From Lachnospiraceae bacterium (GTDB taxonomy: Bacteria; Bacillota; Clostridia; Lachnospirales; Lachnospiraceae), in NCBI GenBank assembly GCA_024403415.1, contig JAKSRY010000001.1, forward strand, positions 1 to 64,000: a stretch of DNA of 64,000 nt, in the 5' to 3' direction. The translations under genes were made by a program, and so were the position numbers. Numbering within the stretch: position 1 is the first letter of the stretch; the number at the start of each line of letters is the position of its first letter. Below, piece by piece: positions 1-64,000 of the stretch. Under the pieces are notes generated by a model. It did no database searches and had not been told where the DNA came from. It saw only the letters and a list, made by a program, of their open reading frames with translations.

Positions 1-39
1 CACTTATTTTCCTCTTTTGCCCTAGTTCTATTATATTGG

Positions 40-345
40 TCTTCTCTATTAGTCTAGTTATATCTTTGTATTTGCTATTAGCATCATTCTATATTTGTCT
101 TCTCTATCAGCCTCGTTATGTCTTTATTCACTATTGGCATCGTTCTATATATGCCTTCTCTATTAGTCTCGATATATTTGCCTTCGCTATTAGAATCAAT
201 CTATCTTCGTCTTCTCGATCAGCCTCGTTATATTTGCCTTCGCTATTAGAATCAATCTATCTTCGCCTTCTCTATTAGTCCGTTATTTCTTTATTCGCTA
301 TTGGCATCGTTCTATATATGCCTTCTACTATTCGTTCTACATCAA
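40..345. repeat. Degenerate 56-bp tandem repeat array
   Basis: Five head-to-tail copies start at 40, 98, 154, 210 and 266 (58, 56, 56, 56 and 55 bp), followed by a partial sixth copy that decays after 321. Each copy opens with (C/T)CTTCTCTAT(T/C)AG and ends with a TCTAT(A/C)T-type segment. Copies 3 and 4 are the most alike. The array sits directly downstream of the gene ending at 356. Frames that stay open through it are a by-product of the period and are not judged coding. Confidence 0.8.
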
Positions 346-355
346 TCGATTGTTT

Positions 356-1054
356 TTATTCTTTTTCATGGCTTGTTTTCATTCGATATTCACAGTTAAC
401 ATTAGGGCAAGATGAGCATTTATGTGCACACCAGTCCTTTCTGTCCCTGTCATCTCTACCCTCTTTCACCCCGAAAACCGCGGTTACGGATTTTGAAGGA
501 GTCATAAGCATACTGCTGTTAAGCGATATTCCTATCTTTCGATTGCAATCAAGAATTCTAAAGAATTCCTGCTGCTTCTCCAAAGGAAAATCACCATATC
601 CCGGAGAAAATCTCATTGTCAGCGTTTTTCCTTCTTTTGAAACCTCCTGCTCTATTTCCGAACAGAATTTATCGCAAAGTGCTTCAACACGTTCCGCACC
701 AAGTGCCTGCAAAAGAAGCGCCTTCACCGGACTGATCTTCTCATTAAGGGCAATAAGCCTGTCAATTCCAAGTCCTATTGTTGCGGCAAACATACAAACC
801 TCAGAACAGTCTGTAAGAAGCTTTGATAATTCCACAGAATCATGCTCGATTGGCAGTCTTTCTGTCCTCAGATAAACAACCTTATAAGTAAGTTCCTTTT
901 CTGCCCTGGCTATAACATCCCGGAGCTGTCGATTGAGTTCCTCCTCGCTCAAATCCGGAATTCCTGCATATCCTGCATATCTCCAGACTTCGCTTATGTT
1001 TACCTCCGGAATATCTTCACCTTTATATAATTTAACAAGTACTGTATCTTCCAT
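356..1054 (-). CDS. Methionine synthase activation-domain protein (split MetH reactivation module)
   Basis: A 232-residue protein that resembles the stand-alone vitamin B12-dependent methionine synthase activation domain found in Firmicutes and Thermotoga whose MetH lacks this domain. The family motif RFSPGYGDFPL lies near residue 150. In the family this region binds S-adenosylmethionine for reductive methylation of inactive cob(II)alamin. The C-terminus carries a cysteine cluster (CAHKCSSCPNVNC, about residues 209-221) seen in the stand-alone forms. The next gene upstream on the same strand is metF, which makes the methyl donor for MetH, so the context agrees. A 580-bp spacer separates the two, so co-transcription is not certain. 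metH itself is not in the window. Confidence 0.8.
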   Translation of the reverse strand: MEDTVLVKLYKGEDIPEVNISEVWRYAGYAGIPDLSEEELNRQLRDVIARAEKELTYKVVYLRTERLPIEHDSVELSKLLTDCSEVCMFAATIGLGIDRLIALNEKISPVKALLLQALGAERVEALCDKFCSEIEQEVSKEGKTLTMRFSPGYGDFPLEKQQEFFRILDCNRKIGISLNSSMLMTPSKSVTAVFGVKEGRDDRDRKDWCAHKCSSCPNVNCEYRMKTSHEKE

Positions 1055-1160
1055 TTTTATCTGTAAGTAATACCTAGCATTTATAAATGATACCTAACAT
1101 CTCTCTATATCGCAAAAATATATAAACATATTTGTATTTTAGGCATATATCAGGCATATT

Positions 1161-1388
1161 TTAGTCTTTTCTTAATATATACCAACATTAAAGAGTAATT
1201 TCATAGTTTTTTCCTACTGACTTTTAGTCGCTCTTGTAGTAGAAATCGATGTAAAGACTAATATTTGCAACCCTTCCAACTAATTCTTAGTCGTTTCACA
1301 AGCAAGGAAGATAAATCCGACTAACTCGTATACAAATTTAGTCGACAAATTAGTCTCAATCACTATTAGTAATCCCTCTGACGACTAA
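1161..1388. repeat. Cluster of TTAGTCG / CGACTAA heptamers in a gene-free spacer
   Basis: The spacer 1055-1633 has no credible gene. Within it TTAGTCG occurs at 1224, 1287 and 1338 and its complement CGACTAA at 1318 and 1382. The shortened form TTAGTC/GACTAA occurs at 1161, 1256 and 1350. The same TTAGTC hexamer recurs in the 56-bp repeats at the left edge. Both orientations are present with irregular spacing. Function is unknown: protein-binding sites or repeat debris are both possible. Confidence 0.5.
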
Positions 1389-1529
1389 TTCTTCATTACA
1401 CCTCATATAGTCATCCATATATATTATTCTTCAGTCATAAATAGGAACAAAAATACAATATCAAATCGCTGTCCAAACGAGTTATTCTTATTTGACATAC
1501 ACATTAATGTCCATTCACTTAACCCCTGA

Positions 1530-1635
1530 GCAACTTTCATATACTTAAAGTCATTCTGCTATGCAACTTTCATGTACTTAAAGTCATCCTGCTATGCAAC
1601 TTTCATGTACTTAAAGTCATTCTGCTATGCAACTT
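1530..1635. repeat. 33-bp tandem repeats running into the metF stop codon
   Basis: Three full copies (1530-1562, 1563-1595, 1596-1628) of a unit beginning GCAACTTTCAT and ending CTGCTAT, plus a partial fourth copy GCAACTT. Copies differ at one or two positions. The metF stop codon (complement of 1634-1636) lies inside the partial copy, so the array has grown from, or invaded, the very end of metF. Confidence 0.85.
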
Positions 1636-2524
1636 AAACAATAAATGACTTTCCTAAAATATCAGACAGATTATTCATAATTCCTGCTGCCACATCCGGC
1701 TTATTCATTGAATATACATGCACGTTGGTAATTCCATTTGCATACAGGTCAATAATCTGATCTGTAGCATAAGCAATTCCTGCCTGCTTCATAGATGCAG
1801 GGTCTGATCCAAACTTATCAACGATAGACTTAAATCTCTGTGGCATAAAAGATCCTGAAAGTTTAATTGCACGTTCGACCTGATTTGCATTTGTGATAGG
1901 CATAATTCCGGGAAGAACCGGGACAGTTATTCCTGCTTCTCTTATCTTATACAGGAAGTTAAAGAAAAGATTATTATCAAATACCATCTGTGTTGTAAGG
2001 AAATCACAACCGGCATCAACCTTTTCCTTAAGATATTTAATATCTTCTCTCTGAGATGTACTTTCGGGATGAACCTCAGGATAGCAGGCACCACCTATAC
2101 AAATATCGGGATTGGTTTCTTTAAGCTGTCTCACAAGCTGAACTGCATGAGAGTAATCCCATTTACTTCTGTCAGATTCCATGAGTTCAGGAGTAAGGTC
2201 ACCTCTTAATGCCATAACATTCTCGATACCGGCTTCCTGCATATCTTTTATTTTTTGAGCAACGGTTTCCTTGCTTGATGACACACATGTAAGATGTGCA
2301 AGCATAGGCACCCCATATTTATCATTTATATTTTTAGCAATATCAATTGTATACTGGCTGATTCCACCACCTGCGCCGTAAGTTACTGACATAAAGGCCG
2401 GTTTAAGAGCTGCTATCTCTTCTGTAGCTGTTTTAACACTTTCAAAACTTGTTTCTTTTTTCGGTGGAAAAACCTCAAATGATAAAGACATCTGTTCCTT
2501 GTTCAATATATCAATTATTTTCAT
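1634..2524 (-). CDS. metF: Methylenetetrahydrofolate reductase
   Basis: The 296 residues match the usual length of the bacterial MetF TIM-barrel flavoprotein, which reduces 5,10-methylene-THF to 5-methyl-THF for methionine synthesis. Recognisable family segments are SFEVFPPK near residue 15 with the catalytic Glu, VTYGAGG near residue 48, LAHLTC near residue 76, ALRGD near residue 105 and TQMVFDN near residue 178. The start ATG at 2524 follows a weak Shine-Dalgarno (AGG, about 8 bp upstream). The methionine-synthase activation protein is the next gene downstream on the same strand. The protein looks intact. Confidence 0.97.
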   Translation of the reverse strand: MKIIDILNKEQMSLSFEVFPPKKETSFESVKTATEEIAALKPAFMSVTYGAGGGISQYTIDIAKNINDKYGVPMLAHLTCVSSSKETVAQKIKDMQEAGIENVMALRGDLTPELMESDRSKWDYSHAVQLVRQLKETNPDICIGGACYPEVHPESTSQREDIKYLKEKVDAGCDFLTTQMVFDNNLFFNFLYKIREAGITVPVLPGIMPITNANQVERAIKLSGSFMPQRFKSIVDKFGSDPASMKQAGIAYATDQIIDLYANGITNVHVYSMNKPDVAAGIMNNLSDILGKSFIV

Positions 2525-2622
2525 TAGTTATACCTGTTTCCCTTTCCCTGAATTATCTATTGCAATAATCTTTTAAACTAATTCCAAATTAATATTTTAA
2601 CATAAAAAATTACTGTTTTGAT

Positions 2623-2650
2623 AGGTATTGTTCAAAATATTCCAATACCT
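2623..2650 (-). promoter_or_regulatory. Dyad in the metF upstream region
   Basis: AGGTATTG (2623-2630) and CAATACCT (2643-2650) are perfect inverted repeats with a 12-bp loop, about 100 bp upstream of the metF start. It has no T-run, so it is more likely an operator or leader hairpin than a terminator. No SAM riboswitch core was recognised around it. Confidence 0.35.
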
Positions 2651-2703
2651 GCCTGCTTTCCGGCTCATTTGAATCATCATTATATCATGGTGGAGTAATA
2701 ATA

Positions 2704-2756
2704 AAAAAGAGTTATGTTCTTAGTGGATCTTAAATATCCTCATAACATAACTCTTT
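2704..2756 (-). terminator. Rho-independent terminator
   Basis: Perfect 13-bp arms AAAGAGTTATGTT (2706-2718) and its complement (2744-2756). Read on the minus strand the second arm runs into TTTTTTATT. It lies about 40 bp past the stop of the zinc-ribbon/solute-binding gene and should end that transcript before metF. Confidence 0.85.
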
Positions 2757-2792
2757 AAATATCTTTTTACTATCTGATTTTCAGACTATATA

Positions 2793-4847
2793 CTATCTAT
2801 GATTATTGATGTAATTGGTAGCTGCTGTCTTAAAATCTGCCATAGCCTTTTGCTTACTCTTACGACCTTCACAGTATTCATAGACTTCATCCAGCCACAT
2901 AGAATCCAGTTGTGAATCATATTCTGTTACAATGCCTGCCTTTACATGGGCATTCTTCCACTCACTGGTCTCAAACACATCATCACCGCCAAGCATGTCA
3001 ATACGTCCATCCGCTAACTGATTCATAACATACGAAGAAGGAACATAGCAAGGCTTTCCCCACAAATCTCCACTTGCAAGTCCATACTGAAGACCATCTT
3101 CCGTACAGTCAAGTGTCATCCATTCAATAATCTTGGCAACCGCCTCAGTTTTCGCTGAATCCATATATCTGTTTGCGAAAATCTTTTCACCACCCCATAT
3201 AGCATCAGAAGGTGCCTCTATTGCACTCCAGTCACCATATGTATTTCCACTTTCCGGCTCCATAACATAATTGAGGAACCAGGTAGGTCCAACAAATACC
3301 AGTACCGGTCTTGAGCCTTCGCCTTTCATATCGGCATACCATGCATCTGTCCACTGTCTGGTCTTATTGCAATAACCCTTGTCATACATTTTCTTGGCAT
3401 CATCCATGAATTTTTCACGATATTGGTCCACAACCAGCTGACCATTAACAACCCATGGAGTACCTGATATATTTTTATACGGACGCCACATATCTCCGAC
3501 GCTCGATACTATCGCATATCCTTTTGCCTTAAGTTTTTCGCCTTCATCAATCAAGTCACTCCAACTATTATAACCCGAAGATAATCTAGCATTAAGTGCT
3601 GAAGAATCACTGGCATATTTAGGCAAATTTCCCCAAACAGCCCTTGCTATTGATCGACGATAATACATAAGGCATACAGGTGACTGATAATTCAGGGCAA
3701 CAATCTCTCCATACTGATTAGTTCCATCTACTATAGTATATTCTGCTATCTGTTTTGCAGGATCTGATGACATATCACCATTTACTCTCAATCCAAGATC
3801 TGCATAAGGCATCGCATAGTCAGACATATATCCTTTAACATATTTAGGAGTGTACTCATACTCAACACAGTAAATATCCGGTTGTTCACTACCACCTGCA
3901 CCAAGTGCATTATCGAGGGAACCATAATAATCACTGTCATATGGAATAATGGTAGCATTTACTTTGAAATCACAATCAGGATGAGAAGTCATATAGCTTT
4001 CAATCAGTCCCGGAAGTTCATCGTTATATGACCAAACATTTATTGCCAGTTCCTCCGGTGCAGGAGTAGGGGTAGGTTCACTCGTAGGTTCAGTGCTCGG
4101 GGTTGGCGCCTCCGTAGCAACTGGTGGATAGTCCTCCATGGTCGGTGTAGCTTCAGGCGAATACGTTTCCTTTGCTATTTCAGTTCCATCATCGGGTCCT
4201 TTATCTTTAATAAACAGGAAATATGCTCCCACTCCCAATCCACATACAAGCAGTAATGCAAGACATGCAATCAGAACAATCAGGCCGGTTTTCTTTTTCT
4301 TTCCACCATTATTGTTTACCTGAACGGCAACAAATCCATAAGGTCCAAGTATATATAATTGACCATCCGAGCAAGTATATCTACCGTCCGGACAGGGTGT
4401 ATAAACTCTGCCATCCGGAGCATAAAATCTGCCATCCGGGCCACGCCTTGTACCTCCCGGTCCCATCGGGCCATTCGGCATACCTCCCGGAACATATCCT
4501 GGTGCTGCAGGACCATTAGCCTTACCTCCCGGGATATTTCCAGGGCCTACGGGGTCATTTCCCGGAGCAAAGATTACTGTCTGCGTACTCTGATTTTGTC
4601 CTCCCGGATATCTTTCATACTGGTTCACCGGTGGAACATTGGTATTTGTCGGATTTTCAGCCGGCATTACCTTTTCATACTGCTGATTACCACCCGGTGC
4701 GAACTCCTGTATATCCGCTCTTCCCCCTACAGGAGGAACCTTTTGAACGCTGGGTTGATTTCCAGCCGCAGCGCTAAGATCATGTCCACACTTTGTACAA
4801 AATCTCATGCCATCTTTAATATTTGCATTACATTTTGGACACTGCAT
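2793..4847 (-). CDS. Zinc-ribbon, single-pass membrane protein with extracellular solute-binding-like domain
   Basis: A 684-residue protein in four parts. Residues 1-25 form a cytoplasmic zinc ribbon (CPKCNANIKDGMRFCTKCG). Residues about 30-180 are a Gly/Pro/Asn-rich linker with a PDGR(F/V/Y)Y repeat. Residues about 185-213 are one membrane helix after a KKKK stretch. A Pro/Thr/Glu linker is followed by about 420 residues resembling family-1 extracellular sugar-binding proteins (INVWSYNDELP near the start). No lipobox or permease genes are present, so this is not a classical ABC binding protein. The same architecture, without the binding domain, is used by the next gene (4860-5813), 12 bp upstream, so the two probably form an operon. 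A sensing or cell-envelope role is inference. Confidence 0.7.
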   Translation of the reverse strand: MQCPKCNANIKDGMRFCTKCGHDLSAAAGNQPSVQKVPPVGGRADIQEFAPGGNQQYEKVMPAENPTNTNVPPVNQYERYPGGQNQSTQTVIFAPGNDPVGPGNIPGGKANGPAAPGYVPGGMPNGPMGPGGTRRGPDGRFYAPDGRVYTPCPDGRYTCSDGQLYILGPYGFVAVQVNNNGGKKKKTGLIVLIACLALLLVCGLGVGAYFLFIKDKGPDDGTEIAKETYSPEATPTMEDYPPVATEAPTPSTEPTSEPTPTPAPEELAINVWSYNDELPGLIESYMTSHPDCDFKVNATIIPYDSDYYGSLDNALGAGGSEQPDIYCVEYEYTPKYVKGYMSDYAMPYADLGLRVNGDMSSDPAKQIAEYTIVDGTNQYGEIVALNYQSPVCLMYYRRSIARAVWGNLPKYASDSSALNARLSSGYNSWSDLIDEGEKLKAKGYAIVSSVGDMWRPYKNISGTPWVVNGQLVVDQYREKFMDDAKKMYDKGYCNKTRQWTDAWYADMKGEGSRPVLVFVGPTWFLNYVMEPESGNTYGDWSAIEAPSDAIWGGEKIFANRYMDSAKTEAVAKIIEWMTLDCTEDGLQYGLASGDLWGKPCYVPSSYVMNQLADGRIDMLGGDDVFETSEWKNAHVKAGIVTEYDSQLDSMWLDEVYEYCEGRKSKQKAMADFKTAATNYINNHR

Positions 4848-4859
4848 AATTATTCCTAT

Positions 4860-5813
4860 TTATTCTATCGTCAAATCAATTTCTGCTGTATGCGTATACA
4901 TTTCTTCATCAGTTATAACTAATATATCAACATATAATGTTTTCTTGTAGTCATAATATGCTTTTCCAAACTTAATTGTCATCGGGTCATCGCCGTCTGC
5001 AGTCTGTTTATAGTGTTCAGAAAAATCTCCTGCCAACAGATCCGAATTTCCAAGCTGATACAATTCTCCTGATAAGTCGACTGAAATGAGTTTACCCTGT
5101 ATCACCCCATCGTGAGATACTACCGCAACAAAATTGGCTGTCTTTCCGCCATGTGACAATTCAAGCTCATCAGTGGTCTCAAGTACCTGTGAATACAGGG
5201 TCACACCGCCGTAACCATCGATAACATACCCCAGACGATCTGCATCCTCATTAATAGGTATTTCCAAATACTTAACTCCATTGATTTCAACCTTCCCGCC
5301 TTCTTTGTAAGTAGTAACTCTTGGGGGATTGTCGTCTTCATCGATATCTTCTATTTCAGGTTCTTCCGTCACTTCCTCGATATCATTTTCATCTAACAGG
5401 ATATCGATTGCCCTTGACAGTTCCTCTTCCAATGTAGGCTTTTTATCTTCAGCAAAAAACAGAAAATACGCGCCAACTCCCAGTCCACACACAACTACAG
5501 CCGCTATGCATGCTATTATAATCGGCAGTTTACTTTTTTTCTTTTGCAACGGCTGATTTCCTGAAGGCTGTCTTTCATACATATTTTGTTGCAACGGCTG
5601 ATTTCCTGAAGGCTGCCTTTCATACATGTTCTGCTGCATCGGCTGATTTCCTGAAGGCTGCCTTTCATACATATTCTGTTGCAACGGCTGATTTCCTGAA
5701 GGTTGCTGTACATATACGTTCTGCTGAGCCGACTGACTCTTTACCTGATAACCACAGGTTGGGCAAACATTAACTCCTTCAGATATTTCGGTTGTACATA
5801 TTGGACACTGCAT
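4860..5813 (-). CDS. Zinc-ribbon membrane protein with QPSGNQP repeats, extracellular domain of unknown function
   Basis: A 317-residue protein. An N-terminal zinc ribbon (CPICTTEISEGVNVCPTCG) is followed by four 15-residue repeats of the type QPSGNQPLQQNMYER (residues about 38-92), a KKKSK stretch, and one membrane helix ending GVGAYFLFF. The ending matches the neighbouring gene (GVGAYFLFI), so the two share ancestry over the anchor. After an acidic linker (many Glu/Asp, about residues 135-165) comes a roughly 150-residue extracellular beta-rich domain I do not recognise. The start ATG at 5813 gives the same MQCP opening as the neighbour. Function is unknown. Confidence 0.65.
   Translation of the reverse strand: MQCPICTTEISEGVNVCPTCGYQVKSQSAQQNVYVQQPSGNQPLQQNMYERQPSGNQPMQQNMYERQPSGNQPLQQNMYERQPSGNQPLQKKKSKLPIIIACIAAVVVCGLGVGAYFLFFAEDKKPTLEEELSRAIDILLDENDIEEVTEEPEIEDIDEDDNPPRVTTYKEGGKVEINGVKYLEIPINEDADRLGYVIDGYGGVTLYSQVLETTDELELSHGGKTANFVAVVSHDGVIQGKLISVDLSGELYQLGNSDLLAGDFSEHYKQTADGDDPMTIKFGKAYYDYKKTLYVDILVITDEEMYTHTAEIDLTIE
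5544..5723. repeat. Four 45-bp in-frame tandem repeats
   Basis: Units at 5544-5588, 5589-5633, 5634-5678 and 5679-5723 encode the 15-residue QPSGNQP(L/M)QQNMYER repeats of the zinc-ribbon protein. The first three are nearly identical in DNA, which suggests recent slippage expansion; the copy nearest the N-terminus is the most diverged. Confidence 0.9.
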
Positions 5814-5825
5814 ATTTTCTCCTAT

Positions 5826-7562
5826 TTAATCATTCTCGGAAACAGTACTTCTTCCACGCCTGTCTACTCCAAGTTTCTGATAATACTTACGTTTTTCTTC
5901 ATACATCTTCTTATCTGCAAGACGAGCCATCTGACGAATTGTCATTTCAGATGCTTCGTCACGCCTTACATATCCGCAGGACATGGTCAACTCCTTAACC
6001 AGTTTTCCTGTCCATTTATCCGTCGTTTCCGCAAGGTCCTTCTTAATTTTTTCAAGCTTACTTTCATCTGCATAGATAATGGCAACAAACTCATCTCCAC
6101 CCATTCTATACAGATTTCCGCTGCTTCCAAGGCACTGCTTCATGCAGGCTGCTGCACCAACCAGAAGCTCATCACCTGCTTCATGTCCCCAGGAATCATT
6201 GATTACCTTAAGTCCATTCACATCGATTGAAACATACACAAGATCTTCCGATATCTCTCCCGCTTCAAGCGCCTTAACATCTTCCTCGTAAGCGCGTCGG
6301 TTCAGGAATCTTGTAAGTTCGTCCGTATTGGATCTGATAATCCACTTTTCGACGTTTTTCTTTTCTTCATCTATATTTCTTATTGCAAAGATAACCTTTT
6401 TCAAAGGCTCTTCATCAATATCTCCGATTCGAATATACTGAGCTCTTAACCATCCATCGACCTTATGTCTGAATTCAGATGATATAATTTTTGCATCCTT
6501 CATTCTTGTCGGCAAAGTTGTAAGGTCTGTATACTCAAGGAACTTTTCCGGATCCTCTATATCCTTAACCATCGCTCCAGCAAGTGCACTGTGTGTATCT
6601 TTATCAAAATCCAGCGCTACCGCTGGGCTGTCAATCTTATCAAATCTCTGTGTCTTTTTTTCCTCAAGATCCACATAATCAACATATGAATAAATGCCTG
6701 CCATGGAACTTAAAATTTCATACTGGCTTGACACCTGTTCGGACAACACTTCCTTTTGCTGCTTAACCTTATCAATAATCTTATTCTGAAGCATTATAAA
6801 GATAAAAACATTCGCCATTGACACGGCAACATATGTTGTACCTATACTGTATTCACCTTCAACCAGTGCTCCGGCTATCATGGTACCAATATAGCCTACA
6901 ACTGCAATAATGTCGTGAATGCCTATGGTTTTCACATGTACAACTGTAAATACCGCCATGCAAACCAGTGTAAGTACAGGTATCGCAGTAACAATGTCAT
7001 ACAGTTCTCCGGTTTCATAATGGCCATCGACAAAATCAAAAGCATATCTTGTCAGTGCCAAAGTCAGAGTAACCACAAACGCTATAATATCAACAATAAT
7101 GCATATCTTTGAAAGAAGCTTTCCGGATTCCAATCCGTACATTTCCTGCAGATATCTGTTAAGATATGCTACAAATATACACGCAAGAACCGAACCCATG
7201 CACAGTGAAGAGACTACAAATATATAATTAGCCTCACCAAATCCAAGGGTTCCGTCCAGAGTCCAGGTCATGAAATCCAGGAACAAAGCTACCATCGTAG
7301 CCAGCATAAGATCCAGGAAAAGTCTGGTCGCATGGCTTTTTTCTTTATTTTCAAAAGCCAGACTCACAACCAGAATCAGCAGCACAAGCATACTGATTAC
7401 ATCCATGGAAACACTTCCAAGTGCGCCAAGTGAGTTTCTGTCAGGCTGGTACACAAACATAAGTACAAGACCAATTGCAGTAGCAATAAAAGTACATAGT
7501 ATCAGCACCAGTACGTTTTCGGCTGTATGTTTTAAGTTGCCTGATTTTTCCTGTCTATCCAT
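5826..7562 (-). CDS. Membrane-bound diguanylate cyclase (GGDEF)
   Basis: About 578 residues. The N-terminal half (to about residue 265) has eight or so hydrophobic helices forming a membrane sensor module. A helical/PAS-like linker follows, then a C-terminal GGDEF domain with the intact active-site segment YRMGGDEFVAI and substrate-site NDSWGHEAGD upstream. It should make cyclic di-GMP from two GTP at the membrane. No RxxD inhibitory site is visible at the usual position before GGDEF. I chose ATG at 7562 (MDRQEKSG) over an in-frame TTG at 7574 with no better ribosome site. A PilZ protein, a likely c-di-GMP reader, lies at 16.3 kb. Confidence 0.92.
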   Translation of the reverse strand: MDRQEKSGNLKHTAENVLVLILCTFIATAIGLVLMFVYQPDRNSLGALGSVSMDVISMLVLLILVVSLAFENKEKSHATRLFLDLMLATMVALFLDFMTWTLDGTLGFGEANYIFVVSSLCMGSVLACIFVAYLNRYLQEMYGLESGKLLSKICIIVDIIAFVVTLTLALTRYAFDFVDGHYETGELYDIVTAIPVLTLVCMAVFTVVHVKTIGIHDIIAVVGYIGTMIAGALVEGEYSIGTTYVAVSMANVFIFIMLQNKIIDKVKQQKEVLSEQVSSQYEILSSMAGIYSYVDYVDLEEKKTQRFDKIDSPAVALDFDKDTHSALAGAMVKDIEDPEKFLEYTDLTTLPTRMKDAKIISSEFRHKVDGWLRAQYIRIGDIDEEPLKKVIFAIRNIDEEKKNVEKWIIRSNTDELTRFLNRRAYEEDVKALEAGEISEDLVYVSIDVNGLKVINDSWGHEAGDELLVGAAACMKQCLGSSGNLYRMGGDEFVAIIYADESKLEKIKKDLAETTDKWTGKLVKELTMSCGYVRRDEASEMTIRQMARLADKKMYEEKRKYYQKLGVDRRGRSTVSEND

Positions 7563-7618
7563 AATTAATTCCAATTATTAAAAAATGTTATCAACTAATT
7601 ATTATAAATCCTTTACTG

Positions 7619-8290
7619 CTATTCAGTATATACTTTTTTGCGAGAAATTTTACTCCAGAGGTAATTATATCCCCTGATTATATTCCCTATCAGTATAGCT
7701 GCAATGATACTGCCCTCGCGCACACCCTTAAGTCCGCCAAGGAAACACAGTCCCAGTATGGCAGATACAAATATATATGCTACATCAAAAAATATCTTGA
7801 TGTTCTCATATTTTTTGCCTGTAACGGTGGCTATTGCGCGGTTCATCGCCTCACCCGGAAGCATGGCAACATTCCCCTTCAGCTGAATCCAGATTCCGAG
7901 TCCCAACACGATACATCCTGCGAGCATACATATAAACTGCCATATATAGCCTTCGACTTTAAGTCCTTCTATCAGAAAACATGCAAAATTGGTCAGATAT
8001 CCATATACAAATGCCAGAAGAGTCTGTATTACAATTTCTATTGGATTGCATTTTCTCCTTAAAAGGATAACCTGGACAGATATCTGTATAACACTCCATA
8101 CATTAAGCCAGCCCCCAAATGTAAAAAGTCCGCTCATAAGCGATACCGAATATGGCACCGACGCAACGGGTGAAGTTCCAAGGTTTGCCTTGGTCGAAAG
8201 TGCCACACCCAGTGCTGCTATGAACAGACCTGCGATAAACATTGTATATCTTCTGATTAGATCTAATACATTAAGCTTTTTTGTATCCAT
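7619..8290 (-). CDS. YczE/YyaS/YitT-like integral membrane protein
   Basis: A 223-residue protein with five or six hydrophobic helices and the family-like opening YTMFIAGLFIAALGVALSTK followed by LGTSPVASVPYS. Proteins of this type are common in Firmicutes; their transport or regulatory role is not established. It ends with a short basic tail (KISRKK). No partner gene is evident. It is read in the same direction as its neighbours with short gaps of 44-53 bp, so it may be part of the run 11006 to 5826. Confidence 0.7.
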   Translation of the reverse strand: MDTKKLNVLDLIRRYTMFIAGLFIAALGVALSTKANLGTSPVASVPYSVSLMSGLFTFGGWLNVWSVIQISVQVILLRRKCNPIEIVIQTLLAFVYGYLTNFACFLIEGLKVEGYIWQFICMLAGCIVLGLGIWIQLKGNVAMLPGEAMNRAIATVTGKKYENIKIFFDVAYIFVSAILGLCFLGGLKGVREGSIIAAILIGNIIRGYNYLWSKISRKKVYTE

Positions 8291-8343
8291 CCCGTCCTTC
8301 TTTTGTATGATAATTTCCTTAATAACTTCGCTGACAAATGATA

Positions 8344-8799
8344 TTAACTGTTAATTGCTTTTAGCAGTTCTGCCTTCAGATATTCATATCTTAAGCGCTT
8401 CTCTTCTTTTGAAAAATGAACTTCTCTGCTCTGAAGCGGATTATTTTCATACGACAGGATTTCATCGCCAAACTGCTCGCTCGTCAAATCAAAAATACTG
8501 TCTCCTATCACATTATAACAGTGATAATTTCCGCCGCTTCTCAATATTCCATAGACATCACCGCCAAAAATATCCTGTGCAAGAAATGCTGTGATAGAGC
8601 ATTGTCCGAGCGTCATATTATCCTTTGACCATCCATCTCTCATTCTTGGAGCACAGGTGTCCGCGCACCAGATATCAGATAAGAGATCATATAAATGTCT
8701 CGGATCCTTTATATTTTTGTATTCATCGGCTTCTGCAGAAACGTCTGCAGTCTCCCAGCCATAGAAATTATATTCTTTCACCAGAATCTCCTTCATCAT
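8344..8799 (-). CDS. YunG-like small protein
   Basis: A 151-residue soluble protein. The central segment GQCSITAFLAQDIFGG followed by GNYHCYNVIG and DLTSEQFG matches the pattern of the Bacillus YunG family (a Cys, a His and an Asp in the order seen in papain-like folds). No enzyme activity is established for the family. Its start codon overlaps the stop of the hybrid histidine kinase by 4 bp (8796-8799), so it is translationally coupled to that sensor and may act with it. The family call rests on motif memory only. Confidence 0.5.
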   Translation of the reverse strand: MMKEILVKEYNFYGWETADVSAEADEYKNIKDPRHLYDLLSDIWCADTCAPRMRDGWSKDNMTLGQCSITAFLAQDIFGGDVYGILRSGGNYHCYNVIGDSIFDLTSEQFGDEILSYENNPLQSREVHFSKEEKRLRYEYLKAELLKAINS

Positions 8800-11006
8800 G
8801 AAATATATTTTCCGATTGTTGCAATCAGTGTTGCCGAATTCACAGGCTTGCTGACATAATCATCAAAACCTGCCTCCATGAACTCTTCCTTTGCGCCTGA
8901 GATTGCGTTGGCAGTAAAGATAATAAATATACTATCCCTGCAAAGGGTCTCAGCACTTTCTTTAACCTTTTGAAGAACTTCCACTCCATCCATCTGTGGC
9001 ATCATATGGTCAAGCATTACTATATCGAAATGCTCTTTTGACATAAGCTCCAGAGCTTCCCTTCCGCTAAGACAGGTTACAACCTCCGCCTTTGTCGGTT
9101 TCAGGAACGCTGCAGTTATTTTAAGGTTAATGGCAGTATCATCGACAACCAGTATTTTGCGTCCGGTGGCATCAACATTCTGTATCTCTTTTTCTTTTTG
9201 CTTGCCGGATGCCACTCTGGTTTTATAATCACCAACAGGAGTGTCATCCAGTATTCCCTGTGGAATTGTGATAATGAATTCAGAGCCTTTGCCGTACTCA
9301 CTGTTTACGGTAATTTCACCCTTCATACACTGTATCAGTTTATAGGTTATGGCAAGTCCAAGACCGGTTCCTTCGATATTTCTGTTACGGCTTTCATCCA
9401 CTCTCTGGAAGCTGTCAAACAGTTTATCTTTATCCTCAGGCTTGATTCCGATACCGGTATCAGTAACCTTGATCAGCATATCAAATTTCTTTTCCTGCTT
9501 ATTCTGAGCGGAAATATCCAGTGTCACGCTGCCCTCGTGAGTATATTTCACGGCATTATTCAATATATTTATAATAATCTGGCGTATACGGTTTTCATCA
9601 CCGCTAAGAACCGATGGCAGGTCCTTTGAAACATTAATATTCAAAGTAAGATTCTTTTGTGCCGCTTTAATCTTTAATAATTCTTCAACATCGGTAACCA
9701 GCTGTGCCGGTTCGTATTTTTCCTCGAGAATCTCTATCTTTCCTGCCTCTATCTTAGAAAAATCTAGGATATCATTGATAATATCCATAAGATTATGTCC
9801 GGCTCTGTCTATATTTCTCATATAATCAAGCAGCTCGTCATTTTCACATTTTTGCATTGCAAGCTCATTCATTCCAAGCATTGCATTGATAGGTGTTCTG
9901 ATTTCGTGAGACATATTGGCAAGGAATCTGCTCTTTGCCGTATTGGCATTGTTGGCATCCTCTACTGCCTGCTCAAGGTTTTCATTCAGTTCGTTAAGCT
10001 TTTCGATTAATACCTGCTGTTCAGTATCATCGTGTATTCCAACTATGTAACCATATATCTGCTTTTTATCCGCAACTAAATATGGTTTAAGTGTGCAGAC
10101 AATTTTCCGGCCTTCACGGGTAAAAATTTTGTTTTTGACATTGTCAATCTCATCTATCCAGTCAACGAATTCCCTCTTAACAAACTCATCGTTAACTTCT
10201 CTGTCAATTCCTAAACCGGTAACCTCAGGGAAGAAATACTGTGCAGTTGCATTTGAACCCATAAAGTTGCCCTTCTTATCCAGAATAATACATCCATACT
10301 CACGGCTGTTATCATATTCTTCTACGGATACCTTCGAAACATCATAGAAAGATATACGTCTGATAACACCGAGGATAACGAATTCCATCAGCACATATCC
10401 GATAGGCAGAAGGTCTGCTCCAAGGTCAAGAGCCTCCTGAATGAGATACAGGCTGTATATTGCGACAAGCATAAGTGCGAACGAAATTGATATTTTGTAT
10501 GAGATTTTCTTTTTGAAAAAGAAAGACATTGCAACTTCCAAAAGCGGCAGCAGCATATTGATCGTTACATAAATCATAAACGGAGTGTTAAGCGGGCCAA
10601 ACTCCATTATGAGATGGGATGCTCCATAATCACTTGCCAGTTCATAAGATTCATAAAACAGTCCGTTATGACCGGCTGTAAACGGAATAAACAGGAATAC
10701 AAGACCTGTAACAACCCATGGTATTGCAACACCCCTGCGAATCTTCACATTACACACATCCATAAAGCAGAAAATGAAAAACATCATTACGAAAGTGCAA
10801 TCAAGATATGAGAACTGGTTTGACACAAGCGCCATTCCGGCATCCACTGCAATACTGTATGAAAAATATGCCAGACAAACTACAGATATAAGTGTAAACA
10901 GAATCACATAATACGAACCGTGTCGATTGTTTAACAATGCGACCAGTACGTACAATGCTATAATCGACAATATGAATAAAGAAAGATACATTCCAATGAC
11001 TATCAT
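8796..11006 (-). CDS. Hybrid sensor histidine kinase/response regulator with 7TM sensor
   Basis: A 736-residue protein. Domains in order: seven or so hydrophobic helices (residues 1-220), a PAS-like domain (about 230-335), a coiled coil, HisKA with the phospho-acceptor in FLANMSHEIRTPINAM (about 365-380), HATPase with N-box (IRQIIINILNNAVKYT) and G-boxes (DTGIGI, GTGLGLAI), and a C-terminal receiver domain (VVDDTAINLK, phospho-Asp in MLDHMMPQMDG, conserved Lys in YVSKP). It should sense an envelope or small-molecule signal and relay phosphate internally. No separate output regulator is adjacent. The coupled YunG-like gene follows. Confidence 0.93.
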   Translation of the reverse strand: MIVIGMYLSLFILSIIALYVLVALLNNRHGSYYVILFTLISVVCLAYFSYSIAVDAGMALVSNQFSYLDCTFVMMFFIFCFMDVCNVKIRRGVAIPWVVTGLVFLFIPFTAGHNGLFYESYELASDYGASHLIMEFGPLNTPFMIYVTINMLLPLLEVAMSFFFKKKISYKISISFALMLVAIYSLYLIQEALDLGADLLPIGYVLMEFVILGVIRRISFYDVSKVSVEEYDNSREYGCIILDKKGNFMGSNATAQYFFPEVTGLGIDREVNDEFVKREFVDWIDEIDNVKNKIFTREGRKIVCTLKPYLVADKKQIYGYIVGIHDDTEQQVLIEKLNELNENLEQAVEDANNANTAKSRFLANMSHEIRTPINAMLGMNELAMQKCENDELLDYMRNIDRAGHNLMDIINDILDFSKIEAGKIEILEEKYEPAQLVTDVEELLKIKAAQKNLTLNINVSKDLPSVLSGDENRIRQIIINILNNAVKYTHEGSVTLDISAQNKQEKKFDMLIKVTDTGIGIKPEDKDKLFDSFQRVDESRNRNIEGTGLGLAITYKLIQCMKGEITVNSEYGKGSEFIITIPQGILDDTPVGDYKTRVASGKQKEKEIQNVDATGRKILVVDDTAINLKITAAFLKPTKAEVVTCLSGREALELMSKEHFDIVMLDHMMPQMDGVEVLQKVKESAETLCRDSIFIIFTANAISGAKEEFMEAGFDDYVSKPVNSATLIATIGKYIS

Positions 11007-11135
11007 TAAAAACCCCTCTTAACAGTAACCTGCATCAACCAAAGAAGTCCGGGCACCTAAAAGTGCCAACCACTTCAATGGTTTAAAACACAACACTATT
11101 AAAGTCTATTATAGTTTGTAACAGAGTTCTTATCA

Positions 11136-11200
11136 ATGATATGGGTATCATATCAAACATGGATATATGATATGTTAATCATAACCGTATGGTATGATTA
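11136..11200. promoter_or_regulatory. Three ATGATA-type dyads upstream of the histidine kinase
   Basis: Within 65 bp there are three inverted repeats: ATGATA-4-TATCAT (11136-11151), CATATCA/TGATATG (11149-11155 and 11168-11174), and TAATCATA-9-TATGATTA (11176-11183 and 11193-11200). All share an ATCATA/TATGAT core. They lie 130-195 bp upstream of the kinase start and just past the HAD gene, where a promoter for the kinase operon would be. Operators for a dimeric regulator are the natural reading. Confidence 0.45.
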
Positions 11201-11230
11201 GATAATATTTCGTCCACGGAATTAATCCTA

Positions 11231-11737
11231 CTATACTCCGACAGACTTCTTCCTGATCTGATCCACACGCTCCAGTATCTTCTCTTTCCACTCTCCATCA
11301 GGCGCATTCAGCTGAAACACCTCAAAGCCATATGCCTTACCATATGAAGCCACCACTTCTTCATCATCGATATGAAGAGATATCCTGTATACATTTGGCA
11401 GTTTTTGCGGAAGTATCTCCTTGCGGTTACGCTGAACTTCTTCAAGGTGACGCTGTCCGTTAATAATTCCGTTAAACTTAACTCCATATAATCTGAATAG
11501 TCGTCTTATATATTTTTCGCTTCTGAAGGAAGAAGTATATACCCACACATCAATCTCGCGGTTTTGAAGTTCATTGATAAGGTCAGGTGTTCCGTATCTT
11601 AATCTCTCGATAAAGATTTTATTTAGCGGAAACTTGAGCTTCGGTTCTGTCTTATGAGTATCGGGATTAACAAACAGCACCTCATCCAGATCAAAGGACA
11701 CTCTCATTCTGTTGTCATTATTATGATTTTTATTCAT
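11231..11737 (-). CDS. HAD-like protein, paralogue of the ParB-HAD C-terminal half
   Basis: A 168-residue protein. SFDLDEVLFV near residue 12 resembles HAD motif I (DxD) with E-V after it instead of the usual T. VWVYTSSFRSEKYIRR near residue 65 resembles motif II, and HIDDEEVVASYG near residue 125 resembles motif IV. It aligns along its whole length with the second half of the adjacent larger protein (FDFDEVLL, VWIYTVNYHSTEYING, HVDND). The start ATG at 11737 follows GAGAGG at good spacing, preferred to a TTG 18 bp earlier. A phosphatase- or nucleotidase-like role on an unknown substrate is inference. Confidence 0.6.
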   Translation of the reverse strand: MNKNHNNDNRMRVSFDLDEVLFVNPDTHKTEPKLKFPLNKIFIERLRYGTPDLINELQNREIDVWVYTSSFRSEKYIRRLFRLYGVKFNGIINGQRHLEEVQRNRKEILPQKLPNVYRISLHIDDEEVVASYGKAYGFEVFQLNAPDGEWKEKILERVDQIRKKSVGV

Positions 11738-11802
11738 TAACACCTCTCCAGCCAAAATCCGAAGTGTATCTCAAACCTCCGACAAATCTGAAGAATTTAC
11801 CT

Positions 11803-12681
11803 CTACTTCTCGATTTCCAAATTAAGCCCTCGAATAATATTAATAACTTCAGCGGACCAGTCTGCACCATTAGAATCAATGTCAACACTTTCATATTCTT
11901 TGGTTGCCGTATTGACACATAAAACCATGTCGTTATCTACATGGATTGAATATTTATATTTTTTGACGAAAGCCTCTTTGATATGAGAATTGCCTTTCTT
12001 ACCCCCAAGTCCGTTAACAATGCCGTTAACGGTGGCCTTGTGTATCTTCATAAGTCCGTTGATATACTCAGTCGAATGATAATTTACTGTATATATCCAC
12101 ACATCAAAGCCCATCTTCTGAAGCTCATTGGCAAGCACTCCCGCATTCTTACGAAGACCTTTTTTGTAAATACGATTAAGCGGAAAACGTATATTTTTAT
12201 CCTTGGGACAACGAATACCGTCTGTCAAAAGAACCTCGTCAAAATCAAAAGATACACACATCAGTCGATCTGAATTATTGATATTCTCAAAGATTTCCTT
12301 CTCCGGGGTTACATTGACAATCTGAACAGGTGCTTTCTTAATCCCCAGTCTGCAGGCTGCCATCCATCTGTGATGTCCGTTGAGAATCATGTATCCGCCC
12401 GTGGACATCTTTTCTACCATGAGTTTTTCCTCCATGTAGGGCTTCTGATTAAGATCCATCCTTCTCTTAAACACACTCAGATAGTCGCCGACAATTCCAT
12501 AATGAGGTCCGACCTCTGTCATACTGAATTCATCCTCAGGATTCGGATGAAGCCTCTTAAGCAACGCATTATGTACAAACATACGCTCTAAAACACCGGC
12601 CTTCACAGGTTCCGATAACCCGGCATAGGTCTTAATGTCGTCAAGCACCAACTTTTGAAAATCTTCAGATACTACTGCCAT
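11803..12681 (-). CDS. ParB/Srx-like domain fused to HAD-like domain
   Basis: A 292-residue protein. Residues about 60-125 look like a ParB/sulfiredoxin-fold domain, with the family segment GYMILNGHHRWMAACRLG (GHHR nucleotide-binding motif). Residues about 138-290 are a HAD-like domain (SFDFDEVLL, then DVWIYTVNYHSTEYI, then SIHVDND) paralogous to the downstream gene. ParB/Srx folds bind CTP or ATP and include kinases and nucleases; HAD proteins are usually phosphatases, so a kinase/phosphatase-like pair on one chain is possible. The gene lies between a vWA gene and the stand-alone HAD gene, all on one strand with gaps of about 65-110 bp. I know no named system with this architecture. Confidence 0.6.
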   Translation of the reverse strand: MAVVSEDFQKLVLDDIKTYAGLSEPVKAGVLERMFVHNALLKRLHPNPEDEFSMTEVGPHYGIVGDYLSVFKRRMDLNQKPYMEEKLMVEKMSTGGYMILNGHHRWMAACRLGIKKAPVQIVNVTPEKEIFENINNSDRLMCVSFDFDEVLLTDGIRCPKDKNIRFPLNRIYKKGLRKNAGVLANELQKMGFDVWIYTVNYHSTEYINGLMKIHKATVNGIVNGLGGKKGNSHIKEAFVKKYKYSIHVDNDMVLCVNTATKEYESVDIDSNGADWSAEVINIIRGLNLEIEK

Positions 12682-12792
12682 AATTCTCCTTTATGCGTTA
12701 AATACAGACATCCATATATCAATGATATTACACGATAAATATACCATATTCGGACTCTCTATTCAAAAGAGGCTTCTCCCAAATTTCTTCCG

Positions 12793-13467
12793 TTATGCTC
12801 TTTTCTTATGACGTTTCTTATAATCCTCTCTGATTGGTTCACAGCAGGCATTCATTGCATAATGCATTTCCATGGGACTGCCTGCTCTTCTTACTGCAGA
12901 AACGGTATCTGAAAGAACCTGATAATTAAGTGCGGTTCCCTTTCTGTCGCACTCGTAATTCACAGCTCTGTCAGGTGCAATTCCAAATCTTCCTGCAACG
13001 TCAATGGCATCTATATTTGCACCGAGGAACAGGAACTCCCAGCCGGCTTCTTCTTTCTTCTTCTCGACCATTGTCTTAACATCTGCATATGAATAACGGT
13101 GGCTGGCATTTTCCATTCCGTCTGTTGTTATGATGAACAGTGTCTTTTCAGGTCTGTCCTCTTCTCTTGCATACTTATGTACATTACCGATGTGGTGTAT
13201 TGCTTCTCCTATTGCATCAAGCAAAGCTGTGCAGCCTCTTACGAAATACTGCTTGTTCGTCATCGGCTCTACCTTATTCACCGGCACCCTATCATATATA
13301 ACCTCCGTCCTGTCATCAAACAGAACAGTAGAAATATATGCTTCCCCGTCTTCCTTCTTCTGTTTCTTAATCATGGAATTGAAGCCTCCGATTGTATCGG
13401 CCTCAAGACCGCTCATAGAACCACTTCTGTCCAAAATGAATACAACTTCTGTCAAACCCTTACGCAT
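12793..13467 (-). CDS. vWA domain protein with intact MIDAS
   Basis: A 224-residue soluble protein that is essentially one von Willebrand A domain. The metal-ion-dependent adhesion site is complete: DRSGSMSG (DxSxS) near residue 13, a Thr in GCTALLDA near residue 78 and TTDGMEN near residue 113. There is no signal peptide or membrane helix, so it is cytoplasmic, unlike surface vWA adhesins. It resembles TerY-type stress vWA proteins in size, but no TerD or TerC genes are present. Its neighbours are a macro-domain protein upstream and the ParB-HAD protein downstream. A basic tail (KKRHKKRA) ends the protein. It probably scaffolds partner proteins. Confidence 0.85.
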   Translation of the reverse strand: MRKGLTEVVFILDRSGSMSGLEADTIGGFNSMIKKQKKEDGEAYISTVLFDDRTEVIYDRVPVNKVEPMTNKQYFVRGCTALLDAIGEAIHHIGNVHKYAREEDRPEKTLFIITTDGMENASHRYSYADVKTMVEKKKEEAGWEFLFLGANIDAIDVAGRFGIAPDRAVNYECDRKGTALNYQVLSDTVSAVRRAGSPMEMHYAMNACCEPIREDYKKRHKKRA

Positions 13468-13612
13468 AATTTTTGTCCTCCTTAAACAATTGACTCGCTG
13501 ACGCCTTAATCAAATGTTATATTTATTGCATCAGCATTTTCCTTAGCTCACCTATCTGCTTTTCCTTAATTTGTGAGCGGTGATTTATTTCATGTGCTCA
13601 TTATATCTGTAA

Positions 13613-13645
13613 GGACAAAAATAAAGGTCGCTTCAAAAGCGACCC
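13613..13645 (-). terminator. Rho-independent terminator after the macro-domain gene
   Basis: GGTCGCTT (13626-13633) and AAGCGACC (13637-13644) form an 8-bp GC-rich stem with a 3-base loop. On the minus strand it is followed by TTTATTTTTG. It begins about 10 bp past the stop of the macro-domain gene and separates it from the vWA gene, so the latter probably has its own promoter. Confidence 0.85.
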
Positions 13646-13653
13646 TAAAAAAT

Positions 13654-15012
13654 TTATTCAAATAATGGTTCCAGACCATGTTCTTCAAGCTGAATAGCTA
13701 TATCCAGAATGTCAAAATGTTTCTGTTCTATAAAGAACGAAAAAATAATATCTGTCATATCACACGGCGATAAAGCATATCCCGCTCTTGCAAGTAGATC
13801 TCTTGTTTCATCAAGATTAAGTCTTGCTCCAACACAGAGGCATAACGCTGTGAGTTTCTTAGGATGATAATCCGGATTATTCTTAATCTTTGAAAAAGTT
13901 TTCTTATCTACAACAGCTTTCTTATAAACATCTGCATTATCAAGCCCCTTCGACTGAATCAGATACAGAAGATATTGCGAATATGTATCCGACCTATGCT
14001 TAAGACGTTCATTAAGCTTCTGTTCAAGTACTTCTATTTCCTCGAGCGCCTCTTCCTGCATCGGTTGAATTGCATTGTCGGTATATTGAAGAGCATCACC
14101 GATGTCTCTCTGAGAGGTCTTTTTCTTAAATATGGAGCCACCAAAAAATGGCTTTTTCTGCTCCTCGGCCGGGACCCTATGAAATTCCGGTCCTGGAGCA
14201 CCCGGTCCTGAAGACTGAAAATTCTGACATCCCGGTTCCTGTATAGGCATCGGAATCCGGTCCGGTGCGGGACAGGGTGGCATTGCCCCATGGTATGGTG
14301 TCGGTACTTGCGGCGCTGGTGCGGGACAGGGCGGCGTTGCTTGCGGCGAAGGCATAGAATAATTCGGCATCGTCCGTCTTTCCAGCTGCCTTGCACTTTC
14401 CATATATCTGTCATAAGAAGCATCAGTCGGTCGTACGGAATTAAAATGTGCGTCTCCATATTCTTCTTCGCGCTTATCTTTAACATAATTATGATCAATA
14501 TAAGCTTCAAGTGCCGGATACAGTTTTTCACCAAGCAGTGTAGACTTTGTATCAAAGACTACAAGGAATATATCCATGTCGTTTTCAAGCAGAAACGCAT
14601 TAATTTCATCGACGGCAATTCGCATTCCCTCTTCTTTTGGATAAGCGAATCCGCCTGTTGCAATCAAAGGAAATGCAATCGACCTGATTCCATTTTCCTT
14701 TGCTATTTTCAGGCTCTTTCGATAACAGGAACGAAGCTTTTCTTCTTCACCGTTATTTCCGCCGGTAAATTGTGGGCTTACTGCATGAATTATATATTTA
14801 GCCTTCAGCTTAAACCCCGGAGTAATGAATACCTCTCCTTCGGGAACATATCCAAAATATTGCATGCGATACGAAAGAAGCTTGTCAAAGCCTGCTGCCG
14901 CATGGATTGCGCTGTCACACCCAGGCCCCACATTCGCAGTTGCGCTTGCCGTATTCACAATGGCTTCGGTATTCATTTTGGTAATATCATTTCTTACTAT
15001 CTTAAATGACAT
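13654..15012 (-). CDS. Macro-domain (ADP-ribose-binding) protein with Pro-rich linker and helical C-terminal domain
   Basis: A 452-residue protein. Residues 1-165 form a macro domain of the kind that binds or hydrolyses ADP-ribose: DITKMNTEAIVNTA, then GPGCDSAIHAAAG and FPLIATGGFAYP. Residues about 200-300 are a Pro/Gln/Met-rich low-complexity linker with repeats of the type PCPAP(A/D). Residues about 320-452 are a helical domain I do not recognise (SQYLLYLIQSKGLDNADVYK), often seen after macro domains in Lachnospiraceae. No ADP-ribosyltransferase is visible nearby. The vWA gene follows after a terminator. The likely role is reversing ADP-ribosylation or sensing ADP-ribose. Confidence 0.82.
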   Translation of the reverse strand: MSFKIVRNDITKMNTEAIVNTASATANVGPGCDSAIHAAAGFDKLLSYRMQYFGYVPEGEVFITPGFKLKAKYIIHAVSPQFTGGNNGEEEKLRSCYRKSLKIAKENGIRSIAFPLIATGGFAYPKEEGMRIAVDEINAFLLENDMDIFLVVFDTKSTLLGEKLYPALEAYIDHNYVKDKREEEYGDAHFNSVRPTDASYDRYMESARQLERRTMPNYSMPSPQATPPCPAPAPQVPTPYHGAMPPCPAPDRIPMPIQEPGCQNFQSSGPGAPGPEFHRVPAEEQKKPFFGGSIFKKKTSQRDIGDALQYTDNAIQPMQEEALEEIEVLEQKLNERLKHRSDTYSQYLLYLIQSKGLDNADVYKKAVVDKKTFSKIKNNPDYHPKKLTALCLCVGARLNLDETRDLLARAGYALSPCDMTDIIFSFFIEQKHFDILDIAIQLEEHGLEPLFE

Positions 15013-15055
15013 TCAGACTTCTCCCCGGCTTCTATGTCCCATTCCAAACTTCAGG

Positions 15056-15670
15056 CTATTTCTTATAAATAACCACGAAACTCTTTCCTTTAACAATTGA
15101 CTGTACCTTTATTTCTTCAAATCCGGCTTCTTCACCAAGCTTAACCAGGTCCTCAGGCTCAAATTTCTTAAATCCCTTCTTCGTATACGAGAGTTTATCC
15201 AGCCATTCCTTCGTATACACTACATTATAGAAGCTTCCACCCGGTATAAGAACCCGTCTAATTTCTGACAGTCCTTTAACCGTATCATCCCAAAAATAAA
15301 CTGTATTGATGGATGAAACCGCAGCAAACATATTGTCTTCGTACTGAAGCTTACAGCAGTCTCCTATTTCAAGATGGAGTTTCCCTTTTTCTGCTGCCTT
15401 TTTATTCTTCTTCGTTGCCTGGGCAAGCATATCCTCCGAAATATCTATTCCGTACAGTTCCAGATTTTTCTTTCTGTTTAGGCACTTCAAAAGATAGCCA
15501 TTTCCATAGCCTATATCAAGAACTCTTGCTCCATCTTTTACATCAATCAATGCAACAGTCTTCTTATACATTGCCTTGTTAATGATATTCATAATCAGAC
15601 AGCAGACTTTTCCGACAAAACCTCTCGGATTTCCGAACTGACTGCCTATATATTCTGTGAACTTTCCCAT
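15056..15670 (-). CDS. SAM-dependent class I methyltransferase
   Basis: A 204-residue protein. The Rossmann SAM-binding motif VLDIGYGNGYLL is near residue 54, followed by the acidic loop GIDISEDML and the motif IV region VSSINTVYFW near residue 120. It resembles UbiE/Methyltransf_11-type enzymes; the substrate is unknown. I set the start at ATG 15670 (MGKFTEYIG), which has GGAG 7 bp upstream; the longer open frame to 15754 runs into the preceding lipoprotein gene. Only 4 bp separate it from that gene, so the two are probably co-transcribed. Confidence 0.88.
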   Translation of the reverse strand: MGKFTEYIGSQFGNPRGFVGKVCCLIMNIINKAMYKKTVALIDVKDGARVLDIGYGNGYLLKCLNRKKNLELYGIDISEDMLAQATKKNKKAAEKGKLHLEIGDCCKLQYEDNMFAAVSSINTVYFWDDTVKGLSEIRRVLIPGGSFYNVVYTKEWLDKLSYTKKGFKKFEPEDLVKLGEEAGFEEIKVQSIVKGKSFVVIYKK

Positions 15671-15674
15671 CTTA

Positions 15675-16304
15675 TTACTCCATATCCTTTCCTGTTCGCT
15701 CTTTATACAGGTCAAGCAGGAACTGCTCCAGTTTAGAAGCATTGATTGTTCCATCTATTGAAACTGTATAGCTGAAATCATCCTTTATTTCAGGATTATC
15801 TCTTCGACTGATTACAATTCTGTCAGCCGGGAACTGTTTTAAGTACTCGGCATCATGATATTCAAGCTCCTTTTTATATAGTCTGTCCATCTCCTCGAAT
15901 TTCTGACAGACATAACTAAGCTCTTCCCTGTTCTTAAATACAATTGCGCCTCCGGATAAGTTTAAGTCTTTCTTTAATTCCTCGATTTGTGGCCTATATA
16001 TATCCTGAATTGCCTCAAAGTATTCACTTGGACTGATATGTGCGAAATTAAAGCCTCCGGATTTACCTACAGGAAGCGATGCAAGATCAAACTCCAGCCC
16101 TCTGTCACTTGTTCTCATACGATATATTTTTCGTCCGTCACCATCCGTTTCACTCACTATTGAAACAGTTTCTTTCCCTGTATATTTTTGTATTTCACTG
16201 ATGACTTCGTTATCGGACAAATATGAACCCTGTACAAAGCTCCTGCAGCCTGTAAGCAGGCATGCCACCACGACCACAGCTGCCAATAAATAGCTTTTTT
16301 TCAT
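15675..16304 (-). CDS. Putative lipoprotein of unknown function
   Basis: A 209-residue protein with an N-terminal signal peptide and lipobox (CLLTGC, cleavage before Cys 20 or so), so it should be anchored on the outer face of the membrane. The rest is charged and soluble, with a helical middle (DIYRPQIEELKKDLNLSG). I do not recognise the domain. Its start overlaps the stop of the PilZ gene by 4 bp (16301-16304), and the methyltransferase follows 4 bp later, so the three form a tight operon 16951 to 15056. Confidence 0.75.
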   Translation of the reverse strand: MKKSYLLAAVVVVACLLTGCRSFVQGSYLSDNEVISEIQKYTGKETVSIVSETDGDGRKIYRMRTSDRGLEFDLASLPVGKSGGFNFAHISPSEYFEAIQDIYRPQIEELKKDLNLSGGAIVFKNREELSYVCQKFEEMDRLYKKELEYHDAEYLKQFPADRIVISRRDNPEIKDDFSYTVSIDGTINASKLEQFLLDLYKERTGKDME

Positions 16305-16951
16305 TTTCCCTTACTCTTTAACCTTTTAATCAATCCGTAAATCTGATAATTTTTATTTTCTCCGACCAGTCTGCATCCTGCAAGGATATGACCGTTTTCG
16401 CGCTCAATTCTCGATATTGCACACTCAACCTTAATATTAAATTCACGTTCGTCTATCTTATCTTCAAACGCCACTGTAACCTGCGCAGTTTTTTGCTCAA
16501 AAGATTCCGGTGCGTAAAAAGATATACCCGTGTCGCTGATATCACGAATAATAATTCTTATTCCCTCGGTCTGTATGCCATCATATAATTGCGCCATCAG
16601 CTGCATGGGAACTCTGGTGTGCATACGTCGGTCATCGAGATTTGACAGATTATTAAATCCAAATGTTTTAAGACCGTAAACTGTCCGGCCGTTCCTTTCA
16701 GCCGTTGTAAGTTCAACTCCTCTCCAGGATACTCTCTGACCTGTACTCGAGTCGTCCGTAAACAGGTTGCATACTATGCCTTTATCGCCATTAACATGCA
16801 ACTTAAGAACACTTCCGTTGTGAATATATGGTGTAACATAGACAACATCATCTTCCCTTTCAATGACTTCCGAAGGGAACTCTATTTTCTGTTCACCCCA
16901 CATCAGCTGAACAATTATTTTTTGATCTCTATGTAATTCTGTTAATTTCAT
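16301..16951 (-). CDS. PilZ-domain cyclic di-GMP receptor (YcgR-like)
   Basis: A 216-residue protein. The N-terminal half is a YcgR-type beta-rich domain. The C-terminal PilZ domain has both signature motifs: RMHTR (RxxxR) near residue 108 and DISDTG (DxSxxG) near residue 142, which together bind c-di-GMP. In the family it controls motility or polysaccharide export. It could read the c-di-GMP made by the diguanylate cyclase at 5.8-7.6 kb, though they are in different operons. It is first in an operon with the lipoprotein and methyltransferase. Confidence 0.88.
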   Translation of the reverse strand: MKLTELHRDQKIIVQLMWGEQKIEFPSEVIEREDDVVYVTPYIHNGSVLKLHVNGDKGIVCNLFTDDSSTGQRVSWRGVELTTAERNGRTVYGLKTFGFNNLSNLDDRRMHTRVPMQLMAQLYDGIQTEGIRIIIRDISDTGISFYAPESFEQKTAQVTVAFEDKIDEREFNIKVECAISRIERENGHILAGCRLVGENKNYQIYGLIKRLKSKGK

Positions 16952-17076
16952 TATCCAAATTCCTCAATTTTCTGCTTCATAAGCATTTCATTAGAATTAT
17001 AACACAATAAAACCACTTAGGTTTTCGGAAACCCCTGCCGAGAAATACAATTTTTCAAACATTATACAAGTACTAA

Positions 17077-18351
17077 TCATACACAATAATATTCATAACA
17101 TGCACTAAAAGCAGGTCTCATATTCTCAATCTGCCCTCGAGATAATCCATATTCCTTAGCTAGTCTTTCCCAATTATCTCTTACAACAACTAGGATTTCT
17201 TCTGATAGTTTAGTAGCTTCCTTTTCCGCAATTCCATAACGAGGAGCCGTCTTAATTGCCAAATCCACATTGATGCTGTTGTCCTCTGAGTCAACAAGGA
17301 GCGAAAGCTCATCTCCGTATGGCACTGGATTTACATCATATAAAGGCGATAACATCCACCCATTATTTGTGAGTATAAACGCATGATTTCTAAGGTGATC
17401 ATCTATATTGGTAACCACCATGTTAAATACAACTCTTTTCCACAATTCCACTAAATCCGACTTTGGATTTGCACCATATGCTTTTATAAATCCTGCGATA
17501 TCGAGGTAACTAGTCCCATCTTCTGCAGATGCACCATCTGTTTTACCAAGCAATGTCATGGCGGATGCAAAGTGTATTCTTTTTTCCCCATCTCTATCAA
17601 AACGTTTCACTAAGAATGTACTGCCAAGCTTAGAAAATTTTTCTATCTTAGACTCCGGAACATTAAGCCCACACATTCTTGCAAGATCATGAACCACCTT
17701 TTCCCAGGCCCCCGTATCGTTTTCATCATTTTTTGATGGAAATTTTGCTATCCAAAGCTGTCCTCTTGTATCTACTACGGTAGCTTTTGGTCTTGCTCCA
17801 CCTAAAGAAGAACCCGGCTTAATGAGTTGTTTTAGCCACTTATCTGTAAGACCGTTTTCATCTTTTTCAAAATTTCTTGAGGCTTCCTCCAAGGTTCTAA
17901 GCGCTGCCCATGGTGGAGCCGCTGTATCCTTATCAGTAGAAAGAAATTCTCCGTCAATATCTAATTTGAACCTGATTCCTCCCATTCTTGTCTCATCATA
18001 TACGCCAAGAAGATAATCACTATCATGTAACTTCCTCGGTTTTCTACCTTCACTTTCCGCCAAAAGACGTTCTCTCTTATTCATAAGCACACGGCCCCAT
18101 CTATCAGGAGAAGCATCTGCAAATAAGCCAAAAATGCTTTTTCCGTTAGGAAACTGTCGTCCTATAAATGGCTTAATTTCAGGATCTAAAAAAATTGACA
18201 TTTTATTATTGGCAAGCCACTCCTTATCATATTCAAAAGAATATGTTTCCCCTTGCTTAATAACACCGATATACAATTTTCCCAGCAATATCGGTTCATC
18301 ACACGAAAAATCATCATACACATATATGATTCTTTCTTCTCCAGCCATCAT
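17077..18351 (-). CDS. hipA: HipA-like serine/threonine kinase toxin
   Basis: A 424-residue protein of the HipA family (E. coli HipA is about 440 residues), with the N-terminal couple domain (MSIFLDPEIKPFIGRQFPNG) and the C-terminal kinase-like domain. Visible kinase residues include the catalytic loop NIDDHLRNHAF near residue 320 and the metal-binding SPLYDVNP near residue 340. HipA toxins phosphorylate aminoacyl-tRNA synthetases (GltX in E. coli) and cause dormancy. Its start overlaps the hipB stop (TAATG) and has AGGAGG 5 bp upstream, so it is translationally coupled to the antitoxin. The protein appears intact. Confidence 0.93.
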   Translation of the reverse strand: MMAGEERIIYVYDDFSCDEPILLGKLYIGVIKQGETYSFEYDKEWLANNKMSIFLDPEIKPFIGRQFPNGKSIFGLFADASPDRWGRVLMNKRERLLAESEGRKPRKLHDSDYLLGVYDETRMGGIRFKLDIDGEFLSTDKDTAAPPWAALRTLEEASRNFEKDENGLTDKWLKQLIKPGSSLGGARPKATVVDTRGQLWIAKFPSKNDENDTGAWEKVVHDLARMCGLNVPESKIEKFSKLGSTFLVKRFDRDGEKRIHFASAMTLLGKTDGASAEDGTSYLDIAGFIKAYGANPKSDLVELWKRVVFNMVVTNIDDHLRNHAFILTNNGWMLSPLYDVNPVPYGDELSLLVDSEDNSINVDLAIKTAPRYGIAEKEATKLSEEILVVVRDNWERLAKEYGLSRGQIENMRPAFSACYEYYCV

Positions 18352-18674
18352 TACTTCCTCCTTGATGCGCGCTTTTTAGTTAACAGACCAAGGTCCTGCA
18401 TCTGTCTTCCTCGCTCATCATCTTTTGCTACAAGAAGAAAATCCTTATCCATATTTCCAAGTGCATGTAGAACAGCTGCATAAATACCTATAGCTACTGC
18501 GGGATTGCCAGTCTCAACTTTCCACAAAGATGCCCGACTAATACCTGCACGCTCCGCTACTAAAGTTGCTGACAAATCTCTTCTAAGTCTGGCAAGTTTA
18601 ATCTGCTCACCCAATATTCTCAATGTATCTTCTGTTTCTGGTAATATATTATAAGCTGCTTTCTTCAATTTCAT
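18351..18674 (-). CDS. hipB: HipB-like XRE antitoxin/autorepressor
   Basis: A 107-residue protein with a Cro/CI helix-turn-helix (LGEQIKLARLRRDLSATLVA then GISRASLWKVETGNP, residues about 19-60). In the family HipB binds HipA and represses the operon. I chose ATG 18674 because AGGAGAGG lies just upstream; the open frame continues to 18752 but would run through the promoter. The C-terminal tail is very basic (KKRASRRK). Two dyads overlapping the promoter are candidate HipB operators. Confidence 0.9.
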   Translation of the reverse strand: MKLKKAAYNILPETEDTLRILGEQIKLARLRRDLSATLVAERAGISRASLWKVETGNPAVAIGIYAAVLHALGNMDKDFLLVAKDDERGRQMQDLGLLTKKRASRRK

Positions 18675-18691
18675 CCTCTCCTTTTCTTTAT

Positions 18692-18727
18692 GTTTACTAT
18701 TATAAACATATACGTTTTTAACGTCAA
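18692..18727 (-). promoter_or_regulatory. hipBA promoter with two overlapping operators
   Basis: On the minus strand TTGACG (18722-18727) and TATAAT (18699-18704) are exactly 17 bp apart, a near-consensus sigma-A promoter. A 13-bp dyad ACGTT-AAA-AACGT (18712-18724) covers the -35 side and spacer. A 16-bp dyad GTTTA-6-TAAAC (18692-18707) covers the -10 box. Their positions fit repression by HipB or HipAB. Confidence 0.85.
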
Positions 18728-18833
18728 TAATAGAAAGCATTATGCCGATCAAAAACGAAAACCATGATGAATTTCAATCCGAGATTTCCGTTTGTAAGAT
18801 TATACTATACTGGCTAGTCCAATTATTCGGCTT

Positions 18834-18862
18834 AAAAAAATCACCGGTATCTCTACCGGTGA
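18834..18862 (-). terminator. Terminator-like hairpin
   Basis: Perfect arms TCACCGGTA (18841-18849) and TACCGGTGA (18854-18862) with a 4-base loop. Read on the minus strand the hairpin is followed by seven T residues. A slightly mismatched version occurs at 20521-20556. It lies upstream of hipB and ends transcription arriving from the HD/rhodanese genes. Confidence 0.8.
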
Positions 18863-18973
18863 AATTAAATTAACTCTGGCACGACCTGCCAGACTGACTG
18901 CCATTGCATATTCAAACGTTTCTTTGGTTGTATTCCCTATACCATGCGCGCCACCAATAGTAGCATAGCTTTC
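18841..18973 (-). pseudogene. Short-chain dehydrogenase remnant with internal deletion
   Basis: The minus strand translates to a fusion of two SDR pieces: the nucleotide-binding glycine motif TIGGAHGIGNTT and, directly after it, the post-catalytic segment AVSLAGRARVNLISP. In a normal SDR about 130 residues, including the YxxxK active site, lie between them. It has no proper start and runs into the terminator. A complementary SDR C-terminal fragment lies at 20557-20690. Confidence 0.65.
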
Positions 18974-19084
18974 ATTTTCTTATTCATCTTTAGTATTTCC
19001 GGATCTCATCTCCTATTTCACTGTAGTAAATTCCCATGTTTCCGTATCTATTATAACATACTCCCGGGTTCCAATCGGTCTTCC
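18961..19084. repeat. 124-bp direct repeat, copy A
   Basis: About 94% identical to 20331-20455. The repeat holds the first codons of the rhodanese gene (MNKKMKA) and, just upstream, the end of another small frame (copy B: 25 codons, MEGRPIGTREYV..., 20384-20461). In copy A the rhodanese start leads into the SDR remnant instead. The stretch 19085-19269 beyond it holds no gene I can support. Confidence 0.85.
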
Positions 19085-19269
19085 ATCCATGTTCACCATG
19101 GTATATCATCTGTTTCGTCATACCGCCTTTTGCTCTTATAAAGATATATGGATTTAAGTGTATATCTGAAATACTTAAATCTATCTGCATTCTTTATTCT
19201 TAAATATTAACCATGAGTATTCCAAAACTCATCAAACTGTTTTGCTGTAATAATCAAATTCGCCGCCCC

Positions 19270-19770
19270 TTACAAACTCTCTAATCCAAACATCGTATTA
19301 ATCAGATGCAGTCCTGTCTTTGTCATGAAGACCTTATCCCTAAATGTGATAATAGCATCTTTATCCAAATTATCTTCCATTGCATTCACAAGGAAATCTG
19401 CCTCTAACAAAATTCTGTAATCCAACCCGTCCACATTATCATAAGTATGGTGATGAGCTATAAGATAGCAGATTCGCTTAGTTTCATCCTCTGATACCTC
19501 CGGAAATCCCGCAAGCATCTCCTTTGCATAAGCCGGACCTTCCTGTTCCTGAAGCTTACCATCACATCTTCCATACTTCTCTTCAGAAGGCCTTATTCCT
19601 ATATCATGCATAATAGCTGCCATATCTAAGATACGAAGCAAAGGCTCTTCCAATTGTTCCTTCACGCCAATAACATGTGCAAATTCATATACTTTTATGA
19701 AATGCTGGATTCTCTTTGGATCTCCGGCATTAAACTCTGTCATTTTTATAATCAGCTCATCATTTATCAT
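19270..19770 (-). CDS. HD-domain phosphohydrolase
   Basis: A 166-residue protein of the small HD superfamily (metal-dependent phosphohydrolases). Metal ligands are visible: His in RIQHFIKVYEF near residue 23, the HD pair in MAAIMHDIG near residue 50, the histidines in LIAHHHTY and the Asp in LLEADFLVNAM near residue 135. The substrate is unknown; nucleotides are the commonest in the family. I chose ATG 19770 with AAGGA upstream; the longer frame would need TTG at 19800. The rhodanese gene lies 74 bp upstream on the same strand. Both sit between two copies of a 124-bp repeat. Confidence 0.85.
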   Translation of the reverse strand: MINDELIIKMTEFNAGDPKRIQHFIKVYEFAHVIGVKEQLEEPLLRILDMAAIMHDIGIRPSEEKYGRCDGKLQEQEGPAYAKEMLAGFPEVSEDETKRICYLIAHHHTYDNVDGLDYRILLEADFLVNAMEDNLDKDAIITFRDKVFMTKTGLHLINTMFGLESL

Positions 19771-19844
19771 AAAATCAAGTCCTTCTGTTTCGTTATTCAA
19801 CCATCAATTCATATGTTCTCTTCGCTGACAGACCGCACCTGCGA

Positions 19845-20357
19845 TTATTTTTCAATATCACCTTTCCAGTCGATAATTCCACCACACTCAATGATATTTT
19901 TATAACCCAAATTAACTAATTTTGCAGCAGCCTGCTTACTTCTGTTTCCACTTCTGCAGTACACATAAATAGTCTGATTTTTATCAGGAAGCTCAGCTAT
20001 TTCTTCATCTCCAATATCTTCATTTGCAATACTAATTGCACCAGGAATACGACCTTCTGCAAACTCATCTGCACGTCTTACATCCAGAATAATATACTCA
20101 CCCGGCACTTCAAAAATTAATCTTGCTACATCCATATTTATCTGTGTATAACCCATATTTTGATCTCCTAGTTCATTACCAATTTTATCTGAAAGAAAAA
20201 CAGATGTTGGCCCATCTGCGCCACCAATAATTGATATTGATGATGTTCCAGCTTCCTCATAGGAGGACGCATACGTTCTTTTCCATATTAATATTCCTAT
20301 TAATGCTACAGCTATTATACTTATCAAAAGTAGCAAAGCTTTCATTTTCTTATTCAT
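19845..20357 (-). CDS. Membrane-anchored rhodanese-like protein
   Basis: A 170-residue protein. Residues 6-26 are one hydrophobic helix (signal anchor). Residues about 39-60 hold SISIIGGADGPTSVFLSDK, which closely matches the conserved GGADGPT segment of the beta subunit of sodium-pumping oxaloacetate/glutaconyl-CoA decarboxylases. Residues about 75-170 are a rhodanese domain with ILDVRRADEF and the catalytic loop VYCRSGNRSKQAA (nucleophile Cys). It probably carries sulfur from or to persulfide on the outer membrane face. Only the short decarboxylase-like motif is present, not the pump. The gene start lies inside the 124-bp direct repeat. Confidence 0.82.
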   Translation of the reverse strand: MNKKMKALLLLISIIAVALIGILIWKRTYASSYEEAGTSSISIIGGADGPTSVFLSDKIGNELGDQNMGYTQINMDVARLIFEVPGEYIILDVRRADEFAEGRIPGAISIANEDIGDEEIAELPDKNQTIYVYCRSGNRSKQAAAKLVNLGYKNIIECGGIIDWKGDIEK

Positions 20358-20455
20358 CTTTAGTATATCCAGATTTCATATCCTATTTCACTGTAGTAAA
20401 TTCCCATGTTTCCGTATCTATTATAACATATTCCCGGGTTCCAATCGGTCTTCCC
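20331..20455. repeat. 124-bp direct repeat, copy B
   Basis: Matches copy A at 18961-19084 with about seven substitutions and one extra T. The upstream small frame (20384-20461, minus) is 25 codons. Between copies it changes only by D/E plus one silent change, while the bases after its TAG diverge more, hinting that it was once under coding constraint. It may be the tail of a lost gene. Confidence 0.85.
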
Positions 20456-20520
20456 TCCATTGAAACAATTAACTTGTAATAAATATATAATAATATACTT
20501 CTGATCCGATTATATGGACT

Positions 20521-20556
20521 AAAAAAACTCACCGCTATCTCTTCTCTACCGGTGAG
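20521..20556 (-). terminator. Terminator-like hairpin
   Basis: CTCACCGCTA (20528-20537) pairs with TACCGGTGAG (20547-20556) with one mismatch, and seven T residues follow on the minus strand. It resembles the hairpin at 18834-18862, so it is probably part of the same ancestral SDR 3' end. It should end transcription from the Nudix gene. Confidence 0.7.
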
Positions 20557-20690
20557 GGAATAAAATCATATTCGCGATATCCATCGTATTTCCAACTCTA
20601 CCCACCAATTGCTGGGCAGCATCAGGACCTTCATAAACAGTATCGCCTGTCTCTATCCATCCGGGTGAAATTGAGTTTACTCTGTTTACA
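20557..20690 (-). pseudogene. C-terminal fragment of a short-chain dehydrogenase
   Basis: The minus strand reads RVNSISPGWIETGDTVYEG, continuing DAAQQLVGRVGNTMDIANMILF, which is the substrate-loop and C-terminal region of an SDR oxidoreductase. The N-terminal two thirds are absent; the fragment begins within the last codons of the Nudix gene and ends at a terminator hairpin. With the remnant at 18841-18973 it indicates that an SDR gene was once here and was duplicated. Confidence 0.7.
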
Positions 20691-21087
20691 TTTCTTGCTT
20701 TATTTTTTCAATCAACGTAATATCTGCCGGCAGCCATTCAACAGAATCAAGCTTATCTTTAGTGAGCCATTTCGCGGCTTCTGCTTCTTTTAATTCCAAA
20801 TTTCCTGATACAACCTCTGCCCAAAAACAATCCATAGATAAATGAAATGTCGGATAATCATATTCTACTGTGTCAATCAACTCACCTACCCTAATCTCTG
20901 TATCAAGTTCTTCCATGATTTCACGTTTTAGTGCTTCCTGGGGAGTTTCACCCTCTTCAATCTTTCCACCGGAGAATTCCCAGCCACCCTTAAAATCACC
21001 ATAACCACGTTGCGTTGCAAATATAATAGGTTCTTTATTTTCATTTACTGCTTTAATAACTGCAGCTACTACTCTGATTGTTTTCAT
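20686..21087 (-). CDS. Nudix hydrolase, MutT-like (8-oxo-dGTP diphosphatase type)
   Basis: A 133-residue protein with a complete Nudix box, GKIEEGETPQEALKREIMEE (residues about 41-60), preceded by GGWEFSGG as in MutT proteins. It should hydrolyse nucleoside diphosphates linked to another group, probably cleansing oxidised nucleotides. The C-terminus (TLIEKIKQEM) is complete. The stop lies directly against an SDR gene remnant. Confidence 0.9.
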   Translation of the reverse strand: MKTIRVVAAVIKAVNENKEPIIFATQRGYGDFKGGWEFSGGKIEEGETPQEALKREIMEELDTEIRVGELIDTVEYDYPTFHLSMDCFWAEVVSGNLELKEAEAAKWLTKDKLDSVEWLPADITLIEKIKQEM

Positions 21088-21098
21088 ATTGCCTCCAA

Positions 21099-21255
21099 TT
21101 ACGCACTTACAATGTACTCATATATATCTTCTCTAACAGGAACGTCAAGTATCCATTCTATCTCAACCGCTGACTTTTCTGTATTTGCCATAGTAAATTC
21201 CTTGGCATTTCCACTTTGGAGATGCGGACAGATTATCTTATGATTATCATCATAA
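21099..21255 (-). pseudogene. Unrecognised C-terminal gene fragment
   Basis: An open minus frame of about 50 codons reads from an upstream TAG to the stop at 21099-21101. An internal ATG at 21191 has AAGGA upstream and would give a 30-residue peptide (MANTEKSAVEIEWILDVPVR...). It looks like the tail of a lost gene, but a small gene cannot be excluded. The rest of 21256-21450 is AT-rich and holds the upstream region of the plus-strand lipoprotein gene (TTGAAA at 21385, 18-bp gap, TATGCT at 21409). Confidence 0.35.
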
Positions 21256-21450
21256 TAAATCTATCAATCGAGGAACAAAAATCCTATTTCCTCCCTGATA
21301 CTTGAAATAATTACTATTTATACCTTTACTTCTTTTTATGTTTCAATTATGATTAATAAAATTTCAGATCATAGTTTATAACAATTGAAAACAATAAACT
21401 AATGAATATATGCTGAGTAAACAAAAAGATTGAAAGGAAGATAACATATT

Positions 21451-22326
21451 ATGAAATTAACTAAATTAAGTATAAATAGGAACGTAATAATAGGAATAAT
21501 TACGGCTTTATCCCTAGGACTATCAGCTTGTGGAGCGACTTCGAATTTGGAAACTAGTCATGGAGAGGATCAGCAAATTGCATATGTAGATGCAATACCA
21601 GATGAAAAAGATTCTGAAATTGAGACTAATAATGGAGTAACTATGGAAAATAATTACAGTTCCATGGAACCAGCTACAATTGGTACCACAGAAAAATGGG
21701 GTATAGTTGCATATGGAACGTACAAAAATGCACCTATAGAATGGTATGTTTTGGAAAACACTGGAAGTGAAGTAACTCTATTGAGCAAGGAAATTCTTCT
21801 TCATAAAGCATATGAAGAAGAAAAAGACAGGGACGTTACATGGGAAGATTGTTCCCTTAGAGCATGGTTAAATAACGAATTTTATTTCGAGGCTTTTAAT
21901 CCAAAAGAACAAACCAGCATTATTACGACAACATTGGAGAATAATAACCATCCTTACTGGGAAACCGATGGTGGTAATTCTACTGATGATAAGGTATTTT
22001 TATTGTCTCTTGATGATTTAGCGACTTATATGGATATATCTCTGGAACAGTATGTCGCTTATTGTGCGAATTATGCGCTAGGAGTTCAGGGGTATGATAT
22101 TAAGGTTGGTCAGGCCTGGATCCAGCATTGTTTAGATAAAGCACCTATGATGAAGGTTCTGACAAATGGGGATGAAGATAGTAAGAATTGCTGGTGGCTA
22201 AGAACACCCGGAAACAGCAAGCATCAAAATATTTATGTAGATTTTACCGGCGAACCTATTTATGGGAATGGAAATCGTAATGGTAGTACTTACGGCATAA
22301 GACCTGTAATCAGAATTAAGTATTAA
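21451..22326 (+). CDS. DUF6273-family lipoprotein
   Basis: A 291-residue protein and the only confident plus-strand gene here. A signal peptide ends in a lipobox (LGLSAC, Cys 27), so it should be lipid-anchored outside the membrane. Residues about 80-291 are a DUF6273 domain: GTYKNAPIEWYVLE, then SLRAWLNNEFYFEAFN, and the ending WWLRTPG ... YGIRPVIRIKY. The domain resembles formylglycine-enzyme/C-type-lectin-like surface folds and is frequent in gut Clostridia; no function is established. The ribosome site is AAAGGAAG, 11 bp before ATG. Its AT-rich codon use and isolated orientation suggest acquisition. Confidence 0.85.
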   Translation: MKLTKLSINRNVIIGIITALSLGLSACGATSNLETSHGEDQQIAYVDAIPDEKDSEIETNNGVTMENNYSSMEPATIGTTEKWGIVAYGTYKNAPIEWYVLENTGSEVTLLSKEILLHKAYEEEKDRDVTWEDCSLRAWLNNEFYFEAFNPKEQTSIITTTLENNNHPYWETDGGNSTDDKVFLLSLDDLATYMDISLEQYVAYCANYALGVQGYDIKVGQAWIQHCLDKAPMMKVLTNGDEDSKNCWWLRTPGNSKHQNIYVDFTGEPIYGNGNRNGSTYGIRPVIRIKY

Positions 22327-22335
22327 TGCATTTTG

Positions 22336-22369
22336 TAGAAAAAGGATCAAGCACACAAATGTTTGATCC
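22336..22369 (-). terminator. Hairpin with T-run on the minus strand
   Basis: GGATCAA (22344-22350) and TTGATCC (22363-22369) form a 7-bp stem. On the minus strand TTTTTC follows, so it reads best as a terminator for transcripts from the right, though it also lies just past the plus-strand lipoprotein gene and may act on both. Confidence 0.55.
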
Positions 22370-22418
22370 CATACTTGATTGATTTATTTATATAAAATAT
22401 ATCCAGATTCTTAGAATT

Positions 22419-22535
22419 CTAACGCAATTTATTTGCAACAGTTTTTGAAAGTTTGACAGATGACACATTATATCTATTTTTATCAATTTCGGTAATATAT
22501 TTTAGAATATCGTTTGATAATGTCACTTTAAGCAT
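22419..22535 (-). pseudogene. Fic-family N-terminal remnant
   Basis: A 38-codon frame (MLKVTLSNDILKYITEIDKN, then RYNVSSVKLSKTVANKLR) matches the typical opening of Fic/DOC-family proteins, then stops. The Fic core motif HPFxxGNG is absent from the following sequence. It starts directly after the T-run of the displaced lysS terminator. Expression is doubtful. Confidence 0.5.
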
Positions 22536-22581
22536 AAAAAAGCACATCCTTTCATGTATTATTATACTTAAAAGGATGTGC
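22535..22581 (-). terminator. Probable original lysS terminator, displaced by the island
   Basis: Perfect 11-bp arms GCACATCCTTT (22542-22552) and AAAGGATGTGC (22571-22581), followed on the minus strand by TTTTTT. It lies 46 bp past the duplicated lysS stop codon at 22627-22629, the place where the lysS terminator would have been before insertion. Confidence 0.75.
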
Positions 22582-22620
22582 CCAGTCCATTAAATTTACA
22601 CTATTATTAAAAAGGGAAAA

Positions 22621-22655
22621 CTGGGTTTACTTATCCAAACTCTTCATCGTTGGGA
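22621..22655. other. Left attachment site: duplicate of the lysS 3' end
   Basis: 30 of 35 positions match 35581-35615, all differences being transitions. On the minus strand it encodes PTMKSLDK and a stop with partly synonymous codons, and the match continues 6 bp past the stop. Upstream the frame is closed, so this is a tail only. Interpreted as the chromosomal half of lysS left at the distal end after integration. Confidence 0.75.
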
Positions 22656-22767
22656 TGCGGTAATCACTAATTTAACGTCTTTGTCCAATGTGGTCCAGGT
22701 TAGAACACTGAAATCAAAATTTCAAAAATCCAAGTGTCCACCCAAGTCCAATTAGGACCAAAAGCAT

Positions 22768-22786
22768 GTCGTAAAAAGTGTCGTAA
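22768..22786. promoter_or_regulatory. GTCGTAA pair, candidate integrase arm sites (left)
   Basis: GTCGTAA at 22768-22774 and 22780-22786, start to start 12 bp. The same pair with 11-bp spacing and the same orientation lies at 35528-35545 inside the right end. Tn916-family integrases bind short direct repeats inside each end through their N-terminal domain, which this one has. The rest of 22656-22894 holds no gene. Confidence 0.5.
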
Positions 22787-22894
22787 ACATCCAAACTAAC
22801 TTCAATGGGAACATCCAATCCTTGGACTTATACCCATAATAAGTACTTCGTTTATTGTTTAAGTACGTCCTTGATTATACACCGTTATTGGCTA

Positions 22895-23302
22895 TTAAAC
22901 AAGGATTTTATCAGAGAGTGCCATCATAGATTCCTGCTTCTTTACTCCAGTCACTTCTGCGTAGATATTCATAGTAGTCTGAATATCTGCATGTCCCATG
23001 ATATCCATAATCACCCTTAAGTTTGTCTCATTCTCACAGAGTCTTGTACAGAAGGTGTGACGTAATACATGGGCTGAAAAATGAGGAAGCAGAATCGGAT
23101 CACGATGCTCCTTCTTTGCAATAAATGTCTCTTCCTCATTGTAGGCTGTGTAGATACGGTTGATTGCTCGATTCACAGATTCTGGCGTGTATACGTGATT
23201 CTCACAAGTCGAAAAAATAAATCCGCTGTATCCATCAATCTCATCCTTACAGAAGCCAATGCAACGCTGCAATTCTAGCTCTTCCAAGATTGCATCCTTC
23301 AC
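22895..23302 (-). pseudogene. int: Tyrosine integrase, C-terminal catalytic part (out of frame)
   Basis: 135 codons with the second half of the catalytic site: HVLRHTFCTRL (HxxR), then MGHADIQTTMNIYAEVT (second His and the Tyr nucleophile). It continues the protein encoded at 23247-24116 but lies in another frame. One extra base in the run GAGAGGTGTG near 23308-23316 explains it: without it the chain reads PILEGVKDAILEELELQ. The full enzyme would be about 400 residues, normal for Tn916/Tn1549 Int. Either inactivated or a sequencing error. Confidence 0.85.
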
Positions 23303-24116
23303 ACCTCTCTAAGATTGGAATCCTACGCTTACCAGATTCTGTTTTCGGTGAATTCACATGGTTCTCACACTTGCCATCCAAATTCTTTCTATAAATCAGG
23401 TTGTGGTTCACATCAATCTCATTTGCTTTAAAATCAATATCTTCCCAGCGGAGCCCCAGGCATTCTCCAATTCTCATACCAGTACCTAGAAGCACAGTAA
23501 TAATTGGTCTCCAGCCTCTATAGTCCTCATGGGTATCAAGAAATGTATATACTGCGCTTTGCTGTTCAATCGTAAGCGCATGTCTTTTCTTGTGTTCCCA
23601 CTGGTGGCTCTTCTTAATCTCACCCATAACACCATCGGTAGGATTACGATTAAGATAACCATCTCTTACTGCCATGTTAAAGGTTGGATGAAGAAGGGTA
23701 TGTGCAATCTCCATACTTGCCGGCTTAAAGCCTCGCTCATTAATCAGTGAATAGTAAAAGGCTTTTACATCAGAATATCTAACCTTGCTAAGCTTCTTCT
23801 TTCCAAAGGACTCACGAATGTACTTCTCGTACATATAAATGTAATTTTCTCTGGTAGAAGGCTTGATATCATATTTTAAAGAAATATAACGGTCAAACAT
23901 CTGATTTACAGTGATTCTGTCTGCCTTTGCTGGATCCAGTCCATCATCGATTCTTCGATGAATTTCCTTTTCCTTAAGTCGAAGTTTTACCAAATCCTTA
24001 TCATAAATGCTATGTCTTTTACCAAGCTGATCAGTGTAGCTATATGCGTATCTGCCATCCTTACGCTGCGTCTCGCCCTTAAAAAGGACGCGACCTTTAT
24101 TATCTTTTCTACTCAT
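23247..24116 (-). CDS. int: Tyrosine integrase, N-terminal and core part (frameshifted)
   Basis: 289 codons. Residues about 10-50 are the AP2-like arm-binding domain of Tn916-type integrases (DGRYAYSYTDQLGKRHSIYD). Residues about 65-160 are the SAM-like core-binding domain. Then comes the first catalytic Arg (GTGMRIGECLGLRW, about residue 213). After RRIPIL the frame is wrong and ends in a meaningless tail. The ribosome site GAGGAACA precedes ATG 24116. The excisionase-like gene lies 107 bp upstream, the usual Xis-Int order. The catalytic His and Tyr are only in the downstream frame, so this product alone cannot recombine DNA. Confidence 0.85.
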   Translation of the reverse strand: MSRKDNKGRVLFKGETQRKDGRYAYSYTDQLGKRHSIYDKDLVKLRLKEKEIHRRIDDGLDPAKADRITVNQMFDRYISLKYDIKPSTRENYIYMYEKYIRESFGKKKLSKVRYSDVKAFYYSLINERGFKPASMEIAHTLLHPTFNMAVRDGYLNRNPTDGVMGEIKKSHQWEHKKRHALTIEQQSAVYTFLDTHEDYRGWRPIITVLLGTGMRIGECLGLRWEDIDFKANEIDVNHNLIYRKNLDGKCENHVNSPKTESGKRRIPILERCEGCNLGRARIAALHWLL

Positions 24117-24223
24117 TGTTCCTCGCTTTCTGCGAGAAATAACGTAGCCTATTGGTATTATAGCATCATTTCCCGCATTGTAATGTAAAATCTGATTCTT
24201 CTTATAATTTTCTCAAGAACACC

Positions 24224-24487
24224 TTAGTTGTTCTCAATTCGAAAGCTATCCAAGTATTCCTCAAAGATGGTGGTGTCCACCAATGAAATTCCCTTGCACT
24301 TAATTACCGCTCCCGCTTCTCTTGCCATATCCTGAAAGGTATGAAGGCTAACAGAATATCTGATAGCGCCCTCCTTGTAACGAATATATTTTCTAACATA
24401 AATATCCTGAGCCACCTTATCCATTACCTCAGCATTAACTGCTGGTAATTTTATTTCCAATTTACGTGCTTTTTGTGCTTGTGCCAT
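24224..24487 (-). CDS. DUF6462-type excisionase-like protein
   Basis: An 87-residue basic protein. The segment YIRYKEGAIRYSVSLHTFQD followed by MAREAGAVIK and the ending FEEYLDSF match the small MerR/excisionase-like DUF6462 family that sits beside Tn916/Tn1549-type integrases. It should bend DNA at the element ends and favour excision. It starts inside the end of the preceding gene (37-bp overlap) with AAAGGAG 7 bp before ATG, so the two are coupled. Confidence 0.8.
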   Translation of the reverse strand: MAQAQKARKLEIKLPAVNAEVMDKVAQDIYVRKYIRYKEGAIRYSVSLHTFQDMAREAGAVIKCKGISLVDTTIFEEYLDSFRIENN

Positions 24488-25017
24488 AATGATTCTCCTT
24501 TCTCTGATTCAAGTTCATTAACCTTGGCCTCTGATAATCCAAGTCTTGTGCTAAGATCTACAATTTTGTCCTGAAGACTTTCGATGCTTGCGTTTAGCTG
24601 CTCAATATATTTCTGCTGTGAATGGCAAAGAGCCTGCATTTCAAGATGATTCTTCTCCATCTCTTTTATCTCATCCTTTAGCTGCTTCGCTTTATCCTTT
24701 ACCACATTGATGCCAGCATCATATGCTTCCTGGTCATAAATCTTAATTTCCGACCATTCTGCGAGCTTTTTGATAAAATACTCCATACCATACTTGCTAA
24801 CAGTGTATTCTTCCGTCTCTTCATCGTATTCATAGAGCCAGCCATCATAATCCTCTGTGAATTCCTTTATGTGCCTTCTTGCCGATGTCTCCGGCATACC
24901 TTCGGAAATCAACCATTTCTTCAATTGATCCGCAGTAGCACCCTTAGAAGTACGCATCAAATTATAGACATCAAAGTACTTAGCAAAGTTCGCTACATCT
25001 GCTTCATATTCGTACAT
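24451..25017 (-). CDS. Winged-helix-like protein with C-terminal coiled coil
   Basis: 188 residues from ATG 25017, which has GGAGG 7 bp upstream; the open frame continues to 25140 without a ribosome site. Residues 1-70 look like a small helical DNA-binding domain (LMRTSKGATADQLKKWLISE then SARRHIKEF). Residues about 105-175 form a long amphipathic coiled coil (KQLKDEIKEMEKNHLEMQ and SIESLQDKIVDLSTRLGL). I know no named family. Its place before xis and int suggests regulation or segregation of the element. Confidence 0.6.
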   Translation of the reverse strand: MYEYEADVANFAKYFDVYNLMRTSKGATADQLKKWLISEGMPETSARRHIKEFTEDYDGWLYEYDEETEEYTVSKYGMEYFIKKLAEWSEIKIYDQEAYDAGINVVKDKAKQLKDEIKEMEKNHLEMQALCHSQQKYIEQLNASIESLQDKIVDLSTRLGLSEAKVNELESEKGESLWHKHKKHVNWK

Positions 25018-25140
25018 CCTGCTTCCTCCTTCCTGAAGGTATTTTTCTCGCCCCTCAATATGTACTTGGAGCCTGGAAAACGTGATTACAGAAATTCTCT
25101 GAAATTTTCTGTAATATTTTCTTGACCCTTCACTATACAT

Positions 25141-25574
25141 TTGGGTTGAAAAAAAGCTGATTACTAAATTCCGGAGAAAATTTTAAAAAAATTTCATTGC
25201 CAAAACTGGCGCCCCCGTCAAAGGTGTTAACTGGATGTCCAGGCAATGCTGTTGCCCTTTGGAAAAAATGATTTCAAGCTGCTTGATACTTATAGGTATG
25301 ATCCGTAGATTTTTCAGATAGTCTGAAACCCTTTAACACGCATAAAATGGGCATTCTTTCAAAACTGGCGGCAATCCACACAAGCACCAAGTTCTCTGGA
25401 ACCGCGGACAGAAAAGAGATAACAGGATACGCCTAAAGTTGCATACTTTTAGGCCGAAAAACCAGACTCCTATGTAGTCTGCCAGGCATAATTTCATTTC
25501 ATCTGAAATGCCTCTGCCAAAGCTGGCGGAGCAACTGATATTGCTACAGATGCTCTTACCTCAAAAACAGACAT
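25141..25574. other. Structured non-coding region with AAA(A/G)CTGGCG repeats
   Basis: No gene is visible between the coiled-coil gene and ariB. The decamer AAA(A/G)CTGGCG occurs at 25202, 25361 and 25519, spaced 159 and 158 bp. On the minus strand two of them form GCCAG(T/C)TTTGGC hairpins. Other stems: GCCTAAA...TTTAGGC (about 25431-25454) and GGCAT...ATGCC (about 25487-25512). Regular spacing plus several stems fit a transfer or replication origin or a structured RNA; which one is unknown. Confidence 0.5.
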
Positions 25575-25613
25575 AGAAAAAGACCACTTTGGGTCCAATG
25601 GACCAAAAGTGAT
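25575..25613 (-). terminator. Terminator downstream of ariB
   Basis: A long imperfect stem (25582-25613) built on ACTTTGGGTCCA and TGGACCAAAAGT. On the minus strand it is followed by TTTTTCT. It lies about 100 bp past the ariB stop. Confidence 0.75.
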
Positions 25614-25640
25614 CTCTGTAATTTTTACAATATGAAGTTC

Positions 25641-25689
25641 TGGTCCAGTGGACCAAAGGGTGAGTGGTGCTTCTGGTCAAGTTGACCAG
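25641..25689. repeat. Palindromes TGGTCCA-G-TGGACCA and CTGGTCAA-G-TTGACCAG
   Basis: Two perfect palindromes (25641-25655 and 25673-25689), each with a single central G. The first shares its TGGTCCA core with the terminator stem at 25575-25613. All lie between ariB and its terminator. Protein-binding sites or mRNA 3'-end structure are possible. Confidence 0.6.
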
Positions 25690-25710
25690 AGGTAATCGAC
25701 TATATTATTT

Positions 25711-26610
25711 TTATGCAGCTTCCAGAATATTCCGATCAAGAATGCGAATTCCATTATCCTCTTCCCATTTAATAATTGATTTATAAAGGCTCGTCAATTT
25801 GAATTTATCAAAATCATATATAACTCTTAGCATTTCTTCAATTCTATTCTTATTTACATTTTTATTTCGCCCGTAACCAAGCCCCTCATTGTCTGTAGAA
25901 ACAACACTCATAGCTAAAATATTGGTAACATCATGACCGCATCCAACTTGAAATCTATCGAATTGCTTTTTTCTCTCTAAATCAACATCTGTTGATATTT
26001 CGTAGGCAGTATATCTTCCCCTTACTCGATTGACTAGTTCCTCAATATTAACCATGAATTTGTCATCAACCACATCCGCATAAGGAATATCTTGCATATT
26101 AATTCGATATTTATTTTTTCCACAAACAAGCTTTAAGAGTCCTAGTTCATAAGATGCATCAATAATTGAATCAATAAACGTCTTTCCCTGTGATTCTTCA
26201 AAATTTTGAATAATAATATTATCTGTGAGTTCAGAATAAAGCCTACGCATATTGGGCTTGCTACTCAAAATTAACATTTCCATATCATGGACATCTGTAA
26301 GAATAACATTTTTGTCCGTAGATGTTCTTCTTGTAATATGCTCAAAATCCGCATCTACTATAGCCAAATAACCTTTTTTATTAAGTCTATTCTGCTCTTC
26401 AATATAATTTAAAACATTCTCTTTTCCATCTAGATTTACAACCTTACATATCTTGCAATCCAAAATGTTTTCAAAAAAGTGCTCGTCACTTTCTCCTTCT
26501 ACCAATAAATAATACTGTATTCCATATTGCTTTGAATACTCATTTCTTATTCGCATTGCACTTGCAGCTCTCGCTCCAGTCCTATGCATATATTGATTAC
26601 CATACGCCAT
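25711..26610 (-). CDS. DUF4435 TOPRIM-like protein, AriB-like effector of a PARIS system
   Basis: 299 residues. The N-terminal third has TOPRIM-like acidic motifs of DUF4435: LLVEGESDEHFF near residue 38 (catalytic-type Glu), LAIVDADFEH near residue 83 and TDVHDMEMLIL near residue 104. A GHDV segment near residue 223 is also typical. In characterised PARIS systems AriB is held by AriA until a phage anti-restriction protein is sensed, then acts as a nuclease on tRNA-Lys. The start overlaps the ariA stop (TAATG) with GAGGAGG upstream, so both proteins are made together. DUF4435 also occurs outside PARIS, hence some caution. Confidence 0.75.
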   Translation of the reverse strand: MAYGNQYMHRTGARAASAMRIRNEYSKQYGIQYYLLVEGESDEHFFENILDCKICKVVNLDGKENVLNYIEEQNRLNKKGYLAIVDADFEHITRRTSTDKNVILTDVHDMEMLILSSKPNMRRLYSELTDNIIIQNFEESQGKTFIDSIIDASYELGLLKLVCGKNKYRINMQDIPYADVVDDKFMVNIEELVNRVRGRYTAYEISTDVDLERKKQFDRFQVGCGHDVTNILAMSVVSTDNEGLGYGRNKNVNKNRIEEMLRVIYDFDKFKLTSLYKSIIKWEEDNGIRILDRNILEAA

Positions 26611-28010
26611 TACATATCCTCCTCAAGTCCAAGACTAATCAACAAATCGTCATGTCCATTTACAATGTCAGGAGAATGCGTTGCAATTATTGCTTGCATA
26701 TGATTTTCACAGATTCTTTCTAGTACATTAATAAATTCCATCTGCCAAGCAACATGAAGAGATATTTCAGGCTCATCAATTAAAAAGATTGTATTCTCAT
26801 CCGATTGAAATATTAACTCGTAAAACAGTATAAAATCATGCTTTTCTCCAGATGATAATTTTGCTAAAGGAATTATCTTTTTCTTTCCAGATACACTCTT
26901 TATTGGCTCAAATACAATTCCGTTTTCATTATCAATTCTCATCATTTTGTTACTAAAACGGGTTGTTGTATTAATTATTTCTATAAACAACTCTAATTTC
27001 TGTTTTATATCATCATACAAACGCAATTTATCTAAGGTATCATTGATGTACAAAGTATAGAATTTTCTCATTGTATCATCTATGTTTTCTGTAGGTGCAA
27101 GCGACTTTTTGCCTTTTAATACTAAACCTGTATTTTCTAACTCTTTTCGTTTTTCCTCTAGTTCAATAAGTTTTTCAGCTATTTCTTCATCATTATAAAA
27201 CGATTCAGAAGACCCATAAAATCCGACCAATCTATCTGGAAAATCTCGGTCCATTTTCTCTGATATAAGACTGTATCTCTGTCTTACTAATTGTATTTGA
27301 CTAAAAATATCGTTTGCAGCAACTACAATCTGCTCACGAGTTTTCTCTCCCGCAAGCGCTTGCTCTCTCCTTATTTCCATAATACGTCGTTCTTCTCTAG
27401 TCATCGCACCATATGGAATATCACGCTCTGCTTCACTTTTAAAGCCTCTATTTTGATTTGAATAAAGTCTATTTGCATCAATAAATCTAATTGTACTTCC
27501 TTCTCTTAATGCTTCAATTGTCTCTTTATATTTTTCATATTTATTAGTAACATTTACCATATCGTCTCGTTCCTCAACAGGGACATGACGTCTTCTCATT
27601 TCCATTCTTCTAATTGCATTCTCAAATCCTTCGGAACGACAATAATCATAAAAGTCTGGAGATATAGGTAACTTTAGCTCTACAATCTCTTCCTCTTTCT
27701 TTGTTATCAGATAACTAATTTCTCCGGAAAAAATCTCACGTCTCATTCGTCGAGGGACCATATCTTGTAATTTAGATTTATCAATTGTAACAATATAATC
27801 ATCCTGTAATTCTACAGAGAATACGTCAAATGGTACATCAAAAGCAACCTCAAAATCAAAAGAAAAAATACTATTAATTATTCTAAAAACAGTTGTTTTT
27901 CCATATCCATTTGGAGCATGTATAATCGAAATAGAATCATGTTCTTTAAACTCAATTTCATACGAAAATGCATCAAATAAATTCTCAACCTTAACTTTCT
28001 TTATCTTCAT
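26610..28010 (-). CDS. ABC-type AAA ATPase, AriA-like sensor of a PARIS system
   Basis: 466 residues from ATG 28010 (a GTG four codons earlier, at 28022, is possible). Walker A HAPNGYGKTT at residues 31-40, a long helical/coiled middle with many Arg/Glu (about 120-320), ABC signature LSSGEKHDF near 395, Walker B FLIDEPEISLH near 422 and the H-loop ATHSPDI near 447. This is the AAA_15 layout with intact catalytic residues. It is followed with 1-bp overlap by a DUF4435 gene, the defining pair of PARIS (AriA-AriB). AriA proteins form ring oligomers that bind phage anti-restriction proteins such as Ocr. OLD/Gabija ATPases carry their own TOPRIM domain; this one does not. Confidence 0.75.
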   Translation of the reverse strand: MKIKKVKVENLFDAFSYEIEFKEHDSISIIHAPNGYGKTTVFRIINSIFSFDFEVAFDVPFDVFSVELQDDYIVTIDKSKLQDMVPRRMRREIFSGEISYLITKKEEEIVELKLPISPDFYDYCRSEGFENAIRRMEMRRRHVPVEERDDMVNVTNKYEKYKETIEALREGSTIRFIDANRLYSNQNRGFKSEAERDIPYGAMTREERRIMEIRREQALAGEKTREQIVVAANDIFSQIQLVRQRYSLISEKMDRDFPDRLVGFYGSSESFYNDEEIAEKLIELEEKRKELENTGLVLKGKKSLAPTENIDDTMRKFYTLYINDTLDKLRLYDDIKQKLELFIEIINTTTRFSNKMMRIDNENGIVFEPIKSVSGKKKIIPLAKLSSGEKHDFILFYELIFQSDENTIFLIDEPEISLHVAWQMEFINVLERICENHMQAIIATHSPDIVNGHDDLLISLGLEEDM

Positions 28011-28349
28011 TGTAGTGATCACCTGTCCCTTTCTTCTTTTTTATATTATAGTTCTATAAAATCTATAAAATCATTGAAATCATACTCATCTGACTGTACC
28101 AGAAATCCCATCATCTTTTTTACATTACTTCTCCTTCTTACATAGGTTGAATCAGAAAGCATATATAAGAATTGCCATAAAATAATCCTCCATAATAGAC
28201 AACACTACTGTATAAATAGATCTTAAGATCATTCGCTTAATAGATCAACCCAAAAAGTTTGTGATATCATACTTTTTTATCCTGTTTTCACACATACTAA
28301 CCGTCTTCTCTATATGTTGACAGCATGAACCCACAGCTGTGTTTGAAGG
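28011..28349 (-). other. ariA leader region
   Basis: A gene-free AT-rich stretch. The only promoter-like element I can point to is a TATAAT on the minus strand (complement of 28045-28050), about 35 bp before the ariA start, with no convincing -35 box. Two direct copies of ATTTTATAG lie beside it. The region separates the ariAB unit from the upstream terminator, so ariAB is probably an independent transcript. Confidence 0.4.
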
Positions 28350-28397
28350 CATTAGAAAAGGCCCTGACCATAGGGTTATTCCTACAATCAGAGCCTT
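28350..28397 (-). terminator. Terminator after the DUF4238-like gene
   Basis: On the minus strand AAGGCTCTGA and TCAGGGCCTT form a 10-bp stem (one G-U pair) around a 19-base loop, followed by TTTTCT. It sits about 40 bp past the stop at 28440. Confidence 0.7.
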
Positions 28398-28439
28398 CGG
28401 CAGAACAGCCTAGCACAGCTGCCCCTGCTGTAAACATAT

Positions 28440-29186
28440 TTATTCTTCCCTTATTTTTACAACTTCTCCAATAATATTCTGGAGAAGGTTCTTATTACTT
28501 GAAATAACATACTTTTTATCTCTTTTCATTTCCTGGACAAGAGACAGTTGGTTAATCATATGAATAACCTCTTGATCATCAACTTCATATACTGCCACAA
28601 AGTTTTTGCCCTCTTCCTCTTCAATATGAATATCATCTAAAACTATTGCTCTTCTCGGTGTCACTGGACAAATAATTCTATTTTTACATTGTGTAAGTCC
28701 CCCAGTTGGTAAGACTAATTCTTCTGTGCTTTTATTAACTAAAAAAGATATATGATATTGTTGTAATATTCTCTTTTCTTGCGCCATAAGGTATCCATCA
28801 TGTGCCGCAATATCATGTTGATCCCTTCTGGGAAAAAACTGAAAAAACACTGAATTACTATTCAGTTCTGTTTGAAACGATGGCGAGCGTGCAAGCAATG
28901 AATACACATAACTAAAGGCGATATCCCGATATTGAACCGGCGGTTCGTCACCAGCTTCAAATTCTGTATCTTTAATGAACTTCAATAATTCTCCTAGCAT
29001 GCTTTCCACTTCAGCTCCAAGAAAATCTTCAACATAATCAGAAAAATACCCTTTTTCTGTGTACATCGTCTTTGGATATCCCCTGCGAATTTTGCCGTTT
29101 TCAATATCAAAAAAATATAACAATCCATTTTCATCTGTAAAATTGTTCATTACTAGTCTCGGCATCTGAATATGTGAATTCACCAT
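28440..29186 (-). CDS. DUF4238-like protein, second gene of a coupled pair
   Basis: 248 residues. The opening HIQMPRLVMNNFTDENGLLY, then YFFDIENGKI, resembles the start of DUF4238 proteins (His-x3-Pro-Arg then an Asn-Phe pair). Later comes a helical middle (YVYSLLARSPSFQTELNS) and the segment CPVTPRRAIVLDD, also typical. DUF4238 has no established activity but is frequent in defence islands. Its start overlaps the stop of the zinc-ribbon gene by 1 bp (TAATG), so the two are translated together; a terminator follows. Family assignment is from motif memory. Confidence 0.55.
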   Translation of the reverse strand: MVNSHIQMPRLVMNNFTDENGLLYFFDIENGKIRRGYPKTMYTEKGYFSDYVEDFLGAEVESMLGELLKFIKDTEFEAGDEPPVQYRDIAFSYVYSLLARSPSFQTELNSNSVFFQFFPRRDQHDIAAHDGYLMAQEKRILQQYHISFLVNKSTEELVLPTGGLTQCKNRIICPVTPRRAIVLDDIHIEEEEGKNFVAVYEVDDQEVIHMINQLSLVQEMKRDKKYVISSNKNLLQNIIGEVVKIREE

Positions 29187-30169
29187 TATTCAATCCTCGT
29201 TTTATCTGTATTTGTTAGAGATAAAAGCCCATTTCCAAGCTTTTTGATTAACTCAACTAGCTCATATACCTCCGCTTGCTTCACTACTATTCTTTGTCCC
29301 ACCGCATATGTTTGATCTCCAGATTTATCTATATACTTTTGATCAACCATACCGTTGTTATGTTCTATGAGATGGCGCCTCTGAAACATGAGATTTAACC
29401 TCTTTAACTCCAGTTCCGATAGCCATTCATCATATCCTTTCCCCGTAGATTCTTTAAAAAGCTGACTACCTTTTTCAATTATTTGAAAATCATTTACTCT
29501 CGATGTTTTTTCAGTTATCTTATCATAATTACAAGCGGCATATTTCTGAAAAGCCGACACTGCATCTCCAATAGAGCTTTCTATGAGTCCACGACATAAT
29601 GTTTCAGCCTTGTCTCTTCCATAAGATGAAGTTAACATTTCTCTCATATCAGGAATAGACTTTAGCATCTTCTCTATACTATCTAATGATTCGTCAAAAA
29701 CACTTGATACCGAATTGTAACCACAGCACGGACAAAAATAAGCAGCTCCAATCACACTGTATCTTGTTCCACATTTTTCGCAGATAATGTCTGTTTCCCA
29801 TTCTTCACACTGGCCTATCGGATTATTTTCAAATGAAATTCTGCGACCCGGTTTATATGTTAATTTTACATACTTGTTTCTACGAGTAGATTTTGCCAAT
29901 TCTCCAAAAGCCTCGTCAAGTTTTCCTGAAATTAATGACATGGCATAATTAGCAGCAACATCCGGCATTCCTTCTAACTGTTTTTGCGTCCACCATTTAT
30001 CTGAAGTATCAATGTGTCCACACATAGGACAATGTACTTCTTCATCAGAAACCTTCTCCTTCCAATCATTCATATTTATTTTAAATGAATATAAACAATT
30101 CTCATTCGGGCATTCCCTATCAAAATATCCCTTTTTATCTGACTGAAACGTAATTGGTATCTCCATCAT
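29186..30169 (-). CDS. Double zinc-ribbon protein with HEPN-like C-terminal domain
   Basis: 327 residues. A first cysteine set (CPNENC ... CPMCG, about residues 20-50) and a second (CEKCG ... CPCCG, about 133-157) form two zinc ribbons. The C-terminal part is helical and contains RRHLIEHNNGMVD near residue 275, an R-x4-H motif of the type used by HEPN RNases. I do not recognise the whole protein. The ribosome site GGAAGG precedes ATG 30169. It is coupled by a 1-bp overlap to the DUF4238-like gene, and the pair is isolated by terminators on both sides, so it forms a two-gene module inside the defence island. RNase activity is inference. Confidence 0.5.
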   Translation of the reverse strand: MMEIPITFQSDKKGYFDRECPNENCLYSFKINMNDWKEKVSDEEVHCPMCGHIDTSDKWWTQKQLEGMPDVAANYAMSLISGKLDEAFGELAKSTRRNKYVKLTYKPGRRISFENNPIGQCEEWETDIICEKCGTRYSVIGAAYFCPCCGYNSVSSVFDESLDSIEKMLKSIPDMREMLTSSYGRDKAETLCRGLIESSIGDAVSAFQKYAACNYDKITEKTSRVNDFQIIEKGSQLFKESTGKGYDEWLSELELKRLNLMFQRRHLIEHNNGMVDQKYIDKSGDQTYAVGQRIVVKQAEVYELVELIKKLGNGLLSLTNTDKTRIE

Positions 30170-30234
30170 TACATCCTTCCCTAAAAATCTCGGCTCTTTC
30201 GTTCAATTTCCTTTAATACATTCTAGTTATTACA

Positions 30235-30261
30235 TGAAAAGGACCAGCCGAAGCTGATCCC
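30235..30261 (-). terminator. Terminator after higA
   Basis: GGATCAGC-TTCG-GCTGGTCC on the minus strand (30241-30260), an 8-bp stem with one G-U pair and a stable UUCG tetraloop, then TTTTCA. It ends the higBA transcript before the zinc-ribbon gene. Confidence 0.85.
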
Positions 30262-30286
30262 TATTATATCTCTGCCATATCGCCTA

Positions 30287-31366
30287 CTAATACGCTGTCT
30301 TAACCTTATACTTATGTTTTATAGGTTTCATAGTCCAATCATCAAATCCAACCAAACCATCATTCTGTAATCTTCCCAATACAATACCAGGATCTCTATT
30401 GATTACTTCCGAAAAACGTACAATATCATTTAATGTAAATCTTTTATTTGCCACAAACTCAGTATACTTATCTCTTGGAATCAAGCTGTCCTCTGCAAAT
30501 AAATCAGCTGCGAGCTCCTGTTCCCCGGTTTCCTTTTCAAATGAGATTCCATAATCGCCATTGATAATATGACCAATCTCGTGGAAAAGTGTAAACCAAA
30601 ATGAATCAGAATAAAATCTTCTGTCATTAACCATCAGCATGATATTATCGCCGATTTTCTTAGTAGCTCCATTAATCCTAGATCCAGCAATATTAGGTAG
30701 AACTACAAAGATAACACCTGCCTCTTCAAATGCTTTTCGAATCAATGGATAGAATTCGCTGTGGTTCTTAGTTAATGTCAACGCATACTGCACTGCATCT
30801 TCAAATTTCTTTTTATTGAACTTTGGAGCATCAACTGCCAATGCCTTATTTGTGGCAATCTGAACCATTGTATTAGCCTTAACTGTACTAGCCTCTTCTA
30901 AAGCCTCTGTTGAGCTTCTAAAGCTTACCGCCATATCTCTTTTGGTAAATACAGTTAATGTCGCTACATTCAAAAACTCTCTAAGTGCCTTTATCTGCTC
31001 ATCTTTTTTTCTAGGCAAATCAGGCAGACCATAGTTTTCTCTGAAATACTTATAATCAAATATCTCAAATACTTTTCGTTCCTCTACCAATTCTTCCTGC
31101 GATTTAAACTCAGCTATCAATGCATCATATGCATTTTGAAGATTCAACCAATAATTCACACTGGTTCCAATCATTCTAGATAACTTCATTGCAATGTCGA
31201 TTGATAAGCTCTGTTCACCACGAATTAATAAGCTTAAATTCTTAGGGGTTGTGTCTAGTCTCTTAGCAAAATCTTCCTGAGTTAATCCGCTTTCTTCAAC
31301 AATCTCTTTAATATAATATCCTGGGTGAAATGCAACCGTATCATTATATTCAATGTAATTACTCAT
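30287..31366 (-). CDS. higA: HigA antitoxin fused to ImmA/IrrE-like metalloprotease domain
   Basis: 359 residues, much longer than a plain HigA (about 100). Residues about 14-85 are an XRE helix-turn-helix of the HigA type (FHPGYYIKEIVEESGLTQED, ending VNYWLNLQ). Residues about 185-310 are an ImmA/IrrE-type domain with zinc protease motif FHEIGHIING and a downstream Glu in GEQELAADLFAE. Such fusions occur in Firmicutes. In the family the HTH binds the toxin gene operator. The peptidase part may cleave a partner or itself under stress. The start overlaps the end of higB by 8 bp, with GGAGG upstream. Confidence 0.85.
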   Translation of the reverse strand: MSNYIEYNDTVAFHPGYYIKEIVEESGLTQEDFAKRLDTTPKNLSLLIRGEQSLSIDIAMKLSRMIGTSVNYWLNLQNAYDALIAEFKSQEELVEERKVFEIFDYKYFRENYGLPDLPRKKDEQIKALREFLNVATLTVFTKRDMAVSFRSSTEALEEASTVKANTMVQIATNKALAVDAPKFNKKKFEDAVQYALTLTKNHSEFYPLIRKAFEEAGVIFVVLPNIAGSRINGATKKIGDNIMLMVNDRRFYSDSFWFTLFHEIGHIINGDYGISFEKETGEQELAADLFAEDSLIPRDKYTEFVANKRFTLNDIVRFSEVINRDPGIVLGRLQNDGLVGFDDWTMKPIKHKYKVKTAY

Positions 31367-31730
31367 AATGCTTGCTCACCTCCATTATTTCAACAATTCT
31401 CACATTCTGTGATATCTCATCAATATTGCAAGGAACATATGGTTCCTTATTCTCATCAAGTGGCTCTAATATTATACGCCACTGGTCTCGCCTTGATTTC
31501 ACATCAATAGCAAAAAATCCTTCCAGGTCCCTTCCACCTTTATTTTCAAGTTTATGAAAGTGAAAGGTTGGTTGAACTATAATATCTTTAATAGTATCTG
31601 CCTGCTTCAAAGCATTTATCCTTGCTAAAAGACTGTTTGCCAGTGCATTATTTCCGCCAAATAGCTTCTTCGCTGCTTTTAAGCTAGTACATTGTTCCTC
31701 AGTTTTGGCATCTGTATAAACTAATTCCAA
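31359..31730 (-). CDS. higB: RelE/HigB-like mRNA interferase toxin
   Basis: 123 residues of the RelE/ParE superfamily HigB type, first in its operon as usual for hig. The centre FHKLENKGGRDLEGFFAIDV and DQWRIILEP match HigB, with conserved Lys/Arg residues for mRNA cleavage on the ribosome. The start codon is TTG at 31730, with AAAGGAGG 6 bp before it; no ATG is nearby, which may hold toxin translation down. The promoter and a 21-bp palindrome lie directly upstream. Confidence 0.85.
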   Translation of the reverse strand: MELVYTDAKTEEQCTSLKAAKKLFGGNNALANSLLARINALKQADTIKDIIVQPTFHFHKLENKGGRDLEGFFAIDVKSRRDQWRIILEPLDENKEPYVPCNIDEISQNVRIVEIMEVSKHYE

Positions 31731-31748
31731 AGCCTTCCTCCTTTCATT

Positions 31749-31799
31749 AAATTACCTATCAGGTAATTTGATTGTAGTACCTCTATGTCATTTTGTCAA
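31749..31799 (-). promoter_or_regulatory. higBA promoter with 21-bp palindromic operator
   Basis: On the minus strand TTGACA (31794-31799), 17-bp spacer, TACAAT (31771-31776): near-consensus. Just downstream lies a perfect palindrome AAATTACCT-ATC-AGGTAATTT (31749-31769), covering the likely transcription start and ending about 19 bp before the TTG start codon. It is a natural HigA site. Confidence 0.9.
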
Positions 31800-31817
31800 G
31801 AACACACGTTTACTAAA

Positions 31818-32618
31818 TCATCCAACAAACTGTGGCATATCATGATTTACCTCCGCTCTATAGTAACTGCTTATTGCGCTTCCCGCATTGAACAAGCTTG
31901 CAAGAAGATAACTTTTAATATTACGCACCTTAGTAGTATTCTTCCGAAGGCAATTAATTACATACTCCACATGAGAATAGTTAAGCTTCAGGAATTTGCT
32001 TTTCACAAGATTCTTTGGATACACATCCCCTGCAATGGTAATTTCCTCATTCTTGGAAAGAACTGTCTCCAAAATTAGATCAAATATTCCATCTACCATC
32101 TCATGGTCATAAGGATGAGCAAGGAGAAGACTGTCATAATCAATATTCTCTTTGATGATTTCGCTATAGCCTTCCATCTCATCAATCGTATCCTGACTAT
32201 GATTGATAGATAAGATAGTTTTACTCATATTAGTCTTATTAGGGTTAAGATTCCGAACACGGTCGTGTTCATTTTCCGGACACGCATGAGTTCGATTATT
32301 GAACTCGCAAGGCTCTTCCAAGTTCGTTTTCTGAACTCGTGGAAGAGAGTTATCCACACATGGAGAGTCTTCTTCCACAGATGCGGCTTCAACTCTTTTC
32401 TCATCAGAAGTTGCGTGCGCTTTCTCCTCAGCGGTCTCATCTTCACAGATAAAGTTCATCACATAGAACACGCTTGCCTTTGCAATACCCATATTTTTCT
32501 TCTCAATAAGACCAATTCCACTTCTCTGACTGATTACCAAAAGAAAATAGATATAATCCATTAAACTCGAAAAAAGAAGCGAAGAACAATTGATTTTGAT
32601 CTTCGCTTCTTTCATCAT
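31818..32618 (-). pseudogene. Truncated replication initiator (RepA_N remnant + DUF6017)
   Basis: 266 codons. The C-terminal 100 residues match the DUF6017 domain of Tn1549-type replication proteins: ITIAGDVYPKNLVKSKFLKL, then NTTKVRNIKSYLLASLFNA and a final YYRAEVNHD. Near residue 33 RSGIGLIEKKNMGIAKA matches the very end of the RepA_N winged-helix domain, but the preceding 70-80 residues of that domain are missing and replaced by an unrelated hydrophobic stretch. The initiator is therefore unlikely to bind its origin. No good ribosome site precedes ATG 32618. The linker between the domains carries three strong DNA hairpins. Confidence 0.65.
32255..32347. repeat. Three hairpins in the repA linker
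   Basis: GAACACG-2-CGTGTTC (32255-32270), GAGTTC-7-GAACTC (32288-32306), and CTCTTCCA-AGTTC-7-GAACT-2-TGGAAGAG (32313-32347). They cluster in the region coding for the linker. In RepA_N plasmids the replication origin lies inside the rep gene between the two domains, so these may be a relic origin. Confidence 0.6.
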
Positions 32619-32625
32619 AATAAGA

Positions 32626-32904
32626 TTATATCATAGAATCAAATCCGTTTTTTCTAATATCTCTATCAGCAATCGACATATCCTCCATTGCCTTCATAAA
32701 TGCCTTACCAGCTTCTATCATTCCTTTTGCTTGCTCCCAATTATCTGGAACAGGAACTATCATTTCTTGAATATGCCTTGGTTGCAAGTGTTGTTGAACA
32801 GAACCATATTCATCTAACAGCATAAGAGACAATGCTGTTTCAGAAGTAAAATATGCTAACAAATAGGCTCGCAAATTATCATCTTGTACACGAACTCTAA
32901 CCAA
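32626..32904 (-). pseudogene. C-terminal piece of the fused restriction-modification protein (out of frame)
   Basis: 92 codons that continue the specificity domain of the gene at 32913-35231: LRAYLLAYFTSETALSLMLL then GSVQQHLQPRHIQEMIVPVP, the typical end of an HsdS target-recognition half. The upstream frame ends DLADIIL-stop; a change of one base near 32905-32912 joins it to VSDDLVRVRVQDDN. No ribosome site for separate translation is evident. Confidence 0.8.
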
Positions 32905-32912
32905 GTCATCAC

Positions 32913-35231
32913 TTACAATATAATGTCTGCTAAGTCTTTCGTTGCGTATGTCACTTTACCTATTGTACCAGAACGAGTAATTAATATATCTCCTTCTTCA
33001 ACTTTAAGCATCTCAATACATTTCTTTTGCGTTGTACTTGCTTTTGATTCATCCATCCATTTAATAGAAAATCTTCTTAATTCAAGTGCTCCATTTGCAG
33101 TTAAATATGGAGTAAGAGAACTTGTATCTATTGGATTATCAACTTTTATGCTTGCTGAATTCCATCTTGGACCAATATATATTCTTATTCCTGCTTCTAA
33201 TTGTCCAATAGTAGTCGTAGACCAATCATCTTTATTGTCATAATCCAATACCTTATTCAATGCTTCATTAAGTTTAGGCGAATAGTGTTGAGGATTAATA
33301 TTATAGTAATCCTTTATCTCACTCTTACTTATAGAAAAAATGTACTCAGATTTTTTATGCTCCTGTCCATTTTTAAATGCTCGGTATGCCTCAGCTATAT
33401 CATCTAAATCATGATTCAACTTGCCAGTAATGTTTCCGTTAGCATCTAACACAAACACAGAATTTCCCTTTGAATCCTGTCCTATTCTCTGAGATTGCGC
33501 CATAAAGATTTTATAATCATCCTTTGGTTTCTGCCCCTCTTTAGGTTTTGTCAAAAACAAAATGCAAGTTCTTACTCCTGTATCAGGCTGGAAGGTATCC
33601 TTATGAAGTGTAACAACACCATTCAGTTCACATCTGTCTAGTAACCATTCTCTATATGCCTCATAACTAACGTTATCAAGAAATCCCTTTGGAAGAACTA
33701 TACCTATGCGCCCCTCTGGTTTTAACCAATCGATACATCTTTCCAAAAATAATAGTTCAGGAGCTTGATGAATTAAAATATCCGCATCTTTATTGCTAAA
33801 TACAAATTTTCCACAATCATCTTTCTTAAACGAATGACCAAAATCGAACTGTTTAAGAATGCTTCTATCTGAAATCTGAGATTCCACCTTTTGTCCAGAA
33901 AACGGAGGATTTGTAGCAATTACTGATGGCGCATTTGTTTTCCCTTTTGAACATCTAGATACAATCCATGGGTCAAGACGCTCATAGGTATCTAATGAAT
34001 TACCTCTTGTCATTCCTGATTGTCCATCTCCAGTCAGTAGCATTGCACACTTTGCAATTTTTACAAGTCTTGCCGCAATCTCAACTAAATAAACGCTTTC
34101 CTTAATTGTTGTAATTTGTCTATCTCTTACAGGTGTATTCGGAGCAGTATTTTCAACAACTTTTCTTCTTAAATGTCTAAATATACTGGTTGCAAATCCT
34201 CCACTACCACCTGCAGGGTCTAATGCGTGTTCTCCTATTTGTGGGTCAAGCATGTCAACCATCATATTCACAACTAATCGGTTCGTAAAAAACTGCCCTT
34301 GCTGTCTTTTAAGATTTATATGTGTAAACTGTTCATATGTCTCACCCATTAAATCCCAGTCATCCGCATCATCATTTCTTGCCGCTAAGCTCCATCCTTT
34401 TAATATTCCAACGGCTTCAGCTATACAGTCGTTTCCCACTTGTATTTTTTCATGTGCATCAAAGACATCTGGATATTGGTCTGCATATTCTCTAAACAAC
34501 GATTGTATATTTTCTGCAACTCGATTACGACCTTCAGCAGTTCGAAAATCTGTTTCTGTTATCCAAAACCTTGGATAATCTCCTGTTGTAGTTTCATCTT
34601 GTATTTTTGCTAACAAGATTCTGACCATATCCATCGCCAAATCAAAATCTTCATTTTCCATCCCTCGACCATAAAGTTTGTTATGACACGAAGATAATAA
34701 AAACCTTACATTATGCGGTCTCGGCAAATCTTGCTTTCTTGGTATTCCTTCTTCTTCATTCCAATTATCTCCATATCTTGGTAATGATAAAACTTCATCC
34801 AATCCAACTTCTGTACCGGTTTTCTTTTTATATACTGAAATACCATCGCCATTTGTCCAAACACCACCAACTGCAGATGTATTAAATATATATGAAACTA
34901 ACTGAGCATACCCTTCTGTTGCATTAGGTTTTTTACATTCAACCACAAACAGAATATTACCTTGGTCTCGATTTAAAGCAGATTTGCTATCTACATATAC
35001 TACAATATCTGCTCTTATTTCAGAACCATCTTCACTGTTTGTCATAATTTTCGAGCCATTTTGAATAGGTACTTCTCGAAGCATATTCTTCTTTGGATAA
35101 CCATAATCAGCTTCCAAAATATTGATAAATCTTTGTCGTACTCGCTCTTCTGGTGTATCTTTTAAGATTTTTCCACTTAATACATCAATAATATCTCCAT
35201 TTTCGTTAAATACAACATCATTTAATTCCAT
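32913..35231 (-). CDS. Fused restriction-methylation-specificity protein (type IIG-like)
   Basis: 772 residues, lacking its last 90 through a frameshift. Domains: an HSDR_N-type PD-(D/E)xK nuclease (about residues 15-140; IRADIVVYV ... LFVVECKKP), an N6-adenine methyltransferase of the HsdM type (about 280-610; ALDPAGGSGGFATSIF SAM motif, catalytic NPPFSG near 450), and an HsdS-like target-recognition domain (from about 680; EEGDILITRSGTIGKV). With all three functions on one chain it should cut and methylate without a separate HsdR or HsdS. I chose ATG 35231; a GTG at 35255 is possible. It overlaps an RHH regulator gene by 14 bp. Whether the frameshift abolishes recognition is open. Confidence 0.8.
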   Translation of the reverse strand: MELNDVVFNENGDIIDVLSGKILKDTPEERVRQRFINILEADYGYPKKNMLREVPIQNGSKIMTNSEDGSEIRADIVVYVDSKSALNRDQGNILFVVECKKPNATEGYAQLVSYIFNTSAVGGVWTNGDGISVYKKKTGTEVGLDEVLSLPRYGDNWNEEEGIPRKQDLPRPHNVRFLLSSCHNKLYGRGMENEDFDLAMDMVRILLAKIQDETTTGDYPRFWITETDFRTAEGRNRVAENIQSLFREYADQYPDVFDAHEKIQVGNDCIAEAVGILKGWSLAARNDDADDWDLMGETYEQFTHINLKRQQGQFFTNRLVVNMMVDMLDPQIGEHALDPAGGSGGFATSIFRHLRRKVVENTAPNTPVRDRQITTIKESVYLVEIAARLVKIAKCAMLLTGDGQSGMTRGNSLDTYERLDPWIVSRCSKGKTNAPSVIATNPPFSGQKVESQISDRSILKQFDFGHSFKKDDCGKFVFSNKDADILIHQAPELLFLERCIDWLKPEGRIGIVLPKGFLDNVSYEAYREWLLDRCELNGVVTLHKDTFQPDTGVRTCILFLTKPKEGQKPKDDYKIFMAQSQRIGQDSKGNSVFVLDANGNITGKLNHDLDDIAEAYRAFKNGQEHKKSEYIFSISKSEIKDYYNINPQHYSPKLNEALNKVLDYDNKDDWSTTTIGQLEAGIRIYIGPRWNSASIKVDNPIDTSSLTPYLTANGALELRRFSIKWMDESKASTTQKKCIEMLKVEEGDILITRSGTIGKVTYATKDLADIIL

Positions 35232-35397
35232 TTTCTGACACAGTTCCTTTCTCACTCAGTATTTTTGCCGCTTCTAACAATGCTGTTCTTCTTACAAACT
35301 CACTATAAGAAGCATACGCTTCTAATCGAGCCGCTTGTTTTAATATATCTAATTCTTCTTCACTAACTCTAATACTCATTGAATATGTTTTGTTCAT
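35218..35397 (-). CDS. Ribbon-helix-helix regulator
   Basis: 59 residues from ATG 35397. TYSMSIRVSEEELDILKQAA then YSEFVRRTALLEAAK is an RHH (CopG/DUF1778-like) fold: a beta strand with alternating polar residues and two helices. No toxin partner is adjacent; the gene overlaps the restriction-modification gene by 14 bp. It may control that gene, as C proteins do in other systems, or be an orphan antitoxin. The open frame extends to 35487 but no ribosome site supports it. Confidence 0.7.
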   Translation of the reverse strand: MNKTYSMSIRVSEEELDILKQAARLEAYASYSEFVRRTALLEAAKILSEKGTVSENGIK

Positions 35398-35469
35398 ATT
35401 AAAGCCCTCCATATAAGAATTATAAAATCTGCGTGGAACATTTACAATACATAAGTCCACTTTCTCTGC

Positions 35470-35502
35470 AAAAAAATAGAACCCCACGTAAATGGAGTTC
35501 TA
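35470..35502 (-). terminator. Terminator now serving lysS (element-derived)
   Basis: TAGAACTCC and GGGGTTCTA on the minus strand (35477-35485, 35494-35502) form a 9-bp stem with one wobble, then seven T residues. It is about 85 bp past the lysS stop and inside the island, so the element seems to supply lysS with a new terminator. Confidence 0.8.
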
Positions 35503-35527
35503 TCTGAACGTGTTCTCCTTTAATTTG

Positions 35528-35545
35528 GTCGTAAGTTGGTCGTAA
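35528..35545. promoter_or_regulatory. GTCGTAA pair, candidate integrase arm sites (right)
   Basis: GTCGTAA at 35528-35534 and 35539-35545, start to start 11 bp, about 40 bp inside the right attachment site. Same motif and orientation as 22768-22786. Confidence 0.5.
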
Positions 35546-35580
35546 ATCTTGCAATTCAAACCCTACAACCATTGATTTTA

Positions 35581-35615
35581 CTGGATTTATTTATCCAAGC
35601 TCTTCATTGTTGGAA
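35581..35615. other. Right attachment site at the lysS 3' end
   Basis: Covers the last eight lysS codons (PTMKSLDK), the stop at 35587-35589 and 6 bp beyond. Matches 22621-22655 at 30 of 35 positions. The gene 3' end is complete here, so the element restores lysS on integration. Confidence 0.75.
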
Positions 35616-37152
35616 ACAACAATACATCCCTAATCGCAGGGCTGTTTGTCATAATCATTACGAGTCTGTCGATTCCGTAACCGATACCGCCTGTCGGTGC
35701 CATACCGATTTCAAGAGCATTGAGGAAGTCCTCGTCTGTGTGCTCTGCTTCGTCGTCGCCGGCTGCGAAAGCTTCTTCCTGTGCTGCGAAACGTGCTCTC
35801 TGGTCGATAGGGTCGTTAAGCTCTGAATATGCATTACACATTTCCCATCCGTTAATGAACAGCTCGAAACGTTCTACATAGCCTTCCTTATCAGGCTTCT
35901 TCTTTGTAAGAGGACTGATTTCAATAGGATGATCCATGATGAATGTAGGCTGAAGGAGATGTTCTTCACAGAACTCTTCGAAGAAGAGGTTAAGGATATC
36001 ACCCTTCTTATGTCTTTCTTCGAATTCTACGTGCTTCTCCTTGGCAATGGCTCTTGCTGCCTCAAGATCAGGGATTTCGTCGAAATCAACACCTGAATAC
36101 TTCTTAACGCACTCTATCATTGTCATTCTTTCGAATGGTTTACCGAAGTCGATTTCAAGATCACCATACTTAACAACTGCTGAACCGTTAACTGTAAGAG
36201 CAATATGTCTGAACATATTCTCAGTGAGGTCCATCATTCCGTAGTAATCTGTGTATGCCTGATACAGTTCCATAAGTGTGAACTCAGGATTGTGTCTTGT
36301 ATCAAGTCCTTCGTTTCTGAATACTCGGCCGATTTCGTATACTCTTTCAAGTCCGCCAACGATAAGTCTCTTAAGATATAACTCAAGAGAAATACGTAAC
36401 TTAAGGTCCTCGTCAAGAGCATTGAAATGAGTCTCAAAAGGACGTGCTGCAGCACCACCGGGGTTAGCTACAAGCATAGGAGTTTCAACCTCCATGAAGC
36501 CCTGTTCGTCAAGGAATCTTCTTATTGTAGAGATAATCTTTGATCTCTTAATGAAGGTTTCCTTAACATCTGTATTCATGATAAGGTCTGTATATCTTTG
36601 TCTGTATCTTAAATCTGTATTGGTAAGTCCATGATACTTCTCAGGAAGAATCTGAAGACTCTTACTTAAGAGAATTACAGAAGATGCATGGATAGAGATT
36701 TCTCCCATCTTGGTTCTGAAAACATTACCCTTAATACCTACGATGTCACCCATATCCATCTTCTTGAAGTCTGCATAGGGCTCTTCTCCGAGTGAATCAC
36801 GTGATACATAAATCTGGATATTTCCGTTCTTATCCTGAACGTTACCAAAGGATGCCTTACCCATAACACGCTTACTCATAAGACGTCCGGCAATGCTTAC
36901 TTCGATTGGACTTTCATCCATGATTGCACGCTTGTCATCATACTCAAGCTCATCCTTGCCTTTAAGAAGTTCTGCCTCTAAATCCTCGTAGAGCTTCTTG
37001 GCTTCATCTGTGTGATGAGTCTGATCGTATTTTGTAATTACGAAGGGATCCTTTCCTGCTTCCTGAAGCGCTGCAAGCTTTTCACGGCGCACCTTAAGAA
37101 GCTGATTAATATCCTGAACCTGTTCTTTGTTCTGATTATTATTCTCTGCCAT
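35587..37152 (-). CDS. lysS: Lysyl-tRNA synthetase, class II
   Basis: 521 residues, slightly longer than E. coli LysS (505). An N-terminal OB-fold anticodon-binding domain (VSIAGRLMSKRVMGKASFG) is followed by the class II core with motif 1 (EVETPML), motif 2 (YEIGRVFRNEGLDTRHNPEF) and motif 3 (GIGYGIDRLVMIMT). It charges tRNA-Lys with lysine. The C-terminus ends FPTMKSLDK. greA lies 25 bp upstream, so they share a promoter. The 3' end is the integration site of the island; the protein sequence is intact. Confidence 0.98.
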   Translation of the reverse strand: MAENNNQNKEQVQDINQLLKVRREKLAALQEAGKDPFVITKYDQTHHTDEAKKLYEDLEAELLKGKDELEYDDKRAIMDESPIEVSIAGRLMSKRVMGKASFGNVQDKNGNIQIYVSRDSLGEEPYADFKKMDMGDIVGIKGNVFRTKMGEISIHASSVILLSKSLQILPEKYHGLTNTDLRYRQRYTDLIMNTDVKETFIKRSKIISTIRRFLDEQGFMEVETPMLVANPGGAAARPFETHFNALDEDLKLRISLELYLKRLIVGGLERVYEIGRVFRNEGLDTRHNPEFTLMELYQAYTDYYGMMDLTENMFRHIALTVNGSAVVKYGDLEIDFGKPFERMTMIECVKKYSGVDFDEIPDLEAARAIAKEKHVEFEERHKKGDILNLFFEEFCEEHLLQPTFIMDHPIEISPLTKKKPDKEGYVERFELFINGWEMCNAYSELNDPIDQRARFAAQEEAFAAGDDEAEHTDEDFLNALEIGMAPTGGIGYGIDRLVMIMTNSPAIRDVLLFPTMKSLDK

Positions 37153-37176
37153 ATCTTTTCCTTAAACCTGTAAAAA

Positions 37177-37665
37177 TTAGTTCAACTTAACCTTCTGGAT
37201 GTCAAGAATCTTAAACTTAAGTTCTCCTGCTGGAGCCTCAACAGATACTGTATCCTTAACCTTCTTACCGATAAGAGCTGCACCTACAGGTGATTCATAA
37301 GAAATAATTCCCTTAAGAGGATTAGCTTCTGTAGGAGCGTCAATCTTATATTCTAATTCTTCCTTTGTTTCCATATCTTTGATTTTAACAACACATCCGA
37401 TAGAAACAACGTCAGTATTAACCTCTTCTTCATCTACTACTTCTGCATTCTTAAGAATGTTTTCAAGCTTTTCGATTCTTGCTTCGATATCACGCTGCTC
37501 ATCCATAGCTGCATCATATTCAGCATTTTCTGAAAGGTCACCCTGTTCTCTGGCTTCCTTAATCTTCTGAGCTACTTCACGACGCTTAACAACCTTAAGA
37601 TCATGTAACTCTTCTTCATACTTCTTAACACTTTCATAAGTAATAATATTTTTCTTTTCCTGCAT
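37177..37665 (-). CDS. greA: Transcription elongation factor GreA
   Basis: 162 residues, the usual GreA length (158-160). The N-terminal coiled coil has the acidic tip [18 protein letters not shown] (residues about 41-58), which enters the RNA polymerase secondary channel and stimulates cleavage of backtracked RNA. The C-terminal FKBP-like domain ends in [14 protein letters not shown] greA-lysS pair is common in Firmicutes. It is the first gene after a clear promoter. Confidence 0.97.
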
Positions 37666-37742
37666 TTTGACCTTTCCTTCCTGTCGAAAATATAATCACA
37701 TCGAATCAAATGAATCGAAATTTACAGACTTTTTGCGCGTTA

Positions 37743-37771
37743 ATTATACTCATTAAACGCCATATCGTCAA
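37743..37771 (-). promoter_or_regulatory. greA-lysS promoter
   Basis: On the minus strand TTGACG (37766-37771), 17-bp spacer, TATAAT (37743-37748), about 80 bp before the greA start. An imperfect inverted repeat GGCGTTTAAT/ATTAACGCG overlaps the -10 region. Confidence 0.85.
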
Positions 37772-37790
37772 GTGTTGGCGCACCTAAACC

Positions 37791-39011
37791 CTATGTATCT
37801 GCCTTGTCCTTTCGCATCATCAGCGCCCAGTAACCACCGAGAATCACAAGCGGATAACATCTTCCTATATATACAGACACGAAATGTGCCTCTATAAGCG
37901 TATAGCATATGATCATGGCTAAAAACATTACTTCCGTATATTTGCCCTTCTTGTACAAATATATAAGCAGCATAGCGAAAACTGCGATAATCACAACCGC
38001 CGTAATAATTCCATACCAGTAGAACAGCCTGTTTATTCCAAGATCAAAATATTTTTCATTCCCGGCTTTTGGAAGAAGCGTCCACGACTGAATTGCTCCG
38101 TCATCAACCGAATTCTCGGCAAGAGTTCTTATTCTTCCTGTCAGATAAAAATTAAGTTTTCCGACGAAGGTTGCAAATGTTCCTCTGTCTATTCCAAAAT
38201 CGTAATCATATACCGTCTTTGTAGCTGCCGCGAAGAACACTGCTGCCCCTGCACACAATCCACTTATTGCAATTGCAAAAGCCGACAGTCCTTTCTTAAT
38301 CTTTTCAGACAGCTTCGAATTAATAAGAAACATTACCACTATCGATAATGCGCAAAGACCTGTAGACATCTTTGAGTATGTAAGGAAGAAGAGCCCTATA
38401 TTTAAGGCAAACAGCAGTCCGTATACCCATGCCTTCACCTTATCCTTCCACAGATACAAATATAAGAGTGTGAGAACAAAAAACATACAATGGAAGCTGT
38501 TTGCGTTACCCATTCCAAAGCAGTATCTTTCCTTCTCCACATAATCGCCTGTTTCATAAACGAATTCACCGGCATAGCCCTTAAGCACCGTTACCTCACC
38601 GTAAATTCCGGTAAGCGAAAGTATCATAATAACAGCACATCCGCATGCCGTAATCGCAAATATGAACTTAAGTACCTTCTCAATATCCATGTCCTTGCAG
38701 GCTGCAACGAACATAAATATCCTCAGTATTTCGTTTCGTCCCGAAGACTTATACACAACGATTCCGAGTATTGCAAACAGTATTATTGTCACATACTCTT
38801 TAATATCAAACTTAGTTAATAAAATCTTTATTACACATAAAATAAACGTTATCTGAAAGAGTCTTCCCTCAATCGGGTTAGTATATCTGCTCTTATCAAC
38901 TACCACAATCAAGGCTTCGATAATAACAGCAAGAAAGAAGGCATAAAATCCTGCCTTCTTAACTATATCTTTGTCCTGAAATTGATGTAATCGGGATAAT
39001 AACTTATTCAT
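37791..39011 (-). CDS. O-antigen/exopolysaccharide polymerase (Wzy-like) membrane protein
   Basis: 406 residues with about eleven hydrophobic helices and a large external loop (about residues 265-335; GIDRGTFATFVGKLNFYLTG). This topology is typical of Wzy polymerases, which join lipid-linked repeat units outside the membrane. The sequence is poorly conserved in the family, so the call rests on topology and context. It is the last gene of the polysaccharide locus. Confidence 0.7.
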   Translation of the reverse strand: MNKLLSRLHQFQDKDIVKKAGFYAFFLAVIIEALIVVVDKSRYTNPIEGRLFQITFILCVIKILLTKFDIKEYVTIILFAILGIVVYKSSGRNEILRIFMFVAACKDMDIEKVLKFIFAITACGCAVIMILSLTGIYGEVTVLKGYAGEFVYETGDYVEKERYCFGMGNANSFHCMFFVLTLLYLYLWKDKVKAWVYGLLFALNIGLFFLTYSKMSTGLCALSIVVMFLINSKLSEKIKKGLSAFAIAISGLCAGAAVFFAAATKTVYDYDFGIDRGTFATFVGKLNFYLTGRIRTLAENSVDDGAIQSWTLLPKAGNEKYFDLGINRLFYWYGIITAVVIIAVFAMLLIYLYKKGKYTEVMFLAMIICYTLIEAHFVSVYIGRCYPLVILGGYWALMMRKDKADT

Positions 39012-39080
39012 CTTAATCTTTTATCTGCAATCTTTAATATCTTTATGCCTAAAACCTGTTATCCGGGCTTTTCAGTTAAC

Positions 39081-40163
39081 CTATACATATTCAGAGGGAG
39101 CCTCAGGTTCTTCGTTAATCATTACCATCAAAGCTAACGCAGGACCAAGTGCCCATGGATAGGCGCCAAAATCAATCGGATAATTGTTAAATCTGTCAGT
39201 CTCTTTTGATGCTCCCGGAAGTGTTCCGTCCTCCTGAATACATGCCTTGATTGCATCAACACCCCTTAGCATTCTTGACTTATGAATACCGATCAGCACC
39301 TTGTCTTCAAGTGACTGTGCAATCGAGTACAGAATCATTGCTGTCGCCGCTGTATCTGCAGGGCCATCCTTCGCACTTAACTGCCAGTTGTAAAGACCGC
39401 CTTCCATCTGATATGCCTCAGCTTTATCAACAATTCGTCTGTAAGCCATTCTGAGGCCTTCATACTCAGGTCTTTCATTGTTAATATAGTACAAAGTCTC
39501 CGACATACCCATCATAAGCTTTCCGACACCAAGTCCCCAGCCAATAATTCCAAGCTTCATTCCCGAAGTATAATCATAACCGTGATAAGGTATGAGAAGC
39601 TTATCATCCATTCCGCGCTCAAGATAATTCTGAATCTGAGTTATCGCAAGAGTGGTTGCATCGATATCACCATATACCCTTCCGTATTTTGCAAGGAACG
39701 GACATACGGCACCAATGCTGTCGACAAATATATAATTACCCTGCTCCTTGGGTCTGTAGATTATTGAACCTTTGTCATCGGTCTCAAGCTGAAGTACATA
39801 CTGATAAATTGTATCAACAGCATCCTTATATTTTTGATTCTTGGTAATCTGATGAAGATCAATCAATGCCATTCCGGCATAGGCATTATCCACATTGTAG
39901 AGCTTCTTTCCGTGGAATATCCACCTGTCATAATATCTTTTTACGACATATGATATTTCCTTAGCCTCTTCGGAATTAACATGCTTTTTATAATAATCCA
40001 TCATAGCCTTGGCAAGAAGTGCATTCGGCCATGCCATTCTGTCAATCGGATCATTATTTCTTCCGCTCAAAACCTTAAAAGGATAAGCCAAATAGTATCC
40101 CAACGATCTGTGGGGATAATTCAGCAAATCATATTGAGCCTGATTAATCATATTAATTAACAT
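39081..40163 (-). CDS. GH88/GH105-like (alpha/alpha)6-barrel protein
   Basis: 360 residues from ATG 40163 (GGAGG 6 bp upstream; the frame extends to 40205 into the previous gene). Repeated helical hairpins with aromatic-rich turns (IDRMAWPNALLAKAMMDYY, NVDNAYAGMALIDL, EGGLYNWQLSAKDGPADTAA, YPWALGPALALM) resemble unsaturated glucuronyl/rhamnogalacturonyl hydrolases. No signal peptide is present, so it would act in the cytoplasm. It may trim or epimerise polysaccharide units, or be a non-catalytic relative. Family and function are tentative. Confidence 0.55.
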   Translation of the reverse strand: MLINMINQAQYDLLNYPHRSLGYYLAYPFKVLSGRNNDPIDRMAWPNALLAKAMMDYYKKHVNSEEAKEISYVVKRYYDRWIFHGKKLYNVDNAYAGMALIDLHQITKNQKYKDAVDTIYQYVLQLETDDKGSIIYRPKEQGNYIFVDSIGAVCPFLAKYGRVYGDIDATTLAITQIQNYLERGMDDKLLIPYHGYDYTSGMKLGIIGWGLGVGKLMMGMSETLYYINNERPEYEGLRMAYRRIVDKAEAYQMEGGLYNWQLSAKDGPADTAATAMILYSIAQSLEDKVLIGIHKSRMLRGVDAIKACIQEDGTLPGASKETDRFNNYPIDFGAYPWALGPALALMVMINEEPEAPSEYV

Positions 40164-40185
40164 CTGCTGCCTCCGAAATCCTGTT

Positions 40186-41169
40186 TTATTTCTTCCATAA
40201 ACCATACAAACGAAGATACAGTTTAGGACTTAACTTAAATAGTCTGCATTTGATTCTATAGCCCCTGTCAAGCTTCTTTAGACCTTCGGGGAACTCATTA
40301 ATAAGCTCTTTAAGCTTTTCCTTACAAATATTTATATACTGATAATTCTGCTTTTGATCCTTCTTTGAAAGCAGTGCTATCTTTGATACCACAAGCATTA
40401 CCGACATGAATCTGTTTACAACAAGGTCGCATCCCGTCTCTTGTGCCATCAACTCCCAGCAGGTTATCTGATCCATATATTTAGGATTGAACGGACGATT
40501 CATCGCGCCCTTTTCGTTCTGATAATATCCGTAACCCTTATAATCAAGTTCCACGATGCTGTTTGCTTTTTTGACTGCCTGCGTGAGAAACAGCATATCC
40601 TCTCCGATAGTCAGTCCTTCTTTGAATTCAATGCCTTCGAGACATTTCCTGCTGTATATTTTTGACCAGCATCTTGAATTATGGTTTCCTATTATCTCTT
40701 CTTTAATGAAATCGTCGGAATTGAAGACGGATTTCTTTATTGCTGCATCTGAATCTTCATTATTTCCGTCAATTATCTGCACAGGAATGTCTTCCGTCTT
40801 GCTCCAGGTAAAAAATCCGCATCCAACGATATCAGCCTTACTTTCCATCGCTTCCGCAATGAGTAGCGAAAACATCTTTTCCGTAACAATATCATCTGCA
40901 TCAACGAAGGTTATATATTCACCTAAAGCCTTCTGCATTCCCCGGTTTCTTGCTACAGATACACCCTCATCATTGGTCTGAACCATCTGAATATTGGAAT
41001 ATTCCTGCATCTTTGAATCAATGACCTTAGCAGTGTTATCTGTTGAACCATCATTGACTACGATAACCTCCAGTTCACTCTCCGGGAGGCTTCCATGTTC
41101 GATACTGTCTATGCAATTTCCAATATATTTGCCCGCATTAAAAGCAGGTACAATTACGGATAACTTCAT
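40186..41169 (-). CDS. Glycosyltransferase family 2
   Basis: 327 residues. The GT-A core shows SVIVPAFNAGKYI, VVNDGSTDNT and the metal-binding TFVDADDIV near residue 90. The acceptor-side C-terminal half is helical and basic. It should add one sugar from a nucleotide-sugar donor to the lipid-linked repeat unit on the cytoplasmic face. ATG 41169 lies 9 bp after the AGGTG site; the preceding GT2 gene ends at 41172, so the genes abut. Confidence 0.92.
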   Translation of the reverse strand: MKLSVIVPAFNAGKYIGNCIDSIEHGSLPESELEVIVVNDGSTDNTAKVIDSKMQEYSNIQMVQTNDEGVSVARNRGMQKALGEYITFVDADDIVTEKMFSLLIAEAMESKADIVGCGFFTWSKTEDIPVQIIDGNNEDSDAAIKKSVFNSDDFIKEEIIGNHNSRCWSKIYSRKCLEGIEFKEGLTIGEDMLFLTQAVKKANSIVELDYKGYGYYQNEKGAMNRPFNPKYMDQITCWELMAQETGCDLVVNRFMSVMLVVSKIALLSKKDQKQNYQYINICKEKLKELINEFPEGLKKLDRGYRIKCRLFKLSPKLYLRLYGLWKK

Positions 41170-41171
41170 AA

Positions 41172-42191
41172 TCACCTGTAGTAAATCTTAATCGCAAGTC
41201 TAAGGAGCGAAAGATTAAAGAAACTTGGCTTTTTCAAAGCTCTGTACAACAGTTTATTTGACTTTGAGCCAATCTCCACTTCCGTATTATTGATCAGCTC
41301 CTCGTTTTCGTTATATATCTTAAGAATATTCTTTCGATATCCGGAAGGATTTCCTCTTGCCTCATTCTTAACCGCAAGCAGGAGTAAAAATATATGCTCC
41401 TTATCAAGCCTGTTCTTTATGAATTCAAGTTTTTCGCCCTCGAACTTATCCTCGAGTGCTCTTCCAGTCATCTCGACAGCCTTCTCCATGCTTGAATAAG
41501 CTGTCTTGTCATAAGCATGAACCATTGATTCTTCAACATAGAGATAGTGATAATATGCCTTTCTGTCAAGAATGGCAAGGCTTTCACAATCCATCAGCGC
41601 CGGAACCATTACCGACATATCCTCTGCCATCTTCAGGGATTCATCGGCATACTGCATATTGTTTTCTATAAGTTTTCTTGAAATCAGCTTTACGCATCTT
41701 GAAAAGGTGATATATCTTGTTTCATTTCCAAGGAGCCTTGGAATTATATTCTCTTCAATATCAGCCTTGTCATACTTTCCTGCTTTAATGCCCTGGCTTA
41801 CATATTCCGACTGGAGCCCGTCGCCCTTCATACGCTCAATGTATGCATCTGCAACCAGGATTTCCTTGTCCGAACTTCCTGCGACCTTCATGAACTCTTC
41901 TATCATGTTTGTATCAATCCAGTCATCTGAATCCACAAAGCACAGTCTGTCACCGGTTGATTCCTTAACGCCTGCTTTCCAGGCTGAAACAAGTCCTCCA
42001 TTTGGTTTATGCACAACTTTAATACGTGAGTCCTTAAGTGCATATTCATCACACATCTGACCGCTTCTGTCTTTTGCACCGTCATCAACGAGAACTATTT
42101 CTATATCTTTGAAGGTCTGATTAATAAGACAGTCAACACACTTATCAAGGTATGCCTCTGCATTATATACAGGTACAATAATACTAATCAT
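41172..42191 (-). CDS. Glycosyltransferase family 2
   Basis: 339 residues. ISIIVPVYNAEAYLDKCVDC at the start, LVDDGAKDRSG (an Ala replaces the usual Ser-Thr of DDGSTD), and the metal-binding CFVDSDDWID near residue 92. The C-terminal half is helical. It overlaps the hexapeptide acyltransferase gene upstream by 4 bp. Donor and acceptor sugars cannot be read from sequence. Confidence 0.92.
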   Translation of the reverse strand: MISIIVPVYNAEAYLDKCVDCLINQTFKDIEIVLVDDGAKDRSGQMCDEYALKDSRIKVVHKPNGGLVSAWKAGVKESTGDRLCFVDSDDWIDTNMIEEFMKVAGSSDKEILVADAYIERMKGDGLQSEYVSQGIKAGKYDKADIEENIIPRLLGNETRYITFSRCVKLISRKLIENNMQYADESLKMAEDMSVMVPALMDCESLAILDRKAYYHYLYVEESMVHAYDKTAYSSMEKAVEMTGRALEDKFEGEKLEFIKNRLDKEHIFLLLLAVKNEARGNPSGYRKNILKIYNENEELINNTEVEIGSKSNKLLYRALKKPSFFNLSLLRLAIKIYYR

Positions 42192-42775
42192 ACGCTAAAA
42201 TCTTCTCTCTTAATAATAGGCCTGTATACAGCCTCACCTTTTTCATAATAGATTGTATTTGCCGGAATATCCTTTCGTACTGTAGACCCTGCGGCAACAA
42301 TGGCATTATCACCTATATGAACGCCTTTCAGTATTGTACAGTTGGCACCAACCCATACACCGTTTCCGATTACAATTTCTTCTCCGGGGAATTCTTCATA
42401 TCCTTCCGGAGAATCTCCTTTGGCAAGTGAACCGGTAACATCATTGATATTATGGTCATGGTCTATCATTACAAAATTGTTTGCAAATCTGCAGTTATCC
42501 CCGATGGTAATCTTCTTTACGCAGGTAATACACACATTTGCGTTAAACATGGTATGCTCTCCGATGGTCATCACACCATTTCCCCTGCAGCTGAGATACA
42601 GACCTCCATTGTAGTTCTGCAGTCTCTTCTTCAATATCATCTTTGCATTCTTGGAAATGCTGATATGAGCCTTGTACATAGCCTGTGGGAACTCAATCTC
42701 AAGACGTTTTCCATATCTTATTTTCCATCCGATTGTTTTGATTGCACATCCGAGTGCATGAAGTTTAACTCCCAT
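42188..42775 (-). CDS. Hexapeptide-repeat (LbH) acyltransferase
   Basis: 195 residues. A left-handed beta-helix is shown by hexad repeats (VMTIGEHTMFNANVCIT, KITIGDNCRFANN, IVIGNGVWVGANCTILKGVH), with a probable catalytic His in MIDHDHNIND. It resembles WcaF/Wzx-locus O-acetyltransferases that transfer acetyl from acetyl-CoA to a sugar. Its end overlaps the next GT2 gene by 4 bp. Confidence 0.88.
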   Translation of the reverse strand: MGVKLHALGCAIKTIGWKIRYGKRLEIEFPQAMYKAHISISKNAKMILKKRLQNYNGGLYLSCRGNGVMTIGEHTMFNANVCITCVKKITIGDNCRFANNFVMIDHDHNINDVTGSLAKGDSPEGYEEFPGEEIVIGNGVWVGANCTILKGVHIGDNAIVAAGSTVRKDIPANTIYYEKGEAVYRPIIKREDFSV

Positions 42776-42832
42776 ATATTACCTCAGTATTTTCGTCACT
42801 ATACGCATTTCTTCACTTTTCTGACGAACTTC

Positions 42833-43972
42833 TTACTTTTTTGATATGACTTTTGAATAAACTGCCTTCAGCTTTTCTAAATGTTTTTCGAAACTGTAAT
42901 TCTTAATCACAAACTCGCGCGCCTGCTGCCCGATTCTTCTTCTCAACTCCTCGTCATTAAGAAGCTTGCTAAGGCATTCGGCCATTGCTTTTGTATTTCC
43001 CGGCTCAAAAATAAAACCGGTTTCACCATGACTGATAAGCTTTGGAATACCGCCTACATTGGTTGTGATAACCAAAAGACCATATGCCATTGCTTCAAGC
43101 ACAGACATCGGCATTCCTTCATTGTAAGACGGGAAAAGAAAAATGCCGCTGTCACGCAATAACTTTTCCTTATCGCTGCCTCTTACCCATCCGGGGAATT
43201 CAAAAGAGGATTTAAGTCCAAACTCTTCTATCTTTAAGCTTACAGGAGCAGTATCTCCGTTTCCTCCAAGTACGACCGTCAGCTTATTGTCTTCACCGCC
43301 GGCTGACAGACCATTATCTTCAGCATCAACTGACGTCCTGTTTTCTTTATCCTCAGGATTCCTGTCTTCCGACAGGGTATCCTCCGTCCTTCTGATAATA
43401 TCAGGGATGTCATAACAGCCTTTTCGCTGTCCTATTTCACCAAGGAACAGTATTTTCTTACCGTTTCCTTCAGATTCACCTTCCGGAATAATGCAGTAGT
43501 TCTCGACAATATCAATCCTGTCTTTTGGAACAATTTCCGATATCTTTTCCTTCCACTCATCAGAGAGTACAACTATTCTCCGGCATTTTCCGTATATTTT
43601 TCGAATAAGCTTCTTTTTAGAATTCGAAGCCTGCGGATAGAAGTTTTCAAATTCGGCACCATGAATATGATTTACTATCGGAATATTTCTCTTATAAGCC
43701 ATATTTATAAAAGGCATTTTCCTATAGAAGCTCGGACCAAAAGATGAATGTATATGCACAAGGTCATAATCCGAAGCTTTAAGCGCCTTCCTGAATTTAC
43801 GATATGCTTTAAGGGCTATCTTCAGTTTGTCGAATTTGCTGCCGTTAACATACGATTCCACATATGTTATTTCATATTCATCACCGATACCGTATTCCCT
43901 GTATCCGTTTACTACAGAAGCTATGCCTCCCATAACCATTCGGTCAGGGACAACCATTAAAATCTTCGTCAC
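42833..43972 (-). CDS. Glycosyltransferase family 4
   Basis: 379 residues of the GT-B fold. N-terminal GGIASVVNGYREYG; C-terminal donor site FLFPSYNEGMPMSVLEAMAYG (E-x7-E) near residue 275. An unusual acidic insert of about 35 residues (SEDRNPEDKENRTSVDAEDN and on) sits between DIIRRTE and LTVVLGG. Its start overlaps the stop of the WbaP-like gene by 4 bp, so it may add the second sugar of the repeat unit. Confidence 0.92.
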   Translation of the reverse strand: MTKILMVVPDRMVMGGIASVVNGYREYGIGDEYEITYVESYVNGSKFDKLKIALKAYRKFRKALKASDYDLVHIHSSFGPSFYRKMPFINMAYKRNIPIVNHIHGAEFENFYPQASNSKKKLIRKIYGKCRRIVVLSDEWKEKISEIVPKDRIDIVENYCIIPEGESEGNGKKILFLGEIGQRKGCYDIPDIIRRTEDTLSEDRNPEDKENRTSVDAEDNGLSAGGEDNKLTVVLGGNGDTAPVSLKIEEFGLKSSFEFPGWVRGSDKEKLLRDSGIFLFPSYNEGMPMSVLEAMAYGLLVITTNVGGIPKLISHGETGFIFEPGNTKAMAECLSKLLNDEELRRRIGQQAREFVIKNYSFEKHLEKLKAVYSKVISKK

Positions 43973-45339
43973 TTTGAACCCTTTCCCATAAATACAACCT
44001 TAATTGTTTTAAGAAGAATCTTCAGGTCAAGTCCCAAAGACCAGTTGTCAATATACTGAAGGTCAAGCTTAACAACCTCATCAAAATTCTCTATATCCGA
44101 ACGTCCGCTTACCTGCCACAAGCCTGTAAGTCCCGGTGTCATCGAAAGTCTTCTTCTGTAGTACTGATTATATTTTTCAAACTCATCCACTGTCGGCGGA
44201 CGGGTTCCGATAAGGCTCATGTCACCCTTAAGAATATTGAAGAACTGCGGAAGCTCATCAATACTTGTTTTACGAAGGAATTTACCAACCTTGGTAATTC
44301 TCGGATCGTTATCCATCTTGAACATCAGTCCCTCTACCTGATTCTGACTTTCAAGCTCCTTCTTTCGCTCTTCCGCGTCTATATACATGGATCTGAATTT
44401 CCAGATCTTAAATCTTCTTCCGTTTCTTCCGATTCGAACCTGCTTAAAGAATACAGGTCCCTTTGAATTAATCTTAATTGCAAGTGCAACAAACGGCAGA
44501 AAAACAATTGTAATATTGCATCCGATGAGTGCTCCGAAAATATCAAATACTCTCTTTAGCAGTAGTCTCTTATAGCTTGCATGAAAATGCGAATAATTCA
44601 AAACCGTGTAGTCTGCAAAGGAATCTGCATGTGATCTGTTTGAATCAAGCCCCGGAATTTCCACACAGTAGTTGCAGACAACTCCCATGTCGTCAAAGAA
44701 TTTCAAGATGTCAAAGACTATATTTTTGTCAGCATCGGCTGCATAAATAAATACTTCGTCGACTGCCATCTGCATAGCCTTTTCCTTAAAGTCGTCAGGC
44801 ATTTCTTCAAGAAGAACCGTCTCAAGCATCTGATAACTCATATCAAGTCTTGCTTTAAGTCGTTCCTCAACCTCGTCCTTAAGAGCTTTTTCCGTAATCA
44901 CAAGCACCTTAACCTTAACAAGATCTGAATTGTAGTACTTCTTCATAACCTGCTTAAACAGCATATGGAACAGGAATGCCAGCACCACATCAAGTGCTAC
45001 GAAATACATCATCACCCATCTTGAAACGATATCTGACCATTTAAGGAAAAACATAAGCGTCTGTGTCACTACTATCATAAAGATATTCATCTTGATGATT
45101 TTCCAAAGCTCACTTATCGGTCTTCTTTTCATCGTATCGTTATGCCAGGGCACCACGAAAGTGTATACTGTTGCGGACAGAATCATAAGGATACAAACCA
45201 TAAAGTATATATTTGTATCTCTGATATCATTGTTGGAGAAGAATCTGATAAAGGTCGCCAGTCCAAAAGACAGAACCACCGTAATGATATCTATAATCCA
45301 GAGTCCATATGTAATTATGACTTTATTTCTGTTATTCAT
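43969..45339 (-). CDS. Undecaprenyl-phosphate sugar phosphotransferase (WbaP/WcaJ-like)
   Basis: 456 residues. Four N-terminal membrane helices, a CoA-binding-like middle domain, a fifth hydrophobic re-entrant helix (FGALIGCNITIVFLPFVALA near 270) and the catalytic domain: KIWKFRSM, DELPQFFNIL, GDMSLIGTRPP and LSMTPGLTGLWQVSGRS. It starts the repeat unit by moving a sugar-1-phosphate onto undecaprenyl phosphate. The whole locus therefore makes a lipid-linked polysaccharide. Confidence 0.96.
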   Translation of the reverse strand: MNNRNKVIITYGLWIIDIITVVLSFGLATFIRFFSNNDIRDTNIYFMVCILMILSATVYTFVVPWHNDTMKRRPISELWKIIKMNIFMIVVTQTLMFFLKWSDIVSRWVMMYFVALDVVLAFLFHMLFKQVMKKYYNSDLVKVKVLVITEKALKDEVEERLKARLDMSYQMLETVLLEEMPDDFKEKAMQMAVDEVFIYAADADKNIVFDILKFFDDMGVVCNYCVEIPGLDSNRSHADSFADYTVLNYSHFHASYKRLLLKRVFDIFGALIGCNITIVFLPFVALAIKINSKGPVFFKQVRIGRNGRRFKIWKFRSMYIDAEERKKELESQNQVEGLMFKMDNDPRITKVGKFLRKTSIDELPQFFNILKGDMSLIGTRPPTVDEFEKYNQYYRRRLSMTPGLTGLWQVSGRSDIENFDEVVKLDLQYIDNWSLGLDLKILLKTIKVVFMGKGSK

Positions 45340-45365
45340 TCAAATACCATCCTGAGTCATTAACA

Positions 45366-47165
45366 TTAAACTTCTATATCTGCTATAGTAATCTTTCCAT
45401 TTTCAACCTTGTACTTCACATCACAGTTGGCAATGGTATTAAGTCTGTGAGCGATAATAACCATTGTCTTCTTTCCATGGAAGGAATTAATTGCTTCCAT
45501 AACTGCTGCCTCAGTCTCATTATCAAGCGCTGAAGTAGCTTCATCGAATACCAGAATCTCAGGGTTGTTGTAAAGCGCTCTTGCAATACCGATTCTCTGT
45601 CTCTGGCCGCCTGACAATCTGACACCTCTGTCACCTATTGTTGTATCAAGGCCATCAGGAAGCGACTTGATAAACTCGTCAAGCTGTGCCTCTTTAAGCA
45701 CCTCCCAGATTCTGTCTTCGTCGACCTTATCTGCATCAATACCAAAAGCTATATTGTCCCTGATGCTTTCATCAATCAGATATATGCTCTGCGGAATATA
45801 ACCGATCTGTGCAAGCCATGATTCGTAATTCTTAAATATATTGGTTCCGTCACATGTAATTTCTCCCTCGTTGGCATGTAAAAGACCAAGAAGAATATCA
45901 ACGATTGTTGATTTACCTGCACCGGACGGGCCCATAATTCCAACCGACTGCCCCTTTTTGATTTCCATATGGGCGTCGGTAAATATCATCTGCTGGCTGT
46001 CCGGATAGTGGAAGGAAATATGATTGAGCTCAATCTTATCGTTAAGTTTGAGCGGAGCTTCCTGTCCTGCTGCCTTAAGTGCAGCCATTTCCTTGTCCAC
46101 CTTCATTCCGTCCTGAAGGTTCTCATATACAAAATCAAGACATGGTCTGTGATAAGCAACCTCTGTCATATAAGTGTTAATTCTGTTAACAGACGGCAGC
46201 ACTCTCATCGCTGCAACCGCAAAGGTTGAGAGAGTTGTGATCATCGCGCTTGTATTTCCATTGGTCGCAATATTAACTGCAACATATCCAAGAACTGCAA
46301 CGATAAATACCGTTTCAATCAGAAGTCGCGGAGAGTTATTAAGCACGGCATAGTTTCTTGCAAGCTTGGCTCCTTCAACTCCGGAATTGTAGTAGTTCCT
46401 GATGAAGAAGTCCTCACGGTTCAAAACCTTAACGTCCTTAAGTCCGTAGATAGCCTGAATTCTCCACTTTGCGATTCTTGACTGAGTCTTCATGTTATCA
46501 ACACCGATCTTATTAAGCCTTGGCTTGAAGAACTTTGAAATAATAAGTGTCATAATTCCGAATACCACAATCATAAATACCGTAAGCACGAAATCCTGAA
46601 GTAAAAGCACAAGGAAAATCAGGAATGATATTATCGCTTCACTTACAAGGTTCAGGATACCCATTACAAGAGCAAAGGTATTTGGTATATCCGAATCTGT
46701 AATACGGAAGGTTGTAGGAATATCTGCTCCGAGATAATCCTCGTAAGGTCTGTTAAGGAATTCCCTCATAACTCTGCTTATCATGAGATTTCTGCTCATC
46801 GCTATGAAATTCTGCTGCTTATATGTAGTAAATAAAATAAACAGATTCTTAACTATGTAAATGGTTATCAGCAGTCCGATAAGAACAATCGCGATATCTC
46901 CGCTTTTCGTAACGTCTATTCCGAAGAAATCCGCCATTTTTCCAAGGAAAGGTATCTCCTCTATATACTTTGCCAGAGTCTCCGGACTTAAAAGTGCGGT
47001 GACTACGGGGATAATGGCGCTGACACCCAGTGTTTCAAGTATTCCGACAAAGAATATCATTATCGAAAGACCAACCAGTGTTCTCTTCTGCTTCTTATCA
47101 AAAATATATGCAATTTCTTTTAGCAATGATGGCTTTTTATTTTGTTTATCCAATTTATTCTCCAA
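45366..47165 (-). CDS. ABC exporter, flippase-like (PglK/MsbA type)
   Basis: 599 residues: six membrane helices (residues about 30-310) fused to a nucleotide-binding domain with Walker A GPSGAGKST, signature LSGGQRQRIGIARAL, Walker B LVFDEATSALD and H-loop IAHRL. Full-length half-transporters inside polysaccharide loci usually flip lipid-linked oligosaccharides. No separate Wzx flippase is in the window, so this may fill that role. It lies 26 bp upstream of the WbaP-like gene. Confidence 0.93.
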   Translation of the reverse strand: MENKLDKQNKKPSLLKEIAYIFDKKQKRTLVGLSIMIFFVGILETLGVSAIIPVVTALLSPETLAKYIEEIPFLGKMADFFGIDVTKSGDIAIVLIGLLITIYIVKNLFILFTTYKQQNFIAMSRNLMISRVMREFLNRPYEDYLGADIPTTFRITDSDIPNTFALVMGILNLVSEAIISFLIFLVLLLQDFVLTVFMIVVFGIMTLIISKFFKPRLNKIGVDNMKTQSRIAKWRIQAIYGLKDVKVLNREDFFIRNYYNSGVEGAKLARNYAVLNNSPRLLIETVFIVAVLGYVAVNIATNGNTSAMITTLSTFAVAAMRVLPSVNRINTYMTEVAYHRPCLDFVYENLQDGMKVDKEMAALKAAGQEAPLKLNDKIELNHISFHYPDSQQMIFTDAHMEIKKGQSVGIMGPSGAGKSTIVDILLGLLHANEGEITCDGTNIFKNYESWLAQIGYIPQSIYLIDESIRDNIAFGIDADKVDEDRIWEVLKEAQLDEFIKSLPDGLDTTIGDRGVRLSGGQRQRIGIARALYNNPEILVFDEATSALDNETEAAVMEAINSFHGKKTMVIIAHRLNTIANCDVKYKVENGKITIADIEV

Positions 47166-47188
47166 CCAGTCTGTATATATCCGTATAT

Positions 47189-48145
47189 CTACCCTCTTCT
47201 TAAGACCTTCGCTCCGACTCTGTGAATAAAATGACTGAATTTATAACACTTGAGTCTCAGCTTACGCATAACCTTCTGACCTTTAGTATCTTTGGCCTTA
47301 ATAAGATGTCTGTATTTATCCTGATTCTCTCTGATATATTGAGGATAGGTATCATCGATTTCGACGCGGACAAATTTTGCTTCACGTCCAAACATATCCT
47401 GCCCGTCATCTATACGATCCACAGCTTCTTTAAGAAATGACTTGCTGTTGTATTCCTGATGTGCGGCAGATTTAACCTTTTCGGTAACTCTTTCCTTAAG
47501 ACTCATGACATTGTGACCGCCCATGTAGCCAAAATGCCATCCGCCGTCAGCAACTCGAACACCGTTTTCTTTATACTCAGGGAATCTTATATCCCAAAGA
47601 TTCAGGTTCTTTGCAAGCTCGTAGCTTAGCATTTTGGTTCCAAGCCACATCTTCTTCTCAACACCCTCAAATTCCCCTGAGCATGCCGGAAGACTTCCCG
47701 TTACTTCTTCCATATTGAGGTAACAGTAGAACATTCTCTGTGCCATGTGAAAAATCTTCTTACGGGCATCATCCTTGTTCTCTTTAATGAGAGCAGCGAC
47801 TTCAAGCACCTTTTCCGGCGTCGGAATCTCATCAAGGTCACTGAATATTATTACATCATCATCAGTACAGTCCTTAAGTCCGCGTTTAACCGCATTCTTT
47901 TGAAACTCATCTCTTGCATGAGTCTCACCGGGTGGTGTGTCATCGACAACAAGATAAATAATCTTATCCTCAAAGTCCTTAAAGAGCTCTCTGTTCTCCT
48001 TGAAGTTAAGAGGCTTTTTAAGTCCTGAGAAGGTTTCTGTTGATTCGCTTATAACGAACTTATCCACGACATCCTTGAGGACGTTCATTCGTATAAGCAG
48101 AATATCTATTTCATTAAAAAATTGAAAACAATCGTATATCATCAT
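47189..48145 (-). CDS. Glycosyltransferase family 17
   Basis: 318 residues. The opening IYDCFQFFNEIDILLIRMNV, then ISESTETFSG, and the DxD-like VIIFSDLDEIPTPE near residue 100 are characteristic of GT17 (beta-1,4-N-acetylglucosaminyltransferase fold). A basic C-terminus (about 265-318) may hold the membrane. It sits 23 bp upstream of the ABC exporter. Confidence 0.88.
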   Translation of the reverse strand: MMIYDCFQFFNEIDILLIRMNVLKDVVDKFVISESTETFSGLKKPLNFKENRELFKDFEDKIIYLVVDDTPPGETHARDEFQKNAVKRGLKDCTDDDVIIFSDLDEIPTPEKVLEVAALIKENKDDARKKIFHMAQRMFYCYLNMEEVTGSLPACSGEFEGVEKKMWLGTKMLSYELAKNLNLWDIRFPEYKENGVRVADGGWHFGYMGGHNVMSLKERVTEKVKSAAHQEYNSKSFLKEAVDRIDDGQDMFGREAKFVRVEIDDTYPQYIRENQDKYRHLIKAKDTKGQKVMRKLRLKCYKFSHFIHRVGAKVLRRG

Positions 48146-48210
48146 CTTTCCTTTTCACAGAATTTTGACATCTGCCAGTCACACATCAAGCATACATTGT
48201 ATTATATGTT

Positions 48211-48996
48211 TCAGTTCTGCTTCTTCTTAAAAATACGCTTCAGTTTCCTGAGTGCCCTGAAATGAAAATGTTCAAGTTTGCAGATCAGCTTGGTCTCCTG
48301 AAAGTTTGGATAGTCCTTATTTGTTCCATACCATTTATGGAAAGCAAATGGTGTGATTCCCTCGACCTCCGGAACCATATTCTCATGCGAATAATATTTT
48401 GCGACCTCCAGCGGTGCGATGCTCATTCCCGCTTCTTCAAACAGATGTCTGTATTTGCAGCAGATAAGAACATCCTCGTTATACCAGACAATACCATCCT
48501 GAAGAACTCCCTCCCATGGTATGTTTGCTTCAAGCGGATAATCCATAAGCTTCTTTGATCTGATTCCGGCACTGTTTCCAACTCTGCAAAGATTGTTATC
48601 TTTATCCCTGTAGGAAATAAGATCATCTTCTTTAGGAATCGGCCACGGTGATCCTATGTAATCATAATCAAGAAATTCATCCTGCCACTTTTCGGGATGT
48701 ACAACGAATCCGTCGGCATGCACTATCAGCGCAAACTCAGTATCGATATGACTTCCGAGTTCATAAAACATCTTGTAATTAAAATCATCTATATTTGTTA
48801 ACTTTGTTGTCTTACTGAACTTAATTTTTCTTGTCATGAACCGGGGACGACGATGTGTTATAAGCTTAACCGCGCCAAAGTCGATGTCCTTCATGCTGTA
48901 TTTCAAAGCCTTAATGGTCGCCTGAATATTAACACTGGTCATAGCAACAAGAGTTACATTTTTAAGTTGTAATTTTCCGTCTTTATATTCTGCCAT
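48211..48996 (-). CDS. DUF5672 family protein, probable glycosyltransferase
   Basis: 261 residues. ALIVHADGFVVHPEKWQDEF then YDYIGSPWP are the hallmark of DUF5672, a family found in glycan loci of bacteria and assumed to transfer sugars. VGNSAGIRSKKLMDYP and EDVLICCKYR also fit the family. The ADG motif may replace DxD at the metal site. The C-terminal tail is basic (RALRKLKRIFKKKQ). Activity is not established. Confidence 0.82.
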   Translation of the reverse strand: MAEYKDGKLQLKNVTLVAMTSVNIQATIKALKYSMKDIDFGAVKLITHRRPRFMTRKIKFSKTTKLTNIDDFNYKMFYELGSHIDTEFALIVHADGFVVHPEKWQDEFLDYDYIGSPWPIPKEDDLISYRDKDNNLCRVGNSAGIRSKKLMDYPLEANIPWEGVLQDGIVWYNEDVLICCKYRHLFEEAGMSIAPLEVAKYYSHENMVPEVEGITPFAFHKWYGTNKDYPNFQETKLICKLEHFHFRALRKLKRIFKKKQN

Positions 48997-49225
48997 TCAG
49001 TATCTCCCATATTGACTGCGTTTTGGCTGCCATTTTGACAACCGTTTTTGCATTAACAGAAAGAATATATATTTATCATTCAGCCGCACTCTCAAATGGG
49101 CATAATTAAACAATTTATTTTAGCAAAAAAAGTGGGAATTTTCAAGAGTTACGCAAGTCGGGCATCTGCTGTCGAATGACTGCCGAACAAGTGAAAGATA
49201 ACTGTAAAACCGATATATCTACAGT

Positions 49226-49266
49226 AAAAGAAAAACTAATAGCCACATGTATTACATATGGCTATT
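49226..49266 (-). terminator. Terminator overlapping a GT2 stop codon
   Basis: Arms AATAGCCA-ATGT (49238-49250) and ACAT-TGGCTATT (49254-49266), one mismatch, then TTTTTCTTTT on the minus strand. The GT2 stop (49262-49264) lies inside the stem. It splits the locus into at least two transcripts. Confidence 0.8.
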
Positions 49267-50266
49267 TACTTCTGATTTTCAATATTGTTTTTTCATACAG
49301 ATTGTTGACATGATAATAAAGTCCCGGGCTGAAAAGGAACATTTTCATACGCTTACGGTCTCCGGCCTTAACAAACTCCCTGTCGAATATGTCACGCACC
49401 TGCTTTTTGTCTTTTCGAACTATGCCTGCAAGTTTTTTTGCAGCATCCTTCATCTTTCTTTTACGAAAATCTATGTAGTAGAACCCAAGCCTTCTGTACA
49501 CATGATATTCGTCCTTTTGAGCTTCTGCTTCGAGTCCTTTAACCCTGAAATAGTCAATCTGCTCGAAAAGGAAGGGAATTTCATCATTCAGACGTCTGTC
49601 GGCAAGCTTCCGGAAGGAATTCATAATGCTTCCTTCTCTTGCGACCTGATAATTATATAAAGGTATATCTATAAAAACGCATCCTTTACAATTGGCAAGT
49701 GCCTCTGTCGTATATAAGATGTCCTCGGAATCATGTCCGACCGTAAACTTTATATTCTCAACAAGTTCCCTTGCATAAAATTTGCTCCACACGGAATTAA
49801 AAATATGAAAATCCCTGTTGTCACAGATATAGGCATCAAGCGCTTCCTCTTTTGACAGGAGTATTTCCTTGCCGCTGAAATTATATTTTTCTGCACCCGG
49901 GCCCATCTGCGAATAGCTGCAGATAACCAGATCTACAGGATTGTTTATCATTGCCCTATGCATACGTTCATACATATCCGGCTCTATATAATCGTCAGGA
50001 TCTACATAACCTATATATTTGCCCGTAGCCTCTTTGAGTCCTGCATTTCTGGCTGTTGATACGCCACCGTTTTTCTTATGAATAACCTTGATTCTGCTGT
50101 CTTTTGTGACATACTCGTCACAAATCTGTGGAGTGCCGTCAGTAGACCCGTCATCAACAATGATAATCTGGAGCTCTGTATAGGTCTGCGCAAGAATGCT
50201 GTCCAGACAGCGCGCTATGTAGTTTTCAATATTGTACGCAGGTACAATAATACTTATTAAATCCAT
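49262..50266 (-). CDS. Glycosyltransferase family 2
   Basis: 334 residues. ISIIVPAYNIENYIARCLDS, VDDGSTDGTPQICDEY, VSTARNAGLKEATG and the metal-binding YVDPDDYI near residue 93 give a standard GT-A family 2 enzyme. It is closer to the CpsO/EpsJ type than the two GT2 genes at 40-42 kb. The stop is buried in a terminator. Sugar specificity is unknown. Confidence 0.93.
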   Translation of the reverse strand: MDLISIIVPAYNIENYIARCLDSILAQTYTELQIIIVDDGSTDGTPQICDEYVTKDSRIKVIHKKNGGVSTARNAGLKEATGKYIGYVDPDDYIEPDMYERMHRAMINNPVDLVICSYSQMGPGAEKYNFSGKEILLSKEEALDAYICDNRDFHIFNSVWSKFYARELVENIKFTVGHDSEDILYTTEALANCKGCVFIDIPLYNYQVAREGSIMNSFRKLADRRLNDEIPFLFEQIDYFRVKGLEAEAQKDEYHVYRRLGFYYIDFRKRKMKDAAKKLAGIVRKDKKQVRDIFDREFVKAGDRKRMKMFLFSPGLYYHVNNLYEKTILKIRSK

Positions 50267-50369
50267 ATAACATGTTCCTTATATCCACGCAGCGATTCGC
50301 ACCAACCACATAAATAAATCAATCCGTATCTGCTGCTTGGATAAAATATGTGTTGTCACAGAAATATTA

Positions 50370-51290
50370 TTACAACACGATCATATAGTCCGTATATATA
50401 TCTTTCTGCTCAATATGATTCGCCCACTTCGAAGGTGCGATAACCTTCTTTTCGGGATTACGGTTAAGGTAAGCAGCCCACCAGCTAAAGCTTGAATTGG
50501 CGATAATATTGTGAGCGCACTTGCTCATAAGACACATATCAATGTATCCGTTATCTTCTGTAGTTCCCGTTACATTGAACATCCTGAAGCCTTCGGAAAC
50601 ATACTTTTCCATCCACTTTGAAGTCCATTCGGCATCATTGCTGAAGCACAAAAATACAGGTTCACCTTCAAAAAGCGTGCCGGCATTTTCCTTATAGTAT
50701 CTGACGGCATTGTCATAATATTCTTCTGTACAGATATTACCGTAATTTGCTTCATTCAGAAGATAATCACCTCTTCTTATATGAATTCCAACGGCGTTTT
50801 TCATGACATTTTCGAAGGAGCCAAACGCCTCATAAGATTCACCAAGTGACTGTCTGAGTATTTCTTCACCTGCAGCTTTGACTTCGCTCTTAAATGAAAA
50901 CTCTCTGATAATCTCCTCTTTTATGTCACTAAAATATTTATCAGTCTGGAAATAACCGCATATGTACGAATTATCCTTCTTCAGTATTTCTGGATCAAAA
51001 TTAGGCGAAGCCTCATAATAAATATTTGCCTTAAAACCACAAAGCTTTCTGCGTACCTTACTAAAAAAAGATGGATTACTGTCGGTAATCCTGTAATAAT
51101 CCTCTTTGGAAGCTCTTGGATACTCTATTCCAAATGCACGCTCTAAATTAATTGGTCTTGCGTTATCACGATTCTCATATTCTGTGAAGTCTTCAATTTC
51201 TGTTTCAATTCCAATGGCCGTATATTTTAAGAAAAGAGCGTACTCAAACATTTGATTGCCTAATCCGCCAGTCATTCTAATAATATTCAT
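50370..51290 (-). CDS. GT11 alpha-1,2-fucosyltransferase-like enzyme
   Basis: 306 residues from ATG 51290 (AAGGA 9 bp upstream; alternative ATGs at 51299 and a longer frame to 51314). Family motifs are intact: MTGGLGNQMFEYALFL at the start, GIHIRRGDYLLNE near residue 165 (GDP-fucose binding), CFSNDAEW, and ANSSFSWWAAYLN near residue 270. It should transfer L-fucose, or another GDP-6-deoxyhexose, in alpha-1,2 linkage. One of three GT11 genes here. Confidence 0.92.
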   Translation of the reverse strand: MNIIRMTGGLGNQMFEYALFLKYTAIGIETEIEDFTEYENRDNARPINLERAFGIEYPRASKEDYYRITDSNPSFFSKVRRKLCGFKANIYYEASPNFDPEILKKDNSYICGYFQTDKYFSDIKEEIIREFSFKSEVKAAGEEILRQSLGESYEAFGSFENVMKNAVGIHIRRGDYLLNEANYGNICTEEYYDNAVRYYKENAGTLFEGEPVFLCFSNDAEWTSKWMEKYVSEGFRMFNVTGTTEDNGYIDMCLMSKCAHNIIANSSFSWWAAYLNRNPEKKVIAPSKWANHIEQKDIYTDYMIVL

Positions 51291-51377
51291 TATCTTCATT
51301 CCTTCATCAACCAATCCTCTATGTCTTCAATAAAGAATCAACATTAACATCCTGGTTTTTTGTTATTCACGTTAATA

Positions 51378-52334
51378 TTACTTAATTGTTTTTTCCACAC
51401 GTCCTTTTGGATTGATAAGCACCATTCCAGAGGTATAAATATCTTCAGAGTCTACCCCATTCATCCATATACTTGGGGCTACCACAATCTTCTTAGGATT
51501 CTCATTCATCCAAGCTCCCCACCATCCAAATGTCGAGTTTGAAAGAATATTATGCTGGCACTTACTAAGTAAAAACATATCAAGATATGCCGTGTATTCA
51601 TCATTTGCTTCAACAAGAATAAATCTGTCACGAAGCTCTCTTATATCCTGGTTAGTCATCTCAGGCTTAATCATACCTTTAATAATCTGTCTAAGCCATC
51701 CCTTAACCCACTTTGGTTCATTACTGAATACGAAGAAAGTCGCATTCGGATATCTTTCAAGAATATAGTTAACCGCAGCACGGTAATATTCGTCAGTACA
51801 GATATTTTGATATTTCTCTTCTTCAAGTTTCGAATCCGATCTTCTTATCTGAAGTCCAACTGACATTTTTGTCATAATGTCGTTGTAATACACAAGAAAA
51901 TTCTCATTCGCCCTTGGCATAAGATTAATGTTCTCTATATCAGGAAATGAAAATACCCTGTGCACCTCAGGCAGTATGTCCTCAAAATATTTTTGCGACA
52001 TAAAAAGACCATCAAGATACACATCATCATTTTCAAGTACCTTAGGATCATAAAAACCAGTTTCTTTATAAATATTAGTTTTTCTACCTTTAAAGAATTT
52101 TCGAACTCTTGCACCAAGGGTCATTGAACCATCTGTGTATCTGTTAATCTCATCCCAGGTTGCTCTAGGATATGTGATATCAAAAACAGACAACATAATC
52201 GGTCTCACATGCTCATCCTGATATTCATTTATATCATCAAATTTAACCTCCCGGCCTATACTTGTGAGTTTAAGATAGAGAGCATACTGAAACATCTGTC
52301 TCTCAATACCACCGGACATTCTGATTATATTCAT
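51378..52334 (-). CDS. Divergent GT11 family protein
   Basis: 318 residues, aligned end to end with the GT11 gene at 50370. Two hallmark motifs are altered: MSGGIERQMFQYALYL in place of GGLGNQMFQYA, and VGLQIRRSDSKLEE in place of HIRRGDY (His to Gln and Gly to Ser). The later SNSTFGWWGAWMN is kept. The changes fall where GDP-fucose binds in family members, so donor specificity or activity may differ. It follows AsnB with a 4-bp overlap. Confidence 0.85.
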   Translation of the reverse strand: MNIIRMSGGIERQMFQYALYLKLTSIGREVKFDDINEYQDEHVRPIMLSVFDITYPRATWDEINRYTDGSMTLGARVRKFFKGRKTNIYKETGFYDPKVLENDDVYLDGLFMSQKYFEDILPEVHRVFSFPDIENINLMPRANENFLVYYNDIMTKMSVGLQIRRSDSKLEEEKYQNICTDEYYRAAVNYILERYPNATFFVFSNEPKWVKGWLRQIIKGMIKPEMTNQDIRELRDRFILVEANDEYTAYLDMFLLSKCQHNILSNSTFGWWGAWMNENPKKIVVAPSIWMNGVDSEDIYTSGMVLINPKGRVEKTIK

Positions 52335-54244
52335 TTATTTCTCCACACTGCTTCTTCCTTAAGCCATTGCTGGAACATTAATATGTACCATATCTGAGGT
52401 CTCCAAATCTTTCTTTCGATAAGGTCCGTCCAGATTCTCCAAACTTCTGATTTATTAAGAAATCCCTGCGCCTCGATAAGATCAGGATTAATCAGTTCCT
52501 CAGCCCAGGCTCTTAATTCTTTATCTTCTCTCAGCCATTTATCAACAGGAATTGAAAAACCCTTCTTTGGTCTGTCGAGCATTTCTCTTGGAACATATCT
52601 GTAGAGCATTTCCCTAAGAACTCTTTTTCCTGTAGTTCCATCCTTAAGATATTCAATAGGAAGTGTCCACGCGAATTCCACAACATCCTTGTCAAGCATT
52701 GGAACTCTTGTTTCAAGCGAAACTGCCATGGCAGTCCTGTCAACCTTAACAAGAATATCATCCGGATGATACATTAGCATATTCATAAGCATAATATCAT
52801 GCTTAACTTCACCTGTATAATTATCAGGAATCATATCCGGACTTACTATATTTTTGTCAGAATTTAATGCTATCTTTCCTATATTGGCATCTGTAATCAT
52901 AGATTTATAATACAGATCCGTAGGAGAAGCCGCCTGTAAAAGAGCACTCTTACTTCTTATAACCTCTTTCCTTGTAAGCGGGGTATGCTGAATCACTGCC
53001 CCAACCGGTTTTCTGATAAAATACGGAATCTTTCGCATCTTATTCCATATTCTTTCAACAGAAAGATATGAGGTATATCCGCAAAAAAGTTCATCCCCTC
53101 CGTCTCCGCTCAGTGAAACCGTAACATGATCTCTTGTCATCTTTGAAACAAGATATGTCGGAATCTGAGAACTGTCCGCAAAAGGTTCCGCAAACATATG
53201 CGAAATCTTTGGAATAACATCCTTGGCATCCTGCTCGGTAATATATAATTCTGTATGGTCAGTTCCTATATGCCTGGCTATTTCCTTTGCAAAAACAGCT
53301 TCGTTATATTTAGGATCTTCCATTCCTATTGTAAAACTTCTGACTTTCTTGGAATTCAGGCTTTGCATAAGAGCAACGGTAGCAGAACTGTCAATTCCTG
53401 CAGAAAGAAAAGCACCAACCGGAACATCCGCCATCATCTGTCCCCTAATTGACTCCTTCATAAGTCTTTCAAGTTCATCCACAGCCTCTTCAAAGCTTCC
53501 GCTGAATTTATTCTGCTGACCTTTAAGGGCTACATCCTTCATATCCCAATATGTTTCGACTTCGATTTTTGAATCCTTATCAAAAGGTGCCTTGATGCTA
53601 AGCAGGGTTCCCGGAATAAGTTTATATATGTCTTCATATATACAGTAGGGCGCAGGAATATATCCATTATAAAAATATAAATCCAGCATATCTGTACGTA
53701 TCTTATTATCAAAACCATCTATTACTGAAATAGAACCCAGATCAGATGCAAAAACAAAAGCATCATTGACTCTTCCATAATAAAGCGGCTTTTCGCCGAT
53801 TCTATCTCTTGTAAGATAAAGAACCTTTTCTTCTCTGTCATATAAGGCAATTGCAAACATACCTTTTATCTTTGACAAAGTTTCTTTAAATCCATATGCG
53901 CTGAATGCCTCGAGCAGAGTCTCCGTATCAGAGGTACCCTTAAAATCTGTTGAAGCCATGTTAAGCTTCTCATCCGCCAGCATTTCCTCTCTCAGCTGTC
54001 TGTGGTTATATATCTCACCATTAAAAGCAATTACGTAACGTCCGTTATGCGAAAACATCGGTTGTGCTCCGGATGGCGTAATATCAACGATTGCAAGCCT
54101 TTGATGGCCAAATGCAAGTGGCACATTTTCATCAAAATAACTGCCATCAGAGTCCGGTCCGCGATGGAACATCCTCTTTTTCATACTTTCTATGTTCTTT
54201 TTTACATCTTGTTTGTAATTACACAAACCAACTATTCCACACAT
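52331..54244 (-). CDS. Asparagine synthase-like glutamine amidotransferase
   Basis: 637 residues. Nucleophile Cys2 (MCGIVGLCNY), class II glutaminase motifs (FNGEIYNH, GTSDTETLLEAF) and a synthetase domain with the ATP loop AFLSAGIDSS (Ala for the usual Gly of SGGxDSS) and SLSGDGGDELF. AsnB homologues inside polysaccharide loci amidate sugar carboxylates as well as aspartate. A second, similar gene lies at 58481. The stretch 54245-54456 upstream is AT-rich with an inverted pair ATTCAAATTG/CAATTTGAAT (54298, 54382), probably the promoter. Confidence 0.88.
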   Translation of the reverse strand: MCGIVGLCNYKQDVKKNIESMKKRMFHRGPDSDGSYFDENVPLAFGHQRLAIVDITPSGAQPMFSHNGRYVIAFNGEIYNHRQLREEMLADEKLNMASTDFKGTSDTETLLEAFSAYGFKETLSKIKGMFAIALYDREEKVLYLTRDRIGEKPLYYGRVNDAFVFASDLGSISVIDGFDNKIRTDMLDLYFYNGYIPAPYCIYEDIYKLIPGTLLSIKAPFDKDSKIEVETYWDMKDVALKGQQNKFSGSFEEAVDELERLMKESIRGQMMADVPVGAFLSAGIDSSATVALMQSLNSKKVRSFTIGMEDPKYNEAVFAKEIARHIGTDHTELYITEQDAKDVIPKISHMFAEPFADSSQIPTYLVSKMTRDHVTVSLSGDGGDELFCGYTSYLSVERIWNKMRKIPYFIRKPVGAVIQHTPLTRKEVIRSKSALLQAASPTDLYYKSMITDANIGKIALNSDKNIVSPDMIPDNYTGEVKHDIMLMNMLMYHPDDILVKVDRTAMAVSLETRVPMLDKDVVEFAWTLPIEYLKDGTTGKRVLREMLYRYVPREMLDRPKKGFSIPVDKWLREDKELRAWAEELINPDLIEAQGFLNKSEVWRIWTDLIERKIWRPQIWYILMFQQWLKEEAVWRNK

Positions 54245-54456
54245 GGATCTACCTCTTTTGGATCATTTTCATCCATTTTTGTATTTTTTATGTCATAATT
54301 CAAATTGATAAAAATATATTTTTCAACCATCAAAATTACATTTTTTGCCTCAAAAACCGTAAATTGTGTGAACTTTTTAAACAATTTGAATTTTGAGAAA
54401 AATGACTAAATTGTCTGAATATTCTGATTTCTTATTTTTGATTTAAGTTTCAGCCG

Positions 54457-55551
54457 CTATTTTGGCGAATTAAGCATGTTTTCAAGCATATCCCGCCACT
54501 CTCCAAGTATCTTTTCTCTCGAATAAATATCACGTGTTTTTAATGAATTTTGGGAAAGTAATTTTTGTAGTTGCAAGTTATTTATTAACTTTTGCAAGTT
54601 ATCTTGCAAAAGTGCCACATCACCCACCGGAATTAACAGACCATTAACCCCGTCCCGAATCAGCTCACCCGGACCACCCGATGGACAGTCTGTTGAGATG
54701 ACAGGTATGCCAAGGAGCATAGCCTCGATTAATGCATTAGGACTCCCTTCAGTGTCTGACGAGAGAACAAAAACACCTGTTTTTTTAATCTTCTCAGCAA
54801 CGTTTTCGACGTTCCCCGGGAGGCTTATTTTGTCCTCTAGTCCTAGCTCTTTTACATACTCTATAAGCTCATTTCTTAGCTCTCCATCACCATAAATAAC
54901 CACTTTCCAGTCAGAAATGGTGCTCTGTATGCGATTAAACGCATCAATAATCATCCTGTGGTTCTTATTCTGATCAATTCTTCCCACTGTGACGATGGTT
55001 TTTTCTCTGATTCCATCATATGGAGGCTCAAAAAACTCCTCATTCATCGGATTTTTTAATATAACTGACTTCTTCTGAACCTTCTTAGAGAAGAATTTCA
55101 TCTGATCTTTCGTCTGAAATACACATCTTTTAGCCTTTGGAAACAGCATTTTTGCTCTGATTCTCATAACAAATGAATCGTATTCCAACTCCGGCAATGC
55201 TCTTACACATACTGCAACCGGTATATTGAGCTTGTTACCGGTTTCTATAGCCATGAAATTACACTTACCAATAAACGAAAGGATTACTTCCACTTTCTGT
55301 TCTTTCCATATATTTGTGAGTTTCTTATATCTGGTTTTTAAGTTACCTATCCTGCTACCTGTTTCTTCTTCAGGTGTTAATGCAAGAAGAAATCTTTTCG
55401 CATCAGGATTAAGCGGATATTCATTATCATGCTTCTCCCGGGTAACCAAAGTCACCTTATCACCCTTTTCAATCAGATAGTCTATAAGATTAACTACAAC
55501 TCTTTCAGTTCCACCTCGTGATAGTGACCCGCAAAAAACAGCTACATTCAT
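54457..55551 (-). CDS. Glycosyltransferase family 4
   Basis: 364 residues from ATG 55551, which overlaps the stop of the upstream GT11 gene by 4 bp and has AGGGAGA 6 bp before it. N-terminal CGSLSRGGTERVVVNLIDYL; donor site FVLSSDTEGSPNALIEAMLLG near residue 270 (E-x7-E); VGRIDQNKNHRMIIDAF marks the C-terminal domain. It resembles capsular GT4 enzymes of the GalNAc type, but specificity is not certain. Confidence 0.92.
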   Translation of the reverse strand: MNVAVFCGSLSRGGTERVVVNLIDYLIEKGDKVTLVTREKHDNEYPLNPDAKRFLLALTPEEETGSRIGNLKTRYKKLTNIWKEQKVEVILSFIGKCNFMAIETGNKLNIPVAVCVRALPELEYDSFVMRIRAKMLFPKAKRCVFQTKDQMKFFSKKVQKKSVILKNPMNEEFFEPPYDGIREKTIVTVGRIDQNKNHRMIIDAFNRIQSTISDWKVVIYGDGELRNELIEYVKELGLEDKISLPGNVENVAEKIKKTGVFVLSSDTEGSPNALIEAMLLGIPVISTDCPSGGPGELIRDGVNGLLIPVGDVALLQDNLQKLINNLQLQKLLSQNSLKTRDIYSREKILGEWRDMLENMLNSPK

Positions 55552-56516
55552 GCTCTGTCTCCCTGTGGACTGACGAACATCCAGTCCTTCCACCATTCCT
55601 TCATTTTCACTGCATCAAAGGTCTGACCGTTTCTATGAATTGTCGGTCTAATCATAATCTTTCCAAGATTTCCATTCAATCTGGCCCCCCAGAAACTGAA
55701 GGTCGAGTTAGCAACTATATTAGCCCTGCAGCAGCTCATAAGATACATATCAAAGTAGTTATCTTCGTTTTCATTGAGATTAACAACTGTAATAGCCGAA
55801 TCCGAAAGATTAAATTTCTCTTTTGCACGATTCATAAAGCCATTTGCATATTCTGTATCATCTGAAAAAATATAAAAACATGGATTTTCCATCTTTTCCA
55901 TACATATTTTCATTGATTCATCATAATATTCGTCGGTACAGATACCCCCAAATCCGGCAGCATTCTCCGGATTAAGGTAATCTCCTCGTCTTATATGAAT
56001 TGAAACGGAATTCTCTTCCTTCATCTTATGTGCCATTATTTTAATCTTGTCAGAATTGACCGCCTTCTCAACCGGAAAACTTATTTCCTTGCGCAAATCT
56101 GCAAGAACTTTCGAATAATAGACCTCATTAGCAAAATAACCCTCTATATACATATCCGTAACTGTTTTTCTGTCACAGATATCATTCATTTCATCTTCAA
56201 GGTATATTCTCTTCTCTTCGTTAAGTATTGCAATCTTTCCTATTCCGAGAGTACTCTTCAGCCTTCTTCTGATCGAACCGATAATACTGCTTCCGCCTGT
56301 GAGTTTTGAAATTTCATCTTTGGTCGCAGTCTCGTAGTCTATTCCTTCAAGATAATTAAGCTCACATTTTCTTGGTGCTCCCATATCTGCCTGATTATCA
56401 GTATCAAACCAGGACATGTCTAGTTTTGCGGGAACATCTTCCTTAAGTATTCTTCTGTAAAGGGCATATTGCTGAAGCTGATTGCCTAATCCGCCCATTA
56501 TCTTAATGATTATCAT
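55548..56516 (-). CDS. GT11 alpha-1,2-fucosyltransferase-like enzyme
   Basis: 322 residues from ATG 56516 (AAGGAGA 5 bp upstream; the frame runs on to 56534). Motifs: IMGGLGNQLQQYALYRRIL, VSIHIRRGDYLNPE near residue 170, FSDDTEYANGF and ANSTFSFWGARLN. All GDP-fucose residues look intact. It overlaps genes on both sides (56503-56516 and 55548-55551), so it is tightly coupled in the operon. Confidence 0.92.
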   Translation of the reverse strand: MIIIKIMGGLGNQLQQYALYRRILKEDVPAKLDMSWFDTDNQADMGAPRKCELNYLEGIDYETATKDEISKLTGGSSIIGSIRRRLKSTLGIGKIAILNEEKRIYLEDEMNDICDRKTVTDMYIEGYFANEVYYSKVLADLRKEISFPVEKAVNSDKIKIMAHKMKEENSVSIHIRRGDYLNPENAAGFGGICTDEYYDESMKICMEKMENPCFYIFSDDTEYANGFMNRAKEKFNLSDSAITVVNLNENEDNYFDMYLMSCCRANIVANSTFSFWGARLNGNLGKIMIRPTIHRNGQTFDAVKMKEWWKDWMFVSPQGDRA

Positions 56517-57693
56517 TAAGTTCTCCTTTCTCATAAAAATGAGACATTATTTCGGCCTGACTCTTTACATTAAAGTCAGACTTCAGTGAGATATCATTAT
56601 AGGAAATTCTGTTAATCAGTCCCTTATCCTCTTTAATAAAATCTACTACTTTATCAGCCCATTCTGCAGGTGACTTTTCGATACTCATCGTATCTATGAG
56701 ATCAGTAAATATAACTTCATCACAAATTAAATCCGACATAATCGTCTTAAGTCCGGAAGCCTGCGCTTCAACAACTGTTCCGGGTAATCCTTCATATCTG
56801 CTTGGGTACAAGAAAAGATCCATTCCCTGGTAGTATCTGTATACATCTGAATGATTTCCGGCAAATATAACATCCTCTTCGATGCCAAGCTCCTTTGATA
56901 GAGTTTTCATCTCAGCCATTCTCGGACCTTCTCCAAGCATAAGAAGTAGTGGCTTTTTGTCAACTACAGTATCTTTTACATTTTTACCATCTTTGTCGTC
57001 TTTGCTATCGTATTTATTTATGACTTCCTTAAAAACATTCAGGAGAAATTCATGGTTCTTGGCATAATGAAACCTTCCGACGTGGCCAATAACAAAACGG
57101 TCTTCTATTTCCAGTTCTTTTCTTACGTCCTCGCGTGTCTTTGGATTGAATCTGAATTTATCAATCTCAATTGCGTTAGGAATAAAGATGGTTTTCCCTT
57201 CCTCTGTTGCTTTTTTACCAAATACGGATATTCCTGCAAGTTCTGAACAGGTAAATAGGAAATCGGCCTTTTGAGAAAGATTTCTTCTCATAAATCGCGT
57301 TACTTTTCCTTTTAATCCGCTGTCAACTCCGGCACTTCTTGCATGAGCAATAGTAGTAATTCCTGATTTTTTCGCTATGGGAAGATATATGGAAGCTGTG
57401 CTCGTCATGTGCCCCTGTATCATCTTATAGTCAGCTGCATGCTCTTCCATAAACTTCTTCCAGGCTTTCGCATAAGAAATATAATTATATATCTTAAAAC
57501 AGGGGACAGAATATATTCGTCCCCCCATACTCGTAATTTCTTTAGTAAAATAACATTCTTTTGTTGTATGAATGACAAAGTCAAACTGAACCCTTGATTT
57601 GTCAATATTTCGATAAAGATCCATTATTCGGCTCTCTGCACCACCAAGATTCAGATTTCCCAATACATGTAATATTCTTATCGGTTCTGCCAT
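56503..57693 (-). CDS. Glycosyltransferase family 4
   Basis: 396 residues. GNLNLGGAESRIMDLYRNID at the start; VGRFHYAKNHEFLLNVFKE near residue 210; donor site FLYPSRYEGLPGTVVEAQASG near residue 300. It resembles EpsF-type transferases. A Lys/Asp-rich insert (SKDDKDGKNVKDTVVDKK) interrupts the C-terminal domain before LLLMLGEGP, at about the place where the GT4 at 42833 has its acidic insert. Confidence 0.92.
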   Translation of the reverse strand: MAEPIRILHVLGNLNLGGAESRIMDLYRNIDKSRVQFDFVIHTTKECYFTKEITSMGGRIYSVPCFKIYNYISYAKAWKKFMEEHAADYKMIQGHMTSTASIYLPIAKKSGITTIAHARSAGVDSGLKGKVTRFMRRNLSQKADFLFTCSELAGISVFGKKATEEGKTIFIPNAIEIDKFRFNPKTREDVRKELEIEDRFVIGHVGRFHYAKNHEFLLNVFKEVINKYDSKDDKDGKNVKDTVVDKKPLLLMLGEGPRMAEMKTLSKELGIEEDVIFAGNHSDVYRYYQGMDLFLYPSRYEGLPGTVVEAQASGLKTIMSDLICDEVIFTDLIDTMSIEKSPAEWADKVVDFIKEDKGLINRISYNDISLKSDFNVKSQAEIMSHFYEKGELNDNH

Positions 57694-57725
57694 AAATAAT
57701 TCCTGCTTTTTCTATATCTTCACAA

Positions 57726-58484
57726 CTATCTGCTTATCAGTGTTCTCACTATATATTTGAACTTGGCCATCCAGTACTCTTTAATGTGGCCCATTTCGCC
57801 GCGCGCCTTTGTCGGAGCCTTTAAGAGCTCAGAATATGAAACGAAATCAATATTTTCCTTATTAAAAATATTGTCATACTTGTCAAATTCTTCATCCTTA
57901 AGCATTCCGGTATGAATGATAATGGTTGAATATCCTTCTTTTTGGGCCATCGCATTCTTAAATGTTCTGCTCATCTTGAACGAAATAGGAACAATTTTCA
58001 TTCCGCGGTAAATAACAGGGGTCTTGGCAAATCCATCTGTCAACGTTGTAAATCCGGAATTCAAAAGAGCTTTAACCGTATTCCTGTCATAGGAATGTCC
58101 CGGTGCCATAAAGATATCAGTTTCGATTCCATGACTGCGTAATATCTCTTTTCCGTCAGTAATCATCTGAAGCTGCTTCTCATACTCAACACCTGCAAAT
58201 TCCGAAAAATTATTTAACGGGAAAAGACCACCTTTTTTAGTTGAATATACATGCTGATATCCGTGCATGGAGAGTGTCCAGCCGTCTGCCTCCAGACCTT
58301 TGATATAACTGTAATAATCCTCCGGAGCGCCTTCGTCTGAGCCTTTTAGGACATCATCTTTATTTTCAGGTACTATACCTATAAGAGGCTTGATATTGTA
58401 TTTATCAAGCAAAGCCTTAAATCTCAAAAATTTAGGCCAGTCCATATCCGGAGTAATATCATCAAGTCTTACTGCTATCTTCAT
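57726..58484 (-). CDS. DUF2334-like polysaccharide deacetylase-fold protein
   Basis: 252 residues from ATG 58484, overlapping the AsnB stop by 4 bp. VRLDDITPDMDW near residue 5 gives the metal-binding Asp pair, LSMHGYQHVYS near residue 93 the two His ligands, and FMAPGHSYD the next motif, as in NodB-type deacetylases and DUF2334. There is no signal peptide, so it would act on cytoplasmic lipid-linked sugars. Confidence 0.83.
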   Translation of the reverse strand: MKIAVRLDDITPDMDWPKFLRFKALLDKYNIKPLIGIVPENKDDVLKGSDEGAPEDYYSYIKGLEADGWTLSMHGYQHVYSTKKGGLFPLNNFSEFAGVEYEKQLQMITDGKEILRSHGIETDIFMAPGHSYDRNTVKALLNSGFTTLTDGFAKTPVIYRGMKIVPISFKMSRTFKNAMAQKEGYSTIIIHTGMLKDEEFDKYDNIFNKENIDFVSYSELLKAPTKARGEMGHIKEYWMAKFKYIVRTLISR

Positions 58485-60379
58485 CTGTTCTCCATCCACC
58501 TTCTATACCACTGCTGAAATACGAAGAATGACCATGTAATCTTCGAATAATTGGCTCCTGTTGCAGGTCCGCCATCACCGGTGGCAATATAACTGTTAAT
58601 CATTTTTGAAGTATACTCAGGATCAAAAATACCCTGACGTTTAAGAAAATCAACATCACACATAGTAAGGAGCTGTTCCTTAAGCGGTCCCCTGAGCCAG
58701 CTGTCAAGCGGTACTCCGAAGCCAACCTTGGGCCTGTCAAGGAGTTCCCTTGGAATGTAGTCATATGCAATATCCTTAAGAATATGCTTCTTGTCCCCAT
58801 TCATATACTTAAACTCATGTGGAATTCTAAACGAATACTCCATTACCTCTTTATCAAGAATGGGACATCTTGACTCAAGAGAGTATTTCATAGAAGCTCT
58901 GTCCACCTTACAGAGAATATCTCCCGGAAGATAAGTGTCCATATCAAGAAGCATTCTTCTTGTCTGCCAGTTCTTACTATGATATCTATCTTCTATTGGA
59001 AAATAACATGACTTCTGATTTCCCAAAGCCATTTTGTTTGCTCGTTCAATATAGCTTGGAGATCCCAACTGAGTCTTTATTTTTTTATCTCTGTTTTTTG
59101 ATACTACCTTGACCTTAAATGGCAATCTGTCTTCGACCTTAAGTTGCTTAAGACCTGGAATATTACAGATTCCATGAACCATTCCACCAAGCTTATCAAG
59201 TTTTTGCGCCTGCAAGACTTGACGGTATACATTATATCCACAGAAAAATTCGTCTCCACCATCACCTGACAGAGCAACAGTAACTTTCTCCTTTGCAAGC
59301 TTTGATACCATCATTGTTGCAATCTGAGAAGAATCCGCAAACGGTTCATCATAAAACTGCGGTATGCTGTCAACAAGGTCAAACATATCCGCTTCTGAAA
59401 TATACAGCTCAGTATGATTTGTTCCAAGGTGCTTTGCAACCTCTGCCGCATACTTGGCCTCGTTAAATCTTTCCTCATTAAAACCTATAGAGAAAGTCTT
59501 CACAGGTTCACTACTGTTCTCCTGTGCGATTGCAGTCATAAGTGAAGAATCATATCCTCCGCTCAAAAATGCTCCGAGCGGAACATCGGCAATCATACGA
59601 TCAGCAACAGCTTTTTTAAGTCGACTCTTAAGTCCTTCCTTGGCTTCTGCATAATCAGTAACCATATCCTTGGACATTTCATCATATACAGTAGAAATAT
59701 CCCAGTATTTATATGTTTTTACTTCGCCTGCATGGAACTCAAGAACTGCTCCCGGCTCAAGTTTATATACATTTTCAAATATTGTATCCGGCGCATTAAT
59801 ATACTGCTGATGTAAATAGTTTGCCAGAACCTCCTGCCTTATGGACTGCTTAAACCCCGGTCTTAACATAATGGGCTTAAGTTCTGATGCAAAATATAAA
59901 TCTTTGCCATCAAGCTCGTAATATAACGGCTTCTTACCGATTCGGTCTCTTAAAAGAAATATCTTTTCGGTATCTCTGTCGTAGATTGCAATGCTAAACA
60001 TACCGTTAAGTCTGTTAACTCCGTCAATTCCCCACTTAAGGTATGCCGCAATAATTACTTCTGTATCGCAGGTAGAAATAAATTCGTATTCTGATGAAAG
60101 TTCCTTCTTCAGTTCACCAAAATTATATATTTCTCCATTAAATACTACGCTTACTCTTCCATTCTTCGAATGCATCGGCTGATGTCCAAGAGGTGATAAA
60201 TCAAGTATAGAGAGACGTCTTTGAGCAAATCCGACCGAATAATCAGAACATTCACCTCTCATCTGAAAGATTTCAACGCCCTCATCATCCGGGCCTCTGT
60301 GAATCATGGAATCGTTCATCGTCCTTAATTCATCAATGCTTATATTCTTTTTTGAAACGAAACCGCTAATTCCGCACAT
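58481..60379 (-). CDS. Asparagine synthase-like glutamine amidotransferase
   Basis: 632 residues, paralogue of the gene at 52331. Cys2 nucleophile (MCGISGFVSK), FNGEIYNFGEL, ATP loop AFLSGGYDSS (canonical SGGxDSS) and ALSGDGGDEFFCGYN. It is most like AsnB of exopolysaccharide loci. It overlaps the DUF2334 gene by 4 bp. With two such enzymes the polymer probably carries amidated uronic acids or amino-acid amides; this is inference. Confidence 0.9.
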   Translation of the reverse strand: MCGISGFVSKKNISIDELRTMNDSMIHRGPDDEGVEIFQMRGECSDYSVGFAQRRLSILDLSPLGHQPMHSKNGRVSVVFNGEIYNFGELKKELSSEYEFISTCDTEVIIAAYLKWGIDGVNRLNGMFSIAIYDRDTEKIFLLRDRIGKKPLYYELDGKDLYFASELKPIMLRPGFKQSIRQEVLANYLHQQYINAPDTIFENVYKLEPGAVLEFHAGEVKTYKYWDISTVYDEMSKDMVTDYAEAKEGLKSRLKKAVADRMIADVPLGAFLSGGYDSSLMTAIAQENSSEPVKTFSIGFNEERFNEAKYAAEVAKHLGTNHTELYISEADMFDLVDSIPQFYDEPFADSSQIATMMVSKLAKEKVTVALSGDGGDEFFCGYNVYRQVLQAQKLDKLGGMVHGICNIPGLKQLKVEDRLPFKVKVVSKNRDKKIKTQLGSPSYIERANKMALGNQKSCYFPIEDRYHSKNWQTRRMLLDMDTYLPGDILCKVDRASMKYSLESRCPILDKEVMEYSFRIPHEFKYMNGDKKHILKDIAYDYIPRELLDRPKVGFGVPLDSWLRGPLKEQLLTMCDVDFLKRQGIFDPEYTSKMINSYIATGDGGPATGANYSKITWSFFVFQQWYRRWMENR

Positions 60380-61763
60380 CTTTTCCTTTTCCTTTCAGTG
60401 TGTCCAGTATAAGCACTATGAATGCCGCATAGAATAAGGGCATGTTATAAATCATATACCTTGACTGACAGAATCTCAGCAATGACACCAGACAAACATT
60501 TCCAACTAAAGAAAAGGCAGCATAAAGTCCGAATTTGTTAACTTTATTCCATCCTTTTCTTACTATATTAATAATCAGAAGAAGTACATATAACGCTACC
60601 ATTGCGAGTGAATATATGTAAAACATGGGAGATGATTTTGCTAACGAATTAGACATTCCCTCCACAACGTTCATACCAAAAAGCTTCACAAGTTTAGGCC
60701 ATACATTCGGCATAACCGAAAATGAAATGGTGCTTGAAATCTCGTCTACCAGCGTTTCCCTTTTAATGCCCACCTCATCGGTACCTATCTTTTCTCTGGC
60801 ATAATCTTCTATCATATTCCACATATGATTAATCTGAATCATGTCATAGTGCTCAGCAAAATGCGTTACCCTGTCATACAGGCTTCCTTCTGCCGAATGC
60901 ATCATAGAACCCTCAGAATCGCATATGGCATATATTTCACTAAAGAGATTCCTTATCTCCGGATCTTCAATTGCTTCAGCATCTTCCGGCTCGGCAACAT
61001 AAAAAATTACTGTTGTAAGAAACCTGTCATCATTGAAGTGCTCAGAGGCTTCACCATTAACAAAATAGCTGTATGTAACTTCGAAGCCCTTATTGATTCC
61101 AAGCAGCAGGCCCGCTGTCAGCAGCATTACAAGAAGTCCCTTTCCAAAAGAAACCATCTTTTTGTTTCCCTTGTCCCTGAAACGTCTGTATTCTGCAATT
61201 ATGATAATTCCGACAAGCAGAATAAGCGTAATGTACATCTGCTTTCGGCTTGAAAACATAATAAGTGAAACAAGCGATGCCCCTATGAGATATCTTATTT
61301 TTAATGAAAAAAGATACTCCATCGCAAGGACTGCAAACAAAAGAAACAATGGAATACATATTGCTTCTGTCATGATCGAATTATTATACATATACGATCT
61401 TTTTGCAGCGAACTGAAGAAGCAGTGAAACTGAAAAACAAAGCATTGTAAGCACGGCCGTCAGGAATGCTCCCGCATTAAAGTGCTTCCTGAAGAATCTG
61501 ATAAAGAAATACGTACACACAGCCTGAAGCATACTCTGCGCAAAAGTCACAGCGATAAGCCAGGTATCTGTCGATGCACCAAAAATCGTCCTGAAAAGGG
61601 CAAGAAATGACGGATAAAAAGGTTCCCTCGAGAGCACCATATTAATATATGACGGAGCATCCTTGGTAACTATCGTCTCACCAAACGCCCAGAATAAGAA
61701 ATAAAAAGCAAGGCATGCAGCAAGGACAATTATATTCCCTATCAGGAAACGCTTATTTTTCAT
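60366..61763 (-). CDS. Polytopic membrane protein of the polysaccharide locus
   Basis: 465 residues from ATG 61763 (the frame extends to 61811). About eleven hydrophobic helices and one large loop (about residues 240-330). An acidic Asp near the first loop (VTKDAPSYINMVL) is reminiscent of GT-C/ArnT-type lipid-linked glycosyltransferases, but the family is not certain. It overlaps the gene before it by 11 bp and AsnB after it by 14 bp, so it belongs to the operon. Confidence 0.65.
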   Translation of the reverse strand: MKNKRFLIGNIIVLAACLAFYFLFWAFGETIVTKDAPSYINMVLSREPFYPSFLALFRTIFGASTDTWLIAVTFAQSMLQAVCTYFFIRFFRKHFNAGAFLTAVLTMLCFSVSLLLQFAAKRSYMYNNSIMTEAICIPLFLLFAVLAMEYLFSLKIRYLIGASLVSLIMFSSRKQMYITLILLVGIIIIAEYRRFRDKGNKKMVSFGKGLLVMLLTAGLLLGINKGFEVTYSYFVNGEASEHFNDDRFLTTVIFYVAEPEDAEAIEDPEIRNLFSEIYAICDSEGSMMHSAEGSLYDRVTHFAEHYDMIQINHMWNMIEDYAREKIGTDEVGIKRETLVDEISSTISFSVMPNVWPKLVKLFGMNVVEGMSNSLAKSSPMFYIYSLAMVALYVLLLIINIVRKGWNKVNKFGLYAAFSLVGNVCLVSLLRFCQSRYMIYNMPLFYAAFIVLILDTLKGKGKDVRN

Positions 61764-62538
61764 TCTTTCCTCCCTTAGGTGAATAAACTGCTTTCTTCTT
61801 AAAATAATCAAGATATTCCACGAAGTCTTTGCATTCTCCGTTAATACTGTCTATAAGCTCAATCTCTTTTTCTTTAATTAAATATTTGTAATTATCAAAA
61901 TTATCTCCACCACGCTTTGACCACGCAAACGGATGTGTCAGAATCTGAACCTTGTCATGACCCTTAATATTTTTTTCATCAGGATATCCGTATCTCCAGA
62001 TATGATTGGCATCAGAAAGATACTTAACCTTAACCTCAGTATTCTCATCAACATTCTCTGCAAATGTGAAAAAGTCATCCTGATATGCATTAATAATTCC
62101 CGGAAGTTTGATGTTTTCTCTCAATGCATCCTTTGATGGTCTGTGAATAGAGAAGGTGTCGACGCGGAAGCCAAACATCTCACTCAGTATGTCCATTTCC
62201 TTAACTATCTGCTTGCGAACAAGCTCCATATCTGTCAGACCGTTCAGCGCAAAATGAAGTCCGATATTCTGTCCTCTTTCATGCATATCCTTAATCATAT
62301 CCATGTTTCTCTTGGAAAGGATATTGTATGAATTGTTTGTCCACTGGAAGAAGAAGGTTGATGAAAAGTCCATGCTCTCTTCAACTTTTGAAAGGGCATA
62401 GGCTCTGTCAACGCTGTATTCAACATCGTGTCTCATGATGACGAATTTGTCTTTATTAATCGCATCCTTGTAGTTTGCATGAGCACCTGTTGATTTGATG
62501 ATTCTTATTATTTCTTTATAGTCTTCAAATGAGAACAT
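61753..62538 (-). CDS. Polysaccharide deacetylase-like protein
   Basis: 261 residues. VIMRHDVEYSVDRAYALSK near residue 33 supplies the Asp of a NodB-like site; NIGLHFALNG near 92 and FSIHRPSKDA near 130 supply His ligands. It lacks a signal peptide. The formyltransferase gene lies upstream; together they could swap an acetyl for a formyl group on an amino sugar. That pairing is inference. Confidence 0.78.
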   Translation of the reverse strand: MFSFEDYKEIIRIIKSTGAHANYKDAINKDKFVIMRHDVEYSVDRAYALSKVEESMDFSSTFFFQWTNNSYNILSKRNMDMIKDMHERGQNIGLHFALNGLTDMELVRKQIVKEMDILSEMFGFRVDTFSIHRPSKDALRENIKLPGIINAYQDDFFTFAENVDENTEVKVKYLSDANHIWRYGYPDEKNIKGHDKVQILTHPFAWSKRGGDNFDNYKYLIKEKEIELIDSINGECKDFVEYLDYFKKKAVYSPKGGKNEK

Positions 62539-62703
62539 ATGGAACTCCTTTTCCCGTTATCGGGCATATGTTTTTGAAATATATATTAAAGTAATGGCAT
62601 GATAAATATATGAAAACTTATTAATTGTATTTACAATATAAAATGATCAAAGCCGAAATATATTTGAAAAATGAACCATAACTATCGTAAAGTAGAGAGT
62701 AAT

Positions 62704-63681
62704 CTAAACTAATATATCCCCTGCAGCAATATCCGTATCGCACTCGAATCTATCAATAAGAAGAGAGCCGTCAACCGTACGTACAATGAGCTTACCATCA
62801 AATATATCTACTACTTCTCCGGGAGCATATCCGCTAAAGTCCATCATCTCATCAAACGGATGGGCTTCCCATATTGTAACCTTAGTGTATTGCTCCTTCA
62901 AAGTCTCGAGGTCTTCTGTATTTTGAGGATATTCATTTCCTTTTTTAACCACATATGCAAATGCACCGGGGAACGGAGCTGCAACACCTCTTATGAGATT
63001 ATAGATATCTCTCGTTCTTCCCTTAAAGTCAACCTTACCGTCAACAGCAGTTCGCTTTTTGTACCAGGAATCAAAATCCTTCGATTCTGTTTTAATGACA
63101 ATGCTGTCATTTTTGTACGCTTCAAGCAATTCTGCGATGAGTGCTTTTGAGCAGATCATATTTTTGTACTGAGCAGTTCTTATGTCATCATGCTGATTGA
63201 TTGAGAACATCTTAGTTCCAAATACATTCGGACTGTCAGCATTTTCGTCATATTTAAAAAGATTTAAGTTAAATCTGGTATCTCCAAGAATCATTGACCA
63301 GTTAAGAGGACTTCTTCCTCTTCCGAAAGGAAGGTATCCGGCATTACCATGGAACCCGAATATACCATGCTTAAATGCATCAAGGACTTCCTTTGGAATC
63401 AGTCTCTGCCATCCCATTGATATACCGATATCAAATTCGTTTTCCTTAATAAATTTTGTAGTTTTTTCATCTGTCAGAAAATAGCTGTCAGCCTCGAAAA
63501 CGGGTATCCCATACTTGTCAGTGAGTGAAGATAATCCTTTATATCCTGACACCTCATTCTTCTTAGTGACTTCAGGAGAAATGGTTATTACAAGATCTAC
63601 ATGACAAATGTTGTTTTCTATATATTCAACTATGTTCTCCGATGTATCTTTAACACCAAAAACTACTACTTTATATTTCAT
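62704..63681 (-). CDS. Formyltransferase family protein (sugar N-formyltransferase-like)
   Basis: 325 residues. The formyl_trans_N core has IGISMGWQRLIP, the catalytic segment GFHGNAGYLPFGRGRSPLNW (His of the HxSLLP motif near residue 110) and a later Asp in DENADSP. The C-terminal part resembles a Fmt C domain (YAPGEVVDIFDGKLIVRTVDG). The true methionyl-tRNA Fmt is unlikely in a glycan locus; sugar N-formyltransferases of this type use N10-formyl-THF on amino sugars. A 165-bp gap to the next gene may hold a promoter. Confidence 0.85.
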   Translation of the reverse strand: MKYKVVVFGVKDTSENIVEYIENNICHVDLVITISPEVTKKNEVSGYKGLSSLTDKYGIPVFEADSYFLTDEKTTKFIKENEFDIGISMGWQRLIPKEVLDAFKHGIFGFHGNAGYLPFGRGRSPLNWSMILGDTRFNLNLFKYDENADSPNVFGTKMFSINQHDDIRTAQYKNMICSKALIAELLEAYKNDSIVIKTESKDFDSWYKKRTAVDGKVDFKGRTRDIYNLIRGVAAPFPGAFAYVVKKGNEYPQNTEDLETLKEQYTKVTIWEAHPFDEMMDFSGYAPGEVVDIFDGKLIVRTVDGSLLIDRFECDTDIAAGDILV

Positions 63682-63696
63682 CTGTAATCCTCAAAC

Positions 63697-64000
63697 TTAC
63701 TTTATTCCCTCGTATATCTTCTTAAAATTATCCACGTACGCATCGTATCCGAATTCAAGTGCCCTCTGCCTTGCTTTAGTCTGATAATCTTTTAATATCT
63801 CAGGATTCTCAAGCAGATACTCCATTGCTTCCGCCAGTAATCTGTCCTCATCGGTTATCGTTTCAGAGTAATCTGCCTTCCCGTCAAGCACCGGAATCAT
63901 AATTCCACATTCATCAGACAGAATCGGCTTTTTACCTTCTGACTTAAGACTATCGAGTTTGGCATTGACAATTGAGACCGTAGACCTGTCTCCTCTTATT
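63697..64000 (-). CDS. Glycosyltransferase family 4, C-terminal part (cut by window edge)
   Basis: About 101 residues are visible; the gene continues past the right edge. The frame stays open to 64000 upstream of the first ATG seen. GDRSTVSIVNAKLDSLKSEG then SDECGIMIPV is the donor-site end of GT4 enzymes, followed by a typical final helix (YVDNFKKIYEGIK). It belongs to the polysaccharide locus. Confidence 0.8.
   Translation of the reverse strand, partial: IRGDRSTVSIVNAKLDSLKSEGKKPILSDECGIMIPVLDGKADYSETITDEDRLLAEAMEYLLENPEILKDYQTKARQRALEFGYDAYVDNFKKIYEGIK

What the first reader, a model, noticed from the sequence alone, without database searches (positions are those of the whole stretch)
28440..30169. 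Coupled double-zinc-ribbon/HEPN-like protein and DUF4238-like protein: a possible new two-gene defence module
The two genes overlap by one base (TAATG) and are fenced off by terminators at 30235 and 28350, so they act as a unit. They lie between toxin-antitoxin and PARIS genes inside a defence island. The first has four CxxC-type pairs and an R-x4-H motif like HEPN RNases. The second resembles DUF4238, often found in defence islands but with no known function. A zinc-ribbon sensor fused to a putative RNase, controlled by a partner, would be a sensible abortive-infection design. I know of no named system with this pair.
Basis: inference. Interest (0 to 1): 0.8.

Follow-up and report, generated by a model that had tools for sequence, protein, structure and literature searches.

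The report
Zinc-ribbon putative RNase with optional partner
Two neighbouring bacterial genes look like anti-virus defence parts: a zinc-binding protein with a putative RNA-cutting end that recurs in many bacteria, usually without this partner and sometimes inside restriction operons, plus an optional partner from a family of which one member is known to block a phage.

Summary
The genes are real: P1 (29186-30169, minus strand) and P2 (28440-29186) overlap by one base, lie between two strongly folding terminators, and sit between a HigB-like/Xre-peptidase pair and PARIS. P1 belongs to a conserved family: eight cysteines and R-H-x3-H are present in 32 of 32 aligned relatives. Its N-terminal half matches PADLOC candidate PDC-M14A; its C-terminal half carries the HEPN motif but matched no HEPN model.

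An obligate two-gene module is not supported: DUF4238 lies in the held flanks of 3 of 41 P1 loci, window included. Relatives at 76-77% identity lack it. Restriction-type genes occur in 12 of 41 P1 loci against 1 of 40 control stretches; in five, P1 lies between restriction subunits. DUF4238 shows similar neighbours (4 of 9 loci), and one DUF4238 protein alone blocks T7 (PMC9122126, passage).

Best reading: a PDC-M14A-type zinc module fused to a HEPN-like RNase, an autonomous accessory effector, coupled here to an optional partner. Activity is untested.

The parts
29186..30169 (-). P1: 327-aa protein, double zinc ribbon plus C-terminal HEPN-like domain
   Evidence: ORF; PDC-M14A match residues 3-152, 2.5e-18; 32-sequence family alignment
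29714..30163 (-). P1 residues 3-152: PDC-M14A-type zinc module with C20/C25, C47/C50, C130/C133, C146/C149
   Evidence: each cysteine 32 of 32
29189..29668 (-). P1 residues 168-327: HEPN-like domain (fold not verified)
   Evidence: C-terminal alignment A5, 24 sequences, two of them with other N-termini (L003, L022)
29360..29377 (-). R265-H266-x3-H270, putative RNase active-site motif
   Evidence: 32 of 32; R and last H invariant in 24 of 24
28440..29186 (-). P2: 248-aa divergent DUF4238 protein lacking the TSD-x-P motif seen in most aligned members
   Evidence: Pfam 4.3e-12; alignment; subfamily relatives
29184..29188 (-). TAATG stop-start overlap of P1 and P2
   Evidence: sequence
30228..30262 (-). 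predicted intrinsic terminator (UUCG loop) upstream of P1
   Evidence: -14.8 kcal/mol, z -4.35
28345..28402 (-). predicted intrinsic terminator downstream of P2
   Evidence: -27.1 kcal/mol, z -5.58

Best explanation
P1 is a self-sufficient accessory anti-phage protein. Its N-terminal double zinc ribbon, the same module that stands alone as PADLOC's PDC-M14A next to a separate PDC-M14B protein, senses infection or docks on a host defence complex (inferred). Its C-terminal R-H-x3-H domain cuts RNA when released and stops the infected cell (inferred from the motif). It travels as a cargo gene. One recurrent place is a slot inside restriction operons, where it could act as a second line if a phage disables the first, as PrrC does behind its type I system (inferred analogy); in most loci, the window included, it stands elsewhere. 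P2 is an optional DUF4238 protein, from a family that also occurs in such slots and of which one member defends alone; in this locus the two genes overlap and are probably co-deployed (overlap shown, joint action inferred).
For: P1 relatives in 35 genome loci of several phyla, 19 plasmid records, 12 of them covering at least 80%, and 2 viral contigs, one partial. Eight Cys and R/H/H invariant in 32 of 32; the residue after R is H, or N in two distant relatives, as described for HEPN (PMC3710099 passages). PDC-M14A match to residues 3-152. In L025 a stand-alone zinc module and a PADLOC-confirmed PDC-M14B lie between hsdS and hsdR; L027 has the same layout with a B-like gene judged by eye; in L024 PADLOC-confirmed A and B lie beside pglX. 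P1 lies between hsdS and hsdR in L033, L034, L044, L045, and between mod and res in L038. Restriction-type genes in 12 of 41 P1 loci, window's own included, against 1 of 40 control stretches (Fisher p 0.0015); with self-hits and the GmrSD query dropped, 8 of 41 against 1 of 40, p 0.029. DUF4238 in 3 of 41 P1 loci and 0 of 40 controls. Type I restriction-type genes next to DUF4238 in 4 of 9 loci.
Against: No HEPN profile match: P1 or the family against Pfam, NCBIfam, PADLOC and PDB sequences; hhalign against 18 DUF4145 sequences gave probability 6%, not over P1's motif; no similarity to Tha-1. 29 of 41 P1 loci show no restriction-type gene by that search, and in the window P1 is not inside a restriction operon, so the backup role cannot be general. 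Most queries for that count came from the P1 loci themselves, and the control stretches are ordinary chromosome of relatives, not defence islands, at positions I picked. Nothing here shows RNase activity or phage defence.
Confidence: 0.6

Rival explanations
1. P1 and P2 are an obligate toxin-antitoxin-like pair: P1 is a HEPN RNase toxin held in check by P2, and infection frees it.
For: One-base overlap, same order and orientation in all three cases, own terminators. In L040 the two overlap by 4 nt; in L046 a 542-aa transposase-like gene (by eye) separates them. P2's subfamily relative in L116 overlaps a RelA/SpoT-domain gene by 4 nt, so the subfamily can sit behind another possible toxin.
Against: 38 of 41 P1 loci have no DUF4238 in the held flanks; relatives at 76-77% identity (L031, L032) lack it. 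None of the 11 other DUF4238 loci showed P1 in its held flanks. One DUF4238 protein defends alone (PMC9122126 passage).
Confidence: 0.15
2. Two independent defence genes happen to be neighbours in a defence island; each acts alone and the overlap is only compaction.
For: Both families occur without the other and both occur next to or inside restriction operons; one DUF4238 protein is a validated single-gene system.
Against: Same gene order in three separate supported sub-branches of the P1 tree and gene overlap in two of them, against 12 of 291 genomes with any DUF4238 match; no defence-island background was measured, so this is weak.
Confidence: 0.3
3. P1's C-terminal domain is not an RNase but a helical nucleic-acid or protein binding domain; P1 is a regulator of neighbouring restriction systems.
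For: Zinc ribbons often bind nucleic acid (general knowledge); no HEPN model matches. Embedding in restriction operons fits a regulator too.
Against: R, H and H are invariant in 32 of 32, and R-[HN]-x3-H is kept in proteins with other N-termini such as a Schlafen AlbA_2 fusion, as expected for a catalytic motif. 29 of 41 P1 loci show no restriction-type gene.
Confidence: 0.2

Closest known systems
PADLOC candidate PDC-M14 (PDC-M14A + PDC-M14B)
   Same: P1 residues 3-152 match PDC-M14A (2.5e-18) with the same two ribbons (by eye); members of both occur between hsdS and hsdR
   Different: stand-alone PDC-M14A proteins are ~150 aa with a separate partner B; P1 has the module fused to an R-H-x3-H domain, and no B match appeared in the window's PADLOC lists (two of nine lists cut at 25). 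By eye, B proteins end in hydrophobic stretches or, in L026, a TIR-like stretch
PrrC behind the PrrI type I restriction system (PMC3710099, passages read)
   Same: putative HEPN RNase gene among restriction genes in some P1 loci
   Different: PrrC has an ABC ATPase N-terminus; P1 has zinc ribbons and no ATPase match; the window's P1 is not inside a restriction operon
Tha-1 of Staphylococcus phage 80alpha (PMC11087260, passages read)
   Same: ~300-aa single protein, N-terminal part plus C-terminal R-x4-H domain, both at residues 265-270
   Different: no discernible N-terminal domain reported for Tha-1; no detectable sequence similarity
Single-gene DUF4238 defence protein (PMC9122126, passage read)
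   Same: P2 is over the Pfam DUF4238 cut-off
   Different: P2 lacks the TSD-x-P motif and overlaps P1; no PADLOC match for P2, nor for the L040 and L046 DUF4238 proteins
Item (7) among the E. coli systems of PMC9519451 (section 7 read): zinc-finger-like domain fused to a C-terminal domain of an extended ribonuclease family
   Same: the verbal description fits P1's layout
   Different: PADLOC holds PD models, yet P1 matched none; an enterobacterial P1 homologue (L014) had no blastn match in the E. coli collection of 5,426 genomes. Which PD system it is could not be read

Membership tests
HEPN superfamily | R-x4-6-H motif with a polar N/D/H after R | tested here: met
   R265 H266 x3 H270 in 32 of 32; definition from PMC3710099 passages
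HEPN superfamily | conserved upstream acidic residue, typically E-x3-[KR] (many families) | tested here: inconclusive
   E197 32 of 32 but not in E-x3-[KR]; E189 23 of 32 and R193 26 of 32
HEPN superfamily | profile similarity to a known HEPN family | tested here: not met
   no match in Pfam, NCBIfam, PADLOC, PDB sequences; hhalign to DUF4145 6%. Only one HEPN family was compared by hhalign, so this is weak evidence
HEPN superfamily | HEPN helical-bundle fold | not testable with these tools
PDC-M14 | PDC-M14A protein | tested here: met
   residues 3-152, 64.9 bits; stand-alone member L024 scores 157.9
PDC-M14 | PDC-M14B partner gene | tested here: not met
   no PDC-M14B match in the PADLOC lists of nine window proteins; seven lists complete, those of AriA and the methylase cut at 25
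DUF4238 (PF14022) | Pfam gathering score | tested here: met
   46.5 bits, cut-off 27
DUF4238 (PF14022) | motifs seen in my 11-sequence alignment: H near the N-terminus, R followed by S/T/N, TSD-x-P | tested here: inconclusive
   H and RSP present, TSD-x-P replaced by LPTGG; L072 and L073 also deviate; two subfamily relatives lack it too
type II toxin-antitoxin | toxin and antitoxin genes found together as a rule | tested here: not met
   DUF4238 at 3 of 41 P1 loci
PrrC/RloC | ABC ATPase fused to HEPN | tested here: not met
   no ATPase match in P1
Anti-phage system | protection in a phage assay | not testable with these tools
   needs bench work

The most novel reading that the evidence does not exclude
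P1 is a new class of embedded guard: a PDC-M14A zinc module that reads the state of a co-encoded defence complex, with interchangeable output (a separate PDC-M14B protein, or a fused HEPN-like RNase). The TSD-less DUF4238 subfamily of P2 is a partner that controls unrelated toxins (HEPN-like here, a RelA/SpoT synthetase in L116).
Probability: 0.15. Interest if true: 0.78.

Novelty: new variant of a known kind. Interest (0 to 1): 0.5.

Why it matters
It turns a PADLOC candidate domain into a testable modular scheme: one zinc module with different outputs, found in the same slot of restriction operons and beside a BREX methylase. If P1 is an RNase triggered by failure of a host restriction system, it would be a second, ATPase-free route to the PrrC strategy, with homologues in several phyla available for test. 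It also warns that DUF4238 next to P1 is optional.

Tried and rejected
Obligate P1-P2 module: rejected on counts. P1 as Tha relative: no similarity. P1 C-terminus as DUF4145: hhalign 6%. Searches for seed sets of other HEPN families gave too few members for profiles: Apea 0 of 118 genomes, RiboL-PSP 5 of 118, MAE_28990 2 of 148, DUF3644 3 of 149, pEK499_p136 1 of 149. tblastn with two distant C-termini found only unnamed proteins. P2 relatives: none in plasmids with the P2 and L116 proteins as queries, none in viral contigs with the P2, L117 and L116 proteins. P2-type searches: 3 of 196 genomes of the order, its own included; 2 of 16; 1 of 216, its own. P1-type queries in phages: none; in E. 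coli by blastn: none. Plasmid hits: 10 of 19 records were opened. Rows dropped before the 41-locus count: L039 and L042 (near-duplicates of L038, L041), L014 (326 of 334 residues as in L052), L011, L012, L015, L064 (partial or N-terminal only), L003/L029 and L022/L030 (C-terminal only), L028 and the stand-alone PDC-M14A loci; L065, a broken copy, was kept. L075 and L077 (short DUF4238 matches) were left out of the nine-locus neighbour list.

Full report
What is there. P1 (327 aa) and P2 (248 aa) are on the minus strand and share base 29186. Both flanking hairpins fold far better than shuffles. Upstream lie a HigB-like gene (below the Pfam cut-off) and an Xre-peptidase gene (HTH_3 plus Peptidase_M78) that matches PADLOC PD-Lambda-2_B; downstream lie AriA and AriB of PARIS. 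An N6-methylase with an HSDR_N_2 domain lies at 32913-35255. P1-P2 therefore looks like a discrete two-gene transcription unit in a defence island; that it is one transcript is inferred. P1 is not inside a restriction operon here.

The P1 family. tblastn found 19 plasmid records (12 over at least 80% of the query) and no phage record. A genome scan found 35 loci at 31-77% identity in several phyla; two viral contigs add to this, one partial. In a 32-sequence alignment all eight cysteines, E197, R265, H266, H270, G273 and D276 are invariant. Residues 3-152 match PADLOC PDC-M14A. Among 391 genomes of the class, 7 matched: the window's own, four with short N-terminal-only frames of 157-180 aa (L017-L020), one with a 304-aa frame (L021) and one matching only the C-terminus (L022). 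Among 98 relatives, 3 matched: its own, one N-terminal-only frame (L002) and one C-terminal match (L003). By eye the stand-alone proteins carry the same two ribbons. In L024 PADLOC gives PDC-M14A and, for the adjacent gene, PDC-M14B at 2.1e-108; in L025 the adjacent gene is PDC-M14B at 1.1e-87. The C-terminal half occurs behind other N-termini: a Schlafen AlbA_2 domain (L022) and an unnamed one (L003); R, last H and G are invariant in 24 of 24.

Is the C-terminus HEPN? The motif fits the published definition, including the polar residue after R (PMC3710099, passages). No profile supports it: Pfam, NCBIfam, PADLOC and PDB sequences give no HEPN match, hhalign to DUF4145 gave 6%, Tha-1 is not similar. 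I keep 'HEPN-like' as an inference from the motif.

Where P1 lives. Pfam and PADLOC identify neighbours as follows. Type I restriction, hsdS upstream and hsdR downstream of P1, with other genes between in L033, L034 and L044: L033, L034, L044, L045; hsdS two genes upstream and a contig end downstream: L040. Type III mod-P1-res: L038. Type ISP protein or its C-terminal part upstream with 4-nt overlap: L055, L047. DISARM DrmB three genes upstream: L031. CBASS-type patatin and cyclase: L061. Others: PLD (L004), KAP NTPase (L005), AbiH (L009), Tle1-like (L010), CHAT (L035), a STAND-type match below cut-off (L050), DUF3800 (L036), RES (L063). In 8 of the 44 loci listed no same-strand neighbour lies within 200 nt. 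Restriction-type genes were found in 12 of 41 P1 loci (the window's own methylase and L031's DrmB included) against 1 of 40 control stretches (p 0.0015); with self-hits and GmrSD dropped, 8 of 41 against 1 of 40, p 0.029. Limits: most queries came from P1 loci, some restriction-type genes can be missed (L062 has a GmrSD_N match by Pfam, but was not counted), and the controls are 13-kb chromosome stretches of the window's relatives at positions I picked.

Is P2 part of it? A DUF4238 profile of my own hits 3 of 41 P1 loci (window, L040, L046) and 0 of 40 controls; Pfam confirms L040 and L046. All three have P1 first and the same orientation; L040 overlaps by 4 nt; in L046 a 542-aa transposase-like gene (by eye) intervenes. 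The three lie on separate supported sub-branches of the P1 tree. So the association is recurrent but rare. In one search, 12 of 291 genomes matched DUF4238, the window's own included; none of the 11 other loci showed P1 in the held flanks. Of nine such loci whose neighbours I listed (L066-L074), four have a type I restriction-type gene next to DUF4238 (L067, L068, L070, L072), with hsdS-DUF4238-hsdR in L072; not every neighbour of the other five was scanned. Both genes thus use similar slots, which may explain their meetings without a shared mechanism.

P2 itself is unusual: the TSD-x-P motif of most aligned members is replaced by LPTGG. Two relatives, L116 and L117, also lack it; L117 is over the DUF4238 cut-off, L116 had no Pfam match at 0.001. 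In L116 the gene overlaps by 4 nt a RelA/SpoT-domain gene. Three members are too few to call a pattern.

Literature. One DUF4238 protein alone gives strong T7 resistance (PMC9122126, passages). PDC systems are 'guilt-by-embedding' candidates and validation is pending for most in the core defensome (PMC10855318 and PMC12988326, passages). PDC-M14 occurs in no paper of the library. Of 14 papers holding DUF4238, 11 were listed and I read passages of four; of 36 papers ten were listed; none of what I saw describes this pair. The preprint cited for embedded defences (reference seen in PMC12255303) is not in the library. An E. coli system described as zinc-finger-like plus ribonuclease-family domain exists (PMC9519451, section 7); I could not identify it, and it may have the same general layout, which lowers novelty.

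Verdict.

Noticed in passing
window 30287-31730: HigB-like plus Xre-peptidase pair resembling components A and B of PD-Lambda-2 (PMC9519451 passages); I did not find a third component next to it, but searched only by the PADLOC scan.
   Followed up: partly
window 23247-24487: Integrase-like ORF with an odd C-terminal end and a small excisionase-like ORF (by eye), suggesting a mobile element at the edge of the island.
   Followed up: no
window 32626-35255: Methylase ORF that ends within what looks like a specificity domain, with a second small ORF after it of similar type (by eye): apparently interrupted.
   Followed up: no
L026:204-1286: PDC-M14B-like N-terminus followed by a TIR-like stretch (by eye), so this candidate's output domain may also vary.
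   Followed up: no
L116:1477-3050: P2-subfamily gene overlapping a RelA/SpoT-domain gene by 4 nt, beside a histidine kinase-like gene (by eye).
   Followed up: partly
L052, L014: P1 homologue beside P2-like phage genes (by eye), i.e. apparently carried as cargo by a P2-like phage.
   Followed up: partly
L072:1-3494: hsdS-DUF4238-hsdR arrangement: DUF4238 itself embedded in a type I restriction operon.
   Followed up: yes
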